A stretch of DNA of 64,000 bases from Lachnospiraceae bacterium V9D3004 (GTDB taxonomy: Bacteria; Bacillota; Clostridia; Lachnospirales; Lachnospiraceae): contig JHWW01000001.1 of the NCBI GenBank assembly GCA_000621985.1, forward strand, positions 124,001 through 188,000. The letters are read 5' to 3'. Both the position numbers and the translations under genes were made by a program. Positions within the stretch are counted from its first letter, which is position 1; each line of letters starts with the position of its first letter. Under the pieces are notes generated by a model. That model was not told where the DNA came from, searched no databases, and saw only the letters and a list, made by a program, of their open reading frames with translations. Shown here piece by piece: positions 1-64,000 of this stretch.

Positions 1-1232
1 GCAAGATTACGGATATGCTTGGTCAGGATTCGGATATAATCATCCGTTTCCAGGGAGGAAGCAATGCGGGACATACTATCGTGAATAATTACGGTAAGTT
101 CGCACTCCACATTCTGCCGTCAGGTGTGTTCTATGATCATACAACAAGCATTATCGGTAATGGTGTTGCGCTTAATATTCCGGATCTGTTCAAAGAGATC
201 AAGGGTATTGTTGACAGAGGAGTTCCGATGCCGAAGATCCTTGTATCGGACAGGGCTCAGATTGTGATGCCATATCATATATTATTTGACCAGTGCGAAG
301 AAGAAAGACTTGCAGGCAGGTCATTCGGTTCCACAAAATCGGGAATCGCACCGTTTTATTCAGACAAATATGCAAAGATCGGTTTCCAGGTGTCTGAGCT
401 TTTTGCTGATGATGAAACACTTAAGGCAAAGATCAGTCAGGTATGTGCTGTTAAGAATGTGATCCTTAAGAATCTTTATAACAAGCCGGAACTTGATGAA
501 AAAGAGATACTCGACACACTCCATGAGTACCGTGACATCGTTAAGCCTTATGTGTGTGATGTATCGACTTATCTGTATAATGCCCTTAAGGAAGGAAAGA
601 GGATTCTTCTTGAGGGACAGCTCGGTTCATTGAAAGATCCCGATCACGGAATATATCCTATGGTCACATCTTCAAGCACACTTGCCGCATACGGTGCAAT
701 AGGAGCGGGAATACCGCCTTATGAGATCAAGCGCATAGTGACTGTGGTTAAAGCGTATTCAAGTGCTGTAGGAGCAGGAGAATTCGTAAGTGAGATATTC
801 GGTGATGAGGCTGATGAACTCCGTAAGCGTGGCGGAGACGGTGGCGAATACGGTGCGACAACGGGACGTCCGAGAAGAATGGGATGGTTTGACGCAGTTG
901 CAAGCAGATACGGTTGCAGGATCCAGGGAGCTACCGAAGTGGCGCTTACGGTACTTGACGTTCTCGGATATCTTGATGAGCTTCCAATCTGTGTCGGCTA
1001 TGAGATAGACGGAGAGGTTACAAAAGAATTCCCGACAACGGCAATGCTTGCAAAAGCAAAACCCGTATACGAGAAGCTTCCGGGATGGAAGACCGATATC
1101 CGCGGAATTAAGAAATACGAAGATCTCCCTGAAAACTGCCGTAAATATATAGAATTCATAGAGAAAGAGATCGGAGTAAGGATCTCAATGGTATCAAACG
1201 GACCTAAGAGAGAAGATATCATTTACAGATAA
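1..1232 (+). CDS. purA: Adenylosuccinate synthetase, 5' end cut by window edge
   Basis: Catalyses the GTP-dependent joining of IMP and aspartate to adenylosuccinate, the first step from IMP to AMP, in the cytoplasm. The reading frame is open from base 3 (KITD, the end of the usual GDEGKGKxTD P-loop) into MLGQDSD. About 15 N-terminal residues lie outside the window. Visible family motifs are GGSNAGHTIV (IMP/GTP site), GSTKSGIAPFYSDK, DHGIYPMVTSSST, the GAGEFVSE region and TTGRPRRMGWFDAV near the C-terminus. The usual EGAQG segment reads EGQLGSLKDPDHG, a variant I infer is lineage-specific. A terminator hairpin follows the stop by about 55 bases, so it appears to end its transcription unit. Confidence 0.95.
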   Translation, partial: KITDMLGQDSDIIIRFQGGSNAGHTIVNNYGKFALHILPSGVFYDHTTSIIGNGVALNIPDLFKEIKGIVDRGVPMPKILVSDRAQIVMPYHILFDQCEEERLAGRSFGSTKSGIAPFYSDKYAKIGFQVSELFADDETLKAKISQVCAVKNVILKNLYNKPELDEKEILDTLHEYRDIVKPYVCDVSTYLYNALKEGKRILLEGQLGSLKDPDHGIYPMVTSSSTLAAYGAIGAGIPPYEIKRIVTVVKAYSSAVGAGEFVSEIFGDEADELRKRGGDGGEYGATTGRPRRMGWFDAVASRYGCRIQGATEVALTVLDVLGYLDELPICVGYEIDGEVTKEFPTTAMLAKAKPVYEKLPGWKTDIRGIKKYEDLPENCRKYIEFIEKEIGVRISMVSNGPKREDIIYR

Positions 1233-1286
1233 TGGATAATAATACAAACATTAAGCAAGAAGAGCGGAATGTTCTGAAGTACGAAA

Positions 1287-1327
1287 ATCGAGTAGGGTTG
1301 AGTATCACCCTGCTCGTATTATTTTTT
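1287..1327 (+). terminator. Intrinsic terminator after purA
   Basis: A ten-pair stem (1289-1298 with 1307-1316, one G-U pair) with a short loop is followed by a run of T residues at 1321-1327. The position fits termination of purA. Confidence 0.8.
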
Positions 1328-1360
1328 GGAAATTGGAGGTTTCTGCTTCACAGGCCCTCC

Positions 1361-1437
1361 TTCGGATGATCAAGGCTGTTTCTTACATGCAAGCATGACG
1401 TATCAGCCTTGATCATCCGAAGAACTGTGAATAGTAA
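1361..1437. repeat. Palindromic intergenic repeat, family 1, copy A
   Basis: Perfect 18-base inverted arms (1361-1378 and 1404-1421) enclose a smaller palindromic loop. They are followed by the tail ACTGTGAATAGTAA at 1424-1437. The same tail, with at most one change, ends the hairpin regions at 40082-40170 and 47587-47679. It lies between the purA terminator and the promoter of the next operon. Confidence 0.65.
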
Positions 1438-1465
1438 CGCTATGTAACTATGTTCTACAAGGCAC

Positions 1466-1495
1466 TTGTCTAACACTATATAAAAGTGTTATAAT
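1466..1495 (+). promoter_or_regulatory. Predicted promoter of the DUF5717 operon
   Basis: TTGTCT at 1466-1471 and TATAAT at 1490-1495 are separated by 18 bases. The spacer holds a small inverted repeat (AACAC...GTGTT). The start codon lies 32 bases after the -10 box, giving a short leader. Confidence 0.6.
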
Positions 1496-1526
1496 AACAT
1501 TAACTACGTATATATGAAAGGTAGCC

Positions 1527-4500
1527 ATGAACGATAAGATAGAGCAGTTTGCAAAAGGTGTGTTCGAAGAAGCTCAGACAGAGCTCATCCTTTCCGATCC
1601 GGAACTTATTCTGCAGATCGAAGAAGGACGAACAATAAGCGGAAGCTTCTATATCAGCAATGACAGGGATGTACTCATGCAGGGCATCCTTTATTCCGAT
1701 TGTCCTTATTTGACGCTGACCAGACGTGAATCCACGGGAAATGAACTGTCAGCGGATTATGAATTCTCTGCTGCCGAACTTATGGCGGGAGAGACAGTCA
1801 ATACTTGTATCCATGTTATCACAAGCTGTGGGGAAACAAAAATACCCGTATCTGTTACTGTAGATATCCCGGCAATTACCTATGAAGGTGGCTCCGTAAA
1901 GGACCTCACAGGTTTTGCCACTCTTGCAAAGGAGTCTCCCAAAGAGGCACTGAAGATATTCAAAAGCGAAGATTTTTCCAGGGTACTGCTTTACAGGGAT
2001 GTAGAGAAGCAGACACTGTATGATGCTCTTATCGGCGGTTCGGCGCCGATTCATGCAATGGAGGAATTCCTTGTTGCATCGAGAAAAAAGAACAGGATAA
2101 TTATCAGTATCGACAGGAATAATCTTAATTTCGATAATGTTGAAAAGACGATCACAGATAAGATAATCATATCAAAGAATACATGGGGAAGCGTTGAGAT
2201 ATCAATACGCAGCGATTCCGAATTCATCAAGCCTGCACATAAGAGACTCTGGACCGACAATTTTCTGGAAGACAGCATACCTCTGCTCTTCACTATCGAA
2301 CCGGATAATATGCTTCAGGGCGAGAATTCGGGCAGAATATATATCGAGACAACGCATCAGGTTTTGGAAGTAAGCATTACATGTACCGTTGCAAAGAAGA
2401 GTGCCGGCAGACAGATCCTGTCCGGACAGTATTATATAAAAGTCATGAGGGAGTTCATCAACCTCAGGAACCAGTTGATCACTCCGGTGGAATTCAGAAA
2501 CAGGATAGATGTGTTAACAACGGAATATCGCGGATCGTGTGAGGAATACAGTGATCTTGCGGAAGCATATGCAGCTATCATCACATCGGCCGGAGACATG
2601 AAGGATTATGTAAGATCCATAAGACTCAGACAGGAACCGGGATATGCCACAGACATGAAAACTGTGATGGATTATTCTATGTATCTGTATGTGCTTGCAA
2701 TGTATCACTCGGTTGTCGGAGACAGAGTTGAAACACTCAGGCTTGTAAGGATAATGAGTGATATGTATGAGAATGAATTCAATCACTGGTTTATATTCTA
2801 TCTGCTTCTTATAACAGAGCCTGAATTCAAGAACAGTCATAATGCATTTTCAAAGATTAGGGACTATATTGCAGAAGGCTGCACAAGTCCGCTCATATAC
2901 AGCGCGTTCTGTGAGATGCTGCGCGATGACAGCTCGCATATACATGAATGGAACGACAGCATGATAAGTCCTCTTGTATGGGGCGCTGAGAGAGGGCTTC
3001 TTAATCTTGAGACCGCCCAGGGGTATGCGTACCATGTGAGTAGACTCAGAGGCTTCAATCCGCTTATATACCGCAGTATGAAAAAATTATTCGATACATT
3101 CGGAACCGATGACATACTTCAGCAGATCTGTCGAATGCTCATCAATGCGGGGAAAACAGATGCGGAAGCTTTGTTCTGGTATGAAAAAGGAGTGGAAAAA
3201 CAGCTCAGGATAACACAGCTGTATGAATACTACCTCAAATCACTGCCGGGTGATGACGACAGGATAATACCTCATACGGTGCTTATGTACTTTGCACTTG
3301 ATAACAGACTGTCGGACCGCGAAAAATCAAAGCTTTTTGCTTCGGTGATAAAAGGAAAAAAGACAGACAGTGCCGCATATAAGGCATACACCGTAATGAT
3401 GTCGAATTATGCGAGAAATCAGCTTATAGAAGGTAATATTGATGCGGATCTTGCGGTGATATACGAAGACTGCATAAAACTTGATTCGGTGGACGAGACG
3501 ACTGCACATGCTCTTCCGCAGATAATGTTCCGTCAGGAGATCATTTGTACCAATCCGTGTATGGAAGCCGTATGCGTTGTCCACAGGGAACTTGAAAAAG
3601 AAGTCATCGTTCCTTTTGTGAACGGACGGGCGTACGCAGACATATATTCTTCTGATGCATTTATCTTCATGATAGACAAAAAAGGCAATCGTTACTATTA
3701 CACGGAAGATTATACAATGCGTAAACTGCTCCATCTGGATGCCTACGCCGAAAAATGTTTTGAAGTGTCTTCCGATGATGACGGTTTGCTGGCATATATG
3801 TATATAAAATGCACTAAAGACTTCAGGACCGGCGATGATGTTATCGCTATCAGGAGACTGGCTCATAAGAGGCTTAAGCTGAGGAGATTCTACAGCAGGA
3901 ACAATCTGTCGGCTCTTATATATCATTATTATGAACATGTTGACGGCGAGCGGCTTGATGAGATGCTCGAACTGCTGAATCTTGAAGAATGTGATCGTAA
4001 GAATCGCAACAAATGGATCGAACTGTATATTGTAAGAGGAATGCACATGAAGGCGCTTAAGGCTGTGAACCGTTACGGATATGCGGATATTGACAGTGCA
4101 AAGCTTGGAAAAATGTGCGAAGATCTGATACCTTATGTGGAGGATATGCCCAAAGAAGGCGACGATACTTTAAGGGATACTCTTACGATGACAGCCTGTG
4201 AAGTATTCAAAAGAGGAGGATATTCAAGACAGATCCTTGAATATCTTGCGGATACATATAAGGGAGAAAGCCGTATCATGCCGGACATCTGGAAAGCTGC
4301 TTCAGGCATAGGACTAGGTACGGTCAATTTTGAAGAGAGGATCCTTGAGAGGTTTTTATTGACCGAAGATATGATAATTACGGGATTGCCGATATTTGAA
4401 TCATATCTTGCCGAAGGAACGTCAGATACGATCAAGAAAGCTTATATATCATATGTCATGTACCTGTATATCACAAAAGAAGACGTGAGCGATATACATA

Positions 4501-5096
4501 TCGATCAGCCGCTGTGGGATTATGTTCGTGACAAAATGATGGATGAATATAACAATACATGCCTTCTTGCAAGACTTAAGGATTACAGTCTGAAGGACAA
4601 TCTGGATGAAAGCGAAAAGCTGTTTTGCGAGATAAGTCTTACGAGACTTTATAAGAGCGGCATAATAATGACATTTTACAGGAATTTTGAGAAAAAGTTG
4701 AAGGCTTATATAGGAACTTCCGACAGAGAGATACTTCAGTGCGTGGCAAGACCCGGAATACCGATGAAGATCAGATGTGTCATGACTGACGGCAGTGCGA
4801 GCATCATCAAGGCACAGGAGGTTCTTTACGGAATATATGTTAAGGATGTCATAGTATTTTCAGGCGAGAGGATCACCTATGAATTCTTCGAGGAAAAAGG
4901 CGGCAAGAAGATAGTATATGCAACCGGTAACGTCGAATACAATACGGGAGAGTCCGGGGACAATCTCGGAAGACTGGGAATGATCAACGATATGCTTGAT
5001 ACCTATAGTAAAAATGATCAGGAAGCATTATATGCTAAAATGAAGGATTATATAGTACTTGACGAGACATCAAAGGATCTGTTCACGATCCTGTGA
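1527..5096 (+). CDS. Giant DUF5717-family protein, first gene of an uncharacterised operon
   Basis: A 1189-residue protein of unknown function that I recognise as DUF5717-like, a family I know only from Lachnospiraceae and relatives. No signal peptide or membrane segment is visible, so it is probably cytoplasmic. Residues 1 to about 300 look beta-rich, as two or more immunoglobulin-like sandwiches (patterns such as GRTISGSFYISNDRD and GRIYIETTHQVLEVSITC). Residues about 300-1000 are alpha-helical and repetitive, like a TPR-type solenoid. The last 180 residues look beta-rich again. The ATG at 1527 follows AAAGGTAG. The next gene starts 38 bases downstream, followed by two more in close order. 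A scaffold role is inference from the architecture only. Confidence 0.8.
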   Translation: MNDKIEQFAKGVFEEAQTELILSDPELILQIEEGRTISGSFYISNDRDVLMQGILYSDCPYLTLTRRESTGNELSADYEFSAAELMAGETVNTCIHVITSCGETKIPVSVTVDIPAITYEGGSVKDLTGFATLAKESPKEALKIFKSEDFSRVLLYRDVEKQTLYDALIGGSAPIHAMEEFLVASRKKNRIIISIDRNNLNFDNVEKTITDKIIISKNTWGSVEISIRSDSEFIKPAHKRLWTDNFLEDSIPLLFTIEPDNMLQGENSGRIYIETTHQVLEVSITCTVAKKSAGRQILSGQYYIKVMREFINLRNQLITPVEFRNRIDVLTTEYRGSCEEYSDLAEAYAAIITSAGDMKDYVRSIRLRQEPGYATDMKTVMDYSMYLYVLAMYHSVVGDRVETLRLVRIMSDMYENEFNHWFIFYLLLITEPEFKNSHNAFSKIRDYIAEGCTSPLIYSAFCEMLRDDSSHIHEWNDSMISPLVWGAERGLLNLETAQGYAYHVSRLRGFNPLIYRSMKKLFDTFGTDDILQQICRMLINAGKTDAEALFWYEKGVEKQLRITQLYEYYLKSLPGDDDRIIPHTVLMYFALDNRLSDREKSKLFASVIKGKKTDSAAYKAYTVMMSNYARNQLIEGNIDADLAVIYEDCIKLDSVDETTAHALPQIMFRQEIICTNPCMEAVCVVHRELEKEVIVPFVNGRAYADIYSSDAFIFMIDKKGNRYYYTEDYTMRKLLHLDAYAEKCFEVSSDDDGLLAYMYIKCTKDFRTGDDVIAIRRLAHKRLKLRRFYSRNNLSALIYHYYEHVDGERLDEMLELLNLEECDRKNRNKWIELYIVRGMHMKALKAVNRYGYADIDSAKLGKMCEDLIPYVEDMPKEGDDTLRDTLTMTACEVFKRGGYSRQILEYLADTYKGESRIMPDIWKAASGIGLGTVNFEERILERFLLTEDMIITGLPIFESYLAEGTSDTIKKAYISYVMYLYITKEDVSDIHIDQPLWDYVRDKMMDEYNNTCLLARLKDYSLKDNLDESEKLFCEISLTRLYKSGIIMTFYRNFEKKLKAYIGTSDREILQCVARPGIPMKIRCVMTDGSASIIKAQEVLYGIYVKDVIVFSGERITYEFFEEKGGKKIVYATGNVEYNTGESGDNLGRLGMINDMLDTYSKNDQEALYAKMKDYIVLDETSKDLFTIL

Positions 5097-5134
5097 CGCG
5101 CAAAACAGTTACGATAAACGGGGGATATAAGTGT

Positions 5135-6379
5135 ATGGAGGAGAAATCATTGTTCATAGGTCTTGACATCGGCAATGTGGAATCAAGAATATGCTATTAT
5201 GACGAGAGCAAATATGAACCTGTGTGCATTAATGATAAAACAATTCCTACAATACTCGGGGTGAAAGATACAGGCGAATGGCTGTACGGTGAAGAAGCAC
5301 TTGAGATGCATAATGCAGGTAGGTGCGATATTATTGAAAACGGTATCAATGCCATAGCAGCCGGCGAACCTCTTATGCTTAATGAAAGGGAAGTCAAACC
5401 GGTATTTTATCTTGCAACGTTTTTGCGTAAGATATTGTCCCTCATACACGGCGCTGAGCCGGGAAAGAGGATACGAAAACTGGTAGTGACGGCAATTTCC
5501 GTCACAAAGAATCTTACCGATATACTGTATGTGGCTCTTGACAGTATAGGTATAGGCAGGGACAGGGTATGCGTGCTTAATTACAGACAGAGCTATCTGT
5601 ATTTTGTGATGAGTCAGGGAAGAGAATTCTGGCTGAACGATGTGGGAATGTTCGACTTCGGCCACGAAGGGCTTGTATATCTGCAGATCACTATGGACAG
5701 ACGAAAAAAACCTTATATAGTCGGCATCAAAGAGAAGGATTACTCGGAAGATCTTAATATGTCCATGCTTGACGAATACAGTGAAGAGAAGCTTGTGTAC
5801 GAATTCAACAATATAACGCAGAATGCGCTTCATAAGCAGATATTATCCACTCTGTATATGATAGGCCCCGGATTTGCAAGCGGATGGGCCGACGAGAGCA
5901 TGAAAAAATTATGCTCCGGCAGGCGTGTGTTCAAAGGTGTCAATCTGTATGCGGAAGGTGCCTGTTATGCAGCGAGACATCTTGCGGGTGAAGGAAATAT
6001 CGAGCCGTTTGTATACATTGATGAGAATATGATCGCTTCGCATATATCCACAATGGTATATGTGAATGCAAGTTACCAGGAGATAATCATTGCGAGAGCC
6101 GGATCGGTATGGTATGACATCGATAATTCATTTGACATAATACCCGATGATGAGATGGAGATAGGCATCAAAGTAAGCAATGTGATCACAAGAGAGAGTT
6201 CAAAACATATTATAGAATTCAACGATATAGTTTCGAGAAGACCGTCAAGAATGAGCAGGATAACGGTCAGGGTCCGGATGCAGGATATCGAGCATGTTGT
6301 CATTACTGTTAAGGATGATGGATTCGGTGAGATGTATCCGTCTTCCAACAGGATATTCGAGAGGATAATCCGGATATAA
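5135..6379 (+). CDS. Hsp70/actin-fold ATPase-like protein (DUF5716-like)
   Basis: A 414-residue protein with an actin/Hsp70 nucleotide-binding fold. FIGLDIGNVESRICYYD near the N-terminus resembles phosphate loop 1. VGMFDFGHEG in the middle resembles phosphate loop 2. GPGFASGW followed by NLYAEGACYAA resembles the adenosine motif and connecting helix of DnaK. Its C-terminal 100 residues (VRVRMQDIEHVVITVKDDGF) are beta-rich and may be a substrate- or partner-binding part. A GTG overlapping the previous stop at 5093 is possible, but ATG 5135 is preferred because GGGGGA sits nine bases upstream. It probably works with the large protein encoded before it. Chaperone-like or scaffold ATPase function is inference; ATPase activity is untested. 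Confidence 0.75.
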   Translation: MEEKSLFIGLDIGNVESRICYYDESKYEPVCINDKTIPTILGVKDTGEWLYGEEALEMHNAGRCDIIENGINAIAAGEPLMLNEREVKPVFYLATFLRKILSLIHGAEPGKRIRKLVVTAISVTKNLTDILYVALDSIGIGRDRVCVLNYRQSYLYFVMSQGREFWLNDVGMFDFGHEGLVYLQITMDRRKKPYIVGIKEKDYSEDLNMSMLDEYSEEKLVYEFNNITQNALHKQILSTLYMIGPGFASGWADESMKKLCSGRRVFKGVNLYAEGACYAARHLAGEGNIEPFVYIDENMIASHISTMVYVNASYQEIIIARAGSVWYDIDNSFDIIPDDEMEIGIKVSNVITRESSKHIIEFNDIVSRRPSRMSRITVRVRMQDIEHVVITVKDDGFGEMYPSSNRIFERIIRI

Positions 6380-6399
6380 CGGGTACAGGAGGTAGCATT

Positions 6400-7227
6400 G
6401 TGGGTAAGCTGATATTATGCAGTTCAAGAGCGGCTGTAAGACCGTACAGGTTCAGCATATCGGGAGTCGCTGTATACTCAATAGAGGAACTGTGTTATTA
6501 CATATACCATAACATATATGAGATCACGCCGGAATATTTTGATAAGGCGCTTGTGGCATGGCTCAGAAATGAACTCGGAATGACTGTTATTGCCGGCAAA
6601 CTCGAGACAATGCTTGAGATAGAGAGCAGCCTTAAAGATATGGTAATAAGCATATTGTGCAGCTGTGATTATTATGACGAAGATGAGATCAAGGCTCTTC
6701 TTGCCGTCATGAACGAGATAGAGAATCTTCCTTATCACGGAAAGCAGAAAAGAAAAGCCGATATGTATCTTCGTTACGGCAGATATACACTTGCGAAGAA
6801 GGAATATGACAGGATAATCGGCGGAGGTTATGCGGTCAATCTTACACCGAAAGAGTACGGAGATATATTGCATAATCATTCGATTGCATGTTTTTTGCTT
6901 GGAATGTACTCGGATGCTATCATGGATCTGAAGGATGCCTACAGCAGAAATAACGACAGCCGTACATTAAGACAGTATCTGTATACGCTGTTACTATGCG
7001 GCAAGAGGGATACATTTGCAAGGGAAGTACTTAATTACGGAATTGAAGAGCAGGTGTCGGAAGGGATAGTGACACTGTATAATAATGCGAAGGCCCGAGC
7101 GGAGCATTCCGGTGAGTACACCGCACTGTGCGATATGAAGCGTTATTCCACAGACGGTGAATTCAGGGAATATGCGATAGGAAAGATCAATACATGGAAA
7201 CAACAGTACAGAGAGGGAACTTATTGA
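6400..7227 (+). CDS. Helical-repeat (TPR-like) protein of the DUF5717 operon
   Basis: A 275-residue protein that I do not recognise by family. It starts with GTG behind a full AGGAGGT, 21 bases after the preceding stop, so translation is probably coupled. Residues about 110-240 contain pairs of helices with TPR-like spacing (DMYLRYGRYTLAKKEYDRII, then HNHSIACFLLGMYSDAIMDL). The N-terminal 100 residues are acidic and helical. There is no signal peptide or membrane segment. Its role is probably as an adaptor between the Hsp70-like protein and the other operon products; this is inferred from operon position and repeat type. Confidence 0.7.
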   Translation: MGKLILCSSRAAVRPYRFSISGVAVYSIEELCYYIYHNIYEITPEYFDKALVAWLRNELGMTVIAGKLETMLEIESSLKDMVISILCSCDYYDEDEIKALLAVMNEIENLPYHGKQKRKADMYLRYGRYTLAKKEYDRIIGGGYAVNLTPKEYGDILHNHSIACFLLGMYSDAIMDLKDAYSRNNDSRTLRQYLYTLLLCGKRDTFAREVLNYGIEEQVSEGIVTLYNNAKARAEHSGEYTALCDMKRYSTDGEFREYAIGKINTWKQQYREGTY

Positions 7228-7263
7228 TAACCGGTTTAACGGTTGTGTCAGAGGTAGATTTTT

Positions 7264-8562
7264 ATGGGTTTATTTGGACGAAAACGCAGTAAAAAGAATA
7301 AAGAAGTGTATAATATCGAAGAAGTATTACGCAACATAGATAAAGGTATACCGATAACGGAATTCGATACTTCGGATGATACTGCTGACGGTGATGATAA
7401 TACTTCTGCCGATGAGATATACAGATCCGATGCAGTAAAGCTTGATGATACCGGACTCGGCAAAAAGCCGACTATGGATGATGTCCGCAAATATATCGAT
7501 ACCGCCGGTTCGCGTATTGCCATGATGCATGCCCAGAATGACAAGCTTCGCGGTGAGTACGAGAGCGTTACCGAATATCTGAAGGATATTCAGATGATCG
7601 AATCGATAGAAGGAAAAGAAAAGACAAGACTCAATTCATATGCATATGATATTGTAAAAAAAGAAGAAGAGAACAGAAAAAGACTCGGTTACGAACCCGA
7701 TATAAAAGATGCTCATTATAAGACCATGAAGCTCTACGAAGAGTCAATGAACCGTGAGCTTATCAACATGAAGAAAAAAGAGCTTTATCAGGCCGACATA
7801 AAAAATGATCTGAAATATCTCGAGGAAGAAAAAGAAAAATTATATGATGAACAGGATGAACTTCTTGGAAAGACCATGAACATCAGGGGAATATCTATCG
7901 GTGGCGGTGTTCTTATCGTATCACTCATGATCCTGTTCGGTGTTTTGTGGGTTGTGGCAGGACAGGATATGACTATACCTTATATACTTTTGATATTTCT
8001 GTCGGGACTGCTCATATTGTATATATTCATGGGAATGAGAACCAGCAGATATGAGATAATACTTACGGATAAGAAGCTCAGTAAGTGTATCAATCTGCTT
8101 AACAGCGTTAAGATAAAATACGTTAATAATACGGCGTTGCTTGACTATATGTGCAGCAAATACAAAGTAAGCAATTCTGTTGAGCTTGAACATGTATGGC
8201 AGCAGTATATTAAGCTCAGGGAAAATGAAGAAGCTCTTTCGGCAAATGCTGAAGATCTTGTTGTCTTAAAGAAAAGTCTGACCGATTTATTGGAAAAATA
8301 TGGATTGAAAGACACTTCCATATGGGTCGTCCAGGCGAAAGCTCTTCTTGATGAAAAAGAGATGGTGGAAGTAAGACACAGTCTCAATGTCAGAAGACAG
8401 AAATTAAGAAAACAGATAGGTTATAATGATGATCAGATCCGTAAGGATTCTCTGATCATTCAGAAATTTCTGAAGAAGAAGCCTCAGCTTCGCGAACAGA
8501 TCAAAGATGTAATGACAAGATACGGTATAGAACATATTGTCATACAAGCTCTGAGACAATAA
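7264..8562 (+). CDS. Two-TM coiled-coil protein, last gene of the DUF5717 operon
   Basis: A 432-residue protein with no family I can name. It starts with a basic MGLFGRKRSKKNK patch, then an acidic low-complexity stretch (residues 35-60). A charged coiled coil spans about 85-205. Two adjacent membrane helices follow (about 213-232 and 237-257), and a second helical, charged region runs to the end. Both large parts are predicted on the same, probably cytoplasmic, side. AGAGGT lies about nine bases before the ATG. The gene ends the operon and overlaps the convergent thiN by 23 bases. It may anchor the soluble operon proteins to the membrane; this is inference. Confidence 0.7.
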   Translation: MGLFGRKRSKKNKEVYNIEEVLRNIDKGIPITEFDTSDDTADGDDNTSADEIYRSDAVKLDDTGLGKKPTMDDVRKYIDTAGSRIAMMHAQNDKLRGEYESVTEYLKDIQMIESIEGKEKTRLNSYAYDIVKKEEENRKRLGYEPDIKDAHYKTMKLYEESMNRELINMKKKELYQADIKNDLKYLEEEKEKLYDEQDELLGKTMNIRGISIGGGVLIVSLMILFGVLWVVAGQDMTIPYILLIFLSGLLILYIFMGMRTSRYEIILTDKKLSKCINLLNSVKIKYVNNTALLDYMCSKYKVSNSVELEHVWQQYIKLRENEEALSANAEDLVVLKKSLTDLLEKYGLKDTSIWVVQAKALLDEKEMVEVRHSLNVRRQKLRKQIGYNDDQIRKDSLIIQKFLKKKPQLREQIKDVMTRYGIEHIVIQALRQ

Positions 8563-9292
8563 TGAGAGTGCCGCGCTTTACACTGATTGAATAATTCTGA
8601 TCCAGGTAACGGTTGCTTGTGCCAAGTGCGTAAGTATTGGTAAGATCGATATTATCGACATTGTATTCAAGGCCTTTTATTGTGACCTGTTTCGAACGAT
8701 CCGAATGAGAGAACACGGATATATATCTCACCGGGTCCGGACAAAAAAGTGAGAGACATCTGTCTTTTACGGAATGATCATCAAAGGTCAGCTCGGAATC
8801 GGTTATCGCCGTGATGACCTGTCCGTTTCCGATAAGATAACCCCTGCAGCCTTCTTTTGAAAGCCATGTGATAAGTTCGATATTGGCAAGAGTGTGGTCG
8901 ATGCGGCCGCCTGTTCCGCCATAGATAACGAACGTATCATATCCGGCTTTTTTTCCTTCAAGAACTCCAAGATGCATATCAGTATAATCTTTTTCGGGCG
9001 GGAAGCGAAGAACTCCGTAGCTTGCGGATCTTAAGTTGTCAGAAGTACCGGATTGACAGGACTTATTCTCTGCTACCGAATGAACCGTATCCGTGGTCTG
9101 TGTTGAGGTGAATGCAGAAGGATCGCATACCGAGTCAAAATCACCTATGACAAGATCGGGAACGATGCCGCATTTTACAATGTGATCGTAGCCTCCGTCA
9201 ACAGCGATAATATAATCATCTTCTCTTATATCTACAGGACAGGTGCCGTCGTGATCGCCGGCACCGTACAAAAAACATATATTATGATTCAT
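8540..9292 (-). CDS. thiN: Thiamine pyrophosphokinase with an insertion
   Basis: Transfers pyrophosphate from ATP to thiamine, giving thiamine pyrophosphate in the salvage route. Motifs include IIAVDGGYDHIVKCGIVPD, VIGDFDSV, EKDYTDMHLGV and YGGTGGRIDHTLANI, all typical of the family. At 250 residues it is about 30-40 longer than usual. The extra part is a Ser/Thr-rich insertion of roughly 35 residues between the GDFDSV and EKDYTD motifs. The ATG at 9292 is preferred because GAAGGTG lies eight bases upstream; an ATG at 9325 would overlap the preceding mrp-like gene. The 3' end overlaps the convergent operon. I saw no TPP riboswitch nearby. Confidence 0.88.
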   Translation of the reverse strand: MNHNICFLYGAGDHDGTCPVDIREDDYIIAVDGGYDHIVKCGIVPDLVIGDFDSVCDPSAFTSTQTTDTVHSVAENKSCQSGTSDNLRSASYGVLRFPPEKDYTDMHLGVLEGKKAGYDTFVIYGGTGGRIDHTLANIELITWLSKEGCRGYLIGNGQVITAITDSELTFDDHSVKDRCLSLFCPDPVRYISVFSHSDRSKQVTIKGLEYNVDNIDLTNTYALGTSNRYLDQNYSISVKRGTLIIVSELV

Positions 9293-9308
9293 ATATCTGT
9301 CACCTTCA

Positions 9309-10142
9309 TCATGCACCCAAGCCATTTACAGCGTCGATTGCGGGAACAAGCCAGTCGGAATTGTAGTCTTCTATAGCACCTTCATCAACGGCTTTTGCGA
9401 TTGAAGGATCGATAGGAATTCTTCCAAGGACCGGAAGAGAATATTCTGCCGCTATCTCATTAAGGTGGCTTTCACCGAATATCGGGATCTGTTTTCCACA
9501 GTCGGGGCATGATACATAGCTCATATTTTCTACAATACCGATGATAGGAATGTTCATGGCTTTTGCCATCTTAACAGCTTTTTCGACGATCATCGATACA
9601 AGCTCCTGAGGAGAAGTCACAACGATTATTCCGTCTACCGGAAGTGACTGGAATACCGTTAACGGCACGTCTCCTGTGCCCGGCGGCATATCAACAAGAA
9701 GAGTATCTATATCTTTCCATATGACATCTGTCCAAAACTGTTTTACGGTGCCTGCAATGATCGGACCGCGCCAGATAACGGGATCGGATGTGTTCTCAAG
9801 CAGAAGATTGATTGACATCAGATCTATTCCGGTTTTGGTTGTAACAGGTATAATACCGTCATTGTTACCGGTGGCTTTTTCTGTGATTCCGAACGCTTTT
9901 GGTATTGACGGACCGGTTATGTCGGCATCAAGAATACCGGTCTTTTTGCCTGAACGCTGTAATCCCGTAGCAAGTAGCCCTGTAACGAGGGACTTTCCTA
10001 CGCCGCCCTTTCCACTGACAATTCCTATTACTTTCTTAATGCTGCTGTTTGGATTGCATGGAGCAAGAAAACTCTGGGGAGCGGTTCTGTCACTGCAACT
10101 CGATCCGCAGGATGAACAGTCATGTGAACAACTATCACTCAT
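9309..10142 (-). CDS. apbC: Mrp/NBP35-type Fe-S cluster carrier ATPase
   Basis: A 277-residue P-loop ATPase of the Mrp/ApbC/NBP35 family, which binds and transfers iron-sulfur clusters in the cytoplasm. The N-terminus is cysteine-rich (CSHDCSSCGSSC, residues 4-15). The deviant Walker A is GKGGVGKS, followed by DADITGPSIPKAFG and the DMPPGTGD switch. A CPDC pair near residue 212 is the usual cluster-binding site at the dimer interface. It precedes thiN with a 17-base gap to the preferred thiN start, so the two are probably co-transcribed. AGGTTTATT precedes the ATG (GGAGG 8 bases upstream). Confidence 0.9.
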   Translation of the reverse strand: MSDSCSHDCSSCGSSCSDRTAPQSFLAPCNPNSSIKKVIGIVSGKGGVGKSLVTGLLATGLQRSGKKTGILDADITGPSIPKAFGITEKATGNNDGIIPVTTKTGIDLMSINLLLENTSDPVIWRGPIIAGTVKQFWTDVIWKDIDTLLVDMPPGTGDVPLTVFQSLPVDGIIVVTSPQELVSMIVEKAVKMAKAMNIPIIGIVENMSYVSCPDCGKQIPIFGESHLNEIAAEYSLPVLGRIPIDPSIAKAVDEGAIEDYNSDWLVPAIDAVNGLGA

Positions 10143-10172
10143 AATAAACCTCCGTATTATATAAATATTAAT

Positions 10173-10210
10173 TCTCTTATACTGTGCTTTACACAGTAAC
10201 AGCTAAGAGA
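10173..10210. repeat. Nested inverted repeat in the apbC leader
   Basis: Outer arms TCTCTTA (10173-10179) and TAAGAGA (10204-10210) enclose inner arms ACTGTG (10181-10186) and CACAGT (10192-10197). It lies 31 bases upstream of the apbC start. It could be an operator, an mRNA hairpin, or a degenerate relative of the family-1 repeats, whose tail also begins ACTGTG. Confidence 0.45.
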
Positions 10211-10268
10211 CATTTTATAAGTCCTAAAAATATTTGTCAAGGCGGTGCCTGTATGTTATCATGTTATC

Positions 10269-10410
10269 AAAGGTTCCTGTGAAGCAGGAACCGCCCTCAC
10301 ACCCACAGCCACAAGCAGCGAAGCTGCGACATACGCGAAGCGGATGGGCTGCGGGTTGTGTGGGGACCGTGAATAAGTAGAAAGCGAAAAAGGTTCCTGT
10401 GAAGCAGGAA
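10269..10410. repeat. Repeat element bounded by 22-base direct repeats, upstream of hprK
   Basis: The 22-base sequence beginning AAAGGTTCC and ending GCAGGAA occurs at 10269-10290 and again at 10389-10410. Each copy is itself a hairpin (TTCCTG...CAGGAA). Between them lie complementary GC-rich arms near 10291-10310 and 10345-10367, a GCAGCGAAGCTGC hairpin, and a tail CCGTGAATAAGTAG that resembles the family-1 tail. It fills most of the gap between the divergent apbC and hprK. Confidence 0.6.
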
Positions 10411-10442
10411 TAATATAATACACATGAAAGGCGGGGTGGAAT

Positions 10443-11381
10443 ATGAATACTGTAACGCTTGATAAACTGGTCGAAAAAATGCAGCTCAAAAATCTTACAC
10501 CCAATATTGATACAACCGGTATTGAGATCAAAGTGTACGATGTCAACAGACCTGCTTTGCAGCTGTCGGGTTTTTTTGATTATTTTGACATGCACAGAAT
10601 GCAGATAATCGGTCATGTTGAACATACATTTATAGAACAAAGACTTCAGAATCACGGGATCAATGAGATAAGAGAGATCATGGCTCACGGAGTACCGTGT
10701 ATTACATACTGCCGTGGCATAGAAGTGTCGGAAGATATAATTCAGGCAGGTAATGAGTTCGGGGTTCCGGTACTCAGTACCACCGAGACAACATCGGCTT
10801 TCATGGCTGAAGTGATCAGATGGCTTAGGGTTGAACTGGCACCGAGAATATCGGTTCACGGGGTTCTTGTTGATATATACGGTGAAGGTGTTCTGATAAT
10901 GGGTGAGAGTGGTATAGGTAAGAGTGAGGTTGCTCTCGAGCTTATTCACAGAGGACACAGACTTGTATCCGATGATGTTGTTGAGATCATAAAAGTAAGT
11001 GATGAGACACTTATCGGAACGGCGCCCGATATCACAAGACATTTTATTGAGCTTAGAGGAATCGGGATCGTGGATGCCAAGTCACTTTTCGGAATCGAAG
11101 GAGTTAAGGATACGCAGGCAATTGACCTTGTTATAAGACTCGAGGAATGGAATAAAGATTCGGATTATGACAGGCTGGGACTTGAAGAGCAGTACACCGA
11201 TTTCCTCGGCAATAAGGTTGTATGCCATTCAATCCCCATAAGACCCGGTCGTAACCTTGCGATAATCTGCGAGGCTGCGGCAGTTAATTTCAGACAGAAG
11301 AAGATGGGTTATGATGCTGCCAAAGAGATGTACAACAGAGTGATCAATAAGATGATGCGTAATGGCAACGAACAGAAGTAA
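10443..11381 (+). CDS. hprK: HPr kinase/phosphorylase
   Basis: Phosphorylates and dephosphorylates the regulatory serine of HPr and Crh, the central switch of carbon catabolite control in Firmicutes. The 312-residue protein has the N-terminal DRTGG-like domain, then VHG (catalytic-region His140), Walker A GESGIGKS at 154-161, SDDVVEI, and the family signature ELRGIGIVDAKSLFG. GGCGGGGTGG sits just before the ATG. It heads a run of same-strand genes that includes a Crh-like substrate 6 kb downstream. Confidence 0.95.
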   Translation: MNTVTLDKLVEKMQLKNLTPNIDTTGIEIKVYDVNRPALQLSGFFDYFDMHRMQIIGHVEHTFIEQRLQNHGINEIREIMAHGVPCITYCRGIEVSEDIIQAGNEFGVPVLSTTETTSAFMAEVIRWLRVELAPRISVHGVLVDIYGEGVLIMGESGIGKSEVALELIHRGHRLVSDDVVEIIKVSDETLIGTAPDITRHFIELRGIGIVDAKSLFGIEGVKDTQAIDLVIRLEEWNKDSDYDRLGLEEQYTDFLGNKVVCHSIPIRPGRNLAIICEAAAVNFRQKKMGYDAAKEMYNRVINKMMRNGNEQK

Positions 11382-11408
11382 AAGAACCGGAAGGAGCAAT
11401 AATCGTAT

Positions 11409-12362
11409 ATGAAAAAATATTATATAGGCGTCGATGTAGGCGGTACATCAGCAAAGTTTGGATTGTATGCGGAACAGGGAAGCGAAGGAAATGTGGAACA
11501 AAAGTGGAGTGTACCCACAACAGGTAAGGATGCATCCGACGTTCTGCTCGGAAAACTTGCTGACAGTATTAAAGAAAAATGCGTTGAATACAATATAGAT
11601 ATGTCTCAGGTGGCAGGTGTCGGAATAGGTATCCCCGGACCCGTAGATGATAAGGGAGTTGTACTTAATTGTGCCAACCTCAACTTCGGGATCGTACCTG
11701 TAAAGGACATTATGAAAAAGCTTACCGGCGTGGACAATGTAGCCGTCGGAAATGACGCCAATGTTGCCGCACTTGGAGAGATGTGGAAAGGCGGAGCAAG
11801 AGGATATACGGATATTGTTATGGTTACTCTCGGTACAGGTGTCGGCGGAGGAATCGTGGTAGACGGTAAGATACATGTGGGAAGCGCCGGAGCGGCGGCT
11901 GAGATCGGTCATATCACGGTTGAACCAAATGAGACGGAAAGCTGTGGATGCGGCTGTCACGGCTGCCTTGAACAATATGCTTCAGCTACCGGAGTTGTGA
12001 GGCTTGCAAAGAAGGAGATAAATGATCATCCGGAATCTGTGCTTTTTTCAAAAGGCGATTCATTATCCGCAAAAGATATATTTGATGCCGCAAAATCAGG
12101 TGATGAGTATGCATGTAAGATAGTTGAAAGATCCGTAAGATATCTCGGTATCGCATTATCGAACATTGCAAGTGTATGTGATCCTCAGCTGTTCCTTATA
12201 GGAGGCGGAGTTGCAGCTGCAGGAAACATAATAATCGAAGGCGCCAAAAAGTATTATGATGAATATTCGCTTAAAGCCCTCAAGAATAAAGAGATCGTAC
12301 TTGCCGAACTCGGCAATGATGCCGGAATGCTCGGCTGTATCAGGCTTGCCGGAGCGGAGTAA
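11409..12362 (+). CDS. glcK: ROK-family glucokinase
   Basis: Phosphorylates glucose (possibly other hexoses) with ATP to feed glycolysis. The 317-residue protein opens with GVDVGGTSAKFGLY (phosphate 1). It has VGIGIPGPVD, VGNDANVAALGE, the glycine-rich TLGTGVGGG, EIGHITVEP with the catalytic and sugar-binding residues, and the ROK zinc cluster CGCGCHGCLEQYAS. The start lies 27 bases after hprK with a GAAGGAG site. Pairing with hprK suggests coordination of sugar kinase supply with catabolite control. Confidence 0.93.
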   Translation: MKKYYIGVDVGGTSAKFGLYAEQGSEGNVEQKWSVPTTGKDASDVLLGKLADSIKEKCVEYNIDMSQVAGVGIGIPGPVDDKGVVLNCANLNFGIVPVKDIMKKLTGVDNVAVGNDANVAALGEMWKGGARGYTDIVMVTLGTGVGGGIVVDGKIHVGSAGAAAEIGHITVEPNETESCGCGCHGCLEQYASATGVVRLAKKEINDHPESVLFSKGDSLSAKDIFDAAKSGDEYACKIVERSVRYLGIALSNIASVCDPQLFLIGGGVAAAGNIIIEGAKKYYDEYSLKALKNKEIVLAELGNDAGMLGCIRLAGAE

Positions 12363-12474
12363 ATATATGTAACTGCCCGGGAGCTCTTTGCTGCCAATGT
12401 GTTCATAGAACAGTATAGGCAACGAATTTAAGATACCAAAAAATGGTAATAATATAAATGCACGTGAGGTGTAC

Positions 12475-13377
12475 ATGGATATATATAGAAGTTTATGTGA
12501 TATTGCAAAAGAGGAGAATGTCGCTGTTAATGAACCGATGAGCAGACATACTTCATTCAGAACAGGAGGCCCGGCGGATTATTTTGTGACGCCGGATAAT
12601 GCGAAGGCTCTTGTCGGATTATTAAGATTCTGCGATGAGGAGAAGATCAGTTATCATATTCACGGAAACGGCAGTAATGTGCTTTTTTCCGATGAAGGAT
12701 ACAGAGGAGCCATAATAAGCATAGGTAAGAATATGTCGGATATTGATATAGAAGGCGATGAAATTACCGCAGGATCGGGAATCTCATTGTCGGCTCTTTC
12801 ATCCGCAGCAGCAGGAAAAGGTCTTGCCGGTCTTGAATTTGCTTCGGGGATTCCCGGGACTCTCGGAGGCGCGGTGACAATGAATGCCGGAGCTTACGGA
12901 GGCGAGATGAAAGATGTCCTTGTGTCTGTGGATGTATGCAGCCGTGACGGGCATATTACAACTCTTTCTAAAGAAGAACTTGAACTCGGTTACAGAACAA
13001 GCATAATACAAAAGAAGGATTATATCGTTCTTTCAGCTAAGATTAAGCTTAATAAAGGAAATGAAGAAGATATCAGGGCGTTAATGAGAGAACTCAATAA
13101 CAGACGAAGGGATAAGCAGCCGCTTGAATACGGAAGCGCCGGAAGCACATTTAAGAGGCCTGAGGGACATTTTGCGGGAAAGCTTATCGAGGAGTGCGGA
13201 CTTAAAGGTTATCGTGTCGGTGATGCGATGGTGTCTGAAAAACATGCGGGATTTGTCGTTAATGTGGGAGAAGCATCCTCGGAGGATGTGTTAAAAGTTA
13301 TAAGACATGTACAGGATGAGGTAAAAAAGGTACATAATATCTCTCTTGAGACGGAAGTAAAACTGATAGGGTTCTGA
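12475..13377 (+). CDS. murB: UDP-N-acetylenolpyruvoylglucosamine reductase
   Basis: Reduces UDP-GlcNAc-enolpyruvate to UDP-MurNAc with NADPH and FAD, an early peptidoglycan precursor step. Motifs include RTGGPADYFV, the FAD-binding SGIPGTLGGAVTMNAGAYGGE, GYRTS, GSAGSTFKRPEG with the proton-donor serine, and the C-terminal ETEVKLIGF with the catalytic glutamate. The length of 300 residues is usual for the Firmicutes type. ATG 12475 gives MDIYRSL; a GTG six bases earlier is less likely, although the GAGGTG site is close to the ATG. It follows glcK by 112 bases. Confidence 0.94.
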   Translation: MDIYRSLCDIAKEENVAVNEPMSRHTSFRTGGPADYFVTPDNAKALVGLLRFCDEEKISYHIHGNGSNVLFSDEGYRGAIISIGKNMSDIDIEGDEITAGSGISLSALSSAAAGKGLAGLEFASGIPGTLGGAVTMNAGAYGGEMKDVLVSVDVCSRDGHITTLSKEELELGYRTSIIQKKDYIVLSAKIKLNKGNEEDIRALMRELNNRRRDKQPLEYGSAGSTFKRPEGHFAGKLIEECGLKGYRVGDAMVSEKHAGFVVNVGEASSEDVLKVIRHVQDEVKKVHNISLETEVKLIGF

Positions 13378-13443
13378 TGGTTGGCAGGAATATCTAAACA
13401 GGCGTGCCAATATAATAAATACAGGGAATGGGAGTGGCTGAAT

Positions 13444-15594
13444 ATGGTACTTGTTGACGAAAACAATAAGCTGACGGGAAAGCAAAGATTAATGTACGCA
13501 TTGATACTTTCCGCAGTGGGACTTGCAGTGAATTATATAGGGAGCGCGTTTGCCAATTATTTTGAGCTACCTTTGTTTCTTGATACGATAGGTACGGTGG
13601 CGGCGGCTGTACTCGGAGGTTATATTCCGGGTATACTGGTCGGCTTTATGACCAATATGATCAATCTGGCTATTGACCCGACGACAATATATTACGGTTT
13701 CCTTAATGTATTGATCGCTGTCTGCGCTTCGTTTTTTGCCAATAAGGGTTATCTGAAAAGAATATATACGGTCCCGCTTTTTATTCTGATAATGGCATTC
13801 ATCGGAGGAATACTGGGGTCGATCGTTACATGGTTTTTGTACGGATTCAGTGAGGATTCCATAGCATTTTCTTTCATATCGGATATGTATGCAGGAGGAA
13901 CTCTAGGCAGTTTCGAAGCGCAACTTGCATCAGATTTTCTGAAAGACCTGATCGATAAGACCATCAATGTGCTGATCGTTTTTTCTGTATTTAAATTATT
14001 GCCTGATCGTATAAAAGAGATATTGAATTTTGACGGCTGGCAGCAGAGTCCACTTACCAAAAAGGCGCAGGAAGCAGTTAAAAAAAGTGACAGCAGAGTT
14101 ATATCACTTCGTACAAAAGTACTGCTTCTTATCATATTTGCTTCGATACCGATCGCCATGGAGGCTACGGGGATAAGTTACATGCTCTATTATAACTCAA
14201 CGGTTGATGATCATACCAGATTCGCCGAGGGAGTTACGGAGCTTGCGGCAAGTATAATAGACGGTGACAAGGTTGACGAATACTTAGAAAAAGGCGAAGC
14301 AGCCGATGGATACACAGAGATTGAAAAGTTGTTATACGGAGTAAGAAACAGTTCTCCGGATATAGAATATGTATATGTATATAAGATAATGGAAGACGGT
14401 TGCCATGTGGTATTTGATCTTGATAGCGAAGAAGTCGAAGGTTCAGAACCGGGAGAGATAGTTCCTTTTGATGAGTCATTTTCCGAACTGATACCTACAT
14501 TACTTGAAGGAAAGCCCATAGATCCGATCATTACCGACGATTCATACGGCTGGCTTCTTACTGTATATAAGCCTGTATATGATTCGAAGGGTGAATGTGT
14601 CTGCTATACAGCGGCAGACATATCAATGGAGCAGTTAAGATCCGATAGCTACTGCTTTTTTACCAAACTGATATCACTGTTTCTCGGGTTCTTTATCATG
14701 ATACTTGCGATCGGACTCTGGATCGCACAGTTTAACATACTGTTCCCGGTGAACACGATGGCAATGACTGCGACCGCGTTCGCATACAACAGTGAATCCG
14801 CCCGTGAGAACAGTGTTGAAAGTATAGAAAAGCTCGGAATACATACAGGTGATGAGATTGAGAATCTGTACAGGGCATTCGTTAAGACCACTCAGGACAG
14901 TATGACTTATGTTAATGACATACAAAATAAAAATGTGACTATAACGAAGATGCAGAACGGTCTTATCATGGTCCTTGCGGATATCGTGGAGAGTCGTGAC
15001 CAGTGCACGGGCGATCATGTGCGTAAGACTGCCGCATATGCTGAGATAATAATGAATGAGATGAAAAAAAAGGGTATACATACGGATGTGCTCACTTCGG
15101 AATTCATGTCAAATGTAGTGAATTCGGCACCGCTTCATGACGTGGGTAAGATACATGTCCCGGATGCGGTTCTCAATAAGCCGGGAAGACTTACGGATGA
15201 AGAATTCGAGCTTATGAAAAAGCATACTATCGCAGGAGGAGACATTATAAAACAGGCGATAGAAAAGGTGCCTGAATCGGCATATCTTAACGAAGCATAT
15301 AATCTTGCCATGTACCATCATGAGAAATGGGACGGTTCCGGATATCCTCATGGAATATCCGGAGAAGAGATTCCTTTGTCGGCAAGGATAATGGCTATTG
15401 CAGATGTATTTGATGCGCTTGTGTCAAAGAGAAGTTATAAAGAGGCATTTTCATTTGAGAAAGCCATGGACATAATCATAGAGGGAAAAGGAAAGCATTT
15501 TGATCCGACCATAGTTGACATATTCGTCGGAGCATCAGATGAAGCACGTAAGATTGCCGAAGATTTCAGTAAGGGCGGAAGAATAGAATTCTAA
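13444..15594 (+). CDS. Membrane HD-GYP cyclic-di-GMP phosphodiesterase-like sensor
   Basis: A 716-residue membrane signalling protein. The first 200 residues hold about six membrane helices, with a layout like ECF-transporter S components or integral-membrane sensor domains (FLDTIGTVAAAVLGGYIPG). An extracellular sensor region with a dCache-like look (about 240-410) and a further membrane helix follow, then a linker and an HD-GYP domain. HDVGKIHVP is near residue 565 and HHEKWDGSGYP near 625, both complete, so hydrolysis of c-di-GMP is likely. ATG 13444 is chosen over a TTG at 13381 because GGGAGTGG precedes it. It lies between murB and rapZ, an unusual position. Confidence 0.88.
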   Translation: MVLVDENNKLTGKQRLMYALILSAVGLAVNYIGSAFANYFELPLFLDTIGTVAAAVLGGYIPGILVGFMTNMINLAIDPTTIYYGFLNVLIAVCASFFANKGYLKRIYTVPLFILIMAFIGGILGSIVTWFLYGFSEDSIAFSFISDMYAGGTLGSFEAQLASDFLKDLIDKTINVLIVFSVFKLLPDRIKEILNFDGWQQSPLTKKAQEAVKKSDSRVISLRTKVLLLIIFASIPIAMEATGISYMLYYNSTVDDHTRFAEGVTELAASIIDGDKVDEYLEKGEAADGYTEIEKLLYGVRNSSPDIEYVYVYKIMEDGCHVVFDLDSEEVEGSEPGEIVPFDESFSELIPTLLEGKPIDPIITDDSYGWLLTVYKPVYDSKGECVCYTAADISMEQLRSDSYCFFTKLISLFLGFFIMILAIGLWIAQFNILFPVNTMAMTATAFAYNSESARENSVESIEKLGIHTGDEIENLYRAFVKTTQDSMTYVNDIQNKNVTITKMQNGLIMVLADIVESRDQCTGDHVRKTAAYAEIIMNEMKKKGIHTDVLTSEFMSNVVNSAPLHDVGKIHVPDAVLNKPGRLTDEEFELMKKHTIAGGDIIKQAIEKVPESAYLNEAYNLAMYHHEKWDGSGYPHGISGEEIPLSARIMAIADVFDALVSKRSYKEAFSFEKAMDIIIEGKGKHFDPTIVDIFVGASDEARKIAEDFSKGGRIEF

Positions 15595-15607
15595 GAGGAG
15601 TCTTGTT

Positions 15608-16483
15608 ATGGATAACAGCAGATTATTGTTTGTGACCGGAATGTCCGGTGCGGGAAAAAGTTCGGTTCTTAAGATGTTGGAAGATGCAGGATATTTTTGC
15701 GTTGATAATCTGCCTATATCGCTAATACCGACTTTTGTGGAGCTCATATGCAAGACTTCGGATAAGACCGGATATACAGCGCTCAGTGTTGATATCAGAA
15801 GCGGGGATTCTCTTAAGGGAATAGAGAGCGTACTAGGCCAGCTTGAAGAAACCGGGTTCAATTATCAGATACTTTTCCTTGATGCGTCCACGGATGTTCT
15901 CGTCAAAAGGTTCAAGGAAACCAGAAGAACTCATCCTCTTGCCGAGGTGGGACGGATTGACAAGGGCATTGAGGCAGAGCGTAAGCAGTTGCTTTTTTTG
16001 AGAAATAATGCGGATTATATCATAGATACGAGCAGAATGCTGATCAGGGAACTAAAGGCGGATATAGAGAGTATATTCATTGAAGGAAAGTCATTCAGGA
16101 ATTTTGTGATCACGATCATTTCTTTCGGCTACAAATACGGAATACCTTCGGACTGTGATCTTGTGTTCGACGTAAGATTTCTTCCGAATCCTTTTTATGT
16201 TGATGAACTTCGTGAGAAGACGGGTAATGACGAAGAAGTGTATAATTTTGTAATGTCGGAGAAAAGAGCACCGGTATATCTTGACAAATTGGAAGATATG
16301 CTGAGATTTTTGATCCCGGGTTATATTGAAGAGGGAAAGAACCAGCTTGTGGTCGGCATCGGATGTACGGGCGGACGTCACAGATCGGTTACCCTTGCAA
16401 GAGCCATACACGACAGATTGTCCGATCTGGATTATTCCATAAGGCTCGAACACAGAGATATCAAGAAATATATAGGTGAGTAA
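15608..16483 (+). CDS. rapZ: RNase adapter / nucleotide-binding protein RapZ (YvcJ)
   Basis: A 291-residue P-loop protein of the RapZ/YvcJ family. In enterobacteria it controls glucosamine-6-phosphate synthase through small RNAs; in Bacillus it is a nucleotide-binding protein of less clear role. Walker A is GMSGAGKS near residues 11-18, followed by FCVDNLPISLIP. The conserved C-terminal VVGIGCTGGRHRSV and the HRDI end are present. It begins 14 bases after the HD-GYP gene with AGAGGAG and is followed by whiA after three bases, so the two are co-translated. Confidence 0.94.
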   Translation: MDNSRLLFVTGMSGAGKSSVLKMLEDAGYFCVDNLPISLIPTFVELICKTSDKTGYTALSVDIRSGDSLKGIESVLGQLEETGFNYQILFLDASTDVLVKRFKETRRTHPLAEVGRIDKGIEAERKQLLFLRNNADYIIDTSRMLIRELKADIESIFIEGKSFRNFVITIISFGYKYGIPSDCDLVFDVRFLPNPFYVDELREKTGNDEEVYNFVMSEKRAPVYLDKLEDMLRFLIPGYIEEGKNQLVVGIGCTGGRHRSVTLARAIHDRLSDLDYSIRLEHRDIKKYIGE

Positions 16484-16486
16484 CAT

Positions 16487-17428
16487 ATGTCATTTTCAAC
16501 GGATGTCAAGGAAGAACTTGCAAAACAGATAAGTCCCGCAAGGCATTGCAGGATCGCGGAGATAGCTGCCATAATCCATTTTTGCGGCAGGATCGTACAG
16601 GGTAAGACAGGAATTTACATAAAAATCCAAACAGAAAACTTGACAGTAGCAACAAAATATTTTATCTTATTAGAGAAAACGTTCAGGATACGTGCCGAAG
16701 CAGTGGTTAGAAAGAGCCACAATGCAACATACTATCAGGTGGTTGTCAACGATGATGAGAGTTGTCAGAATATTCTGAAATCAATAAAGGTTTTTGATGA
16801 TTCGGGAAACAGGTTGTATGATGACGGAAGGATATCAAGGATCATTGTTCAGAATCCATGCTGTAAACGTGCATTTCTACGCGGCGCATTCGTGACTTCA
16901 GGATCCGCTACCGATCCTTATAAGGGATATCATTATGAGATCGTGGCGGGTAATAATGAGAGGGCCGATGTGATCGAAGATATTCTTCGTGCATTTGATA
17001 TCGAACCCCGGCATACGATACGTAAAAACAACATTATCGTATACGTAAAAGAGGGAGCACAGGTTTCGGATCTGCTCGGTATCATGGAAGCCAATGTCTC
17101 AATGATGAATTTTGAGAATGCTAGGATATATAAGGAAATGCGTAATGACGTTAACAGAAAGGTTAATTGTGAGACTGCCAATCTGAGTAAGACGACCGCG
17201 ACTGCCGCCAGACAACGGCAGGATATCATGTTCATTCGCGACAATTGCGGATTCGGTAATCTGTCCGAACAGCTTCAGGAGATAGCAAGGCTGCGTCTGG
17301 ACAATCCGGATGCTTCACTGAAGGAACTGGGAGAGATGCTCGAACCGCCGCTTGGCAAGTCGGGTGTTAATCACAGGCTACGCAAACTCAGTGAGATAGC
17401 TGAAGATCTGCGCAAAAGAAAGGAGTAA
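16487..17428 (+). CDS. whiA: WhiA sporulation/cell-division regulator
   Basis: A 313-residue DNA-binding protein with an N-terminal LAGLIDADG-like fold (SFSTDVKEELAKQI, then RKSHNATYYQV and the RGAFVTSGSATDP segment) and a C-terminal helix-turn-helix (LKELGEMLEPPLGKSGVNHR). WhiA family members affect cell division and chromosome segregation in Bacillus and sporulation in Streptomyces. It directly follows rapZ; the yvcK gene found between them in Bacillus is absent here. The crh-like gene starts eight bases after its stop. Confidence 0.94.
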   Translation: MSFSTDVKEELAKQISPARHCRIAEIAAIIHFCGRIVQGKTGIYIKIQTENLTVATKYFILLEKTFRIRAEAVVRKSHNATYYQVVVNDDESCQNILKSIKVFDDSGNRLYDDGRISRIIVQNPCCKRAFLRGAFVTSGSATDPYKGYHYEIVAGNNERADVIEDILRAFDIEPRHTIRKNNIIVYVKEGAQVSDLLGIMEANVSMMNFENARIYKEMRNDVNRKVNCETANLSKTTATAARQRQDIMFIRDNCGFGNLSEQLQEIARLRLDNPDASLKELGEMLEPPLGKSGVNHRLRKLSEIAEDLRKRKE

Positions 17429-17435
17429 TATAATA

Positions 17436-17690
17436 ATGGTAGCCAAGAAGATCAATATCAATATTGACAGCAACCAGGGAGCAAGACCGGTTGCATTACT
17501 CGTACAGGTAGCAAGCAGATTTGAATGTCATATTGATGTGGAACATGACGACAAGAAGGTAAATGCTAAAAGTATTATGGGGATGATGTCATTAGGACTT
17601 ACCGAAGGGGAAGAGGTAACAATATACGCTGACGGCGATGATGAGACCGAAGCGATCAATGACATCGAAAAATGCCTTTGTGGGGTATAG
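17436..17690 (+). CDS. crh: Crh-like HPr-family protein, catalytic His15 replaced by Gly
   Basis: An 84-residue HPr-fold protein. It aligns without gaps to HPr: SNQGARPVALLVQ takes the place of the usual active-site segment GIHARPA, so position 15 is glycine instead of the phospho-accepting histidine. Ser46 in the regulatory segment NAKSIMGMMSLG is intact. It therefore cannot take part in PTS phosphotransfer by the normal route, but it can be a target of HPr kinase, as is Crh of Bacillus, which has Gln15. In B. subtilis crh also follows whiA (yvcL), so gene order supports the call. A terminator follows. The role as a CcpA co-effector is inference. Confidence 0.88.
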   Translation: MVAKKININIDSNQGARPVALLVQVASRFECHIDVEHDDKKVNAKSIMGMMSLGLTEGEEVTIYADGDDETEAINDIEKCLCGV

Positions 17691-17731
17691 GCTGAGGGTT
17701 ACTGTTTTTGAATAAGTACAGCAAAAAAGAT

Positions 17732-17765
17732 AAGATGATTCCTGCTTTGCGGGAGTCATCTTTTA
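17732..17765 (+). terminator. Intrinsic terminator after crh-like gene
   Basis: Fourteen-pair stem (17732-17745 with 17749-17762, two G-U pairs) with a TTT loop, running into TTTTA. It separates the crh-like gene from dnaE. Confidence 0.85.
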
Positions 17766-17795
17766 TCCTATCTTGAGAACGGGAGGTAACTGCAT

Positions 17796-20700
17796 ATGTC
17801 TTTCAGACATCTTCATGTGCATACCGAGTACAGTCTCCTTGACGGTTCCGGTAAGATCGGGGAGCTGGTCGCAAGGACCAAAGAGCTTGGAATGGACAGT
17901 ATAGCAATAACCGATCATGGTGTTATGTACGGTGTTATAGATTTTTATAAGGCGGCTAAGGAAGCCGGGATCAAACCGATAATAGGCTGTGAAGTATATG
18001 TGGCTCCGGGATCGAGATTTGACAGGGAAAAAGGATCCGGTGATGAGAGATACAATCATCTGGTCCTTCTTGCAGAGAATAATAAGGGATATGAGAACCT
18101 GATGAAGATCGTGTCAATCGGTTTCATCGAGGGATTCTATTATAAGCCGAGGGTTGATTATGAGATCCTCGAAAAATATCATGAAGGGCTGATCGCATTA
18201 AGCGCCTGCCTTGCGGGAATAGTACCTATGCATCTTCGGATGGGCTTCTATGAAGAAGCGGTAAGGGAAGCGAAGAGGCTTCAGGACATATTCGGTAAAG
18301 ATAATTTTTTCCTTGAGCTTCAGGATCACGGGATTCCGGAGCAGGCAAATGTAAATCAGGGCCTTCTTAAGATGCACAATGAAACGGGAATGCCGTTAGT
18401 TGCGACTAACGACATCCATTATATATATGCGGATGATGCTGCCGCACACGACGTTCTGCTGTGTATACAGACGCAGAAGAAGGTTGATGACGAGGATCGT
18501 ATGCGTTATGAAGGCGGTCAATATTATCTCAAATCCGAAGAGGAGATGGCGGCATTATTTCCTTATGCGGCCGAGGCTCTTGCCAATACCGGAAAGATCG
18601 CGGACAGGTGCGATGTTACGATCGAATTCGGTAATTACAAGCTGCCGGTATTCGATGTTCCCGAAGGATATACGGCTACTGAATATCTTCACAAATTATG
18701 TGATGACGGTATTGAGGCAAGATACGGGGATGAAGCGGATAAGCACCGTGAGAGACTTGAATACGAGCTTAAGACCATTGAAGACATGGGGTTCGTGGAT
18801 TATTTCCTGATCGTGTCCGACTTCATAAGATATGCGAGGGATAACGGGATCCCCGTAGGCCCCGGAAGAGGTTCAGCGGCGGGAAGTATAGTTGCTTATT
18901 CACTTGGGATAACAGATATAGATCCTATAAGATATAATCTGCTGTTCGAGCGTTTCCTTAATCCGGAGCGACTCACCATGCCGGATATAGATATTGACTT
19001 CTGCTACGAGAGAAGGCAGGAAGTAATAGATTATGTTGTCAGAAAATACGGAGTGGACAAGGTTGCCCAGATAGTCACTTTTGGAACCATGAAGGCAAGA
19101 AATGCGATCAGGGATGTGGGACGTGCCCTTGATCTTACTTATGCGTATGTTGACATGGTAGCAAAGATGATACCGAACGAACTGGGCATTACGATAGAAG
19201 CGGCGCTTAAGGCGAATCCGGATCTTATGAAATTATATGATACCGATGACAGATGCAGGAATCTCATAGATATGTCCATAAGACTTGAGGGACTTCCGAG
19301 GCATACGTCGATGCATGCGGCGGGAGTTGTTATAAGTAACGCACCCGTGCTTGAATACGTTCCGTTGTCCAAGTCGTCCGATGATACGATAACGACCCAG
19401 TATACAATGACTACGCTTGAAGAACTTGGTCTTCTCAAGATGGATTTTCTGGGGCTTCGAACACTTACGGTAATACAGGATGCGGTGGACCTTATCAATT
19501 CCGGATACAGAAGCGGATTCAGTCATTTGACCGAAGGTAAGGTAGGAGAGCTTATCAGAAGGATGGACGGGGAATTCTCCATAGACAAGATCAGTTATGA
19601 CGATCCGGAAGTGTACGAACTTATAGGTTCGGGCAAATGCGACGGAATATTCCAGCTTGAAAGTCCGGGCATGAAGAACTTCATGAAGGAGTTAAAACCA
19701 AAGAGTCTTGAGGATGTCATTGCGGGAATATCATTATACAGACCGGGTCCTATGGACTTTATTCCGAAGTATATCGCAGGTAAGAATAATCCGGGGGCTG
19801 CAGTGTATGAATGTGAACAGTTAAGGCCGATACTTGAACCGACTTACGGCTGTATCGTGTATCAGGAGCAGGTTATGCAGATCGTAAGGGATCTTGCTGG
19901 TTACAGTTACGGTAGAAGCGATCTTGTAAGGCGTGCCATGTCCAAGAAGAAAGCATCCGTAATGGAAAAGGAGAGACAGAATTTTGTGTACGGCAATAAG
20001 GAGGAAGGTGTCGCAGGATGTGTTGCAAACGGAATCCCCGAAAGTGTTGCAATGCACATATTTGACGAGATGACCGACTTTGCAAGATATGCATTTAACA
20101 AATCCCATGCGGCGGCATATGCGGTTGTATCCTACAGGACGGCGTATCTTAAAACATATTTTCCTATTGAGTTCATGGCGGCACTCATGACCTCGGTAAT
20201 GGATCGAACCGATAAGATAGCTTCATATATCATGAGCTGCAGGCAGATGGGAATTAAGGTCATGCCGCCGAGTATTAACGGAGGTTTCGGTAATTTCTCG
20301 ACGTCTGATGAGGGTATCATATACGGGTTGTCCGCGATTAAGAGTGTCGGAAAACCTGTTATTGATGCCATCGTTAAGGAGAGAGAGCATGGAAAATATA
20401 TGGATTTGACAGATTTTGCCAAAAGGTTGTCGGGAAGAGAAGTCAATAAAAGAACCGTAGAGAGTTTTATTAAAGCCGGAGCAATGGATGAACTCGGAGG
20501 AAACAGAAAGCAGAAGATGCTTGTGTATTCGGGTGTTATAGATGATATCAACGGTGACAGAAAGTCCAATACGATAGGGCAGATGAGTCTGTTCGAATTC
20601 GACGGCGTTGACGGAGAAAACCGGTTAAAAACCGAATATCCGGATGTGTCCGAATATGAAAAGGAAGATCTGCTTGGCTTTGAAAAAGAGGTGCTCGGCA

Positions 20701-21332
20701 TATATGTAAGCGGTCATCCTCTCGATGAATACAGGGAGAAGCTGGAAAAGAATATCACACATAACACAAGTGATTTTGTACCTGATTCCGAGACCGGAGT
20801 GCCAAGAGTAAAAGACGAGGAAGGTTCCGTGATCGGAGGAATGATAATTGATAAGAGGATACTCACGACCAAAAAGGGCGGTATCATGGCATTTGTTACT
20901 CTGGAGGATCTGTATGGAACTGTAGAGATCATCGTATTTCCAAGGCAGTTCGAAAAATATAAGTCGGTACTTGATCTTGATGCCAGGGTTTTCATAACAG
21001 GAAGGATAACTGTTGAGGAAGATAAGCCGGCGAAGCTTATCTGTTCGGAAGTGATACCTTTTGACAGTTTGCCTAAGCAGTTGTGGCTTCAGTTTGCCAA
21101 CATGGATGAGTACAATAAGAATATTAAAGACGTGGAAGCGATCCTTAACGAGAGCGACGGTACCGACAGCGTAAGCATATATCTTGCGAAAGAAAAGGCC
21201 ATAAAGCATCTGCCCTTAAGCAGAACGGTAAATGCGGATAATATACTTATTACAAGACTTGCTGAAGCGTTAGGCGAAGCAAATGTGCGTGTTGTCGAAA
21301 AGAGAATTGAAAAACCGTCAAAAAGGTGGTAG
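17796..21332 (+). CDS. dnaE: DNA polymerase III alpha subunit, DnaE type
   Basis: A 1178-residue C-family DNA polymerase. It has an N-terminal PHP domain (FRHLHVHTEYSLLDGSGK, then ITDHGVMYG) and the palm motif GRGSAAGSIVAYSLG. The catalytic aspartates are in MPDIDIDF near residues 394-401. Fingers and beta-binding parts include FNKSHAAAYAVVSYRTAYLK, and a C-terminal OB fold (GGMIIDKRILTTKKGGIMAF) is present. The lack of an exonuclease insertion separates it from PolC. In Firmicutes DnaE normally works beside PolC, mainly on the lagging strand. The start follows GGGAGGT. pfkA follows 84 bases later on the same strand. Confidence 0.96.
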   Translation: MSFRHLHVHTEYSLLDGSGKIGELVARTKELGMDSIAITDHGVMYGVIDFYKAAKEAGIKPIIGCEVYVAPGSRFDREKGSGDERYNHLVLLAENNKGYENLMKIVSIGFIEGFYYKPRVDYEILEKYHEGLIALSACLAGIVPMHLRMGFYEEAVREAKRLQDIFGKDNFFLELQDHGIPEQANVNQGLLKMHNETGMPLVATNDIHYIYADDAAAHDVLLCIQTQKKVDDEDRMRYEGGQYYLKSEEEMAALFPYAAEALANTGKIADRCDVTIEFGNYKLPVFDVPEGYTATEYLHKLCDDGIEARYGDEADKHRERLEYELKTIEDMGFVDYFLIVSDFIRYARDNGIPVGPGRGSAAGSIVAYSLGITDIDPIRYNLLFERFLNPERLTMPDIDIDFCYERRQEVIDYVVRKYGVDKVAQIVTFGTMKARNAIRDVGRALDLTYAYVDMVAKMIPNELGITIEAALKANPDLMKLYDTDDRCRNLIDMSIRLEGLPRHTSMHAAGVVISNAPVLEYVPLSKSSDDTITTQYTMTTLEELGLLKMDFLGLRTLTVIQDAVDLINSGYRSGFSHLTEGKVGELIRRMDGEFSIDKISYDDPEVYELIGSGKCDGIFQLESPGMKNFMKELKPKSLEDVIAGISLYRPGPMDFIPKYIAGKNNPGAAVYECEQLRPILEPTYGCIVYQEQVMQIVRDLAGYSYGRSDLVRRAMSKKKASVMEKERQNFVYGNKEEGVAGCVANGIPESVAMHIFDEMTDFARYAFNKSHAAAYAVVSYRTAYLKTYFPIEFMAALMTSVMDRTDKIASYIMSCRQMGIKVMPPSINGGFGNFSTSDEGIIYGLSAIKSVGKPVIDAIVKEREHGKYMDLTDFAKRLSGREVNKRTVESFIKAGAMDELGGNRKQKMLVYSGVIDDINGDRKSNTIGQMSLFEFDGVDGENRLKTEYPDVSEYEKEDLLGFEKEVLGIYVSGHPLDEYREKLEKNITHNTSDFVPDSETGVPRVKDEEGSVIGGMIIDKRILTTKKGGIMAFVTLEDLYGTVEIIVFPRQFEKYKSVLDLDARVFITGRITVEEDKPAKLICSEVIPFDSLPKQLWLQFANMDEYNKNIKDVEAILNESDGTDSVSIYLAKEKAIKHLPLSRTVNADNILITRLAEALGEANVRVVEKRIEKPSKRW

Positions 21333-21416
21333 GATATTCATAAGTTCATTAGCGTGGGAGTGACAATGAACCGGGGTGATGAACCATTACCAATAATATA
21401 TGGGAGGTATTGTGAT

Positions 21417-22394
21417 ATGGCAAAGAAACAGCAAACTATCGGTGTTCTTACAAGCGGCGGAGATGCGCCGGGAATGAATGCGGCAATAAGGGCTGTTGTC
21501 AGAACAGCTTGTGATCTCGGACATAAAGTTAAGGGAATTAAGAGAGGTTTTACAGGGCTTCTTGAAGAAGATTTTATAGACATGGATGCAATGAGCGTGT
21601 CGGATATCATATCAAGGGGAGGTACTATCCTCTATACGTCAAGATGCGCGGAATTCCGTACCGAAGAAGGACAGCAGTTAGCTGCCGAAAACTGTCGTAA
21701 ACATGGTATAGACGGTGTTGTTGTTATCGGAGGAGACGGCTCATTTAAGGGTGCCGAGGCACTTGCCGATCACGGCGTGCGCACGATCGCAGTGCCCGGA
21801 ACGATAGATCTTGATATTGCATGTACGGAGTATACCATTGGTTTTGATACAGCTATCAATACTGCAATGGAGGCTGCGGATAAGCTTCGTGATACATCAG
21901 GTTCCCATGAGAGATGTAATGTCATAGAGGTTATGGGTCGTACGGCAGGACATATCGCATTATGGTGTTCGATCGCAAACGGTTCGGAATATGTTCTTCT
22001 TCCCGAGACATATTGTGAAGAAGAGATGGAGAAGCTTATCGAGAAGGTTAAGAGTAAGCATAAGATCGGTAAGAAACATCATATCATAGTTAATGCCGAG
22101 GGAGTCGGTGATTCATTTGAGATAGCAAAGCACATTCAGGAAGAGACGGGAATAGAGACAAGAGCGACTGTTATCGGACACATCCAAAGAGGCGGAAGCC
22201 CTACATGCCGTGACCGTGTATACGCATCGGCGCTCGGTTCAAGAGCGGTCGATCTTCTTGACCAGGGACAGACCAGCAGAGTTGTTGCTTACAGGAACGG
22301 ACAGTTTACCGACTATTCGATAGCCGAAGCACTCAGCATGAATAAGACGATCAATCATAACTTTGATCAGCTTATACATAAGCTTTCGAGATAA
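21417..22394 (+). CDS. pfkA: ATP-dependent 6-phosphofructokinase
   Basis: Converts fructose-6-phosphate to fructose-1,6-bisphosphate in glycolysis. The 325-residue protein has GVLTSGGDAPGMNAAIR, the ATP-type VVVIGGDGSFKGA (Gly at the position numbered 104 in E. coli), PGTIDLDIACTEYTIGFDTA and VMGRTAGHIALW. Catalytic Asp127 and Asp129 are kept, but the usual Asn between them is Leu (TIDLD for TIDND), and the following PGTD-like residues are changed to ACTE. ATG 21417 is chosen because GGGAGGT lies nine bases upstream; an earlier start at 21354 has no such site. A second, divergent phosphofructokinase is encoded at 52960. Confidence 0.94.
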   Translation: MAKKQQTIGVLTSGGDAPGMNAAIRAVVRTACDLGHKVKGIKRGFTGLLEEDFIDMDAMSVSDIISRGGTILYTSRCAEFRTEEGQQLAAENCRKHGIDGVVVIGGDGSFKGAEALADHGVRTIAVPGTIDLDIACTEYTIGFDTAINTAMEAADKLRDTSGSHERCNVIEVMGRTAGHIALWCSIANGSEYVLLPETYCEEEMEKLIEKVKSKHKIGKKHHIIVNAEGVGDSFEIAKHIQEETGIETRATVIGHIQRGGSPTCRDRVYASALGSRAVDLLDQGQTSRVVAYRNGQFTDYSIAEALSMNKTINHNFDQLIHKLSR

Positions 22395-22419
22395 CGCACT
22401 TCCCGGGTTTATCAGGCAA

Positions 22420-22452
22420 AAAACAGCAGGTTCACGAAAAACCTGCTGTTTT
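22420..22452. terminator. Bidirectional terminator between pfkA and the acidic membrane protein
   Basis: Eleven-pair stem AAACAGCAGGT...ACCTGCTGTTT with A-rich and T-rich flanks. It serves pfkA on the plus strand and plausibly the convergent small gene on the minus strand. Confidence 0.85.
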
Positions 22453-22490
22453 ATAATGCTATGTAACTGTAGCATTCTGATCTTAAAAAG

Positions 22491-22757
22491 CTAGATCGAA
22501 TCGTCATCGGCATCGGCATCGTCCGAATCTTCTGCCTTGTCATCTGCTTTATCATCGTCGTCATCATCATCAACTGCTTCGAGATTAACCTGAACAATAT
22601 CATCATCGTCATCAAAATCATCGAAATCATCGTCGAAATCATCATCAAAATCATCACAATTATCGCTGAACAAATACTTCTTACCAAAGTAATATGCAAC
22701 ACCGACAATCGATCCTATTACAACTGCGCCTGTTAAATATTTTCCAATCTTACTCAT
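22491..22757 (-). CDS. Small single-TM protein with a poly-aspartate tail
   Basis: An 88-residue protein with no family I can name. Residues 8-30 form one membrane helix (LTGAVVIGSIVGVAYYFGKK). The remainder is extremely acidic: runs of Asp separated by Phe (about 35-50), then DDDDDDD and further Asp/Ala/Lys. The C-terminal part has almost no predicted structure. GGGAGAG lies close to the ATG, supporting expression. The asparagine-to-aspartate-rich tail might bind divalent cations or basic proteins; this is inference. Confidence 0.7.
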   Translation of the reverse strand: MSKIGKYLTGAVVIGSIVGVAYYFGKKYLFSDNCDDFDDDFDDDFDDFDDDDDIVQVNLEAVDDDDDDDKADDKAEDSDDADADDDSI

Positions 22758-22896
22758 GACTACTCTCCCTTCGTGCCATATATTTATAAATAAATTATAA
22801 AGCTTCTGTATACAAAAAGCAAGCGAAAGTTATAGCCATTTCTTGCCAAAAATATTGGAATCGTATTTTCAGAAATATATTTGACTGTTGAAAAAC

Positions 22897-22925
22897 TTGT
22901 CATCGGATCAAGTATAATTTATAAT
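22897..22925 (+). promoter_or_regulatory. Predicted promoter of the 81-residue gene
   Basis: TTGTCA at 22897-22902 and TATAAT at 22920-22925, spaced by 17 bases. The gene starts 30 bases downstream. Confidence 0.65.
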
Positions 22926-22955
22926 ATAGGGGAACAAAAGTTGAGGTGACAAACT

Positions 22956-23201
22956 ATGAGTGATTCACTTGAAATGTCGGTTTCTTCCATATGCAGACGG
23001 GATGGAGAAAAGGTTGCATATGTAGAATTCAAAGATGATACAAGGCTTGCCGAGGGCATTATACCCTCATGTAAGATATTGTCAAGCCGTGGTTTTAATG
23101 ATAATGAGATTACACAGCTTGAGCAATATATGAAAGACAATCTTGATAAGTTAAAGAAGATGTCTGCAGGGATCAATCTGTTTGAAGCACTGAAAAAATG
23201 A
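22956..23201 (+). CDS. Small conserved-looking hypothetical protein
   Basis: An 81-residue soluble protein that I cannot assign. It has a beta-rich first half (VSSICRRDGEKVAYVEFKDD) and a helical second half (ITQLEQYMKDNLDKLKKM). TGAGGTGAC precedes the ATG and a good promoter lies upstream, so it is very likely a real monocistronic gene. It converges on the patatin gene with four bases between stops. Function unknown. Confidence 0.7.
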   Translation: MSDSLEMSVSSICRRDGEKVAYVEFKDDTRLAEGIIPSCKILSSRGFNDNEITQLEQYMKDNLDKLKKMSAGINLFEALKK

Positions 23202-23205
23202 CCGG

Positions 23206-24105
23206 TTATGACTCCAGATACCTTTTGATCTTTTCAATGGAATCATTTGCATCATTGTAGCCGAGCCAGTACAGTTCGCCAAGCTTATCCATATCGCCTT
23301 CGAACCTTGTAACAGTCACTTTTTCGGAAGGAGCGATTATTAAAAGATTGCCTGCTGTCTCTTTGCGCTCGAGTTCATCAACCATTACGTTGAATTTTCT
23401 GTTGGTATCCTCAATGCTTTTGACAAATTTTGGATATTTCTTATACATAACTCTGGCTGTACGAGCTTTTTTACCTTCTACACGTCGGTATTCACGTTCT
23501 CTTGTACGAACAACGATTATCTTCTTTTCACCGCTTTTTTTCGCAAATGAATATGGGATCTTTTCGGAACATCCTCCGTCAAGATACGGGACTCCGCCGA
23601 TCAGCACGGGAGTCGAGACATATGGAACACTGGCGGAAGCCATGATCGCCTTCCATATATTATTCTTTCCTTTTTCAAAATAAGTTATCCTGCCGTTTAA
23701 CATATTGGTTGCTCCGGCAACAAGCCTTCTGGACGTTTCGGCAAGAGTTTTTGTATCAAGCGGAATATCATGTCTTGCGATCCGGTGACTGAAATAATCG
23801 TATCCCATTATCGCACGTTCTCTCATCAATGATCTCACACCGCAATATTTTGAATCATGTCTGTAGGTCAGATCGACCCTTGCTCCCCAGCCGATCTGCC
23901 CGGCCACGTATCCCAGTCCCGACAGTGCGCCTGCGGATATTCCGACAGTTGTTCTCATATTGATCCCATGCTCCATAAGAGCATCAAGAACTCCGACGGT
24001 GTACAGACCTCGCCAGCCGCCGCCCTCAAGCACCAGACAGCCTTCCGTTATGGTTGAATCGGCTCTTCCTATCGGAAGATCGTTAATATATTTATAAGTT
24101 TTCAT
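23206..24105 (-). CDS. Patatin-like phospholipase
   Basis: A serine lipid acyl hydrolase of the patatin/RssA type. From ATG 24105 the protein has 299 residues. The oxyanion motif GGGWRG is at about 28-33, the nucleophile elbow GISAG has Ser57, and the catalytic aspartate lies in YLDGG. This is a complete Ser-Asp dyad. The preferred start follows AAGGAG; the upstream extension to 24195 lacks a ribosome site. There is no signal peptide, so it is cytoplasmic. The substrate is unknown; bacterial homologues cleave phospholipids. Confidence 0.88.
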   Translation of the reverse strand: MKTYKYINDLPIGRADSTITEGCLVLEGGGWRGLYTVGVLDALMEHGINMRTTVGISAGALSGLGYVAGQIGWGARVDLTYRHDSKYCGVRSLMRERAIMGYDYFSHRIARHDIPLDTKTLAETSRRLVAGATNMLNGRITYFEKGKNNIWKAIMASASVPYVSTPVLIGGVPYLDGGCSEKIPYSFAKKSGEKKIIVVRTREREYRRVEGKKARTARVMYKKYPKFVKSIEDTNRKFNVMVDELERKETAGNLLIIAPSEKVTVTRFEGDMDKLGELYWLGYNDANDSIEKIKRYLES

Positions 24106-24274
24106 GGATATGCTCCTTACTTTTTTGCTCTGAATAGACCTGTACCACCTGTACCCGGGATTATACCGGCTATATTTTTTCAAGTGCAGGCCCATGGCTC
24201 ATAGCGGATTATAGAATAAGTATATTGGATTGTCAACAGTCGCAGGATTTTTAAAGATCAGATTGCAATAGTAG

Positions 24275-24302
24275 TTGATGTCCTTCGTCCATCTGCTATA
24301 AT
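24275..24302 (+). promoter_or_regulatory. Predicted promoter of the sensor kinase at 24403
   Basis: TTGATG at 24275-24280 and TATAAT at 24297-24302, spaced by 16 bases, in the divergent gap between patatin and the kinase. Confidence 0.55.
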
Positions 24303-24402
24303 AATGTATGAACCGTCTTACGTTATAGCAAGAGCTTATCAGGCAGGTGGTTTTTGAATCTTTTGTTTTAAAGATAACTAATAATCTTTGCGAGGTCAGG
24401 AT

Positions 24403-25509
24403 ATGGTTCATGAATTACTCGACAAATCGATCATATATGTGTGTTGTCTTCTCTTTGCGGGTGTGGTCGGCTTAGATGGATATTTTATATCTGCGGCGCT
24501 TTTTGCGATAATAATTGCGATGCTTGGCTATGTTGACAGATTACCCGGATATTTTACGGAGATAATGGTGATCGTATATATGGTGCTGGTGGTATTGGTA
24601 CCTGCATATGTCGCATTCATTCCGGTTTTGGCATATGATATGTACCGGACGAAAATGAAGTATGCTACTCCGGTTGCCGTAATAGTGTATATCAGTATAG
24701 TATACTGCGCAGCCAAGGCGGAGTGGCTCGTGGATGAATCAATGGCGCGAGGCATTCTTATTACGACGATCTGTGCGGGTGTATTATCTGCAGTCAGTAT
24801 ACTTCTTGAACACAGAACTTCTGCGTGGATAAAAACCGATGAAATGATGCGTAAGATCCGCGATGAAGGAATAGAGAACAGTATGGTCCTTCAGATGAGA
24901 AATAATGAGCTGATAGAAAAGCAGAATAATGAGATCAATCTCGCCACTCTTAAGGAACGAAACCGTATCGCCAGAGAGATACATGATAATGTGGGGCATA
25001 TGCTTACAAGAGCAATACTTCAGACCGGTGCGTTGAAAGTAATAGTAAAAGATGAGGCAGTAAAAGAACAGATAGGTGACCTTGGTAACACACTTAATAC
25101 GGCAATGGACAATATCAGGTCAAGCGTCCACGATCTTCATGACGAATCCATAGATCTGAAGAAGGCTGTTGAAGAGATCATGGTAAGTTTTCCCACACTT
25201 GATATATCATTGCATTATGATGTGACCGGTAATATTGAGAACAATATGAAATACAGTTTTATCGCAATAATAAAAGAAGCGCTTAACAATACCGCAAAAC
25301 ACAGTAACGGCAACAAAGTAAAGATCAATATCGCCGAACATCCCGGTTTTTTCCAGCTTGTGATATCGGATAACGGAACAGGGATATCAGGTAATTTTTC
25401 CGGCGGAATGGGACTGTCGGGAATTGCGGAAAGAGTTAAGCAACTTCATGGTAATTTCAATATAAGTACCGAAAAGGGATTCAGGATCAGTATATCGGTT
25501 ATGAAATGA
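24403..25509 (+). CDS. NarL-type sensor histidine kinase (HisKA_3), orphan here
   Basis: A 368-residue membrane sensor kinase. The first about 140 residues contain five or six membrane helices without an obvious extracellular domain. A coiled linker leads to the HisKA_3 box RNRIAREIHDNVGHMLTRAI, with the phospho-accepting His near residue 194. A GHKL ATPase domain follows with IIKEALNNTAKHSNGNK (N box), ISDNGTGISG and GGMGLSGIAERVKQL. ATG 24403 follows GAGGTCAGG; a TTG at 24388 is less likely. Kinases of this class normally pair with a LuxR-type regulator in the same operon. None is present in this window. Confidence 0.88.
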   Translation: MVHELLDKSIIYVCCLLFAGVVGLDGYFISAALFAIIIAMLGYVDRLPGYFTEIMVIVYMVLVVLVPAYVAFIPVLAYDMYRTKMKYATPVAVIVYISIVYCAAKAEWLVDESMARGILITTICAGVLSAVSILLEHRTSAWIKTDEMMRKIRDEGIENSMVLQMRNNELIEKQNNEINLATLKERNRIAREIHDNVGHMLTRAILQTGALKVIVKDEAVKEQIGDLGNTLNTAMDNIRSSVHDLHDESIDLKKAVEEIMVSFPTLDISLHYDVTGNIENNMKYSFIAIIKEALNNTAKHSNGNKVKINIAEHPGFFQLVISDNGTGISGNFSGGMGLSGIAERVKQLHGNFNISTEKGFRISISVMK

Positions 25510-25516
25510 ATTCGAT

Positions 25517-26692
25517 TTACTCGGCTGTAAGTTTCGGGTCATCCGGATGAACAACAACGCCGTTAAGCACAACATTTCCGTTGATCTGGATCATAAGATA
25601 AGGCACTCCGTCAATTATTCTGGTCTCGACGTGATGAGCCTGTTCGTTGTTTACTTTTATGACAACGTCATCTGTTTTTATCTCAAGATTTTTATGATTT
25701 GTGATGTTGTTCGCAACGAATCTTACATCGTCGCTTTCAACTGAAGTGTTATCTGCTTCCGTTTGTACGATCCTTTCAAAACTTGAGTCGAAAGACTCGA
25801 GTTTGTCGCCGCTAACCCCGGCATTTCCGATAAGATTTTTCACATCATTTTTATCGAGCACCACCGGTTCGGGCTCGTCTTTTTGTTCTTCGATCAGTTC
25901 GTTGATGCTCTCATGAATGCTCTTTACGGCTTCAAAACTGCATTCATCTCCAAGAGAGCGTTCAATTATGGTTCGAAATGTAGCGTTCTGGTTCTTACTT
26001 GTGAGAGGTCGCACGCATCCGAACATATTGTCCATAAATGAAGGATTCATATCGTCACTTTTTCTGGTGTAATATAACATTGCATGTATGTCGGTATTGC
26101 GGTCGTTGAATGCCGGAAACAAAAATCCGTGTACCGGTCTGTCGACAAGCCATTCGCGGATCTTTGTTTCGATCGTATTGGCTTCGGAATTATAACACAG
26201 TCCTGACTTGTCAAGCTTTACGGGGCATATCGCGCATATGAGGTGTTCGTATACATAAACCGATGCATCATCAAGACCCATCTCATCGGAAGTGATGCCG
26301 GGAATGTCATATGCAGCATGAGCCAGAACAATATAATAATTCTCGGGATAATTGTAATGTTCTATTACTTTGTCGTAGAATTCGTTAATAAGATCTTCTT
26401 CGCGAAGACGGCTGTCACGCAGACGAAGAAGGAATTCCTGGGTGCCGCCCTCCGACTCCGTTTCACGTGGAAATTCGAGATTGATCAGATTTTTTCCTAT
26501 GGAACCTGACAGACATCCTCTGAATATATTAATGTATTTGAACATTTCTTCTTCATCCAGCATCTGAAAATGCTGATCGATGGTTGTTTTTATATTCTTT
26601 TCGGCGTCTACATAACATCCGCATATTTTTGTGACATGACAGCATGTTTTATTGAAAAGTTTTTTGATCTCAGCTATTTCTTTCTTGTTCAT
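25517..26692 (-). CDS. DUF4317 family protein
   Basis: A 391-residue soluble protein that I assign to DUF4317, a family known from Clostridia without known function. It begins MNKKEIAEIKKLF with a cysteine-bearing CCHVTKICGCYVD stretch, and has the family-like RGCLSGSIGKNLINLEF and AYDIPG segments. The C-terminal third is charged and ends in a beta-hairpin-like region (VETRIIDGVPYLMIQINGNV). AAGGAGATTC lies before the ATG. It converges on the sensor kinase gene with eight bases between the stops. No partner suggests a role. Confidence 0.8.
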   Translation of the reverse strand: MNKKEIAEIKKLFNKTCCHVTKICGCYVDAEKNIKTTIDQHFQMLDEEEMFKYINIFRGCLSGSIGKNLINLEFPRETESEGGTQEFLLRLRDSRLREEDLINEFYDKVIEHYNYPENYYIVLAHAAYDIPGITSDEMGLDDASVYVYEHLICAICPVKLDKSGLCYNSEANTIETKIREWLVDRPVHGFLFPAFNDRNTDIHAMLYYTRKSDDMNPSFMDNMFGCVRPLTSKNQNATFRTIIERSLGDECSFEAVKSIHESINELIEEQKDEPEPVVLDKNDVKNLIGNAGVSGDKLESFDSSFERIVQTEADNTSVESDDVRFVANNITNHKNLEIKTDDVVIKVNNEQAHHVETRIIDGVPYLMIQINGNVVLNGVVVHPDDPKLTAE

Positions 26693-27006
26693 AATGAATC
26701 TCCTTGTATATAATGGTATGAGGAGTGCTATTCACTTCTCTTAACGATCTGTAACTGTAACAGTATAGCATATATTTTAAAAATACGTAACATAAAATCA
26801 GCCTTAAACATTTTGAGTGAAAACATTTTGAGGGCATAGTGATCTGACAATAAAAATGACATATTTACCGCATATAATCAAAGTGTCAGGTACCCATCAT
26901 AAGAAAGCTTAAGTACTCCGGAGGGAAAGCGTGTTTTTCTTTTGTTTAATGAATCGTGGTATTGTACAGATACGATTAATAAATCGATTGGAGAGTAGCT
27001 TAGAGA
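26693..27006. other. Divergent intergenic region between DUF4317 and the LytS-type kinase
   Basis: No gene seen. It holds two tandem copies of AAACATTTTGAG (26806-26817 and 26821-26832), 15 bases apart start to start and so on nearly the same helix face at one and a half turns, and a GGAGAG ribosome site before 27007. Near 26728-26760 lies GTGCTATTCAC, a fragment resembling the reverse of the family-1 repeat tail. Confidence 0.5.
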
Positions 27007-28275
27007 ATGACTATTTCAGTGACGGACTTTATATTTAAGAATATAATAACGATCAATCTTCTGCTTGGTCTGGTCATTGTGGTATATGCAAACCGCAGAC
27101 TGAAGATTCCCACAGCAGCCATTGTGGTGAGACTTGCAGTGACATTATTTCTTATTATGATCACGGAGTATCTGTATGACTGGACGACAACATTTTCACA
27201 CCCCACAAAACATGAGATTGTGCTTACGGTAATTAAAAATGTAGTCAGACCGTTTCTTTTTCTGTGGGAAATATATCTGTTTACTCCGGATCGTAAAAGA
27301 AGGATCATTTATTCGATTCCCGCGAACGTCAATGTATTGATAAATCTGCTTACATTCGTACAGCCGGACGTATGGGTATTCGTATATGATGAGAATAATG
27401 AGTTGTTGACCGGCCCTTTATGGGGATCAACACTTGCAGTAAAAGTATTATATCTGATAATTTTAACATATCAGGGAATCCGCTTTTTTATGGAAGTTGA
27501 AAACAGGCGAATGCTTCATGCCATATTCTATACCTTATTCACAACGGTTCTTACCGGTATTCTTGAAAATATGAATCTGATAAGCGGAGTTATGGACAAA
27601 ATGATTGCGGCGGCTTTCATATTTTACTACATGTATCTGTGTTCCGTAAGACAGGAGGCGCTTGGCAGAGAACTTATAAAGAGGGAAAAAGAGCTTGGAA
27701 AAAACAGGCTGACATTTATGCAAAACCAGATAAAACCGCATTTTATATATAACAGTCTTACGACAATACAGTCTTTGTGTACAGACAGTGAAGCAATCGA
27801 TGCAATAAGTGAATTCGCCGGATATCTTCGGGGAAGTGTGGATGTCATGACAGAGACAGAATGTATTCCTGTTCACAGGGAGCTTGAGACCGTTAAGAAT
27901 TATATAGCCATGGAGAAAAGGCGGTTTGGTGATAAATTACAGATAGAACTTAATATTGAAGAAGAGGCATTTCTGATTCCGACATTTTCAATACAGATTC
28001 TTGTTGAAAATGCGATCGTGCATGGCATAAGAAAGAAGGAAGACGGTAAAGGAACGGTAATGATTCACGCATATGCCGAAGACGGATACCATGTGATCGA
28101 TGTGACGGATGACGGGATCGGATATGATATGAGCAAAGATGCCGATGAACAGGAGAATCACGTGGGACTTATGAATCTTAATACAAGACTTGAGATGATG
28201 TGTAACGGAACACTTGAGATAATAAGCAGTCCGGGAGACGGAACCACAACCGTCATAAGGATACCGGCAAGTTAA
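27007..28275 (+). CDS. LytS/YehU-type membrane sensor histidine kinase
   Basis: A 422-residue kinase of the His_kinase (PF06580) type. Six or seven membrane helices fill the first 210 residues. The phospho-acceptor box is FMQNQIKPHFIYNSLTTIQ with the His near residue 245. The ATP-binding domain shows QILVENAIVHGIRKK, VTDDGIGYDM and NHVGLMNLNTRLEMM. GGAGAG lies before the ATG. The response regulator gene follows after 135 bases, making a clear two-component pair. The membrane-only sensor suggests response to a hydrophobic or cell-surface signal, which is inference. Confidence 0.9.
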   Translation: MTISVTDFIFKNIITINLLLGLVIVVYANRRLKIPTAAIVVRLAVTLFLIMITEYLYDWTTTFSHPTKHEIVLTVIKNVVRPFLFLWEIYLFTPDRKRRIIYSIPANVNVLINLLTFVQPDVWVFVYDENNELLTGPLWGSTLAVKVLYLIILTYQGIRFFMEVENRRMLHAIFYTLFTTVLTGILENMNLISGVMDKMIAAAFIFYYMYLCSVRQEALGRELIKREKELGKNRLTFMQNQIKPHFIYNSLTTIQSLCTDSEAIDAISEFAGYLRGSVDVMTETECIPVHRELETVKNYIAMEKRRFGDKLQIELNIEEEAFLIPTFSIQILVENAIVHGIRKKEDGKGTVMIHAYAEDGYHVIDVTDDGIGYDMSKDADEQENHVGLMNLNTRLEMMCNGTLEIISSPGDGTTTVIRIPAS

Positions 28276-28309
28276 CGGGCATACGCAAGATATACATTAA
28301 ACACACGGA

Positions 28310-28390
28310 GTATACTGCTGATAAAATAAATACATATTAAATATACTGCAAACATACTATAAGTATACATCACAGGTATACTCAATGAGT
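28310..28390 (+). promoter_or_regulatory. Cluster of GTATAC palindromes before the response regulator
   Basis: Exact GTATAC occurs at 28310, 28363 and 28376, with the related TATACTGC at 28311 and 28342 and GAGTATAT at 28386. The density in about 80 AT-rich bases directly before the regulator suggests operator sites, possibly for autoregulation. Confidence 0.4.
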
Positions 28391-28410
28391 ATATATAAGG
28401 AGATGGAAAC

Positions 28411-29196
28411 ATGAACATACTGATCGTTGATGATGAGCTTCCCGCGATCCGCAATCTGGAGCGGGTTGTGAAGGAAGTGGAACCCAATGCATGTGTATAT
28501 ACGGCAGATGAATACAGTAAGGCCATCAGCCTGTGTGACAGTGTGAAGATGGATGTTGTATTCATGGATGTTGAGATGCCCGGTATGGACGGGATATCGC
28601 TTGCCGGCAAATTAAAAGCCATTCAACCGGTGATCAACATTATCATGACGACTGCATATGAGAAATATTCTCTTGATGCATTCAAAATATATGCGAGCGG
28701 TTATCTGTTGAAACCTGTGACCGCAGCGCACGTCAGGGAGGCGCTTGATAACCTGCGTAATCCCATTGGAGCAACCAGACAGGGCCTGTATATACAATGC
28801 TTCGGGCATTTTGAAGTGTTCTATGACGGAGAGATCGTGCAGTTTGGAAGAAGCAGGGCAAAAGAAGTTCTGGCATATCTGGTAGACCGTAAGGGTGCTG
28901 CAGTCAACAATGCGGAGATGTGTGCCGTGCTGTTCGAAGATGATGAATCCGATCCTGTAAAGCAGAGGAATTATTTTCATCATTTATATAATAATCTTCA
29001 GAGTACTCTGGAAAAATACGGCTGCGACGATATTCTCGTAAAGGGATATAATTCATATTCGGTTGCAACAGAGAAATTTCAATGCGATTATTATGAGGCG
29101 TTAAAAAAAGATTCGCAGGTATTGAAAAACTACATGGGAGAATACATGAGTCAGTACAGCTGGGCGGAAGGAAGAATTGGGATATATGAATATTAA
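28411..29196 (+). CDS. Response regulator with C-terminal winged-helix (SARP-like) domain
   Basis: A 261-residue regulator. The N-terminal receiver has ILIVDDELPAIRN, the phosphorylation site in VVFMDVEMPGMDG (Asp near 53), and LLKPVTAAHVREAL with the conserved Lys. Residues about 128-210 form a winged-helix of the Trans_reg_C/SARP kind (QCFGHFEVFYDGEIVQFGRS, then EVLAYLVDRKGAAV). The C-terminus lacks a full BTAD repeat. AAGGAGATGG precedes the ATG. It is the partner of the kinase upstream. Its target genes are unknown; the palindromes before it are a candidate. Confidence 0.9.
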   Translation: MNILIVDDELPAIRNLERVVKEVEPNACVYTADEYSKAISLCDSVKMDVVFMDVEMPGMDGISLAGKLKAIQPVINIIMTTAYEKYSLDAFKIYASGYLLKPVTAAHVREALDNLRNPIGATRQGLYIQCFGHFEVFYDGEIVQFGRSRAKEVLAYLVDRKGAAVNNAEMCAVLFEDDESDPVKQRNYFHHLYNNLQSTLEKYGCDDILVKGYNSYSVATEKFQCDYYEALKKDSQVLKNYMGEYMSQYSWAEGRIGIYEY

Positions 29197-29327
29197 AGTT
29201 CACCTGTGTCCACTGTTTGTCCACTTTGTGATGTTATAATTTATTCGAACATGTGAGAATGCCAATTGTCATTTGTTTGTTATCTTTATAATGCGAGGAA
29301 AGTAACTCTTTCCTTCCCCCCAACGGA

Positions 29328-29360
29328 TTAACGATGCCATGTGGCATCGTTAATTCTTTT
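29328..29360 (+). terminator. Intrinsic terminator after the response regulator
   Basis: Perfect 12-pair stem (29328-29339 with 29342-29353) with a two-base loop, followed by a T-rich stretch (TTCTTTTC). It lies about 130 bases beyond the response regulator stop. Confidence 0.75.
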
Positions 29361-29491
29361 CGCTTGTAATATGAATTGATATGTGGTATTCTTTGAGAAT
29401 CAGATAGTGAGCAGTTACATATATATGACGGATGTTATCCGGTTAATGCTGATTCACTGTCATGGTAATATAATATGGGAGGAGTAATGAG

Positions 29492-31582
29492 ATGAAAAGA
29501 ATGACGAAATGTGGCGCAATGGCTATTGCATTTGCAATGGGTCTGTCGCTGATACCGGCAGGAAGTGCTGATGCCGCCAAAGTAAAAGTAACGAAGATCG
29601 CAGTGACCGACAGCATTACAAAAGACAGTAAGACAGTGGTTGTTGCCAAAGGAAAGACCGTTAAACTTGATGTTGATGTAACGGTTAAGCCCGACAAGAA
29701 GGCTAATAAGAAGGTTACTTACAAAAGTAAGAATGCCAAGATAGCTACGGTATCAAAGAAAGGTGTAGTTAAGGGAATCAAGGCAGGTAAGACAAAAGTA
29801 ATAGTAACGTCCGCAAAGAATAAGAAGAAAAAAGCAACCATTAATGTTAAGGTTGTTGCGGGCGCAGTTAAGAAGATAACGCTTAATCAGAAATCAGGAT
29901 CACTTAATGTCGGTGGAACCGTAGCACTTAAAGCAACGGTTAAGGCAGCCAAGGGTGCCGATAAGAACGTGGTATGGTCTTCATCCAAAGAATCTGTTGC
30001 AACCGTAAGCAGTAAAGGTGTTGTTACTGCAGTGGCAGCAGGATCGGCTACCATCACAGCAACGGCAGCCGACGGATCGGGTGCAAAAGCAACATATAAG
30101 TTGAGTGTAAGCAATCCTGTTAACATTACGGGCTTAAAAGTTCTCAATGCACAGGCGATCACCTTCTCACTGAACCAGCCGTATGCGCTCACACCGGGTT
30201 CTGTATCGGTTATGAAGAAGAAAATATCAGACGGAACTTTTAGGAACCAGCTTGTGATCGATAATATGTCAACAACGGATAATATGAATTATTCAATTGT
30301 ACTTGATAATGAAAGCTTCATAGTCGAAAACAATTACGTTATGGTATCGATACCTACGCTTCCGGGTACGGTTAATTCCATGGAGATACTGTACAGAGAG
30401 CCTGTATGTGCATATACCGACGAACGTGTATCTGAATGGACAGTGAATCAATACAAAGAAGTATCATTTGAATTCCAGAGAAACATGGGTTATTCACAGC
30501 TTAGCATCGTCAATCTTCCTGCCGGACTTACGGCAGAGTGCAAGAATGGTTATCTTTCGGTAAAAGGTGTTCCTACTACTCCGGGCGTAACCGATGCAAC
30601 TTATACAGGTGTTGATGAAGTCGGCAATACAATTACGGGAGTAGTTCATTTCGTAGTCGGATCGGATACGGTGATTGCCGGTGCCGCTACTACAATACAT
30701 GGTGTTAGTGTGGGTACTGAGACCAAGATCTATAAGAGCATATATATAACGGGAGGAAGCGGCAGATATAAGCTTGCGGTAGCTCCTAACGGTGATCCGT
30801 CCGGACTTGTACTTAACAAGGATCCTCAGACCGGTGAGATAAGTTATGTATATGATGAAGATTATGATGATTATGATGACATTGCTCTCAGCATAAAATT
30901 ACCGGGAACATATTCCGTTACGCTTACGGCTACGGATTTAAAAGATCCTTCAAGAGTATGCAATATCGTAATTCCTGTAAATATAGTACAGGGTATATCT
31001 GTAGGAGGCAGTGTATTGGATGCGTCCGGCAACAAGATCTCCGGTGCGAATGTAGTATTCGCGAATAAGAATAAGGCTGAGCTGAATTCTTCATATGTAT
31101 ATGCTAATACAGATGAAAATGGTGTATACAGCGCCACTATGGTTCCGGGCAATTATGATATCGAAGTGTATTACGGATATGATAATGACAGTCCTAATGC
31201 CAAGGCTACAAAATATCTCTACAACCAGCCGTTGACAATGTCCGGAACAGGTTATGATCTTCAGCTTCCGTTGTATAAAGTTATCATCGGAGAGACTACC
31301 GATGCGGCAACAGGTGAGACATTCCACGGTAAGTATCTGAACTGGAAGTCCAATTATGTGTCTGTAGGAACCGGTGAGGCATTATATCTCAAACCCGGTA
31401 ATTATGTTCTTGAGGCTGAGATGGTAGTTCATACGACCAACGACCAGAAGGAACATGTGATCCGTACATACAAGTATACGGCTACAGCTAATCTTGTTAA
31501 CGCGCCTGTCGTTGCTCCTGTTACAATGACACTTGTAAGTGAAGTTAAGGACGAAGAATATTATAATGATGACAATGAATGA
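29492..31582 (+). CDS. Secreted protein with bacterial Ig-like (Big_2) repeats
   Basis: A 696-residue exported protein. The signal peptide runs MKRMTKCGAMAIAFAMGLSL to about residue 29, with cleavage near ADAA. Two Big_2 domains follow (about 35-115 and 115-205, with the NAKIATVSKKGVVKGIKAGK and WSSSKESVATVSSKGVV signatures). A further beta-rich middle region comes next, then a carboxypeptidase-regulatory-like domain around 505-580 (GSVLDASGNKISGANVVFAN, YSATMVPGNYDI). The C-terminus is acidic, with no LPXTG, SLH or membrane anchor. GGGAGGAG precedes the ATG. The likely role is cell-surface or matrix binding; the partner is unknown. Confidence 0.88.
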   Translation: MKRMTKCGAMAIAFAMGLSLIPAGSADAAKVKVTKIAVTDSITKDSKTVVVAKGKTVKLDVDVTVKPDKKANKKVTYKSKNAKIATVSKKGVVKGIKAGKTKVIVTSAKNKKKKATINVKVVAGAVKKITLNQKSGSLNVGGTVALKATVKAAKGADKNVVWSSSKESVATVSSKGVVTAVAAGSATITATAADGSGAKATYKLSVSNPVNITGLKVLNAQAITFSLNQPYALTPGSVSVMKKKISDGTFRNQLVIDNMSTTDNMNYSIVLDNESFIVENNYVMVSIPTLPGTVNSMEILYREPVCAYTDERVSEWTVNQYKEVSFEFQRNMGYSQLSIVNLPAGLTAECKNGYLSVKGVPTTPGVTDATYTGVDEVGNTITGVVHFVVGSDTVIAGAATTIHGVSVGTETKIYKSIYITGGSGRYKLAVAPNGDPSGLVLNKDPQTGEISYVYDEDYDDYDDIALSIKLPGTYSVTLTATDLKDPSRVCNIVIPVNIVQGISVGGSVLDASGNKISGANVVFANKNKAELNSSYVYANTDENGVYSATMVPGNYDIEVYYGYDNDSPNAKATKYLYNQPLTMSGTGYDLQLPLYKVIIGETTDAATGETFHGKYLNWKSNYVSVGTGEALYLKPGNYVLEAEMVVHTTNDQKEHVIRTYKYTATANLVNAPVVAPVTMTLVSEVKDEEYYNDDNE

Positions 31583-31609
31583 TTGATCGTCACATAAGCA
31601 TGAATACGG

Positions 31610-31646
31610 CCCCGTCATCTACCGTAAAGGTATGTGGCGGGGTTTT
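31610..31646 (+). terminator. Intrinsic terminator after the Big_2 protein gene
   Basis: Imperfect 14-pair stem (CCCCGTCATCTACC with GGTATGTGGCGGGG) followed by TTTT. Confidence 0.8.
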
Positions 31647-31742
31647 CAGTACTAACCCGTCAAGCGGCCATCATGTATGAATGAGCAGGCCTTTTTGCGG
31701 GGCGGTGAACATGGAGTACGATTTGCGGAATGTTCGCAGGGA

Positions 31743-31925
31743 AAAAAAACCCGGGCAGGTTTTAACTGCCCGGTTATATGGAAAACATAAGGTTATATAG
31801 AATACGATTACAGGTTTCTCCGTGTGATCGTTGGTTATGTGTCTGGATTATGATTGATTATCATAGAAGAAACCTTATGTTTACCGTTCCTGTTATGATG
31901 CATTAATAGTTCAACCAATAAAATA
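31743..31925 (-). ncRNA. Possible structured small RNA on the minus strand
   Basis: On the minus strand a possible promoter (TTGGAT, then TAATAT after 18 bases, near 31930-31965) precedes perfect 12-base complementary arms (31871-31882 with 31783-31794). These enclose two smaller hairpins, one near 31850-31866 and one near 31806-31833, as in a three-way junction. Immediately after it comes a strong intrinsic terminator with eight T residues. No minus-strand gene explains that terminator. I recognise no Rfam family; the layout is not that of 6S RNA. The 5' end given is only approximate. Confidence 0.35.
31744..31773 (-). terminator. Strong minus-strand intrinsic terminator without a gene
   Basis: GC-rich eight-pair stem (31751-31758 with 31766-31773) followed, on the minus strand, by eight T residues (the A run at 31743-31749). 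The nearest minus-strand coding gene upstream is beyond 37000. Confidence 0.75.
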
Positions 31926-32058
31926 TTATCACTCGCTGTCACATTAATCCAACAACAAAAAAGTGTATGATATTACACCTGATTAGCATAATTTTCTGTA
32001 GGGTTTTTTGTTTTTTGTGACATAAGGTAAGATCAGAACCGGTATAAAATATTTGCGG

Positions 32059-32087
32059 TTGACAAAAATACCCTGAAATGCTATCTT
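32059..32087 (+). promoter_or_regulatory. Predicted promoter of tRNA-Leu
   Basis: TTGACA at 32059-32064 and TATCTT at 32082-32087, spaced by 17 bases, ending 22 bases before the tRNA. Confidence 0.7.
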
Positions 32088-32109
32088 AATTAAGTCACTT
32101 TAAGTGCAT

Positions 32110-32189
32110 GCGGGTATGGCGGAATTGGCAGACGCGCCAGATTTAGGTTCTGGTGGGAGACCGTGCAGGTTCAAGTCCTGTTACCCGCA
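32110..32189 (+). tRNA. tRNA-Leu (anticodon UAG)
   Basis: Acceptor arms GCGGGTA and TACCCGC pair fully. The D arm GGCGGAATTGGCAGACGCGC is of the long class II type. The anticodon loop TTTAGGT between CCAGA and TCTGG gives UAG. A variable arm typical of tRNA-Leu and the T arm GGTTCAAGTCC are present. The CCA end is not encoded. Confidence 0.95.
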
Positions 32190-32277
32190 GTTTTGATTTT
32201 AAGGCATATAAGATTGAAAATAATTACGTTTCTGTCTTATGAGGGAATTAAGTATTGTTTTTGGCTAAAAATAATTT

Positions 32278-32306
32278 AGCGTGGTTGACCACGCTTTTAT
32301 TTTTTT
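32278..32306 (+). terminator. Intrinsic terminator downstream of tRNA-Leu
   Basis: Eight-pair stem AGCGTGGT...ACCACGCT with a two-base loop, followed by TTTATTTTTTT. It lies about 90 bases beyond tRNA-Leu. Confidence 0.8.
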
Positions 32307-32332
32307 CATTAAATTTCTTTTATATTACCCTC

Positions 32333-32361
32333 TTGTAAAAATTACAATTATGATGTATAGT
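32333..32361 (+). promoter_or_regulatory. Predicted xylanase promoter with a palindrome on the -35 box
   Basis: TTGTAA (32333-32338) and TATAGT (32356-32361) are spaced by 17 bases. The -35 box is one arm of the palindrome TTGTAAAAATTACAA (32333-32347), which could be an operator. Confidence 0.5.
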
Positions 32362-32408
32362 ATCTAGTAATACATATAATTCATAGAAAGGTATAATGAG
32401 GTGGAATT

Positions 32409-33707
32409 ATGAGATTGATTAAGAAATTTGCTGTGATCGGATGCATGACGGTTTTGATGACCGCAACTGTTTTATCGGGATGCGGAGGTTCTTCGGGCGG
32501 ATCTTCCGATACGGGGGACAAGAAAGAGGATACAGCGGATACAGAAGGAAAGGATGCTGCAGGCAGTGATAACGCCGAAAACGGCGATAATACAGATGCT
32601 TCAAAAACGGAAGAAACCGAAGCTTCGAAAGATGACGGATCGGGAAGTGATGCTTCAACCGAAGAAACTAACGCAGAAAGTCTTAAGGATGCATATGCCG
32701 ATCTTTTCACTGTAGGTGCGGCAGTTAACAGCTGGCAGCTTGCCGACAGCGCTACACTTGATGTTATTACCAAGGATTTCTCAAGTATCACAACAGAGAA
32801 TGAGATGAAGCCGGACTACATTCTTGATCAGGAAGCAACACTCAAAGCTTCCGATAAGATGCCTGAGATCAATATGGATAATGTTGACAAGATCATGGAC
32901 ATGGCACAGGCAGCAGGGCTTAAGATGCGTGGACATACGCTTGTATGGCACAGTCAGACACCTGAATGGCTTTTCCATGTTGATTACGATCCGGACAAGG
33001 ATTACGCGGACAGAAAGACTATGCTTAAGCGTATGGAGAGCTATATAAGCAAGGTATTCGCACATGTTAACGAGAAGTATCCGGGACTTGTATATGCATG
33101 GGATGTTGTAAATGAGGCGCTCAGTGATTCCGAAAGCGGCGGCCTCAGAGATGACAGTCCGTGGTATAAGACCATTGGTGAGGACTATGTTGAGAAGGCA
33201 TTTGAGTTTGCAAGAAAATATGCCGACAAAGACACTAAGCTGTTCATTAACGATTATAACCTTACACTTAATGCAAAGAGAGACACGATGTATGAAGTTG
33301 CGAGCGATCTGTTCGGAAAAGGTCTTATAGACGGTATTGGAATGCAGTCTCATCATGATATGAATTACTTTAACGCATCGTCCGTAGAGACGGCGCTGTT
33401 CAAATATGCACAGATCGAAGGAATAGAGATACAGCTTACGGAACTCGATCTTCATAATAATGATAATTCCGAAGAGAGTCTTAATAATCAGGCTCAGATG
33501 TATAAAGAATTATTCGATGTTCTCGTGGAACTTGACAGCAAAGGAATGGCAAATATTACTAATGTTACATTCTGGGGACTTAATGACAGTGTAACATGGC
33601 TTACAAATTTTAAGGGCGAGACAAGTTATCCGCTGCTGTTTGATAAGGACAATAATCCGAAACCGTGCTATTACAGCATACTTGAGGCAGCGAAGGCTGT
33701 TAAGTAA
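32409..33707 (+). CDS. GH10 endo-1,4-beta-xylanase, lipoprotein
   Basis: Cleaves internal beta-1,4 bonds of xylan at the cell surface. The 432-residue protein has a lipoprotein signal with lipobox LSGC (Cys25). About 65 residues of Ser/Asp/Glu/Thr-rich linker come next, then one GH10 catalytic domain (about 92-430). Family motifs are ITTENEMKPD, GHTLVWHSQTPEW, WDVVNEA with acid/base Glu236, FINDYNL and LTELDLH with nucleophile Glu345. No binding module is present. GAGGTGG precedes the ATG. The anchored, single-domain form fits hydrolysis of xylan or long oligosaccharides held at the cell. A pentose isomerase and xylulokinase are encoded 16-20 kb downstream. Confidence 0.94.
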   Translation: MRLIKKFAVIGCMTVLMTATVLSGCGGSSGGSSDTGDKKEDTADTEGKDAAGSDNAENGDNTDASKTEETEASKDDGSGSDASTEETNAESLKDAYADLFTVGAAVNSWQLADSATLDVITKDFSSITTENEMKPDYILDQEATLKASDKMPEINMDNVDKIMDMAQAAGLKMRGHTLVWHSQTPEWLFHVDYDPDKDYADRKTMLKRMESYISKVFAHVNEKYPGLVYAWDVVNEALSDSESGGLRDDSPWYKTIGEDYVEKAFEFARKYADKDTKLFINDYNLTLNAKRDTMYEVASDLFGKGLIDGIGMQSHHDMNYFNASSVETALFKYAQIEGIEIQLTELDLHNNDNSEESLNNQAQMYKELFDVLVELDSKGMANITNVTFWGLNDSVTWLTNFKGETSYPLLFDKDNNPKPCYYSILEAAKAVK

Positions 33708-33731
33708 AATACTATGAGAGGAAAGAAAGAT

Positions 33732-35207
33732 ATGAAGATTAGAACAAGATATGCTCCAAGCCCGACAGGAAAGATGCATGTGGGAAATTTGAGAACGGCT
33801 CTTTACGAGTTCCTTATCGCCAAGCATGAAGGCGGGGATTTCCTGTTCCGTATAGAAGATACGGATACGGAAAGATATGTTGAGGGAGCTATAGACATTA
33901 TCAACCACACAATGAAACTTGCGGGACTTGACTATGATGAAGGCCCGGGTAAGGAAGGCGGATGCGGTCCTTATGTACAGAGCGAGAGAGTGAAGTCCGG
34001 TCTCTATCTTGAATATGCCAAGAAGCTTGTTGAAAAAGGAGAAGCATATTATTGCTTCTGCACAAAGGAGAGGCTTGATAAATTACGTGCGGATTCGGTT
34101 GATGAAGCAGGAAACGTGACAGCAAAATATGACAAGCATTGTCTTAAACTGACCAAAGAAGAGGTTGAAGCAAAGCTTGCAGCAGGCGAGCCGTATGTTA
34201 TAAGACAGAATAATCCGATCGAGGGTCAGACTGTATTTTCAGATATCATATATGGTGACATTACAGTTGAAAACAGCGAGCTTGATGATATGATACTTAT
34301 CAAGTCCGATGGATACCCGACGTATAATTTCGCCAACGTGGTTGACGATCATCTTATGAATATCACCCACGTGGTGCGCGGAAATGAATACCTTTCTTCA
34401 GCACCAAAATATAACAGGCTGTATGAGGCGTTCGGATGGGATATTCCCGTGTATATCCATTGTCCTACAATAACCGATGAGGAACATAAGAAATTATCCA
34501 AGAGACGCGGAGATGCATCTTTCGAGGACCTTATGGAGCTTGGTTTCCTTCCCGAAGCGGTAGTCAATTATGTTGCTCTTCTCGGTTGGAGTCCTTCGGA
34601 TAACAGAGAGATATTTACATTGGATGAGCTTATAGAAGCATTTGATTATACAAGGATCAGTAAATCCCCGGCAGTATTCGACATCCAGAAATTGAGATGG
34701 ATGAACGGCGAATATATCAAGGCAATGGATGATGAGAGATATTTTGAGTACGCATTACCGGTTGTAGATAAGGTGATCACAAAGGATCTTGATAAGAAGA
34801 AGATAGCACTGCTATGTAAGACAAGAATTGAGACTTTCCCGGATATAAGTGAGAAGATAGACTTCTTTGAGGAACTTCCGGATTACGATGTGGCTATGTA
34901 TACTCATAAGAAGATGAAGACTAATTCCGAGAATTCGCTTCAGGCGTTGGAAGATATGCTTCCGGTATTCGAGCAGATGGAGGATTATTCCGTGAAGGCC
35001 ATCGAAGAGGCAGCAATGGCATATGTTGCCGAAAAAGGAATTAAGAACGGACAGGTTCTCTGGCCGATACGTACTGCCGTATCCGGTAAGCAGATGACAC
35101 CCGGCGGTGCATATGAGATCATGGAGATTCTCGGCAAAGAAGAATCACTTAACAGGATCAGAACGGGAATCGAAAAGCTTAAGGGAGATGTAAATGCAGC
35201 TAAATGA
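33732..35207 (+). CDS. gltX: Glutamate-tRNA ligase
   Basis: Charges tRNA-Glu with glutamate. Class I motifs include [19 protein letters not shown] (HIGH region), [13 protein letters not shown], and KLSKRRGD for the KMSKS loop, all as expected for GltX. The ATG at 33732 is preferred, since GAGGAAAG precedes it and it gives [11 protein letters not shown]; an ATG at 33714 would place that site inside the gene. The protein has 491 residues. The next gene begins inside its last codons, so the two are translationally coupled. Confidence 0.95.
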
Positions 35208-37023
35208 TGCACAATATAAAGCGGTTCACCACGTCACCGGCCCAATGCTGGTGACAGCGGGACCCGGCTCCGGCAAGACAAGAGTGATCATTGAAAGGAT
35301 CAGATATCTTACCGGAGAGATGGGAATAAGACCATCGGATATACTTGTTGTTACATTCACAAGGGCGGCTGCCGGAGAGATGAAACAACGGTATGAAAAG
35401 GGACGGGGAAGACCCGGCGTATTATTCGGAACATTTCACAGTATATTCTTCATGATTCTTAAGAATGCGTACAAATATACGTCATCAGATATTCTTACGG
35501 AAAATGAACAAAGACAGTTCATCAAGGCTATTCTGCCAATACTGCAATGGAATACCGATAACGAAAAGGACACTATCACGGATATAATATCGGAGATAAG
35601 CAGGGTTAAGTCAGAGAATTTTGACATTGACTCTTATTTTCCCATGTCATGTCCTGTCGATAATTTCAGGAAATTATACGCAGAATATGACAAAATGCTT
35701 CGCGGAAAAAGAAAGATAGATTTTGATGATATGCTGATCTATACATATGATCTGTTCAGACAGCGAAAAGACATTCTTGAGGCATGGCAAAGCAGATACA
35801 GATATATTCTCGTAGATGAATTCCAGGACATTAACATGCTTCAATACGAAGTGCTTAAGATGCTTGCAAAACCGGCGGATAATCTGTTCATTGTCGGGGA
35901 TGATGATCAGTCTATCTACAGTTTCCGCGGCTCAAAACCGGAATATATGATCAACTTTTCGAATGATTACCCGGAGGCTGACAATGTAATACTTGATATC
36001 AATTACAGATGTCAGGCTGATATCATAGATGCGGCGGGAAGATTGATCGCACATAACAAAACAAGGATCGATAAGAATATCAAAGCACATAATAAAGCAG
36101 AAGGACCCGTTGATGTGAAAGGATTTAAGACTCTTCAGGCTCAGAATGAGGGTATTATCCGTCTGATCCGTGATTATCACGATAAGGGTATTCCTTACAA
36201 TGACATGGCAGTATTGTATCGTACCAATTCACAGCCACAGGCGCTTATTCACAGCTTTATGGAATTTGATATTCCCGTCAGGTTAAAAGAAGGCATACCC
36301 AATATATATTCACACTGGATCGCAGGTGATATCATTGCCTACGTTAAACTTGCGATGGGGATTAACAGTCCGGAATGCTTTGCAAGGATAATGAACCGCC
36401 CCAACAGATATATATCAAGGAATGCGCTTGATATTAAGGGAGTGGATTACAACAGACTGTTATATATGTACGAAGATAAACCATGGATGTGTGAACGTAT
36501 ATATCAGTTGCGTTCCGATATCAAATCGATCAGCCTTATGCCGCCGTCGAGAGGGATCAGTTATATTGACAAAGTAATCGGTTACGGAGATTTCTTAAGA
36601 GAATATGCGGCTGACAGAGGCATTCCCGAAGAGAATCTTATAGACAGGCTTAATGAGATCCATGATATGTCTTCAGGATTCAAAAGATACGGTGACTGGC
36701 TGGATCATATAGATGAATATTCAGAAAAACTGAAAGAAAACCGCACTCTTCAAGAAGATACCGATGCGGTGATGTGCATGACAATGCACGGTTCCAAGGG
36801 ACTTGAATTCGATAAAGTAATCATTCCCGATGTAAATGAAGGTATAATACCTCATAAGATGTCAACAACCGAAGAACAGACAGAAGAGGAGAGGCGTCTT
36901 TTTTACGTGGCAATGACAAGAGCAAAAACACGGCTGCATCTGTTCTATTCCGAACACAGATACAACCGTGATTATGAACCTTCCTGTTTCTTAGAGGAGA
37001 TCAATACTCCGGGGAAGACTTGA
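35194..37023 (+). CDS. UvrD/PcrA-like superfamily 1 DNA helicase, short form
   Basis: A 609-residue SF1A helicase that unwinds DNA 3' to 5' with ATP. Motifs visible are Q (LNDAQYKAV), I ([15 protein letters not shown]), II ([15 protein letters not shown]), III ([19 protein letters not shown]), IV-like ([14 protein letters not shown]), V ([21 protein letters not shown]) and VI ([19 protein letters not shown]). It is about 100 residues shorter than PcrA and lacks the usual C-terminal RNA polymerase-binding tail. A full-length PcrA is presumably encoded elsewhere. The ATG overlaps the gltX end by 14 bases. Confidence 0.92.
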
Positions 37024-37093
37024 TTTATTGAATTGCTTCAATATCACCAGTGTCAATGTACACCCGGTATTCTTTTAAGAGTGTACCACCCTA

Positions 37094-37573
37094 TCAGTCA
37101 TCCTCTCCGAGAAGATCATTCCACTCGTCCTGCTCCATGATCTCATCGAAGGTGTCGCATACAAGTTTGTATTCATCTTCATCTTCGATCTCTTCGAGTT
37201 CCATAGTATCGCTGCCCTGCTGATATTTGCATCTCATGAGGTAGATCTCATCAGGCTCGCCTTCTGACGGATACAACGCTACATAATCCTGCTTTTCAAG
37301 TTCGAACAGCATTATTACGTCACAGTTAAGTTCGGTGCCGTCTTCAAGAGGAAGAGTAACAACAAGGGTTTCCTCATCATCCTCATCGTCTGCAAAATCA
37401 AAATCGTCGATAGTGAAGTCACTTTTTTTGAAACCATAATCTTCCATAGTGAGTTCTCTTTTCAATGAATCAGCCGGATTGTTAAAAGGCTCCGGAGTTC
37501 CTGCCGGTACCTGATTTGTGATATCGATCTCTTCATTTTTGTTGTTTTTATCTTTCTTGCCAAAAAGTCCCAT
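37094..37573 (-). CDS. DUF1292 domain protein
   Basis: A 159-residue acidic soluble protein. The C-terminal 90 residues match the DUF1292 pattern (ETLVVTLPLEDGTELNCDVI, then QDYVALYPSEGEPDEIYLMRCK), a small beta-rich domain widespread in Firmicutes and of unknown function. The N-terminus MGLFGKKDKNNK is basic and resembles the start of the operon protein at 7264. The middle is Asp-rich. GAATTCTCC-type flank with GGAGAATTC precedes the ATG on the minus strand. It seems to be monocistronic here. Confidence 0.82.
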   Translation of the reverse strand: MGLFGKKDKNNKNEEIDITNQVPAGTPEPFNNPADSLKRELTMEDYGFKKSDFTIDDFDFADDEDDEETLVVTLPLEDGTELNCDVIMLFELEKQDYVALYPSEGEPDEIYLMRCKYQQGSDTMELEEIEDEDEYKLVCDTFDEIMEQDEWNDLLGEDD

Positions 37574-37785
37574 TAATGAATTCTCCTTTATTATTCGAAT
37601 AATTGCATTCGTTTTTTCTACTGTACCAATATATCAGACAGTGAAGTAAAACGCAAGCATTTTAAATTTTTACATATATTTAATGTGCATATAAGATGTA
37701 TGTTGTAAAATAACTGTGGTTGCCGGAAAGTATCGGGGCGAGTCCGAACGGTTCAAAGAATACAGAGAATTGGAGTGTAAAAAAC

Positions 37786-38391
37786 ATGAAAAAACCAGTA
37801 GTATTATTGATATTGTTAAGTATGATGTCATTGCTTATTGCAGGCTGTGGGGGAGATCAAAAGAATTCAGGATCGGGAAATGACAATGATTCGGGAATCC
37901 ATCATGCTGAGATTGATATAAAGGATTACGGAGTTATAAAAGTGGAGCTTAATGCCAAGGCGGCACCGATCACGGTTGAGAATTTCATGGATCTTGCAAA
38001 GGAAGGTTTTTATGACGGCACTACTTTTCATCGTATAATGACAGGATTCATGATACAGGGAGGAGCTCCGGCTGGTGACAAAAATGGAGGTTCTGCTTAC
38101 ACGATCAAGGGCGAATTCAAGAATAACGGAATTATGAACGGGATATCTCATACAAGAGGAACGATATCAATGGCAAGACCCGGCGATGACATGGACGGAG
38201 CGTCATCCCAGTTCTTTATCATGCATAAGGATGATACAGGAATTGACGGTAATTACGCCGGTTTTGGTCACGTTACCGAAGGAATGGAGATTGTAGACAA
38301 GATATGTCAGGACACCCCGGTTGAAGATAGTAACGGCACGGTGTTGCCGGAGAACCAGCCGGTGATCAATACGATCAGGATTATTGACTGA
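37786..38391 (+). CDS. Cyclophilin-type peptidyl-prolyl isomerase, lipoprotein
   Basis: Catalyses cis-trans isomerisation of prolyl bonds outside the membrane. The lipoprotein signal MKKPVVLLILLSMMSLLIAG ends at the lipobox Cys. The cyclophilin domain has NFMDLAKEGFYDGTTFHRIM, GFMIQGG, GTISMARPGDDMDGASSQFF and NYAGFGHVTEGMEIVDKI. The key catalytic Arg (FHRI) and Gln (IQGG) are present. ATG 37786 follows TGGAG and gives the clean signal peptide; the extension to 37720 lacks one. The length of 201 residues suits a single-domain secreted enzyme. Confidence 0.92.
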   Translation: MKKPVVLLILLSMMSLLIAGCGGDQKNSGSGNDNDSGIHHAEIDIKDYGVIKVELNAKAAPITVENFMDLAKEGFYDGTTFHRIMTGFMIQGGAPAGDKNGGSAYTIKGEFKNNGIMNGISHTRGTISMARPGDDMDGASSQFFIMHKDDTGIDGNYAGFGHVTEGMEIVDKICQDTPVEDSNGTVLPENQPVINTIRIID

Positions 38392-38396
38392 AAATC

Positions 38397-39170
38397 TTAG
38401 TGCTTACCGCTTCTTACGATACGGAACACCACAAGCGCTCCGATAAGTAATATTGCTGCTGTAAGACCGATGAATATATACAGAATATTATCATCAGCAT
38501 CATCAGTAGGTTCACTGTGGACAATGATCACGTCCTTTGCAGTGAAACCTGCTTTTATTGTTTTAACATCATCGTTATCAAGATCGGCAGCATTTTTTGC
38601 AGAAAAAACGATCGTGAATATATGATTGGAAGTAGGAATAATATACTCTTCAAGATATATAGAAGTATCGTCGTTTCCCTTACCTTCATAGCATATAAAA
38701 AGAGCCGGATATTTATTGTCTGAAAATGTTGTGATCGAATGTGCCGGTGAAGTGACAGAGCCTGATGCTTTTGAATCAAGAGAAGCAATGGTGTCATTTA
38801 TTATATATTCGATCTTTGATTCGGTGTACGAAGTGATATCCTCGCCTTTTTGATTATATTCTGTCTTGATCCCGACGGTAACGTTGTCGCCGTACAGAGA
38901 AGTATAACCGTCAATCGATTCGGAGTCTGTGCGGTAGTTTTCCGGAACCGTTACGGAATAAGCATCATTTTCAAAAGCGAGCGAATAAGTGCATACTGAT
39001 AATGTGGCAACAATAAAGACAAAGCCTATTAAAGACAGAGATTTTAAGCGCCTGATATGAGACATACATTTACAACTGTGGAACATATTATGTAGCATAG
39101 GAAAATGTTGCCTTTGTTCTGATGATATTGTTTCGCCTTGATAATTACAGGTTGAATTATATTTATACAA
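38397..39170 (-). CDS. Membrane protein with N- and C-terminal helices, unknown function
   Basis: A 257-residue protein that I do not recognise. A hydrophobic helix at about 43-63 (SLSLIGFVFIVATLSVCTYS) could be a signal anchor. An extracellular beta-rich region resembles small stress-related lipoprotein domains (AYSVTVPENYRTDS, IFTIVFSAKN). A second helix lies near the C-terminus (DNILYIFIGLTAAILLIGAL) with a basic end. The TTG at 39170 has a perfect GGAGGT seven bases upstream. Later ATG codons (39098, 39065) give a more usual signal-peptide length but have weak sites. It converges on the cyclophilin gene with five bases between stops. Confidence 0.6.
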   Translation of the reverse strand: MYKYNSTCNYQGETISSEQRQHFPMLHNMFHSCKCMSHIRRLKSLSLIGFVFIVATLSVCTYSLAFENDAYSVTVPENYRTDSESIDGYTSLYGDNVTVGIKTEYNQKGEDITSYTESKIEYIINDTIASLDSKASGSVTSPAHSITTFSDNKYPALFICYEGKGNDDTSIYLEEYIIPTSNHIFTIVFSAKNAADLDNDDVKTIKAGFTAKDVIIVHSEPTDDADDNILYIFIGLTAAILLIGALVVFRIVRSGKH

Positions 39171-39215
39171 TTAATAAACCTCCATTGGATTTATATCAAC
39201 ATTATTATTTTGTCT

Positions 39216-40037
39216 TCATATTTGTTCTTTCGAGCGGAACCAGTAACTGTAATTATATTTATAGCCAAGCGATTCATACAGGCTTATCGCCGGCTCATTA
39301 CCCTTAACTACCTGCAGATATGAGTAACGCGCTCCTTTTTTGATCCCAAGAGAAATGAGAGTGTTGCATATGCATCTCGCATAGTGTTTTCTGCGGTGAT
39401 CGGGATCTATGTATATCGCGTATATTCCGAGATCGTCTCTGTCAAGTATCCCAAGCCCCGATGCAACCATTCTCCGCCCGTCTGTTATTGCGGCAACGAT
39501 CGTTTCTTTTGGGATCGCTTTGAACATGTTTGGAACGATCTTAAGATGTATCGGATTGGTTGTGTGATTAAGAGTGAATAATTCGGTGATCCACCTGTCC
39601 GTTATAGTATCGTTTACCGATACCGTAATGTCATCATCATATTGGACAATCTCCGGAAGCCCCGAATTGAACGCAGGATCTTCTATTAAGACATTCTTTG
39701 TCGCAAGCGGGGTGTAACTGTCAAGAGTCATTGTCATAACTTCGGTTTCATGACGAATCTCATAGCCGTTTTTTTCGAGAAATGAATCGAATTCGGGCTG
39801 TACTATAGGACTTATCTTAAAGTTACACGGTGTACCGTAATTACGGTATACATCTTCACAATATGCTACTTTTGTCTCTATCGGAAGTTTTGATTCACCA
39901 ACCTGTTCGACACAGTTTGTTCTGAATGTGTACTGGTGGGAAAATCGAATAAGCCATTTGTCATATAATTCGATCTTATAGGAAGGCCATGCATTCATTG
40001 ACAGTTCTTCGATTTTTTGTATACTGTTAAGGGACAT
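39216..40037 (-). CDS. GNAT-family N-acetyltransferase
   Basis: A 273-residue acetyltransferase of unknown substrate. The C-terminal half has the GNAT core: beta strand and acetyl-CoA loop LGIYAIYIDPDHRRKHYARC, then RYSYLQVVKGNEPAISLYES with the final YKYNYSYWF. The N-terminal half (LSMNAWPSYKIELYDKWLIR) resembles the family that fuses a degenerate GNAT domain in front. ATG 40037 is chosen because AGAGG lies just upstream; the longer frame to 40109 reads into a palindromic repeat. The repeat at 40082-40170 ends about 45 bases before the start. Confidence 0.85.
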   Translation of the reverse strand: MSLNSIQKIEELSMNAWPSYKIELYDKWLIRFSHQYTFRTNCVEQVGESKLPIETKVAYCEDVYRNYGTPCNFKISPIVQPEFDSFLEKNGYEIRHETEVMTMTLDSYTPLATKNVLIEDPAFNSGLPEIVQYDDDITVSVNDTITDRWITELFTLNHTTNPIHLKIVPNMFKAIPKETIVAAITDGRRMVASGLGILDRDDLGIYAIYIDPDHRRKHYARCICNTLISLGIKKGARYSYLQVVKGNEPAISLYESLGYKYNYSYWFRSKEQI

Positions 40038-40081
40038 TTGAATAACCTCTTTATTATAGTGCTGAATATTACTATTCATAA

Positions 40082-40170
40082 TCTCCCACGCTCGTAACCC
40101 ATAGCTCATCTGCTTCGCATCGTCAAAGCATCGCAGCTTATGGCTATGAAGCGTAGACTGTGAACAGTAA
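40082..40170. repeat. Palindromic intergenic repeat, family 1, copy C
   Basis: Begins CTCCCACGCTCGTAACCCAT and ends at 40157-40170 with ACTGTGAACAGTAA. The ends are partly complementary and the interior has TGCGAAGCAGAT-type hairpin sequence. It has the same overall plan as the element at 47587-47679 and lies in the same orientation relative to the downstream minus-strand gene. Confidence 0.6.
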
Positions 40171-40215
40171 CAGTATGGTATACAGTATACATCATCGCAC
40201 TTGTTTGGGCAATAC

Positions 40216-40244
40216 TTGAACGATGCGTAATAATCAAGTATAAT
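40216..40244 (+). promoter_or_regulatory. Predicted promoter of the FN3 protein gene
   Basis: TTGAAC at 40216-40221 and TATAAT at 40239-40244, 17 bases apart; the gene begins 56 bases downstream. Confidence 0.7.
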
Positions 40245-40299
40245 GGGTTGTGGTGTCGAATAATTACAACAATATATTAATTACAACAGGAGATGAACA

Positions 40300-42171
40300 A
40301 TGAAAAACTTAATAACGTACAGAAAATATGCTCCGATTCATTATCTTTTATTATTAATTGCGGTTTTTTGTATCGGGATGTGCACCAATTCTGCAAAAGC
40401 TGCAGATACAGACATATCCGGCAAGAGGGTGATGAATCTTAAAAGCATTAATCACGGAGCTGATCATGTGGAGTTCGGTTGGGATTCGTTAGCAGATGTC
40501 GACGGTTACGAGATCATGCGTCTTGACAAAGTAACCAACGGATACGATGTAATAGGAACAACCTCTGAAAACGAATATAAGATAGACGGACTTGGTCATG
40601 GGACTTCTCTAAGCATTCTTGTAAGACCATTTAAGAGCGAAGGAACTGCAAAAAAATACGGCTTATTTTCCGACATGCTCACGATAGGTACAACACCCGA
40701 TGATATAACAGGACTTCAGGCAGCATGTTCAGGATCATCGATAATCGTGCTTAACTGGAATAAAGTATCTGATGATGCTTCTTATCTTATATACCGGTGT
40801 GCGGAGGGTCAGACGGAATTCTCCCAGGTGGCGAACGTTAAGACCAATATATATCAGGATGTAAGCGTCAAGCCTTCAACCGGATACACTTACAAGGTGA
40901 TCGCATATGTAAATGACATTAATACCCGATGTGCGAATGAGGCAGTTATAGATACGGCAACCTGTCCTGATGCGGTATTCATTAATCAGTACAAGGGAGG
41001 TTCCGAATGTGTAAGGCTGAGATGGGATAAGGTATCGGTGGCCGACGGTTACATAATATACATCAGAGAGAGTTATGAAGGGTACCGTGAGCTTGTCCGT
41101 ATAAATGATATCTCTGTGAAAGAATATATCCAAAGGGACTTAAAAAGCGGTGTGACATATCATTTTGAGATCGCTCCGTACAAGATATATAAAGGTAAGG
41201 AATATATTGCCGAGATGTCGAATGAGGTTGACATAAAAGCATTGACAATGAAGCCGACATCAACCAAAGCGGCAGTATACAAGAATAATAAGAAGCTTAA
41301 GAAGTCGGGTCTCTACAAGAAATATGTAGATTTCGCAAAAGCACTTAATCTGAAAAAAACGATCGTGGCGCCGGGTATCATTAATACCAATGTTAACGGT
41401 TTTGCATCGTCCGGTATGGTCATCCAGGCGGTTACCAACGCAGGTAATTATATTCTGATGACTGCTTACGATCAGTCGGGTGAAGAGAATTCGGTCATAT
41501 ATGTTATAAGCAGAAAAACAGGAAAATATATAACAACAATATTATTGCCGGATGCCTATCACGTTGGCGGTATAGCCTACGACGGAGTAAATGTGTGGGT
41601 ATCGGCAGGAAGTTCTCTTCAGTGTTTTGAATTCAAATATGTGAAAGTCGCAGCAGCCTGCGGGCAGGATTTTTACAGCGTTAATTACAAGGTTACATGT
41701 CCGGTACTTACACAGGCTTCATTTGTTACTTATTATAAGGGATGCCTGTGGGTAGGAGAGCATAAGGAAACATCGGGGACGACGATGTACGGTTACAAGA
41801 TATCCGGAAAGAAATCAACACCTGAGATTAAGAAGCAGTACAGTATGAATATTCCGTCCAGAACGCAGGACGTATTGTTCCTCAGTAACGGAACTATGAT
41901 AGTATCCTGTTCCAATCAGATCAGTTCGGCAAGCAAGTATTATATATCATGTCTTAGAAGATATAAGCCGGCATTCGGAAAGAAGAAAAAGGGTAAGATC
42001 AAATTAGGAAAGAGTACAGGCAAGTTTACAATGCCACCTATGCTAGAGGGAATAGCTTATAAGAAAGGTTATCTTTATACATCATTTGAATCGGCAGGAA
42101 TAGCCGGATGCAAGTATAAGATGGACAGAATATGCGCCTTAAAGTACAGTAAGATCAAGTGGAGCAAGTAA
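40300..42171 (+). CDS. Secreted fibronectin type III protein with a C-terminal propeller-like region
   Basis: A 623-residue exported protein. The signal peptide ends near residue 34 (NSAKAAD). Three FN3-type domains follow at about 40-130, 135-225 and 228-320, with the usual W-x-DGYEI and GTSYTYKV-like patterns (VEFGWDSLADVDGYEIMRLD, NWNKVSDDASYLIYR, LRWDKVSVADGYIIYIRE). Residues about 330-623 are Gly/Tyr-rich beta strands (HVGGIAYDGVNVWVSAG, KGCLWVGEHKETSGT, MLEGIAYKKGYLYTSFES) like a beta-propeller. No sorting signal is present. AGGAGATG precedes the ATG. A binding role at the surface is inference. Confidence 0.85.
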   Translation: MKNLITYRKYAPIHYLLLLIAVFCIGMCTNSAKAADTDISGKRVMNLKSINHGADHVEFGWDSLADVDGYEIMRLDKVTNGYDVIGTTSENEYKIDGLGHGTSLSILVRPFKSEGTAKKYGLFSDMLTIGTTPDDITGLQAACSGSSIIVLNWNKVSDDASYLIYRCAEGQTEFSQVANVKTNIYQDVSVKPSTGYTYKVIAYVNDINTRCANEAVIDTATCPDAVFINQYKGGSECVRLRWDKVSVADGYIIYIRESYEGYRELVRINDISVKEYIQRDLKSGVTYHFEIAPYKIYKGKEYIAEMSNEVDIKALTMKPTSTKAAVYKNNKKLKKSGLYKKYVDFAKALNLKKTIVAPGIINTNVNGFASSGMVIQAVTNAGNYILMTAYDQSGEENSVIYVISRKTGKYITTILLPDAYHVGGIAYDGVNVWVSAGSSLQCFEFKYVKVAAACGQDFYSVNYKVTCPVLTQASFVTYYKGCLWVGEHKETSGTTMYGYKISGKKSTPEIKKQYSMNIPSRTQDVLFLSNGTMIVSCSNQISSASKYYISCLRRYKPAFGKKKKGKIKLGKSTGKFTMPPMLEGIAYKKGYLYTSFESAGIAGCKYKMDRICALKYSKIKWSK

Positions 42172-42182
42172 GTAACTAAACA

Positions 42183-42208
42183 GGGGGTTCTGCATAAGCA
42201 GAACCCCC
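42183..42208. terminator. Shared bidirectional terminator between two secreted-protein genes
   Basis: Perfect 11-pair stem (42183-42193 with 42198-42208), loop ATAA, flanked by TTAAA. It lies between convergent stops at 42171 and 42242. Confidence 0.85.
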
Positions 42209-42241
42209 TTAAATGCTGAACTTTATTAAACTAAGATCTGA

Positions 42242-43567
42242 TTATTTTGTCTTGATCTCGAAGTTCTTGAAGTGGAATGTGTTATCCTTGGTGTAGATAA
42301 GCTTTCCACCCGGCTTGTTCGGGAAGTATACATAGATTCCATAGTTCTCGCCGGTTGAATCATCTTTGTCACCGTTAACTGCGTTAGACGGGATTGTGAA
42401 TGATGTGATACCAACCTTTGTGTGCTGACCTGCTTTAACTTTGTCTCTTGAAGACTCAGACTTAGCGATCTTAAGACCGTCAGCTTCTCCGTTAGGAGAC
42501 TTAGCATCCTGCCATCTACACATCATCGGATAATCATCAGGTGATGTATAGTTGATCTGAAGAAGTACTGTTTCCTGATCAGCGCCGTCATACCAGAACT
42601 CACCATCGATTGAAAGAGCCTTGCCCTTGTACTTGTCAAGAGTCGGTCCCCAGATTCCTTCGTTAGGCTCGCCTGCGCCATCCTGGTTGGTTGAATATTC
42701 GTTATCGAAGAAACCTACCATCCAGATTGCGAATGAGTTGTTGCTGTAACCGTCATGCTTGTAACCCTTGTACTCGCCTGGCTTATACCATCTCTGTACT
42801 TCACTTGCTCTCTGCTTGTAAACATATCCTGCAGGATAAACATCCTTTGGCTTAGGAGTAGCAGTTGCCTTTGGCTTGTCGGTTGGCTTTGGAGTTGTCT
42901 TCTGGTTACTTGTAGTTGTGGTAGTTGTACCCTGACCTGCAACCTTAACTGATACGGTAGCTGTCTTCTTGTCTGAACCGTTAGCTGCAACAGTAACGGA
43001 GATAGTAGCTGAACCGTTAGCGATACCTGTGATGGTAGCACCGTTAGAACCGGTCTTCTTTACTGTAGCGATCTTCTTGTCGCTTGATGACCATTTCATT
43101 GTCTGGTTTGTTGTGCTGCCTGCGCCGTTGTTGTTGATAGCGCCCTTAACCTTAACCTTGTCGCCGGGCTTAATGTTAAGAGTAGTAACAGCCTTGCTTG
43201 AAGAATCCTGAATTGCAAATGATGAAACAAGAGCACGAACCTTAACTGTAAGTCCGCTGACTGTAGTAGTCTTCTTGCCCTTCTTTACTGTACATGTGAT
43301 CTTAGCTGATCCCGGACCCACACCTTTGATAGTTGCCTTTTTCTTCTTGCCTGTAACTGTAGCTACTTTGGCATTGCTTGTCTTCCAAGTGAACTTGCCT
43401 TTAGCGCCCTTAACGGAAACGCTCTTGGTTGCGCCTACGGTAAGGCTTACACTCTTAGCGCTGAAACGTGCTGCATCAGCTGAACCAGAGGTAACGATCA
43501 TCGGAGCAACCATTGCCATAACCAATGTTGCTGAAGTTATGGACTTAAATACCTTGCTTGATTTCAT
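42242..43567 (-). CDS. Secreted Big_2 protein with a unique C-terminal domain
   Basis: A 441-residue exported protein. The signal peptide runs to about residue 33 (SADAA), followed by two Big_2 Ig-like repeats (about 35-112 and 112-210). A Thr/Pro/Lys linker (about 213-243, TPKPTDKPKATATPKPK) leads to a C-terminal domain of about 195 residues rich in Trp, Tyr, Asp and Gly (WMVGFFDNEYST, LSIDGEFWYDGADQ, YGIYVYFPNKPGG). The layout of linker plus aromatic beta domain resembles a carbohydrate-binding module, but I cannot name the family. GAGGAAG precedes the ATG, and a strong promoter lies upstream. Confidence 0.85.
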   Translation of the reverse strand: MKSSKVFKSITSATLVMAMVAPMIVTSGSADAARFSAKSVSLTVGATKSVSVKGAKGKFTWKTSNAKVATVTGKKKKATIKGVGPGSAKITCTVKKGKKTTTVSGLTVKVRALVSSFAIQDSSSKAVTTLNIKPGDKVKVKGAINNNGAGSTTNQTMKWSSSDKKIATVKKTGSNGATITGIANGSATISVTVAANGSDKKTATVSVKVAGQGTTTTTTSNQKTTPKPTDKPKATATPKPKDVYPAGYVYKQRASEVQRWYKPGEYKGYKHDGYSNNSFAIWMVGFFDNEYSTNQDGAGEPNEGIWGPTLDKYKGKALSIDGEFWYDGADQETVLLQINYTSPDDYPMMCRWQDAKSPNGEADGLKIAKSESSRDKVKAGQHTKVGITSFTIPSNAVNGDKDDSTGENYGIYVYFPNKPGGKLIYTKDNTFHFKNFEIKTK

Positions 43568-43650
43568 TTCTTCTTCCTCCTTGCAAAAAATTGATTGTAG
43601 TTCAGATGATTACGTTAGTTTATATAAACCCCATCCGAATACATGTCACC

Positions 43651-43679
43651 ATTATATCATTTCTAATATTGCTTTGCAA
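43651..43679 (-). promoter_or_regulatory. Predicted promoter of the secreted Big_2 gene
   Basis: On the minus strand TTGCAA (43679-43674) and TATAAT (43656-43651) are 17 bases apart, directly after the dnaB stop, so the gene has its own start of transcription. Confidence 0.7.
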
Positions 43680-43688
43680 TAGAATAAT

Positions 43689-45047
43689 TTATACAACATC
43701 CCCGAACTGGGCATTGGCATATCGGGTATACTGACCGAGCCATGCAAGCTGTATCGTTCCGGTCTCGCCGTTACGGTGTTTGGCTATGATCAGCTCTGCC
43801 TTGCCTTTATTGTCTTCGGATTCATGGTACACTTCATCTCTGTATAAGAACATAACAATATCCGCATCCTGCTCAATGGCTCCGGATTCACGCAGATCCT
43901 GAAGTTTGGGTCGTTTATCTTCTCTTGATTCAAGTCCGCGGTTAAGCTGTGACAGTGCAACAACCGGAATGTTAAGTTCTCTTGCCAGAGCTTTGAGACT
44001 TCGGGATATATTTGATACTTCCTGCTGTCTGTTTTCCTGGCGTCCGTTGCCGTTAATAAGCTGCAGATAATCGATAATTACAAGACCGAGATCCTGTTCG
44101 ATCTTCAGTTTTCGGCACTTGGAACATATATCGTTTATGGTGTTCCCGGACATGTTGTCTATGAGAAATAATTTGGATTCGCCTATATTCTGCACGCTCT
44201 CCACAAGAGATTTCCATTCGCTTGTGGTAAGTTCGCCCACAGTGATCTTGTGAAGGTCGATATTTGAATCCATTGCCATCATACGTTTTACCAATTGGAT
44301 ATCGTTCATCTCAAGACTGAACACGGCAGTTGGGATCCTGTTTTTTACGGCTATATACTCTGCCATACTGAGTGCAAATGCGGTCTTACCCATTGCAGGT
44401 CTGGCCGCTATAAGTATCAGATCGGAATTCTGAAGTCCCGCGGTACGGTAATCAAGGTCAGTGAATCCGGTTCTTAGCCCGGTAACATTTCCCTGGGACA
44501 GAGAGGCTTCGTGTATGCTTTCAAATGCTCTGATCACGGCATCGGATATCGGAACAAAATCTCCGGATCGTCTTGAATCCTGAGACAGTTTGAATATTTC
44601 TCTTTCGGCATCGTCCATTATAACATCAACACTGTCGTTTGCCTGATAACAACGGTTTGCTATGGTCTCTGCGGTCTTGATGGTCTTTCTTAATAAGGAC
44701 TTGTCACGAACGATATTTGCATATGCCTGAATGTTGCCCGAACTGGGAACCGATGATACGATCCCACCGATAAAAGACACGCTGCAGTATTCGGGGGATA
44801 CGGAATTCTCTCTTAATTTGTTGGAAAGTGTCACAAAATCGACTGTCCCGTCGGAATCTGACAGGTCAAGTATTCCCTGGAATATTGCACCATATGCACG
44901 GTTGTAAAAATCATCGGCTGTAAGGATCTCGCGCGCAACGGATATGGCATCCCTGCTTATGATCATTGAGGCTATGACAGCCTGTTCGGCAGTGGTGTCA
45001 TGGGGTTCGGTTCGTTTTATGACAGCTTCGTCCATTACATCACTCAT
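43689..45047 (-). CDS. dnaB: Replicative DNA helicase
   Basis: The 452-residue hexameric fork helicase (DnaC in Bacillus naming). The N-terminal domain has PHDTTAEQAVIASMI and SGNIQAYANIVRDKSL. The RecA-like domain has Walker A ARPAMGKTAFALSMAEY, VFSLEMNDIQLVKRMMA, Walker B LGLVIIDYLQLI, and ALSQLNRGLESREDKRPKLQ followed by RESGAIEQDADIVMFLYRDE. The start follows GGAAGGA at a longish distance. It comes nine bases after rplI, the order gdpP-rplI-dnaB being common in Firmicutes. Confidence 0.96.
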   Translation of the reverse strand: MSDVMDEAVIKRTEPHDTTAEQAVIASMIISRDAISVAREILTADDFYNRAYGAIFQGILDLSDSDGTVDFVTLSNKLRENSVSPEYCSVSFIGGIVSSVPSSGNIQAYANIVRDKSLLRKTIKTAETIANRCYQANDSVDVIMDDAEREIFKLSQDSRRSGDFVPISDAVIRAFESIHEASLSQGNVTGLRTGFTDLDYRTAGLQNSDLILIAARPAMGKTAFALSMAEYIAVKNRIPTAVFSLEMNDIQLVKRMMAMDSNIDLHKITVGELTTSEWKSLVESVQNIGESKLFLIDNMSGNTINDICSKCRKLKIEQDLGLVIIDYLQLINGNGRQENRQQEVSNISRSLKALARELNIPVVALSQLNRGLESREDKRPKLQDLRESGAIEQDADIVMFLYRDEVYHESEDNKGKAELIIAKHRNGETGTIQLAWLGQYTRYANAQFGDVV

Positions 45048-45055
45048 AGGATCGA

Positions 45056-45505
45056 TCAGTCCTTCCCTTCAACAATAACTTTAACATCTACGGTTACTTT
45101 CGGATGGAGTTTTACAGATACACTGTAAGTGCCTTCTGCCTTGATAGGACTGTCAAGTGTCATTTTCTTTTTGTCTATATCGAATCCGAGCTGTTCATTG
45201 ATCTTTTCGGCAATTTCCTTAGTGGATACGGAACCGAAAGCTTTTCCGCTGCCGCCGGTTTTGATGGACAGGGTTACGGATTTGTCTTTAAGAGATTCTC
45301 CGAGTTCTTTTGCCTGCTCATAGATCGCCTGTTTCTGCTTTTCTTCGTTGGCGTTTTTAAGCTTAAGGTCATTAAGATTTTTTGGAGTAGCTTCCAGACC
45401 GAGATTTTTTTTGAACAGGAAATTACGGGCATAACCGTCATTTACATTAACGATCTCACCCTTTTTTCCGAGAGATTTTACGTCTTCAATAAGAATTACT
45501 TTCAT
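45056..45505 (-). CDS. rplI: 50S ribosomal protein L9
   Basis: The 149-residue L9 binds 23S rRNA and helps maintain reading frame. The N-terminal domain is [20 protein letters not shown] followed by [10 protein letters not shown], the central long helix is Lys/Glu-rich, and the C-terminal domain contains [13 protein letters not shown]. Its ATG overlaps the gdpP stop by four bases, so the two are coupled. Confidence 0.97.
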
Positions 45506-47577
45506 AATAGGTCACCTTCCTCAATCATTTTATCAAGTACATTTTTTAATTGTTCAACTGCCACTTCCATTGGGCAGTCCAACTGTGTGGCTGCAACGGA
45601 CAGATGACCGCCACCGCCGAGTTTTTCCATTATTATCTGTACATTAACTTCATCAATGGAACGTGCATTAATGTGTATTCGGGATTTGTGCTCCGATAAT
45701 ACAAATGATGCTTTAATATTCTCCATATCAAGAAGTGAATTGGCTACTTTTGCACCGATCACAGATGGATTGCCGGTTGAACCGGTAGGTATGCGGGTTA
45801 TCGCAAATGAATCCCTGTATATCTCGGCATTGCTGACTGCATGTGCTCGCAGCATATATTCGGAAGGCTCGCTTCTGAAAGTTTTGCGGACTCTCGTAAT
45901 ATCTGCACCGTTACGTTTCAGGTATGCAACTGCTTCGAATGAACGAACGTTGGTCTGAACCGAAAAATTATTCGTGTCAACCATAATACCGGCATACAGC
46001 GTATCGGCTTCGAGAGGTCGCGGACGGATTCCGTCACCTATATATTGGAAGAATTCCGTTACCATCTCGCTCGCTGAAGAAGCAAACGGCTCAATGTATG
46101 ACAGTGTCTGATTAAGGATCCTGTCGTCTGTCTGACGGTGATGATCGATCACGACTATATTCTTCGTCTTACCGAATAATGCAGGACACTGTGTGAGTGA
46201 TGCACGGTTAACGTCAACCACTACGAGAAGAGTGTCGGGTGTGATATGTGCCTCTGCTTCATCCGGAGTTATGGAGAAACCGTCATAATATGATGAAGCA
46301 GTGTATTTGCTGTACATTGGTTTGATGGAAGATATGTCTTCCGGATCGATTATTATCCGGGCCTTTCGTTCAATGGAACGTGCTATCCTGTATATTCCCA
46401 CAGATGCTCCGAATGAATCGATATCACAGTTTGAATGTCCCATGATATATACCTGGCCGGCAGTAAGCATGAGCTCGTGAAGAGCATGGGCTTTTACTCT
46501 GGCACGCACGCGGGTATTGTTATCTTTTTGAACACTGTTGCCTCCGTAGTAGAATATATTCTCACCGTCTTTTATAACAGCCTGGTCGCCTCCGCGGCCG
46601 AGGGCAAGATCAATGGCGGTACGGGCATATTCATATCGCTTGATATAAGAATCTGCATGGATACCGAGACCGATACTTATTGTAACGTGGGTATCGTCAT
46701 TTCCTACCGTAACATTTCTTACGGCATCAAGTATGGCGAACTTGTCCTTGTGAGCATTTTCCAGATATTTGTGCTGGAATATTATAAAATATCTGTCCTT
46801 TTCAAGCTTACGGTATATGCCGTCCAGTGCCTGTATGTATTTTGATATCTCTCTTTCGACAAGAGCCATGAGGAGAGAACGCTGCATCTCATCGCAATTG
46901 GCAAGTGAATCTTCATAATTGTCAATATACAGCAGTCCCATTACAATGTCCTGATCATTGAGTCTGGTTATCGCATTGACAAGTTCGGTCTCGTCGTACA
47001 GATATACGGAGAAGAGTACATCACTTCCACGAAACAGCGAGAGATTCTCTTCATCTTCCGCAAAATCCAGTTCATGAAGATCCAGCCTTTTGATTATAAC
47101 TTTAAGAAAATAATCATTAAATACTATGTGTTTTTCGGTAACGGGCAGACCGTCGCTTATGTTGTCGCTGTGTTCGGGAAGGAGATTCGATGTTACATCC
47201 GGGAATATGGCGGTCATATTGGTCAGATTGTACAGTTCGGAGTCGACCAGCGTTTTAAATTTGTCGTTGGACCATATTATATTGCATTCCGAATCAATAT
47301 GGGCATAAGGGATATCCATTGTATAGATCAGGTGTTTCTGGGCGGTATTATACCCCTGGGCATAGTTGATCATGTTCGACATAATGGATGATTTGTTGAA
47401 GTTGTACAATATCAGTGCAATGATAATGTACACACCAAGATATACCGAACCGACAATTCCGGCTGTAACTCCGACATAATATAATTGAAGGGTCATTATT
47501 ACCAGAAACGGAGTAAGTATTAAAGGCCACAGAAGATGAGTCTTAAGGGCTCCGGATACTTTTTTATTATCTTCCAT
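45502..47577 (-). CDS. gdpP: Cyclic-di-AMP phosphodiesterase GdpP
   Basis: Degrades c-di-AMP, the messenger that controls potassium, cell-wall and osmotic balance. The 691-residue protein has two N-terminal membrane helices (about 15-55), a PAS-like region, a degenerate GGDEF domain ([11 protein letters not shown], typical of GdpP and non-cyclase) and a DHH/DHHA1 phosphoesterase. Its motifs are [40 protein letters not shown] and [11 protein letters not shown]. The GGGGGAGG ribosome site lies inside the end of a family-1 palindromic repeat. Confidence 0.94.
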
Positions 47578-47586
47578 ATGCTAAAA

Positions 47587-47679
47587 CCTCCCCCACGCTC
47601 ATGTCCATGAGCACTATCTGCAACAAAAAGCGAGGCAGATACGCTATGGGTCAAGAGTGTGGATGACTGTGAATAGTAA
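47587..47679. repeat. Palindromic intergenic repeat, family 1, copy D
   Basis: Outer ends CCCACGCTCATGTCCAT and ATGGGTCAAGAGTGTGG are largely complementary. Inner arms ATCTGC (47616) and GCAGAT (47635) form a second stem. The tail ACTGTGAATAGTAA is at 47666-47679. The CCTCCCCC end supplies the gdpP ribosome binding site on the minus strand. Confidence 0.65.
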
Positions 47680-47765
47680 TTGTCTGCAATATTATATGAA
47701 TAACATATAAGCCTGAATTGGATTATAACACTTATCATTAAAGGAGGCAACATTTTATGATATAA

Positions 47766-47795
47766 AAAGGGACCGCATCAATCTGCAGTCCCTTT
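47766..47795 (-). terminator. Intrinsic terminator after rpsR
   Basis: On the minus strand AAAGGGACTGCA pairs with the later GGTCCCTTT, followed by T-rich sequence. It lies 25 bases after rpsR and separates it from gdpP. Confidence 0.75.
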
Positions 47796-47819
47796 AAAAT
47801 CCGATGAATTATTAATTCA

Positions 47820-48095
47820 TTAATCAACTGTATAAGGCAGAAGAGCGATATGACGTGCTCTCTTGATAGCTACAGTCAAAGCTCTCTGATGCTTAGCGCA
47901 GTTTCCTGTGATTCTTCTTGGAAGAATCTTGCCACGCTCAGAGATATATCTTTTTAACTTGTTAACATCCTTATAGTCGATAAACTTGTACTCCTTATCC
48001 TCGCAGAAAGCACATACCTTTCTTCTTCTGCGGTTTGGACGTCTGCGCATAGGAGCATCAGCCTTGTCACCTTTTTCCGGTTTTGTAAAAGCCAT
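47820..48095 (-). CDS. rpsR: 30S ribosomal protein S18
   Basis: The 91-residue S18 pairs with S6 on the small subunit platform. The core [36 protein letters not shown] and [13 protein letters not shown] is complete. The N-terminus has an extra charged segment. CXXC-like CAFCED is kept in the zinc-type position. AGGAGG precedes the ATG. It is the last gene of rpsF-ssb-rpsR. Confidence 0.97.
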
Positions 48096-48124
48096 GAAAC
48101 AAACCTCCTGTTCTACATAACATA

Positions 48125-48574
48125 TTAATCAGCATTCATAAATGGTAAATCTTCCTGTATTCCATCCGGTATATTGAGGAATCCTGCATCTGCCGCCTGC
48201 GGATCCGGCTTTGGCTGCTGATAACCTGCACCGCTGTTTCCGCCGCCCTGAGCGTTCTTACTCTCGGCAAATTCAATCTCCTCGGTAATAACTCTGACAC
48301 TGTATACTTTTTCACCGTTTTTATTGGTGTAGTTGTCGTTCTGAATTCTTCCCGTGAGAACGATCTTAGTTCCCTGCTTAAGATATTTCTCAACAAATTC
48401 AGCCTGCTTTCCAAATGCTGTACAGTTGAAGAAATCAGCTTCAGGTTCGCCCTGTCTCTTGAATCTTCTGTCAACGGCAATAGAAAATCTTGAAAATGCT
48501 GTCTGGCTGTCGCCCTGTGAATATCTTGTCTCGGGATCACGGGTTAAACGACCCATAAGTATCAATTTGTTCAT
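48125..48574 (-). CDS. ssb: Single-stranded DNA-binding protein
   Basis: The 149-residue SSB protects single-stranded DNA during replication. The OB fold spans about 1-105 ([54 protein letters not shown]). A Gly/Gln/Pro linker follows. The acidic protein-binding tip is EDLPF, but four residues (MNAD) follow it, where the tip is usually the very end. Its place between rpsF and rpsR is the normal one. GGAGGT precedes the ATG. Confidence 0.95.
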
Positions 48575-48592
48575 ATTGGAAACCTCCGTTTC

Positions 48593-48892
48593 TTATGCTT
48601 CCTGTTTAACGCATAAGTATCTGAGGACATTATCCATAATACGAAGTCTCTGCTCAAGTTCTGCGGGAGCATCTGACTCAGCATCGAACTGAATGAAATA
48701 ATAGAAACCTTCGTGCATCTTCTGAATCTCATATGCAAGACGTTTCTTGCCGGCTTTTGGAGCCGCATCGTCGATGTTGGTAATGGTGCCACCGAATCTT
48801 TCGATATACTTCTTAGCTTTCTCTACGGTAGCATTTCTGACTTCGTCCTCGATCTTTGCATTAACAACTAAGGCTAATTCATATTTGTTCAT
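48593..48892 (-). CDS. rpsF: 30S ribosomal protein S6
   Basis: The 99-residue S6 forms a pair with S18 and often controls its own operon. Core sequence MNKYELALVVNAKIEDEVRN, then RLAYEIQKMHEGFYYFIQFD and IMDNVLRYLCVK. ATG 48892 is chosen because AGGAGGT is ten bases upstream; an ATG at 48904 lies only two bases from that site. Confidence 0.95.
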   Translation of the reverse strand: MNKYELALVVNAKIEDEVRNATVEKAKKYIERFGGTITNIDDAAPKAGKKRLAYEIQKMHEGFYYFIQFDAESDAPAELEQRLRIMDNVLRYLCVKQEA

Positions 48893-48998
48893 AGTTGCAT
48901 GCACCTCCTTTTGGTCTTTGGCTCTTTCACATCTTTTGGAAAGAACAAGGAAAATTATACACCACAGAAATAGATGATATCATATAGTGTTGTATAAA

Positions 48999-49172
48999 TC
49001 AAGTTATTTTTTTAATACTTTTTTCGACCCTGGATCTGGGTAGCATAATCTGTCTGTCACAGTTCAGACATCTGATCCGGATATCCGCGCCGGTTCTCAG
49101 AATCTCCCAACTGTCACCACCGCAGGGATGCTTCTTTTTAGTTATGATAATGTCTCCGACGTTAAGGTTCAT
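48999..49172 (-). CDS. DUF951 family small protein
   Basis: A 57-residue protein that I found by direct translation; it is too short for a usual length cut-off. It begins MNLNVGDIIITKKKHPCGGD and continues with WEILRTGADIRIRCLNCDRQ and LPRSRVEKSIKK. Three cysteines (CGG, then CLNC) form a zinc-ribbon-like arrangement, as in the DUF951 family, which is widespread in Firmicutes beside rpsF-ssb-rpsR and gene pairs of translation. AGGAGGA lies upstream of the ATG. The function of the family is not known. Confidence 0.88.
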   Translation of the reverse strand: MNLNVGDIIITKKKHPCGGDSWEILRTGADIRIRCLNCDRQIMLPRSRVEKSIKKIT

Positions 49173-49222
49173 ATGGATATCGTTCCTCCTATTACCGGCA
49201 GGTCAATATGACATGACCGGTC

Positions 49223-49402
49223 TCATGTCAGCGCAACTATCAACCAGAATATCCAGAAGCCCCAGAAAGCGGTTGATAACGCGATCTTTGTCAGGTTATC
49301 ACCAAAACGGATCTTATCCGAGATCTCGGCTTTACGGTCAACGTCGTTTTCGTTGATTATTTTCTGCATGCGTTCATGTATGGAATCGGATTCATTGTTC
49401 AT
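49223..49402 (-). CDS. Small single-TM protein
   Basis: A 59-residue protein, family unknown to me. It has a charged helical N-terminal half (NNESDSIHERMQKIINENDV) and one C-terminal membrane helix rich in Trp and Phe (LSTAFWGFWIFWLIVALT), a tail-anchored layout. ATG 49402 is preferred because GGGAGG lies eight bases upstream; another ATG is six bases earlier. It lies 50 bases upstream of the DUF951 gene on the same strand. Confidence 0.65.
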   Translation of the reverse strand: MNNESDSIHERMQKIINENDVDRKAEISDKIRFGDNLTKIALSTAFWGFWIFWLIVALT

Positions 49403-49425
49403 AGTCATGGCCTCCCTTAACTATG

Positions 49426-50949
49426 TTAAAGCTTTGCAAGTGCCTTGTACTGATCTTTAAGGCTGTCATAGAGTGCCTTGTATATCTTGTGATATTCGTT
49501 ATATTTTTTGGTGTTTTCAGCTATCGGAGCACATTCTTTGTCGGTATGGATCATCTTGTCACAGGCATCCTCAACGCTGTCATATAATCCTGCGCCTACT
49601 CCTGCAAGTATTGCAACACCGAGGGCAGGACCTTCTGTAGCTGTTACGGTCATAACGTTGCAGTCATACATATCTGCGAGCATCTGTCTCCATATCGGAC
49701 TCTTGCCGCCGCCTCCGCATGCCATCATGGCATCTACTTTGGTTCCCATTTCAACAAGAATGTCGTTACAGTCTTTCAATGAGTAGGATACACCTTCCAT
49801 TACCGCGCGAAGAGTGTCGGCCTTTGTGTGCATACTTGACAGTCCGAAGAATACTCCGCGGCAGTCCGGATCGAGATGAGGTGTTCTCTCACCGTTAAGA
49901 TAAGGAAGATATAATATCTTATTGCTTCCGACTGGAACTTTGTTGATGTCATCATTTATAAGGTCATAAGGATCGCAACCCTTCTTCTCTGCTTCAGCTA
50001 TATAGTCCTGACAGAAGTTGTCTCTGAACCACTTGAGTGAATGACCTGCGGCCTGTGTAACACCCATGATATGCCATGCACCCGGAACAGCGCAACAGAA
50101 TGTATGAACACGTCCCTTTGGATCGATCGATATCTTGCTTGTGTGAGCGAATACAACGCCGCTTGTACCTATCGTTGTAAATGCTTTGCCATCCTTTACA
50201 ACACCGGTTCCGACAGCAGCTGCAGCATTGTCGCCTGCGCCTCCGACAACGCATGTTGAAGTCGAAAGACCGGTCTTTGCAGCCATTTCTTCGGTAATAT
50301 AACCTGTGATCTCAGGAGATTCATATACTTTCGCAAGCATCGATTTGTCGATGTCGAGCTTTTCAAGAACTTCGTCGGACCAGCAGCGGTTTGGAACGTC
50401 AAGAAGCTGCATTCCGGAAGCATCCGATACTTCGGTTGCGAATTCGCCTGTAAGTATATAACGTACATAATCTTTCGGAAGTAATATATGTTTACATTTT
50501 GCGTAATTCTCAGGCTCGTTGTTTCGAACCCAGAGGATCTTTGATGCTGTGAATCCTGTGAGTGTAGGATTGGCAGTGATCTCAATAAGTCTCTTTGCTC
50601 CGACTTTTTCGGTGATCTCGTCACATTCTTTTGCTGTACGCTGGTCACACCATATGATGGAAGGACGGATAACCTCGCCTGCTTCGTCAAGCATTACGAG
50701 ACCGTGCATCTGTCCGGATATACCAAGACCTTTGATGTCAGCGTTGTTTACACCGGATTCCTTAACAACTTTTGAGATTGTCTCGATCGCAGCGTCACGC
50801 CAGTCTTCGGGCTTTTGCTCAGCCCAGCCGTTCTGCGGTGTATACAAAGGATATTCTTTTGAAGCGGAAGCGATGATCTCGCCGTTTTCATCAAAAAGAA
50901 CTGTCTTTGTTGCAGAAGTTCCAAGATCTATACCAATTAAATAATTCAT
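49426..50949 (-). CDS. xylB: Xylulokinase (FGGY family)
   Basis: Phosphorylates D-xylulose to xylulose-5-phosphate for the pentose phosphate pathway. The 507-residue protein has LIGIDLGTSATKTVLFDENG, EQKPEDWRDAAIETI, GISGQMHGLVMLD with xylulokinase-type MHG, IIWCDQRT, SDASGMQLLDV, VGGAGDNAAAAVGTGVV and ACGGGGKSPIWRQMLADMY. Together these match XylB better than other FGGY kinases. It follows the isomerase gene by 177 bases and is probably the second gene of a pentose operon. Confidence 0.92.
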   Translation of the reverse strand: MNYLIGIDLGTSATKTVLFDENGEIIASASKEYPLYTPQNGWAEQKPEDWRDAAIETISKVVKESGVNNADIKGLGISGQMHGLVMLDEAGEVIRPSIIWCDQRTAKECDEITEKVGAKRLIEITANPTLTGFTASKILWVRNNEPENYAKCKHILLPKDYVRYILTGEFATEVSDASGMQLLDVPNRCWSDEVLEKLDIDKSMLAKVYESPEITGYITEEMAAKTGLSTSTCVVGGAGDNAAAAVGTGVVKDGKAFTTIGTSGVVFAHTSKISIDPKGRVHTFCCAVPGAWHIMGVTQAAGHSLKWFRDNFCQDYIAEAEKKGCDPYDLINDDINKVPVGSNKILYLPYLNGERTPHLDPDCRGVFFGLSSMHTKADTLRAVMEGVSYSLKDCNDILVEMGTKVDAMMACGGGGKSPIWRQMLADMYDCNVMTVTATEGPALGVAILAGVGAGLYDSVEDACDKMIHTDKECAPIAENTKKYNEYHKIYKALYDSLKDQYKALAKL

Positions 50950-51002
50950 ATTCTATCATTTCCTTTCATATTATATAGATACTCCAAATATTCAAGTACT
51001 CC

Positions 51003-51041
51003 CAGAAGGATGATATACAAACTCCTGAGAGTACATTTTGA
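51003..51041 (-). repeat. Inverted repeat between the isomerase and xylB
   Basis: On the minus strand GTACTCTCAGGAG pairs with CTTCTGGGAGTAC over 13 positions with two G-U pairs. No clear T run follows, so it may stabilise the transcript end or attenuate, not fully terminate. Confidence 0.5.
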
Positions 51042-51063
51042 ATTCTGTAATATTGTGTGACAC

Positions 51064-51117
51064 TTCAGCACCACAGTTCATTGCCACTTCGCGCCAATGA
51101 ACATTGGGGTGCTGAAC
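51064..51117. repeat. Palindromic repeat, family 2, copy 1
   Basis: Nested arms: TTCAGCACC (51064-51072) with GGTGCTGAA (51109-51117), and GTTCATTG (51076-51083) with CAATGAAC (51095-51102). It lies between the isomerase and xylB. A shorter relative is at 57510-57548. Confidence 0.65.
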
Positions 51118-51126
51118 TGATAATCA

Positions 51127-52617
51127 TTATGCGAACGGATTCTCGCCTTTGTAAAGCATTCCCTTAGGCTGATTGAAGCCGATCTCCTCAACATCAACGC
51201 CGATATACTTGAATACTTCATAAAGAGCTTTTCCGAAGTGTCCGAATGCAACAGCACCGTGATGCGGGAAGTTCTTCTCAATAAGTACATGACGATAGAA
51301 ACGATCCATCTCAGGAATAGCGAATATACCGATTCCACCGAATGAACGTGTCTTAACAGGAAGAACCTCACCCTGTGCGATATAAGCACGAAGCTTGGTG
51401 TCTGCTGTACTCTGGAGACGGAAGAATGTGATGTCGCCCGGAACGATGTCGCCTTCGAGTGTTCCGTTTGTAACTTCCTGCGGAAGAGCTCTTGCCATGA
51501 TCATCTGGTACTTCATCTCGCAGAATGAAAGCTTGCCTGAAGCTGTATTTCCGCAATGGAATCCCATGAATGTCTCATTAAGAGTATAATCATGTTTGTT
51601 ATTAATATCTTCATCATAGATATCCTGTGGAACTGTATTGTTGATATCAAGAAGAGTAACAGCATCTTCACTTACAACGGTTCCGATGAACTCGCTCAAG
51701 CAGCCGTAGATATCAACTTCGCATGATACAGGAATGCCTTTGCCTGTAAGACGGCTGTTAACATAGCATGGAACGAATCCGAACTGTGTCTGGAATGCCG
51801 GCCAGCATTTTCCTGCGATAGCAACATATTTTCTGTAACCCTTATGCTCCTCGATCCAGTCAAGAAGTGTAAGTTCATACTGAGCGAGCTTCTCAAGTAT
51901 CTCAGGCTTCTTGTTGCCTGCGCCAAGCTCTTTCTCCATATCTGCAACAACTTCAGGGATTCTCTTATCGCCTGCATGCTTGTTGAATGCTTCGAAAAGG
52001 TCAAGCTCTGAGTTCTCTTCGATCTCAACGCCGAGATCATAGAGCGGCTTGATCGGTGCATTACATGCAAGGAAGTTGAGAGGACGTGGTCCGAAGCTTA
52101 TTATCTTAAGATCCTTAAGTGCAACAACCGCACGTGCGATCGGAACGAATTCCTTGATCATGTCAGCGCATCCTTCAGCTGTGCCTACAGGATACTCAGG
52201 GATATATGCCTTAACGTTACGAAGCTTCAGGTTGTAGCTTGCATTAAGCATTCCGCAGTAAGCGTCGCCACGACCCTGGATAAGTCCGCCGTCTTTTGAT
52301 GTCTCTTCTGCTGCTGCACAGAACATAACCGGTCCGTCAAAATGCTTTGCAAGAAGTGTCTCTGATATCTCAGGTCCGAAGTTTCCAAGATATACGCAAA
52401 GTGCGTTACATCCTGCCTTCTTAATGTCTTCAAGAGCCTGAACCATATGTATCTCGCTTTCAACGATACATATAGGACATTCATAAATATCATCTGCTCC
52501 GTACTTTTTTGTGTACGCCTCTATAAGCGCCTTTCTTCTGTTAACGGAAAGTGACTCCGGGAAGCAGTCACGACTTACCGCTACGATACCAATCTTTGCT
52601 ACTGGTGCATTACTCAT
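51127..52617 (-). CDS. L-fucose/L-arabinose isomerase family protein
   Basis: A 496-residue aldose-ketose isomerase of the FucI/AraA superfamily. The likely metal ligands are in CEVDIYG (Glu), LLDINN (Asp) and GFHCGN (His), as in L-fucose isomerase. Further family-like segments are GGLIQGRGDAYCGMLN, AGKCWPAFQTQFGFVPCYVN and PHHGAVAFGHFG. The true substrate is unclear. It lies directly upstream of xylulokinase, so D-xylose to D-xylulose or a related pentose conversion is plausible, yet the sequence is not of the classical XylA type. A TTGCAT-17-TAAAAT promoter lies upstream. Assignment to a single sugar would be a guess. Confidence 0.85.
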   Translation of the reverse strand: MSNAPVAKIGIVAVSRDCFPESLSVNRRKALIEAYTKKYGADDIYECPICIVESEIHMVQALEDIKKAGCNALCVYLGNFGPEISETLLAKHFDGPVMFCAAAEETSKDGGLIQGRGDAYCGMLNASYNLKLRNVKAYIPEYPVGTAEGCADMIKEFVPIARAVVALKDLKIISFGPRPLNFLACNAPIKPLYDLGVEIEENSELDLFEAFNKHAGDKRIPEVVADMEKELGAGNKKPEILEKLAQYELTLLDWIEEHKGYRKYVAIAGKCWPAFQTQFGFVPCYVNSRLTGKGIPVSCEVDIYGCLSEFIGTVVSEDAVTLLDINNTVPQDIYDEDINNKHDYTLNETFMGFHCGNTASGKLSFCEMKYQMIMARALPQEVTNGTLEGDIVPGDITFFRLQSTADTKLRAYIAQGEVLPVKTRSFGGIGIFAIPEMDRFYRHVLIEKNFPHHGAVAFGHFGKALYEVFKYIGVDVEEIGFNQPKGMLYKGENPFA

Positions 52618-52959
52618 TGATCAATACCTTCCTTTCTTGTTGTATAACATATAATATTCGTATTGTTGCACGCTTTACATGCATGTTTCCATTTTAATTC
52701 ATATATAGTAAAAATGCAAGAAGTTTTAACGGTTGTTTGGGTCTGTTTGACACAGCCTTTCTTTTGACATACAACCTTCTGTATGATAAACTGAAAATGT
52801 CTTTATCCGGTTGTACGGAACATGCATAAATGTATGTGCGGATATGATTCCGGAAGGGACTTACAAGAGTATAATTAAGGGTAACCGATCGGCGCCCGGG
52901 TCATTGCCGGTTTGCGCCTGTGAAAAGTTACGATTACGGAGCGGAAAGGAGTGTCGTTT
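52618..52959. other. Divergent regulatory region between isomerase and phosphofructokinase
   Basis: No gene seen. It holds a minus-strand promoter (TTGCAT 52719-52714, TAAAAT 52696-52691) and a plus-strand promoter (TTGACA near 52765, TAAACT after 17 bases). A possible second -10 TATAAT lies near 52871. GGAAAGGAG precedes the phosphofructokinase start. I saw no clear cre site. Confidence 0.5.
52691..52719 (-). promoter_or_regulatory. Predicted promoter of the isomerase-xylB operon
   Basis: Minus-strand TTGCAT and TAAAAT hexamers with a 17-base spacer, about 70 bases before the isomerase start. Confidence 0.6.
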
Positions 52960-54033
52960 ATGATGAGAGTAGGTTTTCTGACAAGCGGAGGCGACTGTCA
53001 GAGTCTTAATGCAACCATGAGAGGCGTAGCCAAGGCGTTGTATGAGAAGGTTGAGGATATTGAGATCGTCGGTATTCTTGATGGGTATAAGGGATTGATG
53101 TACGGTAACTACAGAATGATGAAGCCCATTGATTTCTCGGGAATACTCACGGAGGGCGGTACCATAATAGGAACTTCAAGACAGCCGTTCAAGCTTATGC
53201 GCGAGCCTGACGAGAACGGAATGGATAAGGTTCTTGCGATGAAGAACAATTATGCAAAATGGAAGCTTGACTGCCTTGTAATACTTGGCGGAAACGGAAC
53301 GCATAAGACGGCTAATCTGCTTCGTGAAGAAGGACTTAACGTAATTACGCTTCCGAAGACAATAGACAACGATCTCTACGGAACGGATATGACATTCGGT
53401 TTCCAGAGTGCGGTTAATATTGCGACCGCTGCGATTGATAATATTCATACGACCGCGGCATCGCACGGAAGAGTGTTTATAGTCGAGGTAATGGGACATG
53501 ATGTCGGATGGCTTACGCTTCATGCGGGAATCGCAGGCGGAGCTGATATCGTACTCATTCCGGAGATACCTTATGATATAGATAAGGTAGTCGGAGCGAT
53601 CGACAAGAGAACTCAGGTCGGCAAGAAGTTCACGATCTTAGCTGTTGCGGAAGGCGCTATATCAAAAGAAGACGCTGAATTATCCAAGAAGGATTATAAG
53701 AAGAAGATCAAGAACAACAAGTATCCTTCGATATCATATCAAATCGGAGCCGAGATCGGTGAACGTACCGGACAGGAGATAAGAGTTACCGTACCGGGTC
53801 ATACGCAGCGTGGAGGAATTCCATGTCCTTATGACCGTGTGATCTCGAGCAGACTCGGAGCTGCTGCCGGAGAATTCATAATTAAGGAAAAATACGGCGT
53901 TATGGTGGGAATCAGGAATAATGAGATAGTTCCCGTTCCTCTTGAAGAGGTTGCCGGAAAGCTCAAGATGGTTGATCCCAAGTCATCGATCATTAAAGAA
54001 GCAAAGAGTCTCGGAATATGTTTCGGAGACTGA
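52960..54033 (+). CDS. Second 6-phosphofructokinase, divergent type
   Basis: A 357-residue phosphofructokinase distinct from the one at 21417. It has VGFLTSGGDCQSLNATMRG, where PG of the usual GGDAPGMN is replaced by QS, then IGTSRQPF, VILGGNGTHKTA and LPKTIDNDLYGTDMTFGF. At the two positions that separate donors it has Gly (104 in E. coli numbering) and Lys (124, PKTIDND). The ATP type has Gly/Gly and the pyrophosphate type has Asp/Lys, so this is the mixed Gly/Lys form. Both catalytic aspartates of TIDND are kept. ATG 52960 is chosen because AAAGGAG lies eight bases upstream. dnaX follows 12 bases after the stop, an unusual pair. Confidence 0.9.
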   Translation: MMRVGFLTSGGDCQSLNATMRGVAKALYEKVEDIEIVGILDGYKGLMYGNYRMMKPIDFSGILTEGGTIIGTSRQPFKLMREPDENGMDKVLAMKNNYAKWKLDCLVILGGNGTHKTANLLREEGLNVITLPKTIDNDLYGTDMTFGFQSAVNIATAAIDNIHTTAASHGRVFIVEVMGHDVGWLTLHAGIAGGADIVLIPEIPYDIDKVVGAIDKRTQVGKKFTILAVAEGAISKEDAELSKKDYKKKIKNNKYPSISYQIGAEIGERTGQEIRVTVPGHTQRGGIPCPYDRVISSRLGAAAGEFIIKEKYGVMVGIRNNEIVPVPLEEVAGKLKMVDPKSSIIKEAKSLGICFGD

Positions 54034-54045
54034 TGGGGGTAATAT

Positions 54046-55632
54046 ATGTCTTATACGGCATTATACAGGAAGTTCAGGCCGAATAATTTTGGCGAGGTAA
54101 AAGGACAGGATCATATTGTTACGACATTAAAGAACCAGCTGAAACTGGGGAGGATAGGCCACGCTTATCTGTTTACTGGAACCAGAGGTACAGGTAAGAC
54201 TTCGGTGGCTAAGATAATGGCGAGAGCCGTTAATTGCGAGAATCCCGATGAAAACGGTCCGTGCGGTGAATGTCCGATGTGTAAGAGCATCCTGTCACAG
54301 TCTTCAATGAATGTGATAGAGATGGATGCAGCATCCAATAACGGTGTTGACAATGTCAGAGAGATAGTTGATTCTGTACAATACTCGCCTGCCGAGGGCA
54401 GATACAAGGTATATATAATAGATGAGGTACACATGCTGTCAACGGGAGCGTTCAATGCGCTCCTTAAGACACTGGAGGAGCCTCCTGCATATGTGATATT
54501 CATTCTTGCCACCACGGAAGTGAACAAGATTCCCATAACGATCCTATCAAGATGCCAGAGGTATGATTTTCATAGAATAAGTATAGATACCATAGCTTCG
54601 CAGCTTAAGGATCTGTCGTCAAAAGAAGGAGTCGAAGCTGAAGATAAGGCGATAAGATATATCGCAAAGACTGCCGACGGTTCGATGCGTGATGCATTAA
54701 GCCTGCTTGACCAGTGCACAGCATTTTATCTTGGCGAAGAACTTACCTATGATAAGGTGCTTGATGTGCTCGGGGCCGTTGATACGGAAGTGTTCAGACG
54801 AATACTTGATGCCGTTATTGCAAAGGATGTAAGAGGGGCGCTTTCGGTCATAGAGGAAGTGTGTGTGCTCGGACGTGAACTTGGATGGTTTATAAATGAG
54901 TGGATATGGTATATGCGTAATCTTCTCATAGTAAGCAGGATAAGTGACTGTGAGGATATGATCGAGATGTCGGCCGATAATATCAGGATGTTAAAGGAGC
55001 AGTCCGAAAAGGTTACGGATGATGAGCTTGTCAGATACATAAGGATATTGTCGGAACTGTCTTCAAAGATCCGGTATGCGGCGCAAAAAAGGATACTGGT
55101 TGAAGTTGAAGTCATCAAGATGTGCAGGCCGCAGATGGAGAATGACTACGAGTCGCTTCTTGACAGGATAAGACAACTTGAGGCACTTGCGGAACAGGGG
55201 GCATACAACAATCCCGGTAATGCGGGTGAGACGCCTGCTGGACAGACGCCCACACCCGAGCAGCCTGTAAAACCTGCCAGAAAGATATATCCTTCCGCAC
55301 TTAAGGAAGATGTTAAGATGGTAGCTTCAAAATGGCAGGAGATCATAGGAGGAATGGATCCCGCGCTGTATGGAATCGTCAGGGGAATGACGCTTAGTGT
55401 TTCGGGTGACGGAGGAAGTCTTGTGCTTGCGAGTCCCGATGAATCATTTACGGGAATAATGCAGAATGAGAAGAATTATAATGTGTTGAAAGAAGCGATC
55501 AACGATTACATAGGAAAAGAAGTACAGATAAATGTGATCCATATAAGCGAACAGGAAGAAAAGAGCGGAGTATATCCTAATCTTGAGCGGTTGATCAATT
55601 CAGGAATTAAGGTTGATGTTCTCAAATCATAA
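54046..55632 (+). CDS. dnaX: DNA polymerase III subunits gamma/tau
   Basis: The clamp-loader ATPase, 528 residues. It has LYRKFRPNNFGEVKGQ, Walker A GTRGTGKTSVAKIM, a four-cysteine zinc site (CENPDENGPCGECPMC), IIDEVHMLSTGAFNALLKTL and LSRCQRYDFHRI with the sensor arginine. The C-terminal region is shorter than in E. coli and has a Pro/Thr linker (about 400-420) before a last beta-helix domain. No slippery A run for programmed frameshift was obvious. It starts 12 bases after the phosphofructokinase gene. Confidence 0.95.
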   Translation: MSYTALYRKFRPNNFGEVKGQDHIVTTLKNQLKLGRIGHAYLFTGTRGTGKTSVAKIMARAVNCENPDENGPCGECPMCKSILSQSSMNVIEMDAASNNGVDNVREIVDSVQYSPAEGRYKVYIIDEVHMLSTGAFNALLKTLEEPPAYVIFILATTEVNKIPITILSRCQRYDFHRISIDTIASQLKDLSSKEGVEAEDKAIRYIAKTADGSMRDALSLLDQCTAFYLGEELTYDKVLDVLGAVDTEVFRRILDAVIAKDVRGALSVIEEVCVLGRELGWFINEWIWYMRNLLIVSRISDCEDMIEMSADNIRMLKEQSEKVTDDELVRYIRILSELSSKIRYAAQKRILVEVEVIKMCRPQMENDYESLLDRIRQLEALAEQGAYNNPGNAGETPAGQTPTPEQPVKPARKIYPSALKEDVKMVASKWQEIIGGMDPALYGIVRGMTLSVSGDGGSLVLASPDESFTGIMQNEKNYNVLKEAINDYIGKEVQINVIHISEQEEKSGVYPNLERLINSGIKVDVLKS

Positions 55633-55734
55633 CAGATAAATATTCATCATGCCCTTACTGTGAAACGGCAGGGTGGCAACGATGAACAGTAGTATAAATA
55701 CATAAATCAATAATTAACAAGAAGGAGAATAGAA

Positions 55735-56085
55735 ATGGCAAAAAGAGGTGGATTTCAGGGAGGAATGCCCGGCAATATGGGTAACCTCATGAAACAGGCG
55801 CAGAGAATGCAGCGTCAGATGGAAGAAAAAACAAAGGAGCTTGAAGAAAAAGAATGGGAAGGCACTGCCGGCGGCGGTGCGGTCAAAGTCAGGGTATCCG
55901 GCAAAAAAGAGATATTGTCGGTTAAACTGTCTGAAGAGATTGTTGATCCCGATGATATAGAGATGCTTGAGGATCTTATTGTTGCGGCAACAAACGAAGC
56001 ACTCAGGCAGATGGAAGAAGAGTCTTCCAAAGCAATGGAGTCACTTACAGGCGGCCTTGGACTCGGAGGAGGACTTCCTTTCTGA
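55735..56085 (+). CDS. ybaB: YbaB/EbfC nucleoid-associated protein
   Basis: A 116-residue DNA-binding protein of the YbaB family, dimeric and associated with the nucleoid. MGNLMKQAQRMQRQMEEKTK, then GGGAVKVRVSGKKEILSVKL and LVAATNEALRQMEEESS are typical. The Gly-rich N- and C-terminal tails are also usual. AAGGAGAAT precedes the ATG. It follows dnaX by 102 bases, as in many bacteria, but the recR gene that usually comes next is absent. Confidence 0.94.
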   Translation: MAKRGGFQGGMPGNMGNLMKQAQRMQRQMEEKTKELEEKEWEGTAGGGAVKVRVSGKKEILSVKLSEEIVDPDDIEMLEDLIVAATNEALRQMEEESSKAMESLTGGLGLGGGLPF

Positions 56086-56129
56086 GAATGATCAGGTTTC
56101 GCAAAGAGAAACTCTATTTTGAGAAATAT

Positions 56130-56175
56130 AAGAAGCTTATTCGGAAAGCAGGTCTTTCGAATAAGCTTCTTTTTA
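56130..56175. terminator. Bidirectional terminator between ybaB and the acyltransferase
   Basis: Fourteen-pair stem AAGAAGCTTATTCG...CGAATAAGCTTCTT with a further four pairs around the loop, followed by TTTTTAA on the plus strand. The minus-strand acyltransferase ends right after it. Confidence 0.85.
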
Positions 56176-56178
56176 AGA

Positions 56179-57456
56179 TTATTTCCTCACGGTGTTTTTC
56201 CCGGCAGCGGTTTTGTTTCCGGGAGCACCATTATTTTTTTTATTACCAATCCGCATAATGAGCTTTGAGGCGGGCTTTTCTATAAGGTAGGTGGCAGCTA
56301 TCGCGGCGCCAAAAGCAGCGGCAAAGCTTATGATAAGAAGCTTCCACATCCAAACCTGATCGCCAAGCTCGTTCGGCGCCTGATCGCCCGAGTAGTACGG
56401 AATCCTGTGGGTCTTGAATGCGAGACACAAAAACTGATGCCATATGTACAGGTTGAATGATATAGTCGACAGGAAAACGGTTACTTTATTGGCAAATATG
56501 AATCTGTATGCGGACACTGACAGTGCTGTCGATATTACGAATACAAGGAAAAGTATCGAAACAACAAATCTGTTGTTAAGCTGCCATACATTCAGATCTT
56601 CCTGCATGATAAGGGTCTTCATCATGAGACGGTATACAAGAATGCATAGGATTGATGTGATCGTGGCTGCGATCCCCAAAAACTTTGTTCTTTTTATTTC
56701 TTTTGAGATTCCCACAAGTATCATTGCGCCCATGAAGCCGTTTGCATATACCGAAAAATATGTCGGGAGTTGGTGAAGGTAATAAGGTATATTATCCTGA
56801 CCGAGCGCAAATTGTGTGAACGCGTAGGATATTATATTCATTGTAAGATATGTGATGACCGGTTTTTTTGAAAAACATTTCTGGATCAAAGGGAATATGA
56901 TATAGAATTGCACTTCAAGCGCAACGGTCCATAACACATTATTGAGCAGCGAATAATTGCATGTGTCCGGGACTAGGTTGAATGTGAAAGTAAGGTGAGT
57001 AAGAATATCAACGCCCATGAAAGAAGTATCGTCATGTAATTGAAATCCCGGATCGGTATAACTGCAGTTCACAATATTATATACGAGTACGATTATGATC
57101 GAAGCAAGATATGACGGTACGATACGCGCCACTCTTTTTTTGAAGAACAGTCCGGTTGAAGGCAGCGGATCGCCGTTAAGCTTATGTCTTGCATAAGGAA
57201 GATACAGACAGAAACCGCTGAGGAATATCATCATCGTGACCATCATGTATCCCGTACGGGGGAGCCAGTCAAGATCGATATTGTTAATTCCGAGAAATGA
57301 CAGTTCGGGTGTGTTTAAGGTAGGCATGATCCAGCATTGCTGCCAGATGTGAAACCATACGACTATGAGAACGGCAAATGCCCTTACTCCGTCAAGTACA
57401 TCAATATGTACGATATCAATAGATGAATCTTCTTTGTCAAATAACCTGAATTTCAT
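56179..57456 (-). CDS. Acyltransferase family 3 membrane protein
   Basis: A 425-residue integral membrane acyltransferase of the OafA/YrhL type, which O-acetylates or acylates cell-surface glycans. About ten membrane helices are visible. The N-terminal motif VLDGVRAFAVLIVVWFHIWQ contains the catalytic-region His, and KKRVARIVPSYLASIIIVLV holds the R-x-x-R-I-x-P element. The C-terminal soluble end is short and basic (KNNGAPGNKTAAGKN). There is no attached SGNH domain. The substrate cannot be told from the context. It is a single gene, between ybaB and a repeat region. Confidence 0.9.
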   Translation of the reverse strand: MKFRLFDKEDSSIDIVHIDVLDGVRAFAVLIVVWFHIWQQCWIMPTLNTPELSFLGINNIDLDWLPRTGYMMVTMMIFLSGFCLYLPYARHKLNGDPLPSTGLFFKKRVARIVPSYLASIIIVLVYNIVNCSYTDPGFQLHDDTSFMGVDILTHLTFTFNLVPDTCNYSLLNNVLWTVALEVQFYIIFPLIQKCFSKKPVITYLTMNIISYAFTQFALGQDNIPYYLHQLPTYFSVYANGFMGAMILVGISKEIKRTKFLGIAATITSILCILVYRLMMKTLIMQEDLNVWQLNNRFVVSILFLVFVISTALSVSAYRFIFANKVTVFLSTISFNLYIWHQFLCLAFKTHRIPYYSGDQAPNELGDQVWMWKLLIISFAAAFGAAIAATYLIEKPASKLIMRIGNKKNNGAPGNKTAAGKNTVRK

Positions 57457-57509
57457 ATGTAACTGACCTCCCGAATCTGTGACTCATGAGTAATTTTATA
57501 ATATAATTG

Positions 57510-57548
57510 CTCAGCACCCGCATTCATTGTCGTTACGAACAGCTGAAC
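57510..57548. repeat. Palindromic repeat, family 2, shorter copy
   Basis: Sequence beginning CTCAGCACCCGCATTCATTG and ending GAACAGCTGAAC. Its 5' half matches the copy at 51064-51117 (CAGCACC, TTCATTG). The 3' half is shortened and the hairpin is weak. Confidence 0.4.
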
Positions 57549-57700
57549 ATTTACATTATATTTACACTAATGCATATAGTCAAGTAATATAATAACTGCT
57601 AAGAGATGCCTGCTGTGCTTGCAATTTCCGTAGAATGCTATATAATGGATTGTATCTGATTCGAAATCTTCGGACAGATGCTGATAGGGGGTGTCCGGCT

Positions 57701-58156
57701 GTGAATAGTGAAGAATTCCTTAAAGAACTTGAAAAAAGCCTTCGCGGAAAAGTTGACGAGCGTGAGATCGGAAGACAGCTTCAGTATTATGAATCATATA
57801 TTAAAAATGAAATAAACAGCGGCAGGACCATGGAAGACGTTATGAAAGAACTGGGTAACCCCAGACTGATCGCAAAAACTCTGATCCAGACATACAATAT
57901 AAAAGACAACCCTATCAACAGACATTATTCGAGAGAAAATCACAGAGAAGAAACATGGAGTGATGAATCCGAAAACAGCAGAAGCGGAAATGTCGGCAGA
58001 AAGATAAAAACCGGCATATGGATGCTTATCGTGCTTGGGATCATCGGTCTGGGTCTGCTTGTGATAATTGGAATAATATTTTCATTATTGCCATTGATCA
58101 TCCCGGTGGTCGCAATAATCGCCGGTGCATATATCATATTTAAACTTGTATCATAA
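57701..58156 (+). CDS. DUF1700/HAAS-domain membrane protein
   Basis: A 151-residue protein. The N-terminal HAAS-like domain (NSEEFLKELEKSLRGKVDER, YYESYIKNEINSGRTMEDVM, ELGNPRLIAKTLI) is followed by a polar linker and a C-terminal hydrophobic part with one long or two short membrane helices (about 103-150). GTG 57701 follows GGGGG about nine bases upstream. Such proteins often pair with a PadR regulator, which is not seen here. Their role is probably membrane-linked signalling. Confidence 0.82.
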   Translation: MNSEEFLKELEKSLRGKVDEREIGRQLQYYESYIKNEINSGRTMEDVMKELGNPRLIAKTLIQTYNIKDNPINRHYSRENHREETWSDESENSRSGNVGRKIKTGIWMLIVLGIIGLGLLVIIGIIFSLLPLIIPVVAIIAGAYIIFKLVS

Positions 58157-58172
58157 AGATATGGAGGATACA

Positions 58173-59324
58173 ATGGAATTATACGAATGGATCGCCCCAT
58201 GCCATTTTGGTACGGAGGCGGTATGCAAGAAGGAAGTACAGAAGCTTGGATACGATATAGTTCAGGTTGAAGACGGAAAGGTTACTTTTCGGGGCGGCCT
58301 TGATGCGATGTGCCGGGCCAATATCAATATGAGAACGACAGAGAGGATATTGCTTAAGGCGGCATCATTTAAAGCGGAAACATTTGAAGAACTGTTTGAA
58401 AATACAAAAAAAATAGCGTGGGAGAGATATATTCCCAGAAATGGGAAATTCTGGATAACAAAAGCAAATTCCATTAAAAGCAAATTATTCAGTCCATCCG
58501 ATATTCAGTCTATAATGAAAAAAGCAATGGTCGAAAGAATGAAGGAACATTATAAGATCAGCTGGTTCCCTGAAGACGGTGAGGAATATCCCGTAAGAGT
58601 CACGATAGTCAAAGACATCGTAACGGTAGGGATCGATACCACAGGTGTGTCGCTTCATAAGCGCGGTTACAGGAAAATGACTGTTAAAGCGCCTATCACG
58701 GAAACTCTCGCTGCGTCACTTATAATGCTTACGCCATGGAAATATGACAGGATTCTTGTCGATCCGTTCTGCGGCAGCGGAACGATCCCGATTGAGGCGG
58801 CGATGATCGGGGCGTGCATCGCACCGGGAATGAACAGGCATTTTTTGTCCGAAAACTGGACTGTTTTGGACGCTGCAGGATATTATAAGGATGCTTTTGA
58901 AGAGGCGAAGGCCGGCGTGAAACATGACGTGGAGATGAATATTCAGGGGTATGATATCGATCCGGAATGTGTTAAGATGTCTATGGTCAATGCAGGGCTT
59001 GCAGGTGTTGATAAGTACATACATTTTCAGAGACGTCCGGTTGATGAGTTGAGCAGTAGTAAAAAATTCGGCTTCATAATAACCAATCCGCCTTACGGTG
59101 AAAGACTTATGGACAAAAAAGAAGTCAACGGATTGTACGAAACAATCGGAAGGACATTCAGGAGTTTGGATTCATGGTCGTATTATATAATTACCGCTCA
59201 TGAAGATGCCGAACGGTATATAGGTAAGAAAGCCGATAAGAACAGGAAGCTGTATAACGGAATGATGAAAACGTATTTTCTGCAGTATATGGGACCGAAG
59301 CCGCCGAAGAAACCCGCGACGTAA
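58173..59324 (+). CDS. Class I SAM-dependent rRNA methyltransferase (RlmL/YpsC type)
   Basis: A 383-residue RNA methyltransferase, probably acting on a guanosine N2 of 23S rRNA. The N-terminal THUMP-like region is at about 40-160. The Rossmann domain has LVDPFCGSGTIPIEAAMIG, GYDIDPECVKMSMVNA and the catalytic ITNPPYGERL. The C-terminal YIITAHEDAERYIG and MKTYFLQYMG complete it. ATG 58173 follows GGAGG at five bases. The gene is 16 bases after the DUF1700 gene. Confidence 0.9.
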   Translation: MELYEWIAPCHFGTEAVCKKEVQKLGYDIVQVEDGKVTFRGGLDAMCRANINMRTTERILLKAASFKAETFEELFENTKKIAWERYIPRNGKFWITKANSIKSKLFSPSDIQSIMKKAMVERMKEHYKISWFPEDGEEYPVRVTIVKDIVTVGIDTTGVSLHKRGYRKMTVKAPITETLAASLIMLTPWKYDRILVDPFCGSGTIPIEAAMIGACIAPGMNRHFLSENWTVLDAAGYYKDAFEEAKAGVKHDVEMNIQGYDIDPECVKMSMVNAGLAGVDKYIHFQRRPVDELSSSKKFGFIITNPPYGERLMDKKEVNGLYETIGRTFRSLDSWSYYIITAHEDAERYIGKKADKNRKLYNGMMKTYFLQYMGPKPPKKPAT

Positions 59325-59364
59325 AAGCAGACGGTCAAGAATCTTATGAGGAGGGCATAACGCC

Positions 59365-60654
59365 TTGAAGGACGTACAGTTAAGAAATATTGCTCTGATG
59401 TGCATATGTTTTGTTATGCTCGTTACAGGTGCAGGGCTTTTAATAGATGAGAAATCAGACAACAGGGTCGAAGCAAATGAGAGAAAGGACTCTGAAGACG
59501 GATGGTTTGCAGCCGAGATAAGTCAATCGGGACGGGTCGTTGTGACCGTTGCGAATGACGATCCAAGGATCGGTCCGCAGATTCCCGTTACGGATCAGGC
59601 TGTGAATGTGGATGAACAGGTAACGGAAGATGTAACCGAACCGTATATAATGATCAATGAAGGCAATGCGATCATTGACAATGATAGATGGCGAGAGTTA
59701 AGAGGCGATTATTCGGGTGTGGCGCAGCTGATCATTCCTCCGCTTTCTGACGGAGAAGAGATAGCCATAGAAGACGATTATATGAATAAGTCTCTTAAGA
59801 TAATGATCGATAATTGTTCCGACGGTGATTTTGACATCGGACAGTTCCAGAGAATTGCAGGGAATATATATTTCATCGGAGATGTTATACCTGAGATCGC
59901 GGGAGACGCTGTCAAAAAAGTCAAAGTCGTATCTAAGGATTCCGATGTATATGAGGGTAGATTCCGCAAAGAAATTACCGTGAAATTTGATCATATATAT
60001 GCATATCGGCTCCATCAGTATGCTGATGCCTGTGTTGTTGACTGCAGTAATCCTCATGATGTATATGACTGTATTATGGTTGTCGATCCGGGACATGGAG
60101 GAATTGATGTTGGATGCAATTCAACCGGCGGAAAATGTCTGGAAAAAGATATTGCCATTAATATAGCAAAAAAGCTGAAAGAAAAACTTGATAAGACTTC
60201 GATAAAAGTCTACTATACAAGGCTTGGAGATGACAGTCTTGCCCTCAGAGAAAGAGTCGGTCTTGCAAACGATCTTAACGCTGACATGTTAATAAGTCTT
60301 CATTGCAATTTTTATGAGCGTTACTGGGTGCCGGGAGTAAACGGCGTTGAGACATTGTATTCTTCGGTCAATAAGGAAAAAAGAATCGCAAGCAAAAAAC
60401 TTGCAACGGATATGCTTGACGGTATTGTTGACACCACCGGAATGAGAAGAAGGAATGTCGTTAACCGTAAAAAAGATCTGTACATTCTTCGAAACAGCGA
60501 GGTTCCCGCAACAATAATCGAGATGGGATATCTTTCGGATAAAAATGATCTGAAGATGTTAACGAATAAGAAAAAAATCAAGAAGATGGTCAATGGTCTG
60601 TACAATGGAATAATCAAAGCATATTACAACATGTACGGCAAAGTGATCGAATAA
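59365..60654 (+). CDS. N-acetylmuramoyl-L-alanine amidase (Amidase_3)
   Basis: A 429-residue cell-wall amidase, anchored by an N-terminal helix (about 8-27). An Asp/Glu-rich linker and a beta-rich region of about 200 residues lead to the catalytic domain. That domain has VVDPGHGGIDVGCNSTGGKC (zinc His), LEKDIAINIAKKLKEKL, LISLHCNFYE and IIEMGYLSDKNDLKML with the catalytic Glu. It begins with TTG 59365, nine bases after GAGGAGGG. The active site contains the normal His, Glu, His and Glu pattern. The middle domain may bind the wall. Confidence 0.9.
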   Translation: MKDVQLRNIALMCICFVMLVTGAGLLIDEKSDNRVEANERKDSEDGWFAAEISQSGRVVVTVANDDPRIGPQIPVTDQAVNVDEQVTEDVTEPYIMINEGNAIIDNDRWRELRGDYSGVAQLIIPPLSDGEEIAIEDDYMNKSLKIMIDNCSDGDFDIGQFQRIAGNIYFIGDVIPEIAGDAVKKVKVVSKDSDVYEGRFRKEITVKFDHIYAYRLHQYADACVVDCSNPHDVYDCIMVVDPGHGGIDVGCNSTGGKCLEKDIAINIAKKLKEKLDKTSIKVYYTRLGDDSLALRERVGLANDLNADMLISLHCNFYERYWVPGVNGVETLYSSVNKEKRIASKKLATDMLDGIVDTTGMRRRNVVNRKKDLYILRNSEVPATIIEMGYLSDKNDLKMLTNKKKIKKMVNGLYNGIIKAYYNMYGKVIE

Positions 60655-60669
60655 TATTGGAGAGAAAAA

Positions 60670-61272
60670 ATGGACGTAATTTTTGCAACCGGCAATAAAG
60701 GAAAACTTGATGAGATCCGCGAGATAATGAAGGAATTCATTGACAGACATGATATCAATCTTATATCTCTTAAAGATGCGGGTATCAATGCTGACATAGT
60801 TGAAGACGGAAAAACATTTGAAGAAAATGCGCTGATAAAAGCAAGGACCGTGGCAGGGTATACGGACAGCATTGTTCTTGCTGACGATTCGGGACTTGAA
60901 GTGGATTATCTTGATAAGGCTCCCGGAATATATTCCGCGAGATATCTCGGAGAAGATACTTCATACGACGTGAAAAACAATCACATTTTAAATGAAATGA
61001 AAGATGTTCCCGAAGAAAAAAGAACCGCACGTTTTGTGTGCGTTATAGCGTGTGTGATGCCGGATGGAAAAGAACTTACGGCAGAAGGAATAATAGAAGG
61101 ACATATCGCTCACAAGATAAGAGGCGAGCATGGTTTCGGGTACGATCCGATTTTCTATCTGCCGGAGAGAAAATGCACGACGGCAGAGATACTTCCCGAA
61201 GAAAAAAATGAGATAAGCCACAGGGGAAGAGCTTTGTGTGCCATGATGAAATTACTGGACGAAATAATATGA
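60670..61272 (+). CDS. rdgB: XTP/dITP pyrophosphatase (RdgB/HAM1)
   Basis: Hydrolyses non-canonical purine triphosphates (ITP, dITP, XTP) so that they are not built into nucleic acids. The 200-residue protein has IFATGNKGKLDEIREIM, TFEENALIKARTVAGYT, VLADDSGLEVDYLDKAPGIY, HGFGYDPIFYLPE and EEKNEISHRGRA. These are the complete family motifs. GGAGAG precedes the ATG. It comes 15 bases after the amidase gene. Confidence 0.95.
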   Translation: MDVIFATGNKGKLDEIREIMKEFIDRHDINLISLKDAGINADIVEDGKTFEENALIKARTVAGYTDSIVLADDSGLEVDYLDKAPGIYSARYLGEDTSYDVKNNHILNEMKDVPEEKRTARFVCVIACVMPDGKELTAEGIIEGHIAHKIRGEHGFGYDPIFYLPERKCTTAEILPEEKNEISHRGRALCAMMKLLDEII

Positions 61273-61313
61273 AGCGTGACACCACGTACTGATCAAGGAG
61301 GATAAAAATAATA

Positions 61314-61790
61314 ATGCGAATAGAATATTTATGGATTTTTTTGGTTTCGATGGTTCCTTTGATAGAGCTCAGGGGAGCGATCATCATGGCAGTCGGATTT
61401 AATCTGGATCTTGTCTGGTCATATGTAATATGTATAGCCGGAAACATGTTGCCCGTACCGTTTATTTTCTTTTTTGCAAGAAAGATTCTTGAATGGGGAG
61501 CAGATAAAAAAGTCATAGGACCGTTTTTTTCTTTCTGTCTGAAAAAAGGCAATAAAGGCGGAGAAAAATTAAAAGCAAAAGCAGGAAGAGGATTGTTTCT
61601 TGCCCTGTTTTTATTTGTGGGGATTCCGCTTCCGGGAACCGGGGCATGGACCGGAACTCTTGCCGCAAGTATTCTCGATATGGATTTTAAAACCAGCGTT
61701 ATCGCTGTAATACTTGGAGTCCTTCTTGCGGGAATAATAATGGGATTTGCAGGCATGGGCATATTCGGAGGGATCGGTGCGATAGCCTGA
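61314..61790 (+). CDS. Small multidrug-export-like membrane protein (COG2426)
   Basis: A 158-residue protein with four or five membrane helices. SMVPLIELRGAIIMAVGF and LFLFVGIPLPGTGAWTGTLA are typical of the small export/COG2426 family. The name is historical; transport of drugs has not been shown for most members. A GGAGG site lies before the ATG. It lies 42 bases after rdgB and 17 bases before the AI-2E type gene. Confidence 0.88.
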   Translation: MRIEYLWIFLVSMVPLIELRGAIIMAVGFNLDLVWSYVICIAGNMLPVPFIFFFARKILEWGADKKVIGPFFSFCLKKGNKGGEKLKAKAGRGLFLALFLFVGIPLPGTGAWTGTLAASILDMDFKTSVIAVILGVLLAGIIMGFAGMGIFGGIGAIA

Positions 61791-61807
61791 TATTGAGGGA
61801 GAAGTGT

Positions 61808-62956
61808 ATGGACGAAAAACAAAAAAAACATATAAGAAGACAGCTTTATGCTAAGATTTTATTTAATTATTTAATAACGGCTGTTCTAATATTATTTATT
61901 ATATTTGCAGCGCCGAAAATTCTTGTTTTCATGTGGCCTTTTGTTGTCGGATGGATAATAGCTATGATAGCCAATCCCATCGTACGCTTTCTCGAAAAAA
62001 AATTAAAGCTTCTCAGAAAACACGGTTCGGCAATAGTGATCGTTCTTACGCTTGCGATTGTGATCTCTTTGCTCTACGGACTTGTGTATGTACTGATAAA
62101 ACAGGGGATAGCTTTTGCTCATAATGTGCCGGAGCTGTATAAGTCCGCGATCGATACTCTTCAGAATACGATTGAAGAGTGGCGCGGTGATTCTTCTATA
62201 CTTCCTGACGGAGTTAAAGATTTTCTTGATAATGCCAATGAAAAGATTGGGCTTGCGGTCAATGATTTTGCCAAGGATGTATTGTCGTCAAATCTTAATG
62301 TGGGTACAGCCGGCACGGTTGTAAAAAATGTTGCGGAAGCATTGCTCATGACAGTTCTTACGATTCTTTTCAGTTATTTCCTTATGGCTGAACACGATAA
62401 TATAGTTAAGACATGTTCAGAAAAAGTTCCCGCTCCCATCAAAAAAACATACAAGATGGTCATGGATCATATTGTATATGCTCTTGTTGGATATTTTAAA
62501 GCGCAGTTCAAGATAATGATATGTATATTCGTGATCCTGTCCATCGGTCTGATGTGTCTCGGAACGAAATATGCACTTTTGCTCGCGCTTATCATTGCCT
62601 TTGTTGATTTTCTTCCGGTTCTCGGTTCGGGAACAATAATATGGCCATGGTGTGTATATGAGATAATAGTGGGAAGATATGTTTCAGCGATAGTATTGTT
62701 CGTTTTATATATAGTATGTCAGGCGGTAAGGAATTTCCTGCAGCCCAAGATGGTTGCGGACAGTATAGGCTTAAGTCCTCTTGCAACCCTGTTCTTCATG
62801 TTCGTGGGATACCGGTTTGGAGGTGTTCTCGGAATGATAGTGGGTATTCCGGTCGGAATGATACTTGTATCATTCTATAAGGGAGGAATGTTCGATAATC
62901 TGATCCGCGGAGCCGTTATAATAGTGAGTGATCTGGATAAATGGAGAAGATTTTAG
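61808..62956 (+). CDS. AI-2E family transporter (YtvI-like)
   Basis: A 382-residue polytopic membrane protein with about seven helices. The N-terminal pair and the amphipathic stretch (AFAHNVPELYKSAIDTLQNT) are followed by the family core YALVGYFKAQFKIMICIF, DFLPVLGSGTIIWPW and FLQPKMVADSIGLSPLATLF. Members of this family include exporters and Na+/H+ antiporters as well as AI-2 export candidates; the substrate here is unknown. ATG 61808 follows GAGGGAG. Confidence 0.88.
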   Translation: MDEKQKKHIRRQLYAKILFNYLITAVLILFIIFAAPKILVFMWPFVVGWIIAMIANPIVRFLEKKLKLLRKHGSAIVIVLTLAIVISLLYGLVYVLIKQGIAFAHNVPELYKSAIDTLQNTIEEWRGDSSILPDGVKDFLDNANEKIGLAVNDFAKDVLSSNLNVGTAGTVVKNVAEALLMTVLTILFSYFLMAEHDNIVKTCSEKVPAPIKKTYKMVMDHIVYALVGYFKAQFKIMICIFVILSIGLMCLGTKYALLLALIIAFVDFLPVLGSGTIIWPWCVYEIIVGRYVSAIVLFVLYIVCQAVRNFLQPKMVADSIGLSPLATLFFMFVGYRFGGVLGMIVGIPVGMILVSFYKGGMFDNLIRGAVIIVSDLDKWRRF

Positions 62957-62963
62957 AAAATGC

Positions 62964-62992
62964 TTGACAAGCAGGTTAATACTATATATAAT
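62964..62992 (+). promoter_or_regulatory. Promoter of the tRNA-Val/tRNA-Met unit
   Basis: TTGACA at 62964-62969 and TATAAT at 62987-62992, spaced by 17 bases; a perfect consensus promoter 44 bases before tRNA-Val. Confidence 0.85.
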
Positions 62993-63035
62993 ATGTTGAT
63001 GTTGAGTGCCATTATAATAAATGACCTTGCAACAT

Positions 63036-63108
63036 GGGATCTTAGCTCAGCTGGGAGAGCATCTGCCTTACAAGCAGAGGGTCACAGGTTCGAGCCCTGT
63101 AGGTCCCA
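63036..63108 (+). tRNA. tRNA-Val (anticodon UAC)
   Basis: Acceptor GGGATCT pairs with AGGTCCC (one G-U). The anticodon loop CTTACAA between TCTGC and GCAGA gives UAC. The T arm GGTTCGAGCCC is standard. CCA is not encoded. Confidence 0.96.
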
Positions 63109-63143
63109 TTAGTCATTTGGAGATTCTCCGAATGACTGAATAT

Positions 63144-63217
63144 GGCGAGATAGCTCAGTTGGCTAGAGCATGCGGTTCATACCCGCAGTGTCGAGGGTTC
63201 GAATCCCCCTCTCGCTA
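63144..63217 (+). tRNA. tRNA-Met, elongator (anticodon CAU)
   Basis: D arm TAGCTCAGTTGGCTAGAGCA, anticodon TTCATAC in a GCGG/CCGC stem, and T arm GGTTCGAATCC. The acceptor begins GGCGAGA and ends TCTCGCT; the G1-U72 pair is the same as in Bacillus elongator tRNA-Met. It is co-transcribed with tRNA-Val. Confidence 0.95.
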
Positions 63218-63220
63218 TTA

Positions 63221-63250
63221 AAAAACGGTGCAGGAGCGCACCGTTTTTTT
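63221..63250. terminator. Bidirectional terminator after tRNA-Met
   Basis: Stem AAAAACGGTGC...GCACCGTTTTTT with an AGGAGC loop. It ends the tRNA unit on the plus strand and abuts the AraC gene stop on the minus strand. Confidence 0.85.
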
Positions 63251-64000
63251 AGTCTCTTTTTTCTCTGTAGGCCTTTGGGGATAATCCCGTATGATTCTTG
63301 AATACTTTTGAGAATGCAAGTGAGTCTTCGTAACCGACTCTTGTGGCGATCTCATGGATCGGAATCCCGGTTCCGGTCAGAAGGGATTTTGCTTTATTCA
63401 TCCTGTATTCGTTAAGATATTGTCTCGGTGACATGTTAGTTACTTTCTTGAAACATGTTGTAAGATAAGAACGGTTGATCCCGATGTAATCGGCAATATC
63501 CGTGATCTTGATATTATTAAAATAATTATTCTCGATATAATCAAGCGTATGCTCAACGTAAGTCTGGTAAGGATACATGGGTTCATCGGTGTTACCCGCC
63601 GTTTCGTGAAGATCATCAACAAGCTGGGCAGCCATTGTATAAAGACATGCTTCTCTCTTGAATTCATTTGAAAATGTAAGCTGGCATGAATCAAGGATTC
63701 CGGTGACACCGTTTATATACGGGGTTGTGTCGGGAACCTTGTTGGTCGGAGAATCGGCAGACAGGCCGGCGTGTCTTAAAAGTTCGTCAGCTTTCAGTCC
63801 GTTAAAACCGAACCATATGTACGACCAGGGATCGTTATCGTCCGCTTTGTAATAAGTAGTCACTCCGGGACATATAAGGAACAGTGATCCGGCTTCAAGA
63901 TTGTATGTCTTACCGTTGGTCTTGAAGATTCCCCTGCCCGCAGTGACGACATGGACAAGGTAATCCTTACGGGTGGTGGGTCCGAAGAAATGACCTGGGT
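63249..64000 (-). CDS. AraC-family transcriptional regulator, N-terminus cut by window edge
   Basis: The frame is open to the right edge. The N-terminal cupin-like sugar-sensing domain is visible (GHFFGPTTRKDYLVHVVTAG, GKTYNLEAGSLFLICPG, then SYIWFGFNG). Two helix-turn-helix motifs lie at the C-terminus (ITDIADYIGINRSYLTTCFK and IHEIATRVGYEDSLAFSKVF, with GLSPKAYRE). It is of the RafR/MsmR kind, usually controlling nearby sugar-uptake or glycosidase genes that would lie beyond the edge. At least 250 residues are inside the window; only a short N-terminal part is missing. Confidence 0.9.
   Translation of the reverse strand, partial: PGHFFGPTTRKDYLVHVVTAGRGIFKTNGKTYNLEAGSLFLICPGVTTYYKADDNDPWSYIWFGFNGLKADELLRHAGLSADSPTNKVPDTTPYINGVTGILDSCQLTFSNEFKREACLYTMAAQLVDDLHETAGNTDEPMYPYQTYVEHTLDYIENNYFNNIKITDIADYIGINRSYLTTCFKKVTNMSPRQYLNEYRMNKAKSLLTGTGIPIHEIATRVGYEDSLAFSKVFKNHTGLSPKAYREKRD

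Follow-up and report, generated by a model that had tools for sequence, protein, structure and literature searches.

We analyzed a stretch of 64,000 nucleotides from Lachnospiraceae bacterium V9D3004 (the window). Near its start are four genes on the forward strand, which a preliminary description of this DNA had read as an operon encoding a multi-protein machine. The coordinates of the open reading frames bear out its four same-strand genes, with gaps of 38, 20, and 36 bases between them. Gene 1 (positions 1527–5096) encodes a DUF5717 protein of 1189 amino acids; gene 2 (5135–6379) encodes a DUF5716 protein of 414 amino acids; gene 3 (6400–7227) has a GTG start and encodes a TPR protein of 275 amino acids; and gene 4 (7264–8562) encodes a two-TM membrane protein of 432 amino acids. 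(The length of gene 2 is counted from the ATG at 5135; the mechanically called reading frame begins at a GTG at 5093.) A purine-rich tract lies ahead of all four starts.

The preliminary description mentions one predicted promoter. A promoter-like match lies on the plus strand just 5' of gene 1 (1466–1495; TTGTCT-18-TATAAT with TG before the -10, 10/12 in a consensus scan). But such matches are frequent by chance (37 across the stretch, versus 28.4 ± 4.7 in shuffled sequences), so this site is no evidence by itself. No CIRCE site with up to three mismatches was found in the window. None was found around the genome's own dnaK either, where the stretch (L212) starts inside the first gene and does not include the upstream region, so the search is uninformative about heat-shock control by HrcA. 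An Rfam scan of the window found three tRNAs only. Upstream of the operon is purA. A pur gene of one kind or another is present in 36 of 82 loci from the window's family (13–19 kb each), versus 0 of 19 loci from sister families; we attribute this proximity to an inherited position rather than to function. A class I/II aminotransferase gene was found in 41 of the 82 family loci, versus 1 of the 19 sister loci.

The four proteins

Gene 1 matches the Pfam families DUF5717_N (PF18984; E = 2.6e-229, score 763.8) and DUF5717 (PF18983; E = 1.1e-59, score 202.6) well above the curated cut-off of 25, so the preliminary description had given the right name. In the AF2 model (pLDDT 86.8, pTM 0.64), a beta-sandwich (residues 20–124), helices (127–184), and another beta-sandwich (193–288) are followed by an alpha-solenoid (294–667), a beta region (669–733), a second alpha-solenoid (738–1054), more beta structure (1068–1137), and C-terminal helices. 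This alternation agrees with the earlier reading of a large beta-sandwich/solenoid protein. By structure comparison, the N-terminal beta-sandwiches resemble PapD/ASH-type domains. Beyond these sandwiches, DUF5717 matched a flagellar scaffold, Ski3, Ctr9, and IFT-A, with high rmsd and low TM-scores, and we took these matches to mean no more than "long alpha-solenoid."

Gene 2 belongs to DUF5716_C (PF18980; E = 2.7e-91, 306 bits versus a cut-off of 34.7). Its predicted structure (pLDDT 96) has the Hsp70 fold that the preliminary description had suggested, and the 50 structural matches listed are all Hsp70 relatives, Ssz1 included. The predicted nucleotide-binding domain (NBD; about residues 1–283) is degenerate, with a short subdomain-IIB region. 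It is followed by an Hsp70-type beta-sandwich domain (about 292–413) in the position of SBD-beta. There is no alpha-helical lid: nothing follows the beta-sandwich, and the chain stops at residue 414. A Pfam scan with the single window sequence gave no HSP70 match; a profile search of the PDB matched DnaK at 1.6e-7.

For gene 3, Pfam gave weak TPR matches only (TPR_14 at 0.013). In the alignment of this family, a conserved N-terminal stretch (PY...YS.EEL.YY) precedes the repeats. Gene 4 has no Pfam family over its cut-off, and simple hydropathy shows two hydrophobic stretches, its putative TM segments (near residues 214–232 and 238–256). An NCBIfam scan of the window genes gave no match over a cut-off. 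The four genes lack a GrpE, as had been noted before, and the Pfam and NCBIfam scans found no J-protein or other nucleotide exchange factor among them, although co-encoding is not a strict requirement for an Hsp70.

DUF5717 and DUF5716 are names only in Pfam, and we found no published function for either. The literature that we searched held no description of DUF5717 or of PF18984, PF18983, or PF18980; the one mention of DUF5716 was off-topic, judging by the title and the start of the abstract.

Conservation and a larger operon in sister families

Lachnospiraceae is a major family in the mammalian gut. Among 200 genomes from this family, each of a different genus, DUF5717_N is present in 196 and DUF5716_C in 195, mostly as single copies. 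Given this breadth for the first gene, the operon likely serves something basic. Genes 1 and 2 were found as a pair 81 times across the 82 family loci, always on one strand, and 79 of these pairs are spaced by -60 to 200 bases (as computed from the most upstream start codons). Adjacency and strand are also conserved for genes 2 and 3 (75/78) and for genes 3 and 4 (38/38). This conservation implies that the four genes form an operon and are not together by chance. The preliminary description proposed checking that the four genes travel together in related genomes. The operon passes this check: genes 1–3 are together in 80 of the 82 loci. Gene 4 is found in 38 and absent from 44. Gene 4 is thus an accessory gene, and not part of the core. 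In one locus (L132), genes 2-3-4 sit on another contig (L214); in another (L158), gene 3 was not found. Genes 2 and 3 are fused in two independent cases among the 82 loci; genes 1 and 4 are not involved in these fusions.

Beyond the window's family, DUF5717_N matches 97 of the 247 other genomes in our sample of the order. In the class sample, 281 non-family genomes gave no match over the cut-off and one weak match below it. So, in the genomes sampled, the operon outside the window's family is confined to the same order. One genome labelled as family f85 (G637) carries a reduced operon (L213). This contig might have been misplaced and really belong to the window's family; the 89 of the order survey include it nonetheless.

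Other families of the order carry a larger operon; named examples are Defluviitalea (including D. phaphyphila Alg1, locus L169) and MAGs of Defluviitaleaceae. Its genes are, in order, DUF5717, Hsp70 (H1), a GrpE fusion, a divergent Hsp70 (H2), Hsp70 (H3), Hsp70–vWA (H4), and TPR. The outer genes are the same as in the window. The inner genes encode three catalytically intact Hsp70s (one fused to vWA), the GrpE fusion, and one divergent Hsp70 without most of the catalytic residues. An HMM of the gene 3 family recovers the larger operon's TPR protein in 15 of the 19 sister loci (E = 3e-35 to 1e-21), and this link, with the weak TPR_14 match, upholds the TPR-like assignment of gene 3. Homologs of gene 4 close the larger operon in three loci (L084, L088, and L209). 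A Pfam scan of the nine L084 genes gave no match to the J-domain. The genes of the larger operon co-occur strongly across the order, but they are not always one unit: some sister loci, L173, L181, L189, and L205 among them, are partial despite sequence on both sides. One reading frame of locus L119 matches the H4 model weakly (5e-08). When we searched the class for the GrpE fusion, 40 of 291 genomes matched; the 40 matches listed fall inside the GrpE end (profile positions 433–612), in reading frames of 170–335 amino acids, and we took these for ordinary GrpE.

DUF5716 aligns with H3 along its whole length (hhalign probability 99.8, 412 columns). Trees, profiles, and gene order give good support to the orthology of DUF5716 with the divergent H2. 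(This assignment leans also on synteny and profile comparison because the Hsp70 tree, which left out the broken H4 of locus L088, warns of long branches meeting.) The simpler reading is that the larger operon is the ancestral state. The absence of GrpE from the window operon is probably a loss, since sister families have a GrpE fusion in the corresponding operon. The larger operon, locus L088 (family f81), and the reduced operon would then form a natural series from an ATP-driven chaperone to a pseudo-enzyme scaffold.

Loss of the catalytic residues in DUF5716

We compared the nucleotide sites of 80 DUF5716 and 54 H2 sequences (duplicate-free sets, again without the H4 of L088), with alignment columns placed by motif and positions in E. 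coli numbering. The catalytic lysine, glutamate, and threonine are all kept in H1, H3, and H4. In contrast, 78 of the 80 DUF5716 sequences keep none of the three; one is retained in 2/80, and in 10/54 of H2. By position, T11, K70, and E171 are each found in 0/80 and T199 in 2/80, which is not the pattern of an active Hsp70. K270 is also found in 0/80 (the alignment has a gap at that column in all 80), and G342 in 1/80. The window's protein reads N/V/I/Y/G at T11/T12/K70/E171/T199. These losses leave no support for the "recognisable nucleotide-binding loops" of the preliminary description, whose proposed check for a nucleotide pocket fails at the sequence level; and with the catalytic residues gone, its "fold ATPase" is not supported. 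Both the kinship of the window family's operon with the larger operon and the loss of catalytic residues in DUF5716 are well supported.

A proposed chaperone-derived complex and its relation to known systems

We propose that the operon probably encodes a reduced, chaperone-derived complex around an ATP-independent, Ssz1-like pseudo-Hsp70, left after the loss of three Hsp70s and GrpE. The common ancestor would have had an ATP-driven multi-Hsp70/GrpE machine on a DUF5717–TPR scaffold. In the lineage of the window's family, the ATP-driven parts would have gone, leaving the pseudo-Hsp70, the scaffold, and the TPR protein, along with the gene 4 membrane protein in about half of the loci. By analogy with Ssz1, a member of the eukaryotic ribosome-associated complex (RAC), the pseudo-Hsp70 most likely acts without ATP hydrolysis. 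Its SBD-beta-like sandwich may keep a more or less permanent grip on a segment of DUF5717 or of the TPR protein. We infer that the solenoids would hold clients or pass them to the housekeeping DnaK/GrpE; with gene 4, this would take place at the membrane. That the window genes form a multi-protein machine is plausible, and is made likelier by the two fusions of genes 2 and 3, by co-occurrence across the order, and by the Hsp70/GrpE set in the relatives' operon.

We put a broader version of our proposal at somewhat under even odds. In a whole family, an ATP-driven multi-Hsp70/GrpE/vWA machine would have become a passive, nucleotide-independent scaffold that holds clients. Every ATPase would have been lost, and the remainder kept near-invariably as core equipment, a bacterial counterpart of pseudo-Hsp70 complexes of the Ssz1 type. 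The ATP-driven parent would be an undescribed chaperone system in sister families; the literature that we searched describes nothing like it. Comparison with the sister families gives testable claims: that DUF5716 does not hydrolyze ATP, that DUF5716, the TPR protein, and DUF5717 form a stable complex, and that Defluviitalea has a machine with three intact Hsp70s.

We also considered that the complex might serve the housekeeping DnaK/DnaJ/GrpE as an adaptor, gathering clients (at the membrane if gene 4 is present) and delivering them to DnaK. The genome encodes a single full-length DnaK and a single GrpE, adaptors typically have TPR and solenoid folds, and Ssz1, the analog, functions alongside a partner Hsp70 (PMC10191838). 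However, nothing links the operon to dnaK. Also, the EEVD tail read by eukaryotic TPR co-chaperones is not known from bacterial DnaK. We consider this role unlikely, at perhaps one chance in four.

Alternatively, DUF5716 might bind nucleotide, and perhaps slowly hydrolyze it, via unusual residues, and serve the scaffold as a nucleotide-gated switch. The predicted fold is intact, and parts of the pocket persist: D8 in 67/80, D194 in 37/80, the adenosine-motif glycine G341 in 79/80, and the glycine and alanine of ALGA in 80/80. H2 retains more of it (D194 in 53/54, K270 in 45/54, and G342 in 52/54). Against this stands the near-complete loss of T11, K70, E171, T199, K270, and G342 from DUF5716, and we rate a switch as improbable, although DUF5716 may still have some residual nucleotide binding.

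It is very unlikely that DUF5716 is a membrane-scaffolded protein of the cytoskeleton or of cell division, of the actin/MreB/FtsA type. The Hsp70 NBD is a member of the actin-like superfamily and gene 4 encodes a membrane protein, but in DUF5716 an Hsp70 beta-sandwich comes after the NBD, one of the larger operon's Hsp70s is probably its ortholog, and the 50 structural matches listed are Hsp70 relatives (the absence of actin or MreB from those 50 is not an exclusion).

We give equally little credence to a defence or conflict system akin to the GAP1-N2 GTPase systems. In PMC7159879, theme 2 of those systems combines HSP70, GrpE, an SBD-less HSP70, and a FNIII/TPR protein, a set that resembles the gene content of the larger operon. 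But Pfam found no GAP1 or TRAFAC GTPase genes among the window genes and their neighbours (one upstream, two downstream), the nine L084 genes, or ten ORFs flanking nine sister loci, and near-universal presence in a fixed gene order is unlike patchy defence islands. PADLOC gave no match for the four window genes. Three of the L084 Hsp70s matched one candidate PADLOC model weakly (4e-05 to 5.5e-09), as expected from shared Hsp70 sequence.

Returning to our proposal of a reduced complex around a pseudo-Hsp70, the analogy with Ssz1 and RAC is incomplete, as neither the window operon nor L084 showed a J-domain protein to take the place of Zuotin, and no link to the ribosome is known. DUF5716 also differs from Ssz1 in lacking most nucleotide-site residues, in its short IIB region, and in forming its own bacterial ortholog group. 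DUF5716 shares a homologous fold with DnaK, and the sister families' larger operon includes a GrpE domain and Hsp70s whose catalytic residues are intact. But the window operon has no GrpE, J-protein, intact catalytic site, or lid, and DnaK and GrpE proper are encoded elsewhere in the genome. Compared with the GAP1-N2 theme, the larger operon has four Hsp70s, one of them with vWA, and the operon is nearly universal in the window's family.

The operon and its conservation

The four genes of the operon (1527-8562, + strand) have the start sites and the gaps of 38, 20, and 36 bases given in the preliminary description. Pfam assigns gene 1 to DUF5717 (PF18984, E = 2.6e-229; PF18983, 1.1e-59) and gene 2 to DUF5716 (PF18980, 2.7e-91). 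The TPR matches of gene 3 in Pfam are weak, and gene 4 matched no family in Pfam or NCBIfam above its cut-off. The promoter that had also been predicted is less secure: a promoter-like site is present at 1466-1495, but such sites are frequent by chance.

The operon's upstream neighbor is purA (15-1232). Downstream are an Mrp/NUBPL-type gene and a gene for thiamin pyrophosphokinase that is convergent with the operon (8540-9325, - strand) and whose end overlaps the 3' end of gene 4 by 23 bases (8540-8562). We also noticed that the interval from purA to the operon contains a palindromic element (1330-1440, about 105 bases) with perfect 19-base arms (1360-1378 and 1404-1422). With relatives at 14 further sites in the same genome, it is a small REP/MITE-type dispersed repeat.

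Within the window's family, taken here to be the Lachnospiraceae, with one genome per genus, DUF5717_N is found in 196 of 200 genomes and DUF5716_C in 195 of 200, mostly as single copies. Two genomes of the family lack both (G029, 93% complete, and G091, 98% complete); these are possible real losses. Further afield, DUF5717_N was above cut-off in 10 of 291 genomes in a sample of the class (among the matches listed, all 10 are from the window's family), with a weak, sub-cut-off match in one further genome, and in 2 of 199 genomes in a sample of the phylum (both from the window's family). In a sample of 295 genomes from the order, the 48 from the window's family carry both DUF5717 and DUF5716. 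The 247 genomes from other families include 89 with both, 5 with DUF5716 only, 8 with DUF5717 only, and 145 with neither (P = 9e-51 for co-occurrence, Fisher test, which ignores relatedness).

To compare gene order, we used 82 loci from the family (the window and 81 others). These were picked from the best matches listed, on contigs that were long enough, so the counts from them lean toward intact operons; the genome-level counts (196 and 195 of 200) are free of this bias. Genes 1-3 are all present in 80 of the 82 loci. (In L132, gene 1 is on one contig and genes 2-3-4 are on another, L214; L158 is the only one of the 82 in which gene 3 was not found.) Gene 4 is present in just 38 of the 82. 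Neighboring operon genes are on the same strand in every pair found, and the spacing is tight in nearly all. In two genera, genes 2 and 3 form a single ORF (L116, 709 amino acids; L153, 685 amino acids). The nearest relatives of these loci in our set differ (L111 and L136) and have two separate genes, so we take the two fusions to be independent. As for nearby genes, purA/B/C/F are near the operon in 36 of 82 family loci versus 0 of 19 loci from other families of the order (sister loci), and a class I/II aminotransferase is near it in 41 of 82 versus 1 of 19.

A larger operon in other families of the order

Elsewhere in the order, DUF5717 (one ORF of ~1330 amino acids, or two of ~400 and ~900) is followed by H1 (an Hsp70, ~558 amino acids), a GrpE fusion (~510-655), H2 (a divergent Hsp70, ~500-545), H3 (an Hsp70, ~546), H4 (an Hsp70-vWA protein, ~691), and a TPR protein (~388). 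A gene 4 homolog closes the operon in L084, L088, and L209. All seven gene types are together in 15 of the 19 sister loci that we fetched. When named genomes were scanned with the GrpE fusion, 49 loci were found, from Defluviitalea phaphyphila Alg1, Defluviitaleaceae, one member of the Vallitaleaceae, 'Candidatus Epulonipiscium', and unclassified MAGs; the seven types are together in 15 of the 49, and the others are incomplete, many at contig ends. Because some partial loci have flanking sequence on both sides (L173, L181, L189, and L205), some of the lineages have the larger operon in split form. (L095, L102, and others also have few of the genes together, with sequence read on both sides.) Gene order is constant among the genes that were found.

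We did not see a J-domain in L084, and ten flanking ORFs of nine loci belong to unrelated families. Among the 82 family loci, we found neither H1 nor the GrpE fusion; the H4 model gave a single weak match, and the models for H3 and H2 matched DUF5716 only.

Several of these proteins have unusual architectures. In the GrpE fusion (L084:6376-8313 and relatives, 510-655 amino acids), the N-terminal part is fast-evolving and GrpE is at the C-terminal end (1.4e-14 in L084); among the 291 genomes of the class sample, none from outside the order gave this fusion. H4 (L084:11518-13677 and relatives) is an Hsp70 with a C-terminal vWA domain, and its Hsp70 part retains the three catalytic residues that we counted. 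The two adjoining DUF5717 ORFs in some sister genomes reflect a boundary, between the N-terminal beta-sandwiches and the solenoid, at which the gene has repeatedly split or fused. And gene 3 (window 6400-6600) and its homologs have a conserved stretch ahead of the TPRs, PY...YS.EEL.YY, which also occurs in the sister families and is not recognized by Pfam.

DUF5716 and the nucleotide site

DUF5716 has the Hsp70 fold and is orthologous to an Hsp70 of the larger operon. In a tree of the Hsp70s, which carries a long-branch warning, H1, H3, H4, and DUF5716 each make up one side of a branch with support of 100, and all DUF5716 have the H2 of L088 (family f81) as their sister (100/100). L088 takes the same place in the tree of DUF5717, and the sister-family groups there are similar. 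L088 has a larger operon with a GrpE gene of just 279 amino acids, and its H4 and TPR are each two ORFs; it is an intermediate or else reflects assembly errors. When profiles were compared, DUF5716 was closer to H2 (E = 1.4e-50) than to H3 (2.6e-29). Mean column identity is 78% for the very conserved H3, 46% for H2, and 29%, the lowest, for DUF5716. Judging from these sequence comparisons, DUF5716 is probably a reduced form of H2.

We placed residue columns by motif on the DnaK of the window's genome and removed duplicate sequences before counting. (The residue numbers, such as T11, T12, K70, E171, and T199, are those of E. coli DnaK.) K70, E171, and T199 are all retained in H1 (39/39), H3 (37/37), and H4 (29/29). 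H2 has none of the three in 44 of 54 sequences and one in 10; of the 80 DUF5716 sequences, 78 have none and 2 have one. In the window's DUF5716, T11, T12, K70, E171, T199, and G342 are replaced by N14, V15, I71, Y150, G179, and P245 (counted from the ATG at 5135). H2 retains several of the residues that hold the nucleotide (D194 in 53/54, G342 in 52/54, K270 in 45/54), while DUF5716 has lost most of them (37/80, 1/80, and 0/80, respectively), so the site seems to have decayed in two steps, with catalysis lost first and binding second.

Comparison with known systems

DUF5717 and DUF5716 are already known by name as Pfam families, and our literature search did not find a description of either one. 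By its parts list, the nearest described system is the HSP70/GrpE theme among the GAP1-N2 GTPase systems (PMC7159879). However, we found neither GAP1 nor a GTPase with the operon genes or in the ten flanking ORFs that we scanned. By the features that we tested, the operon is homologous to Hsp70 chaperones yet is not a working member of that group.

In the model of DUF5717, the N-terminal part gives its best matches over two domains with ASH/HYDIN-type proteins, which belong to the ciliary central pair. This likeness probably reflects a shared common fold only. (The central pair also includes HSP70A, chain 7n6g_6K.)

The same genome encodes DnaK and GrpE, which are obvious candidate partners for the operon's products; two further partial matches to the HSP70 profile are weak (7.8e-15 and 1.3e-5). 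Attachment to the membrane would be expected only where gene 4 is present. We propose that the DUF5716 complex is an ATP-independent scaffold or holdase. The closest in kind would be Ssz1, which, according to a published account, binds ATP without hydrolyzing it and keeps a segment of its partner bound as a pseudo-substrate (PMC10191838).
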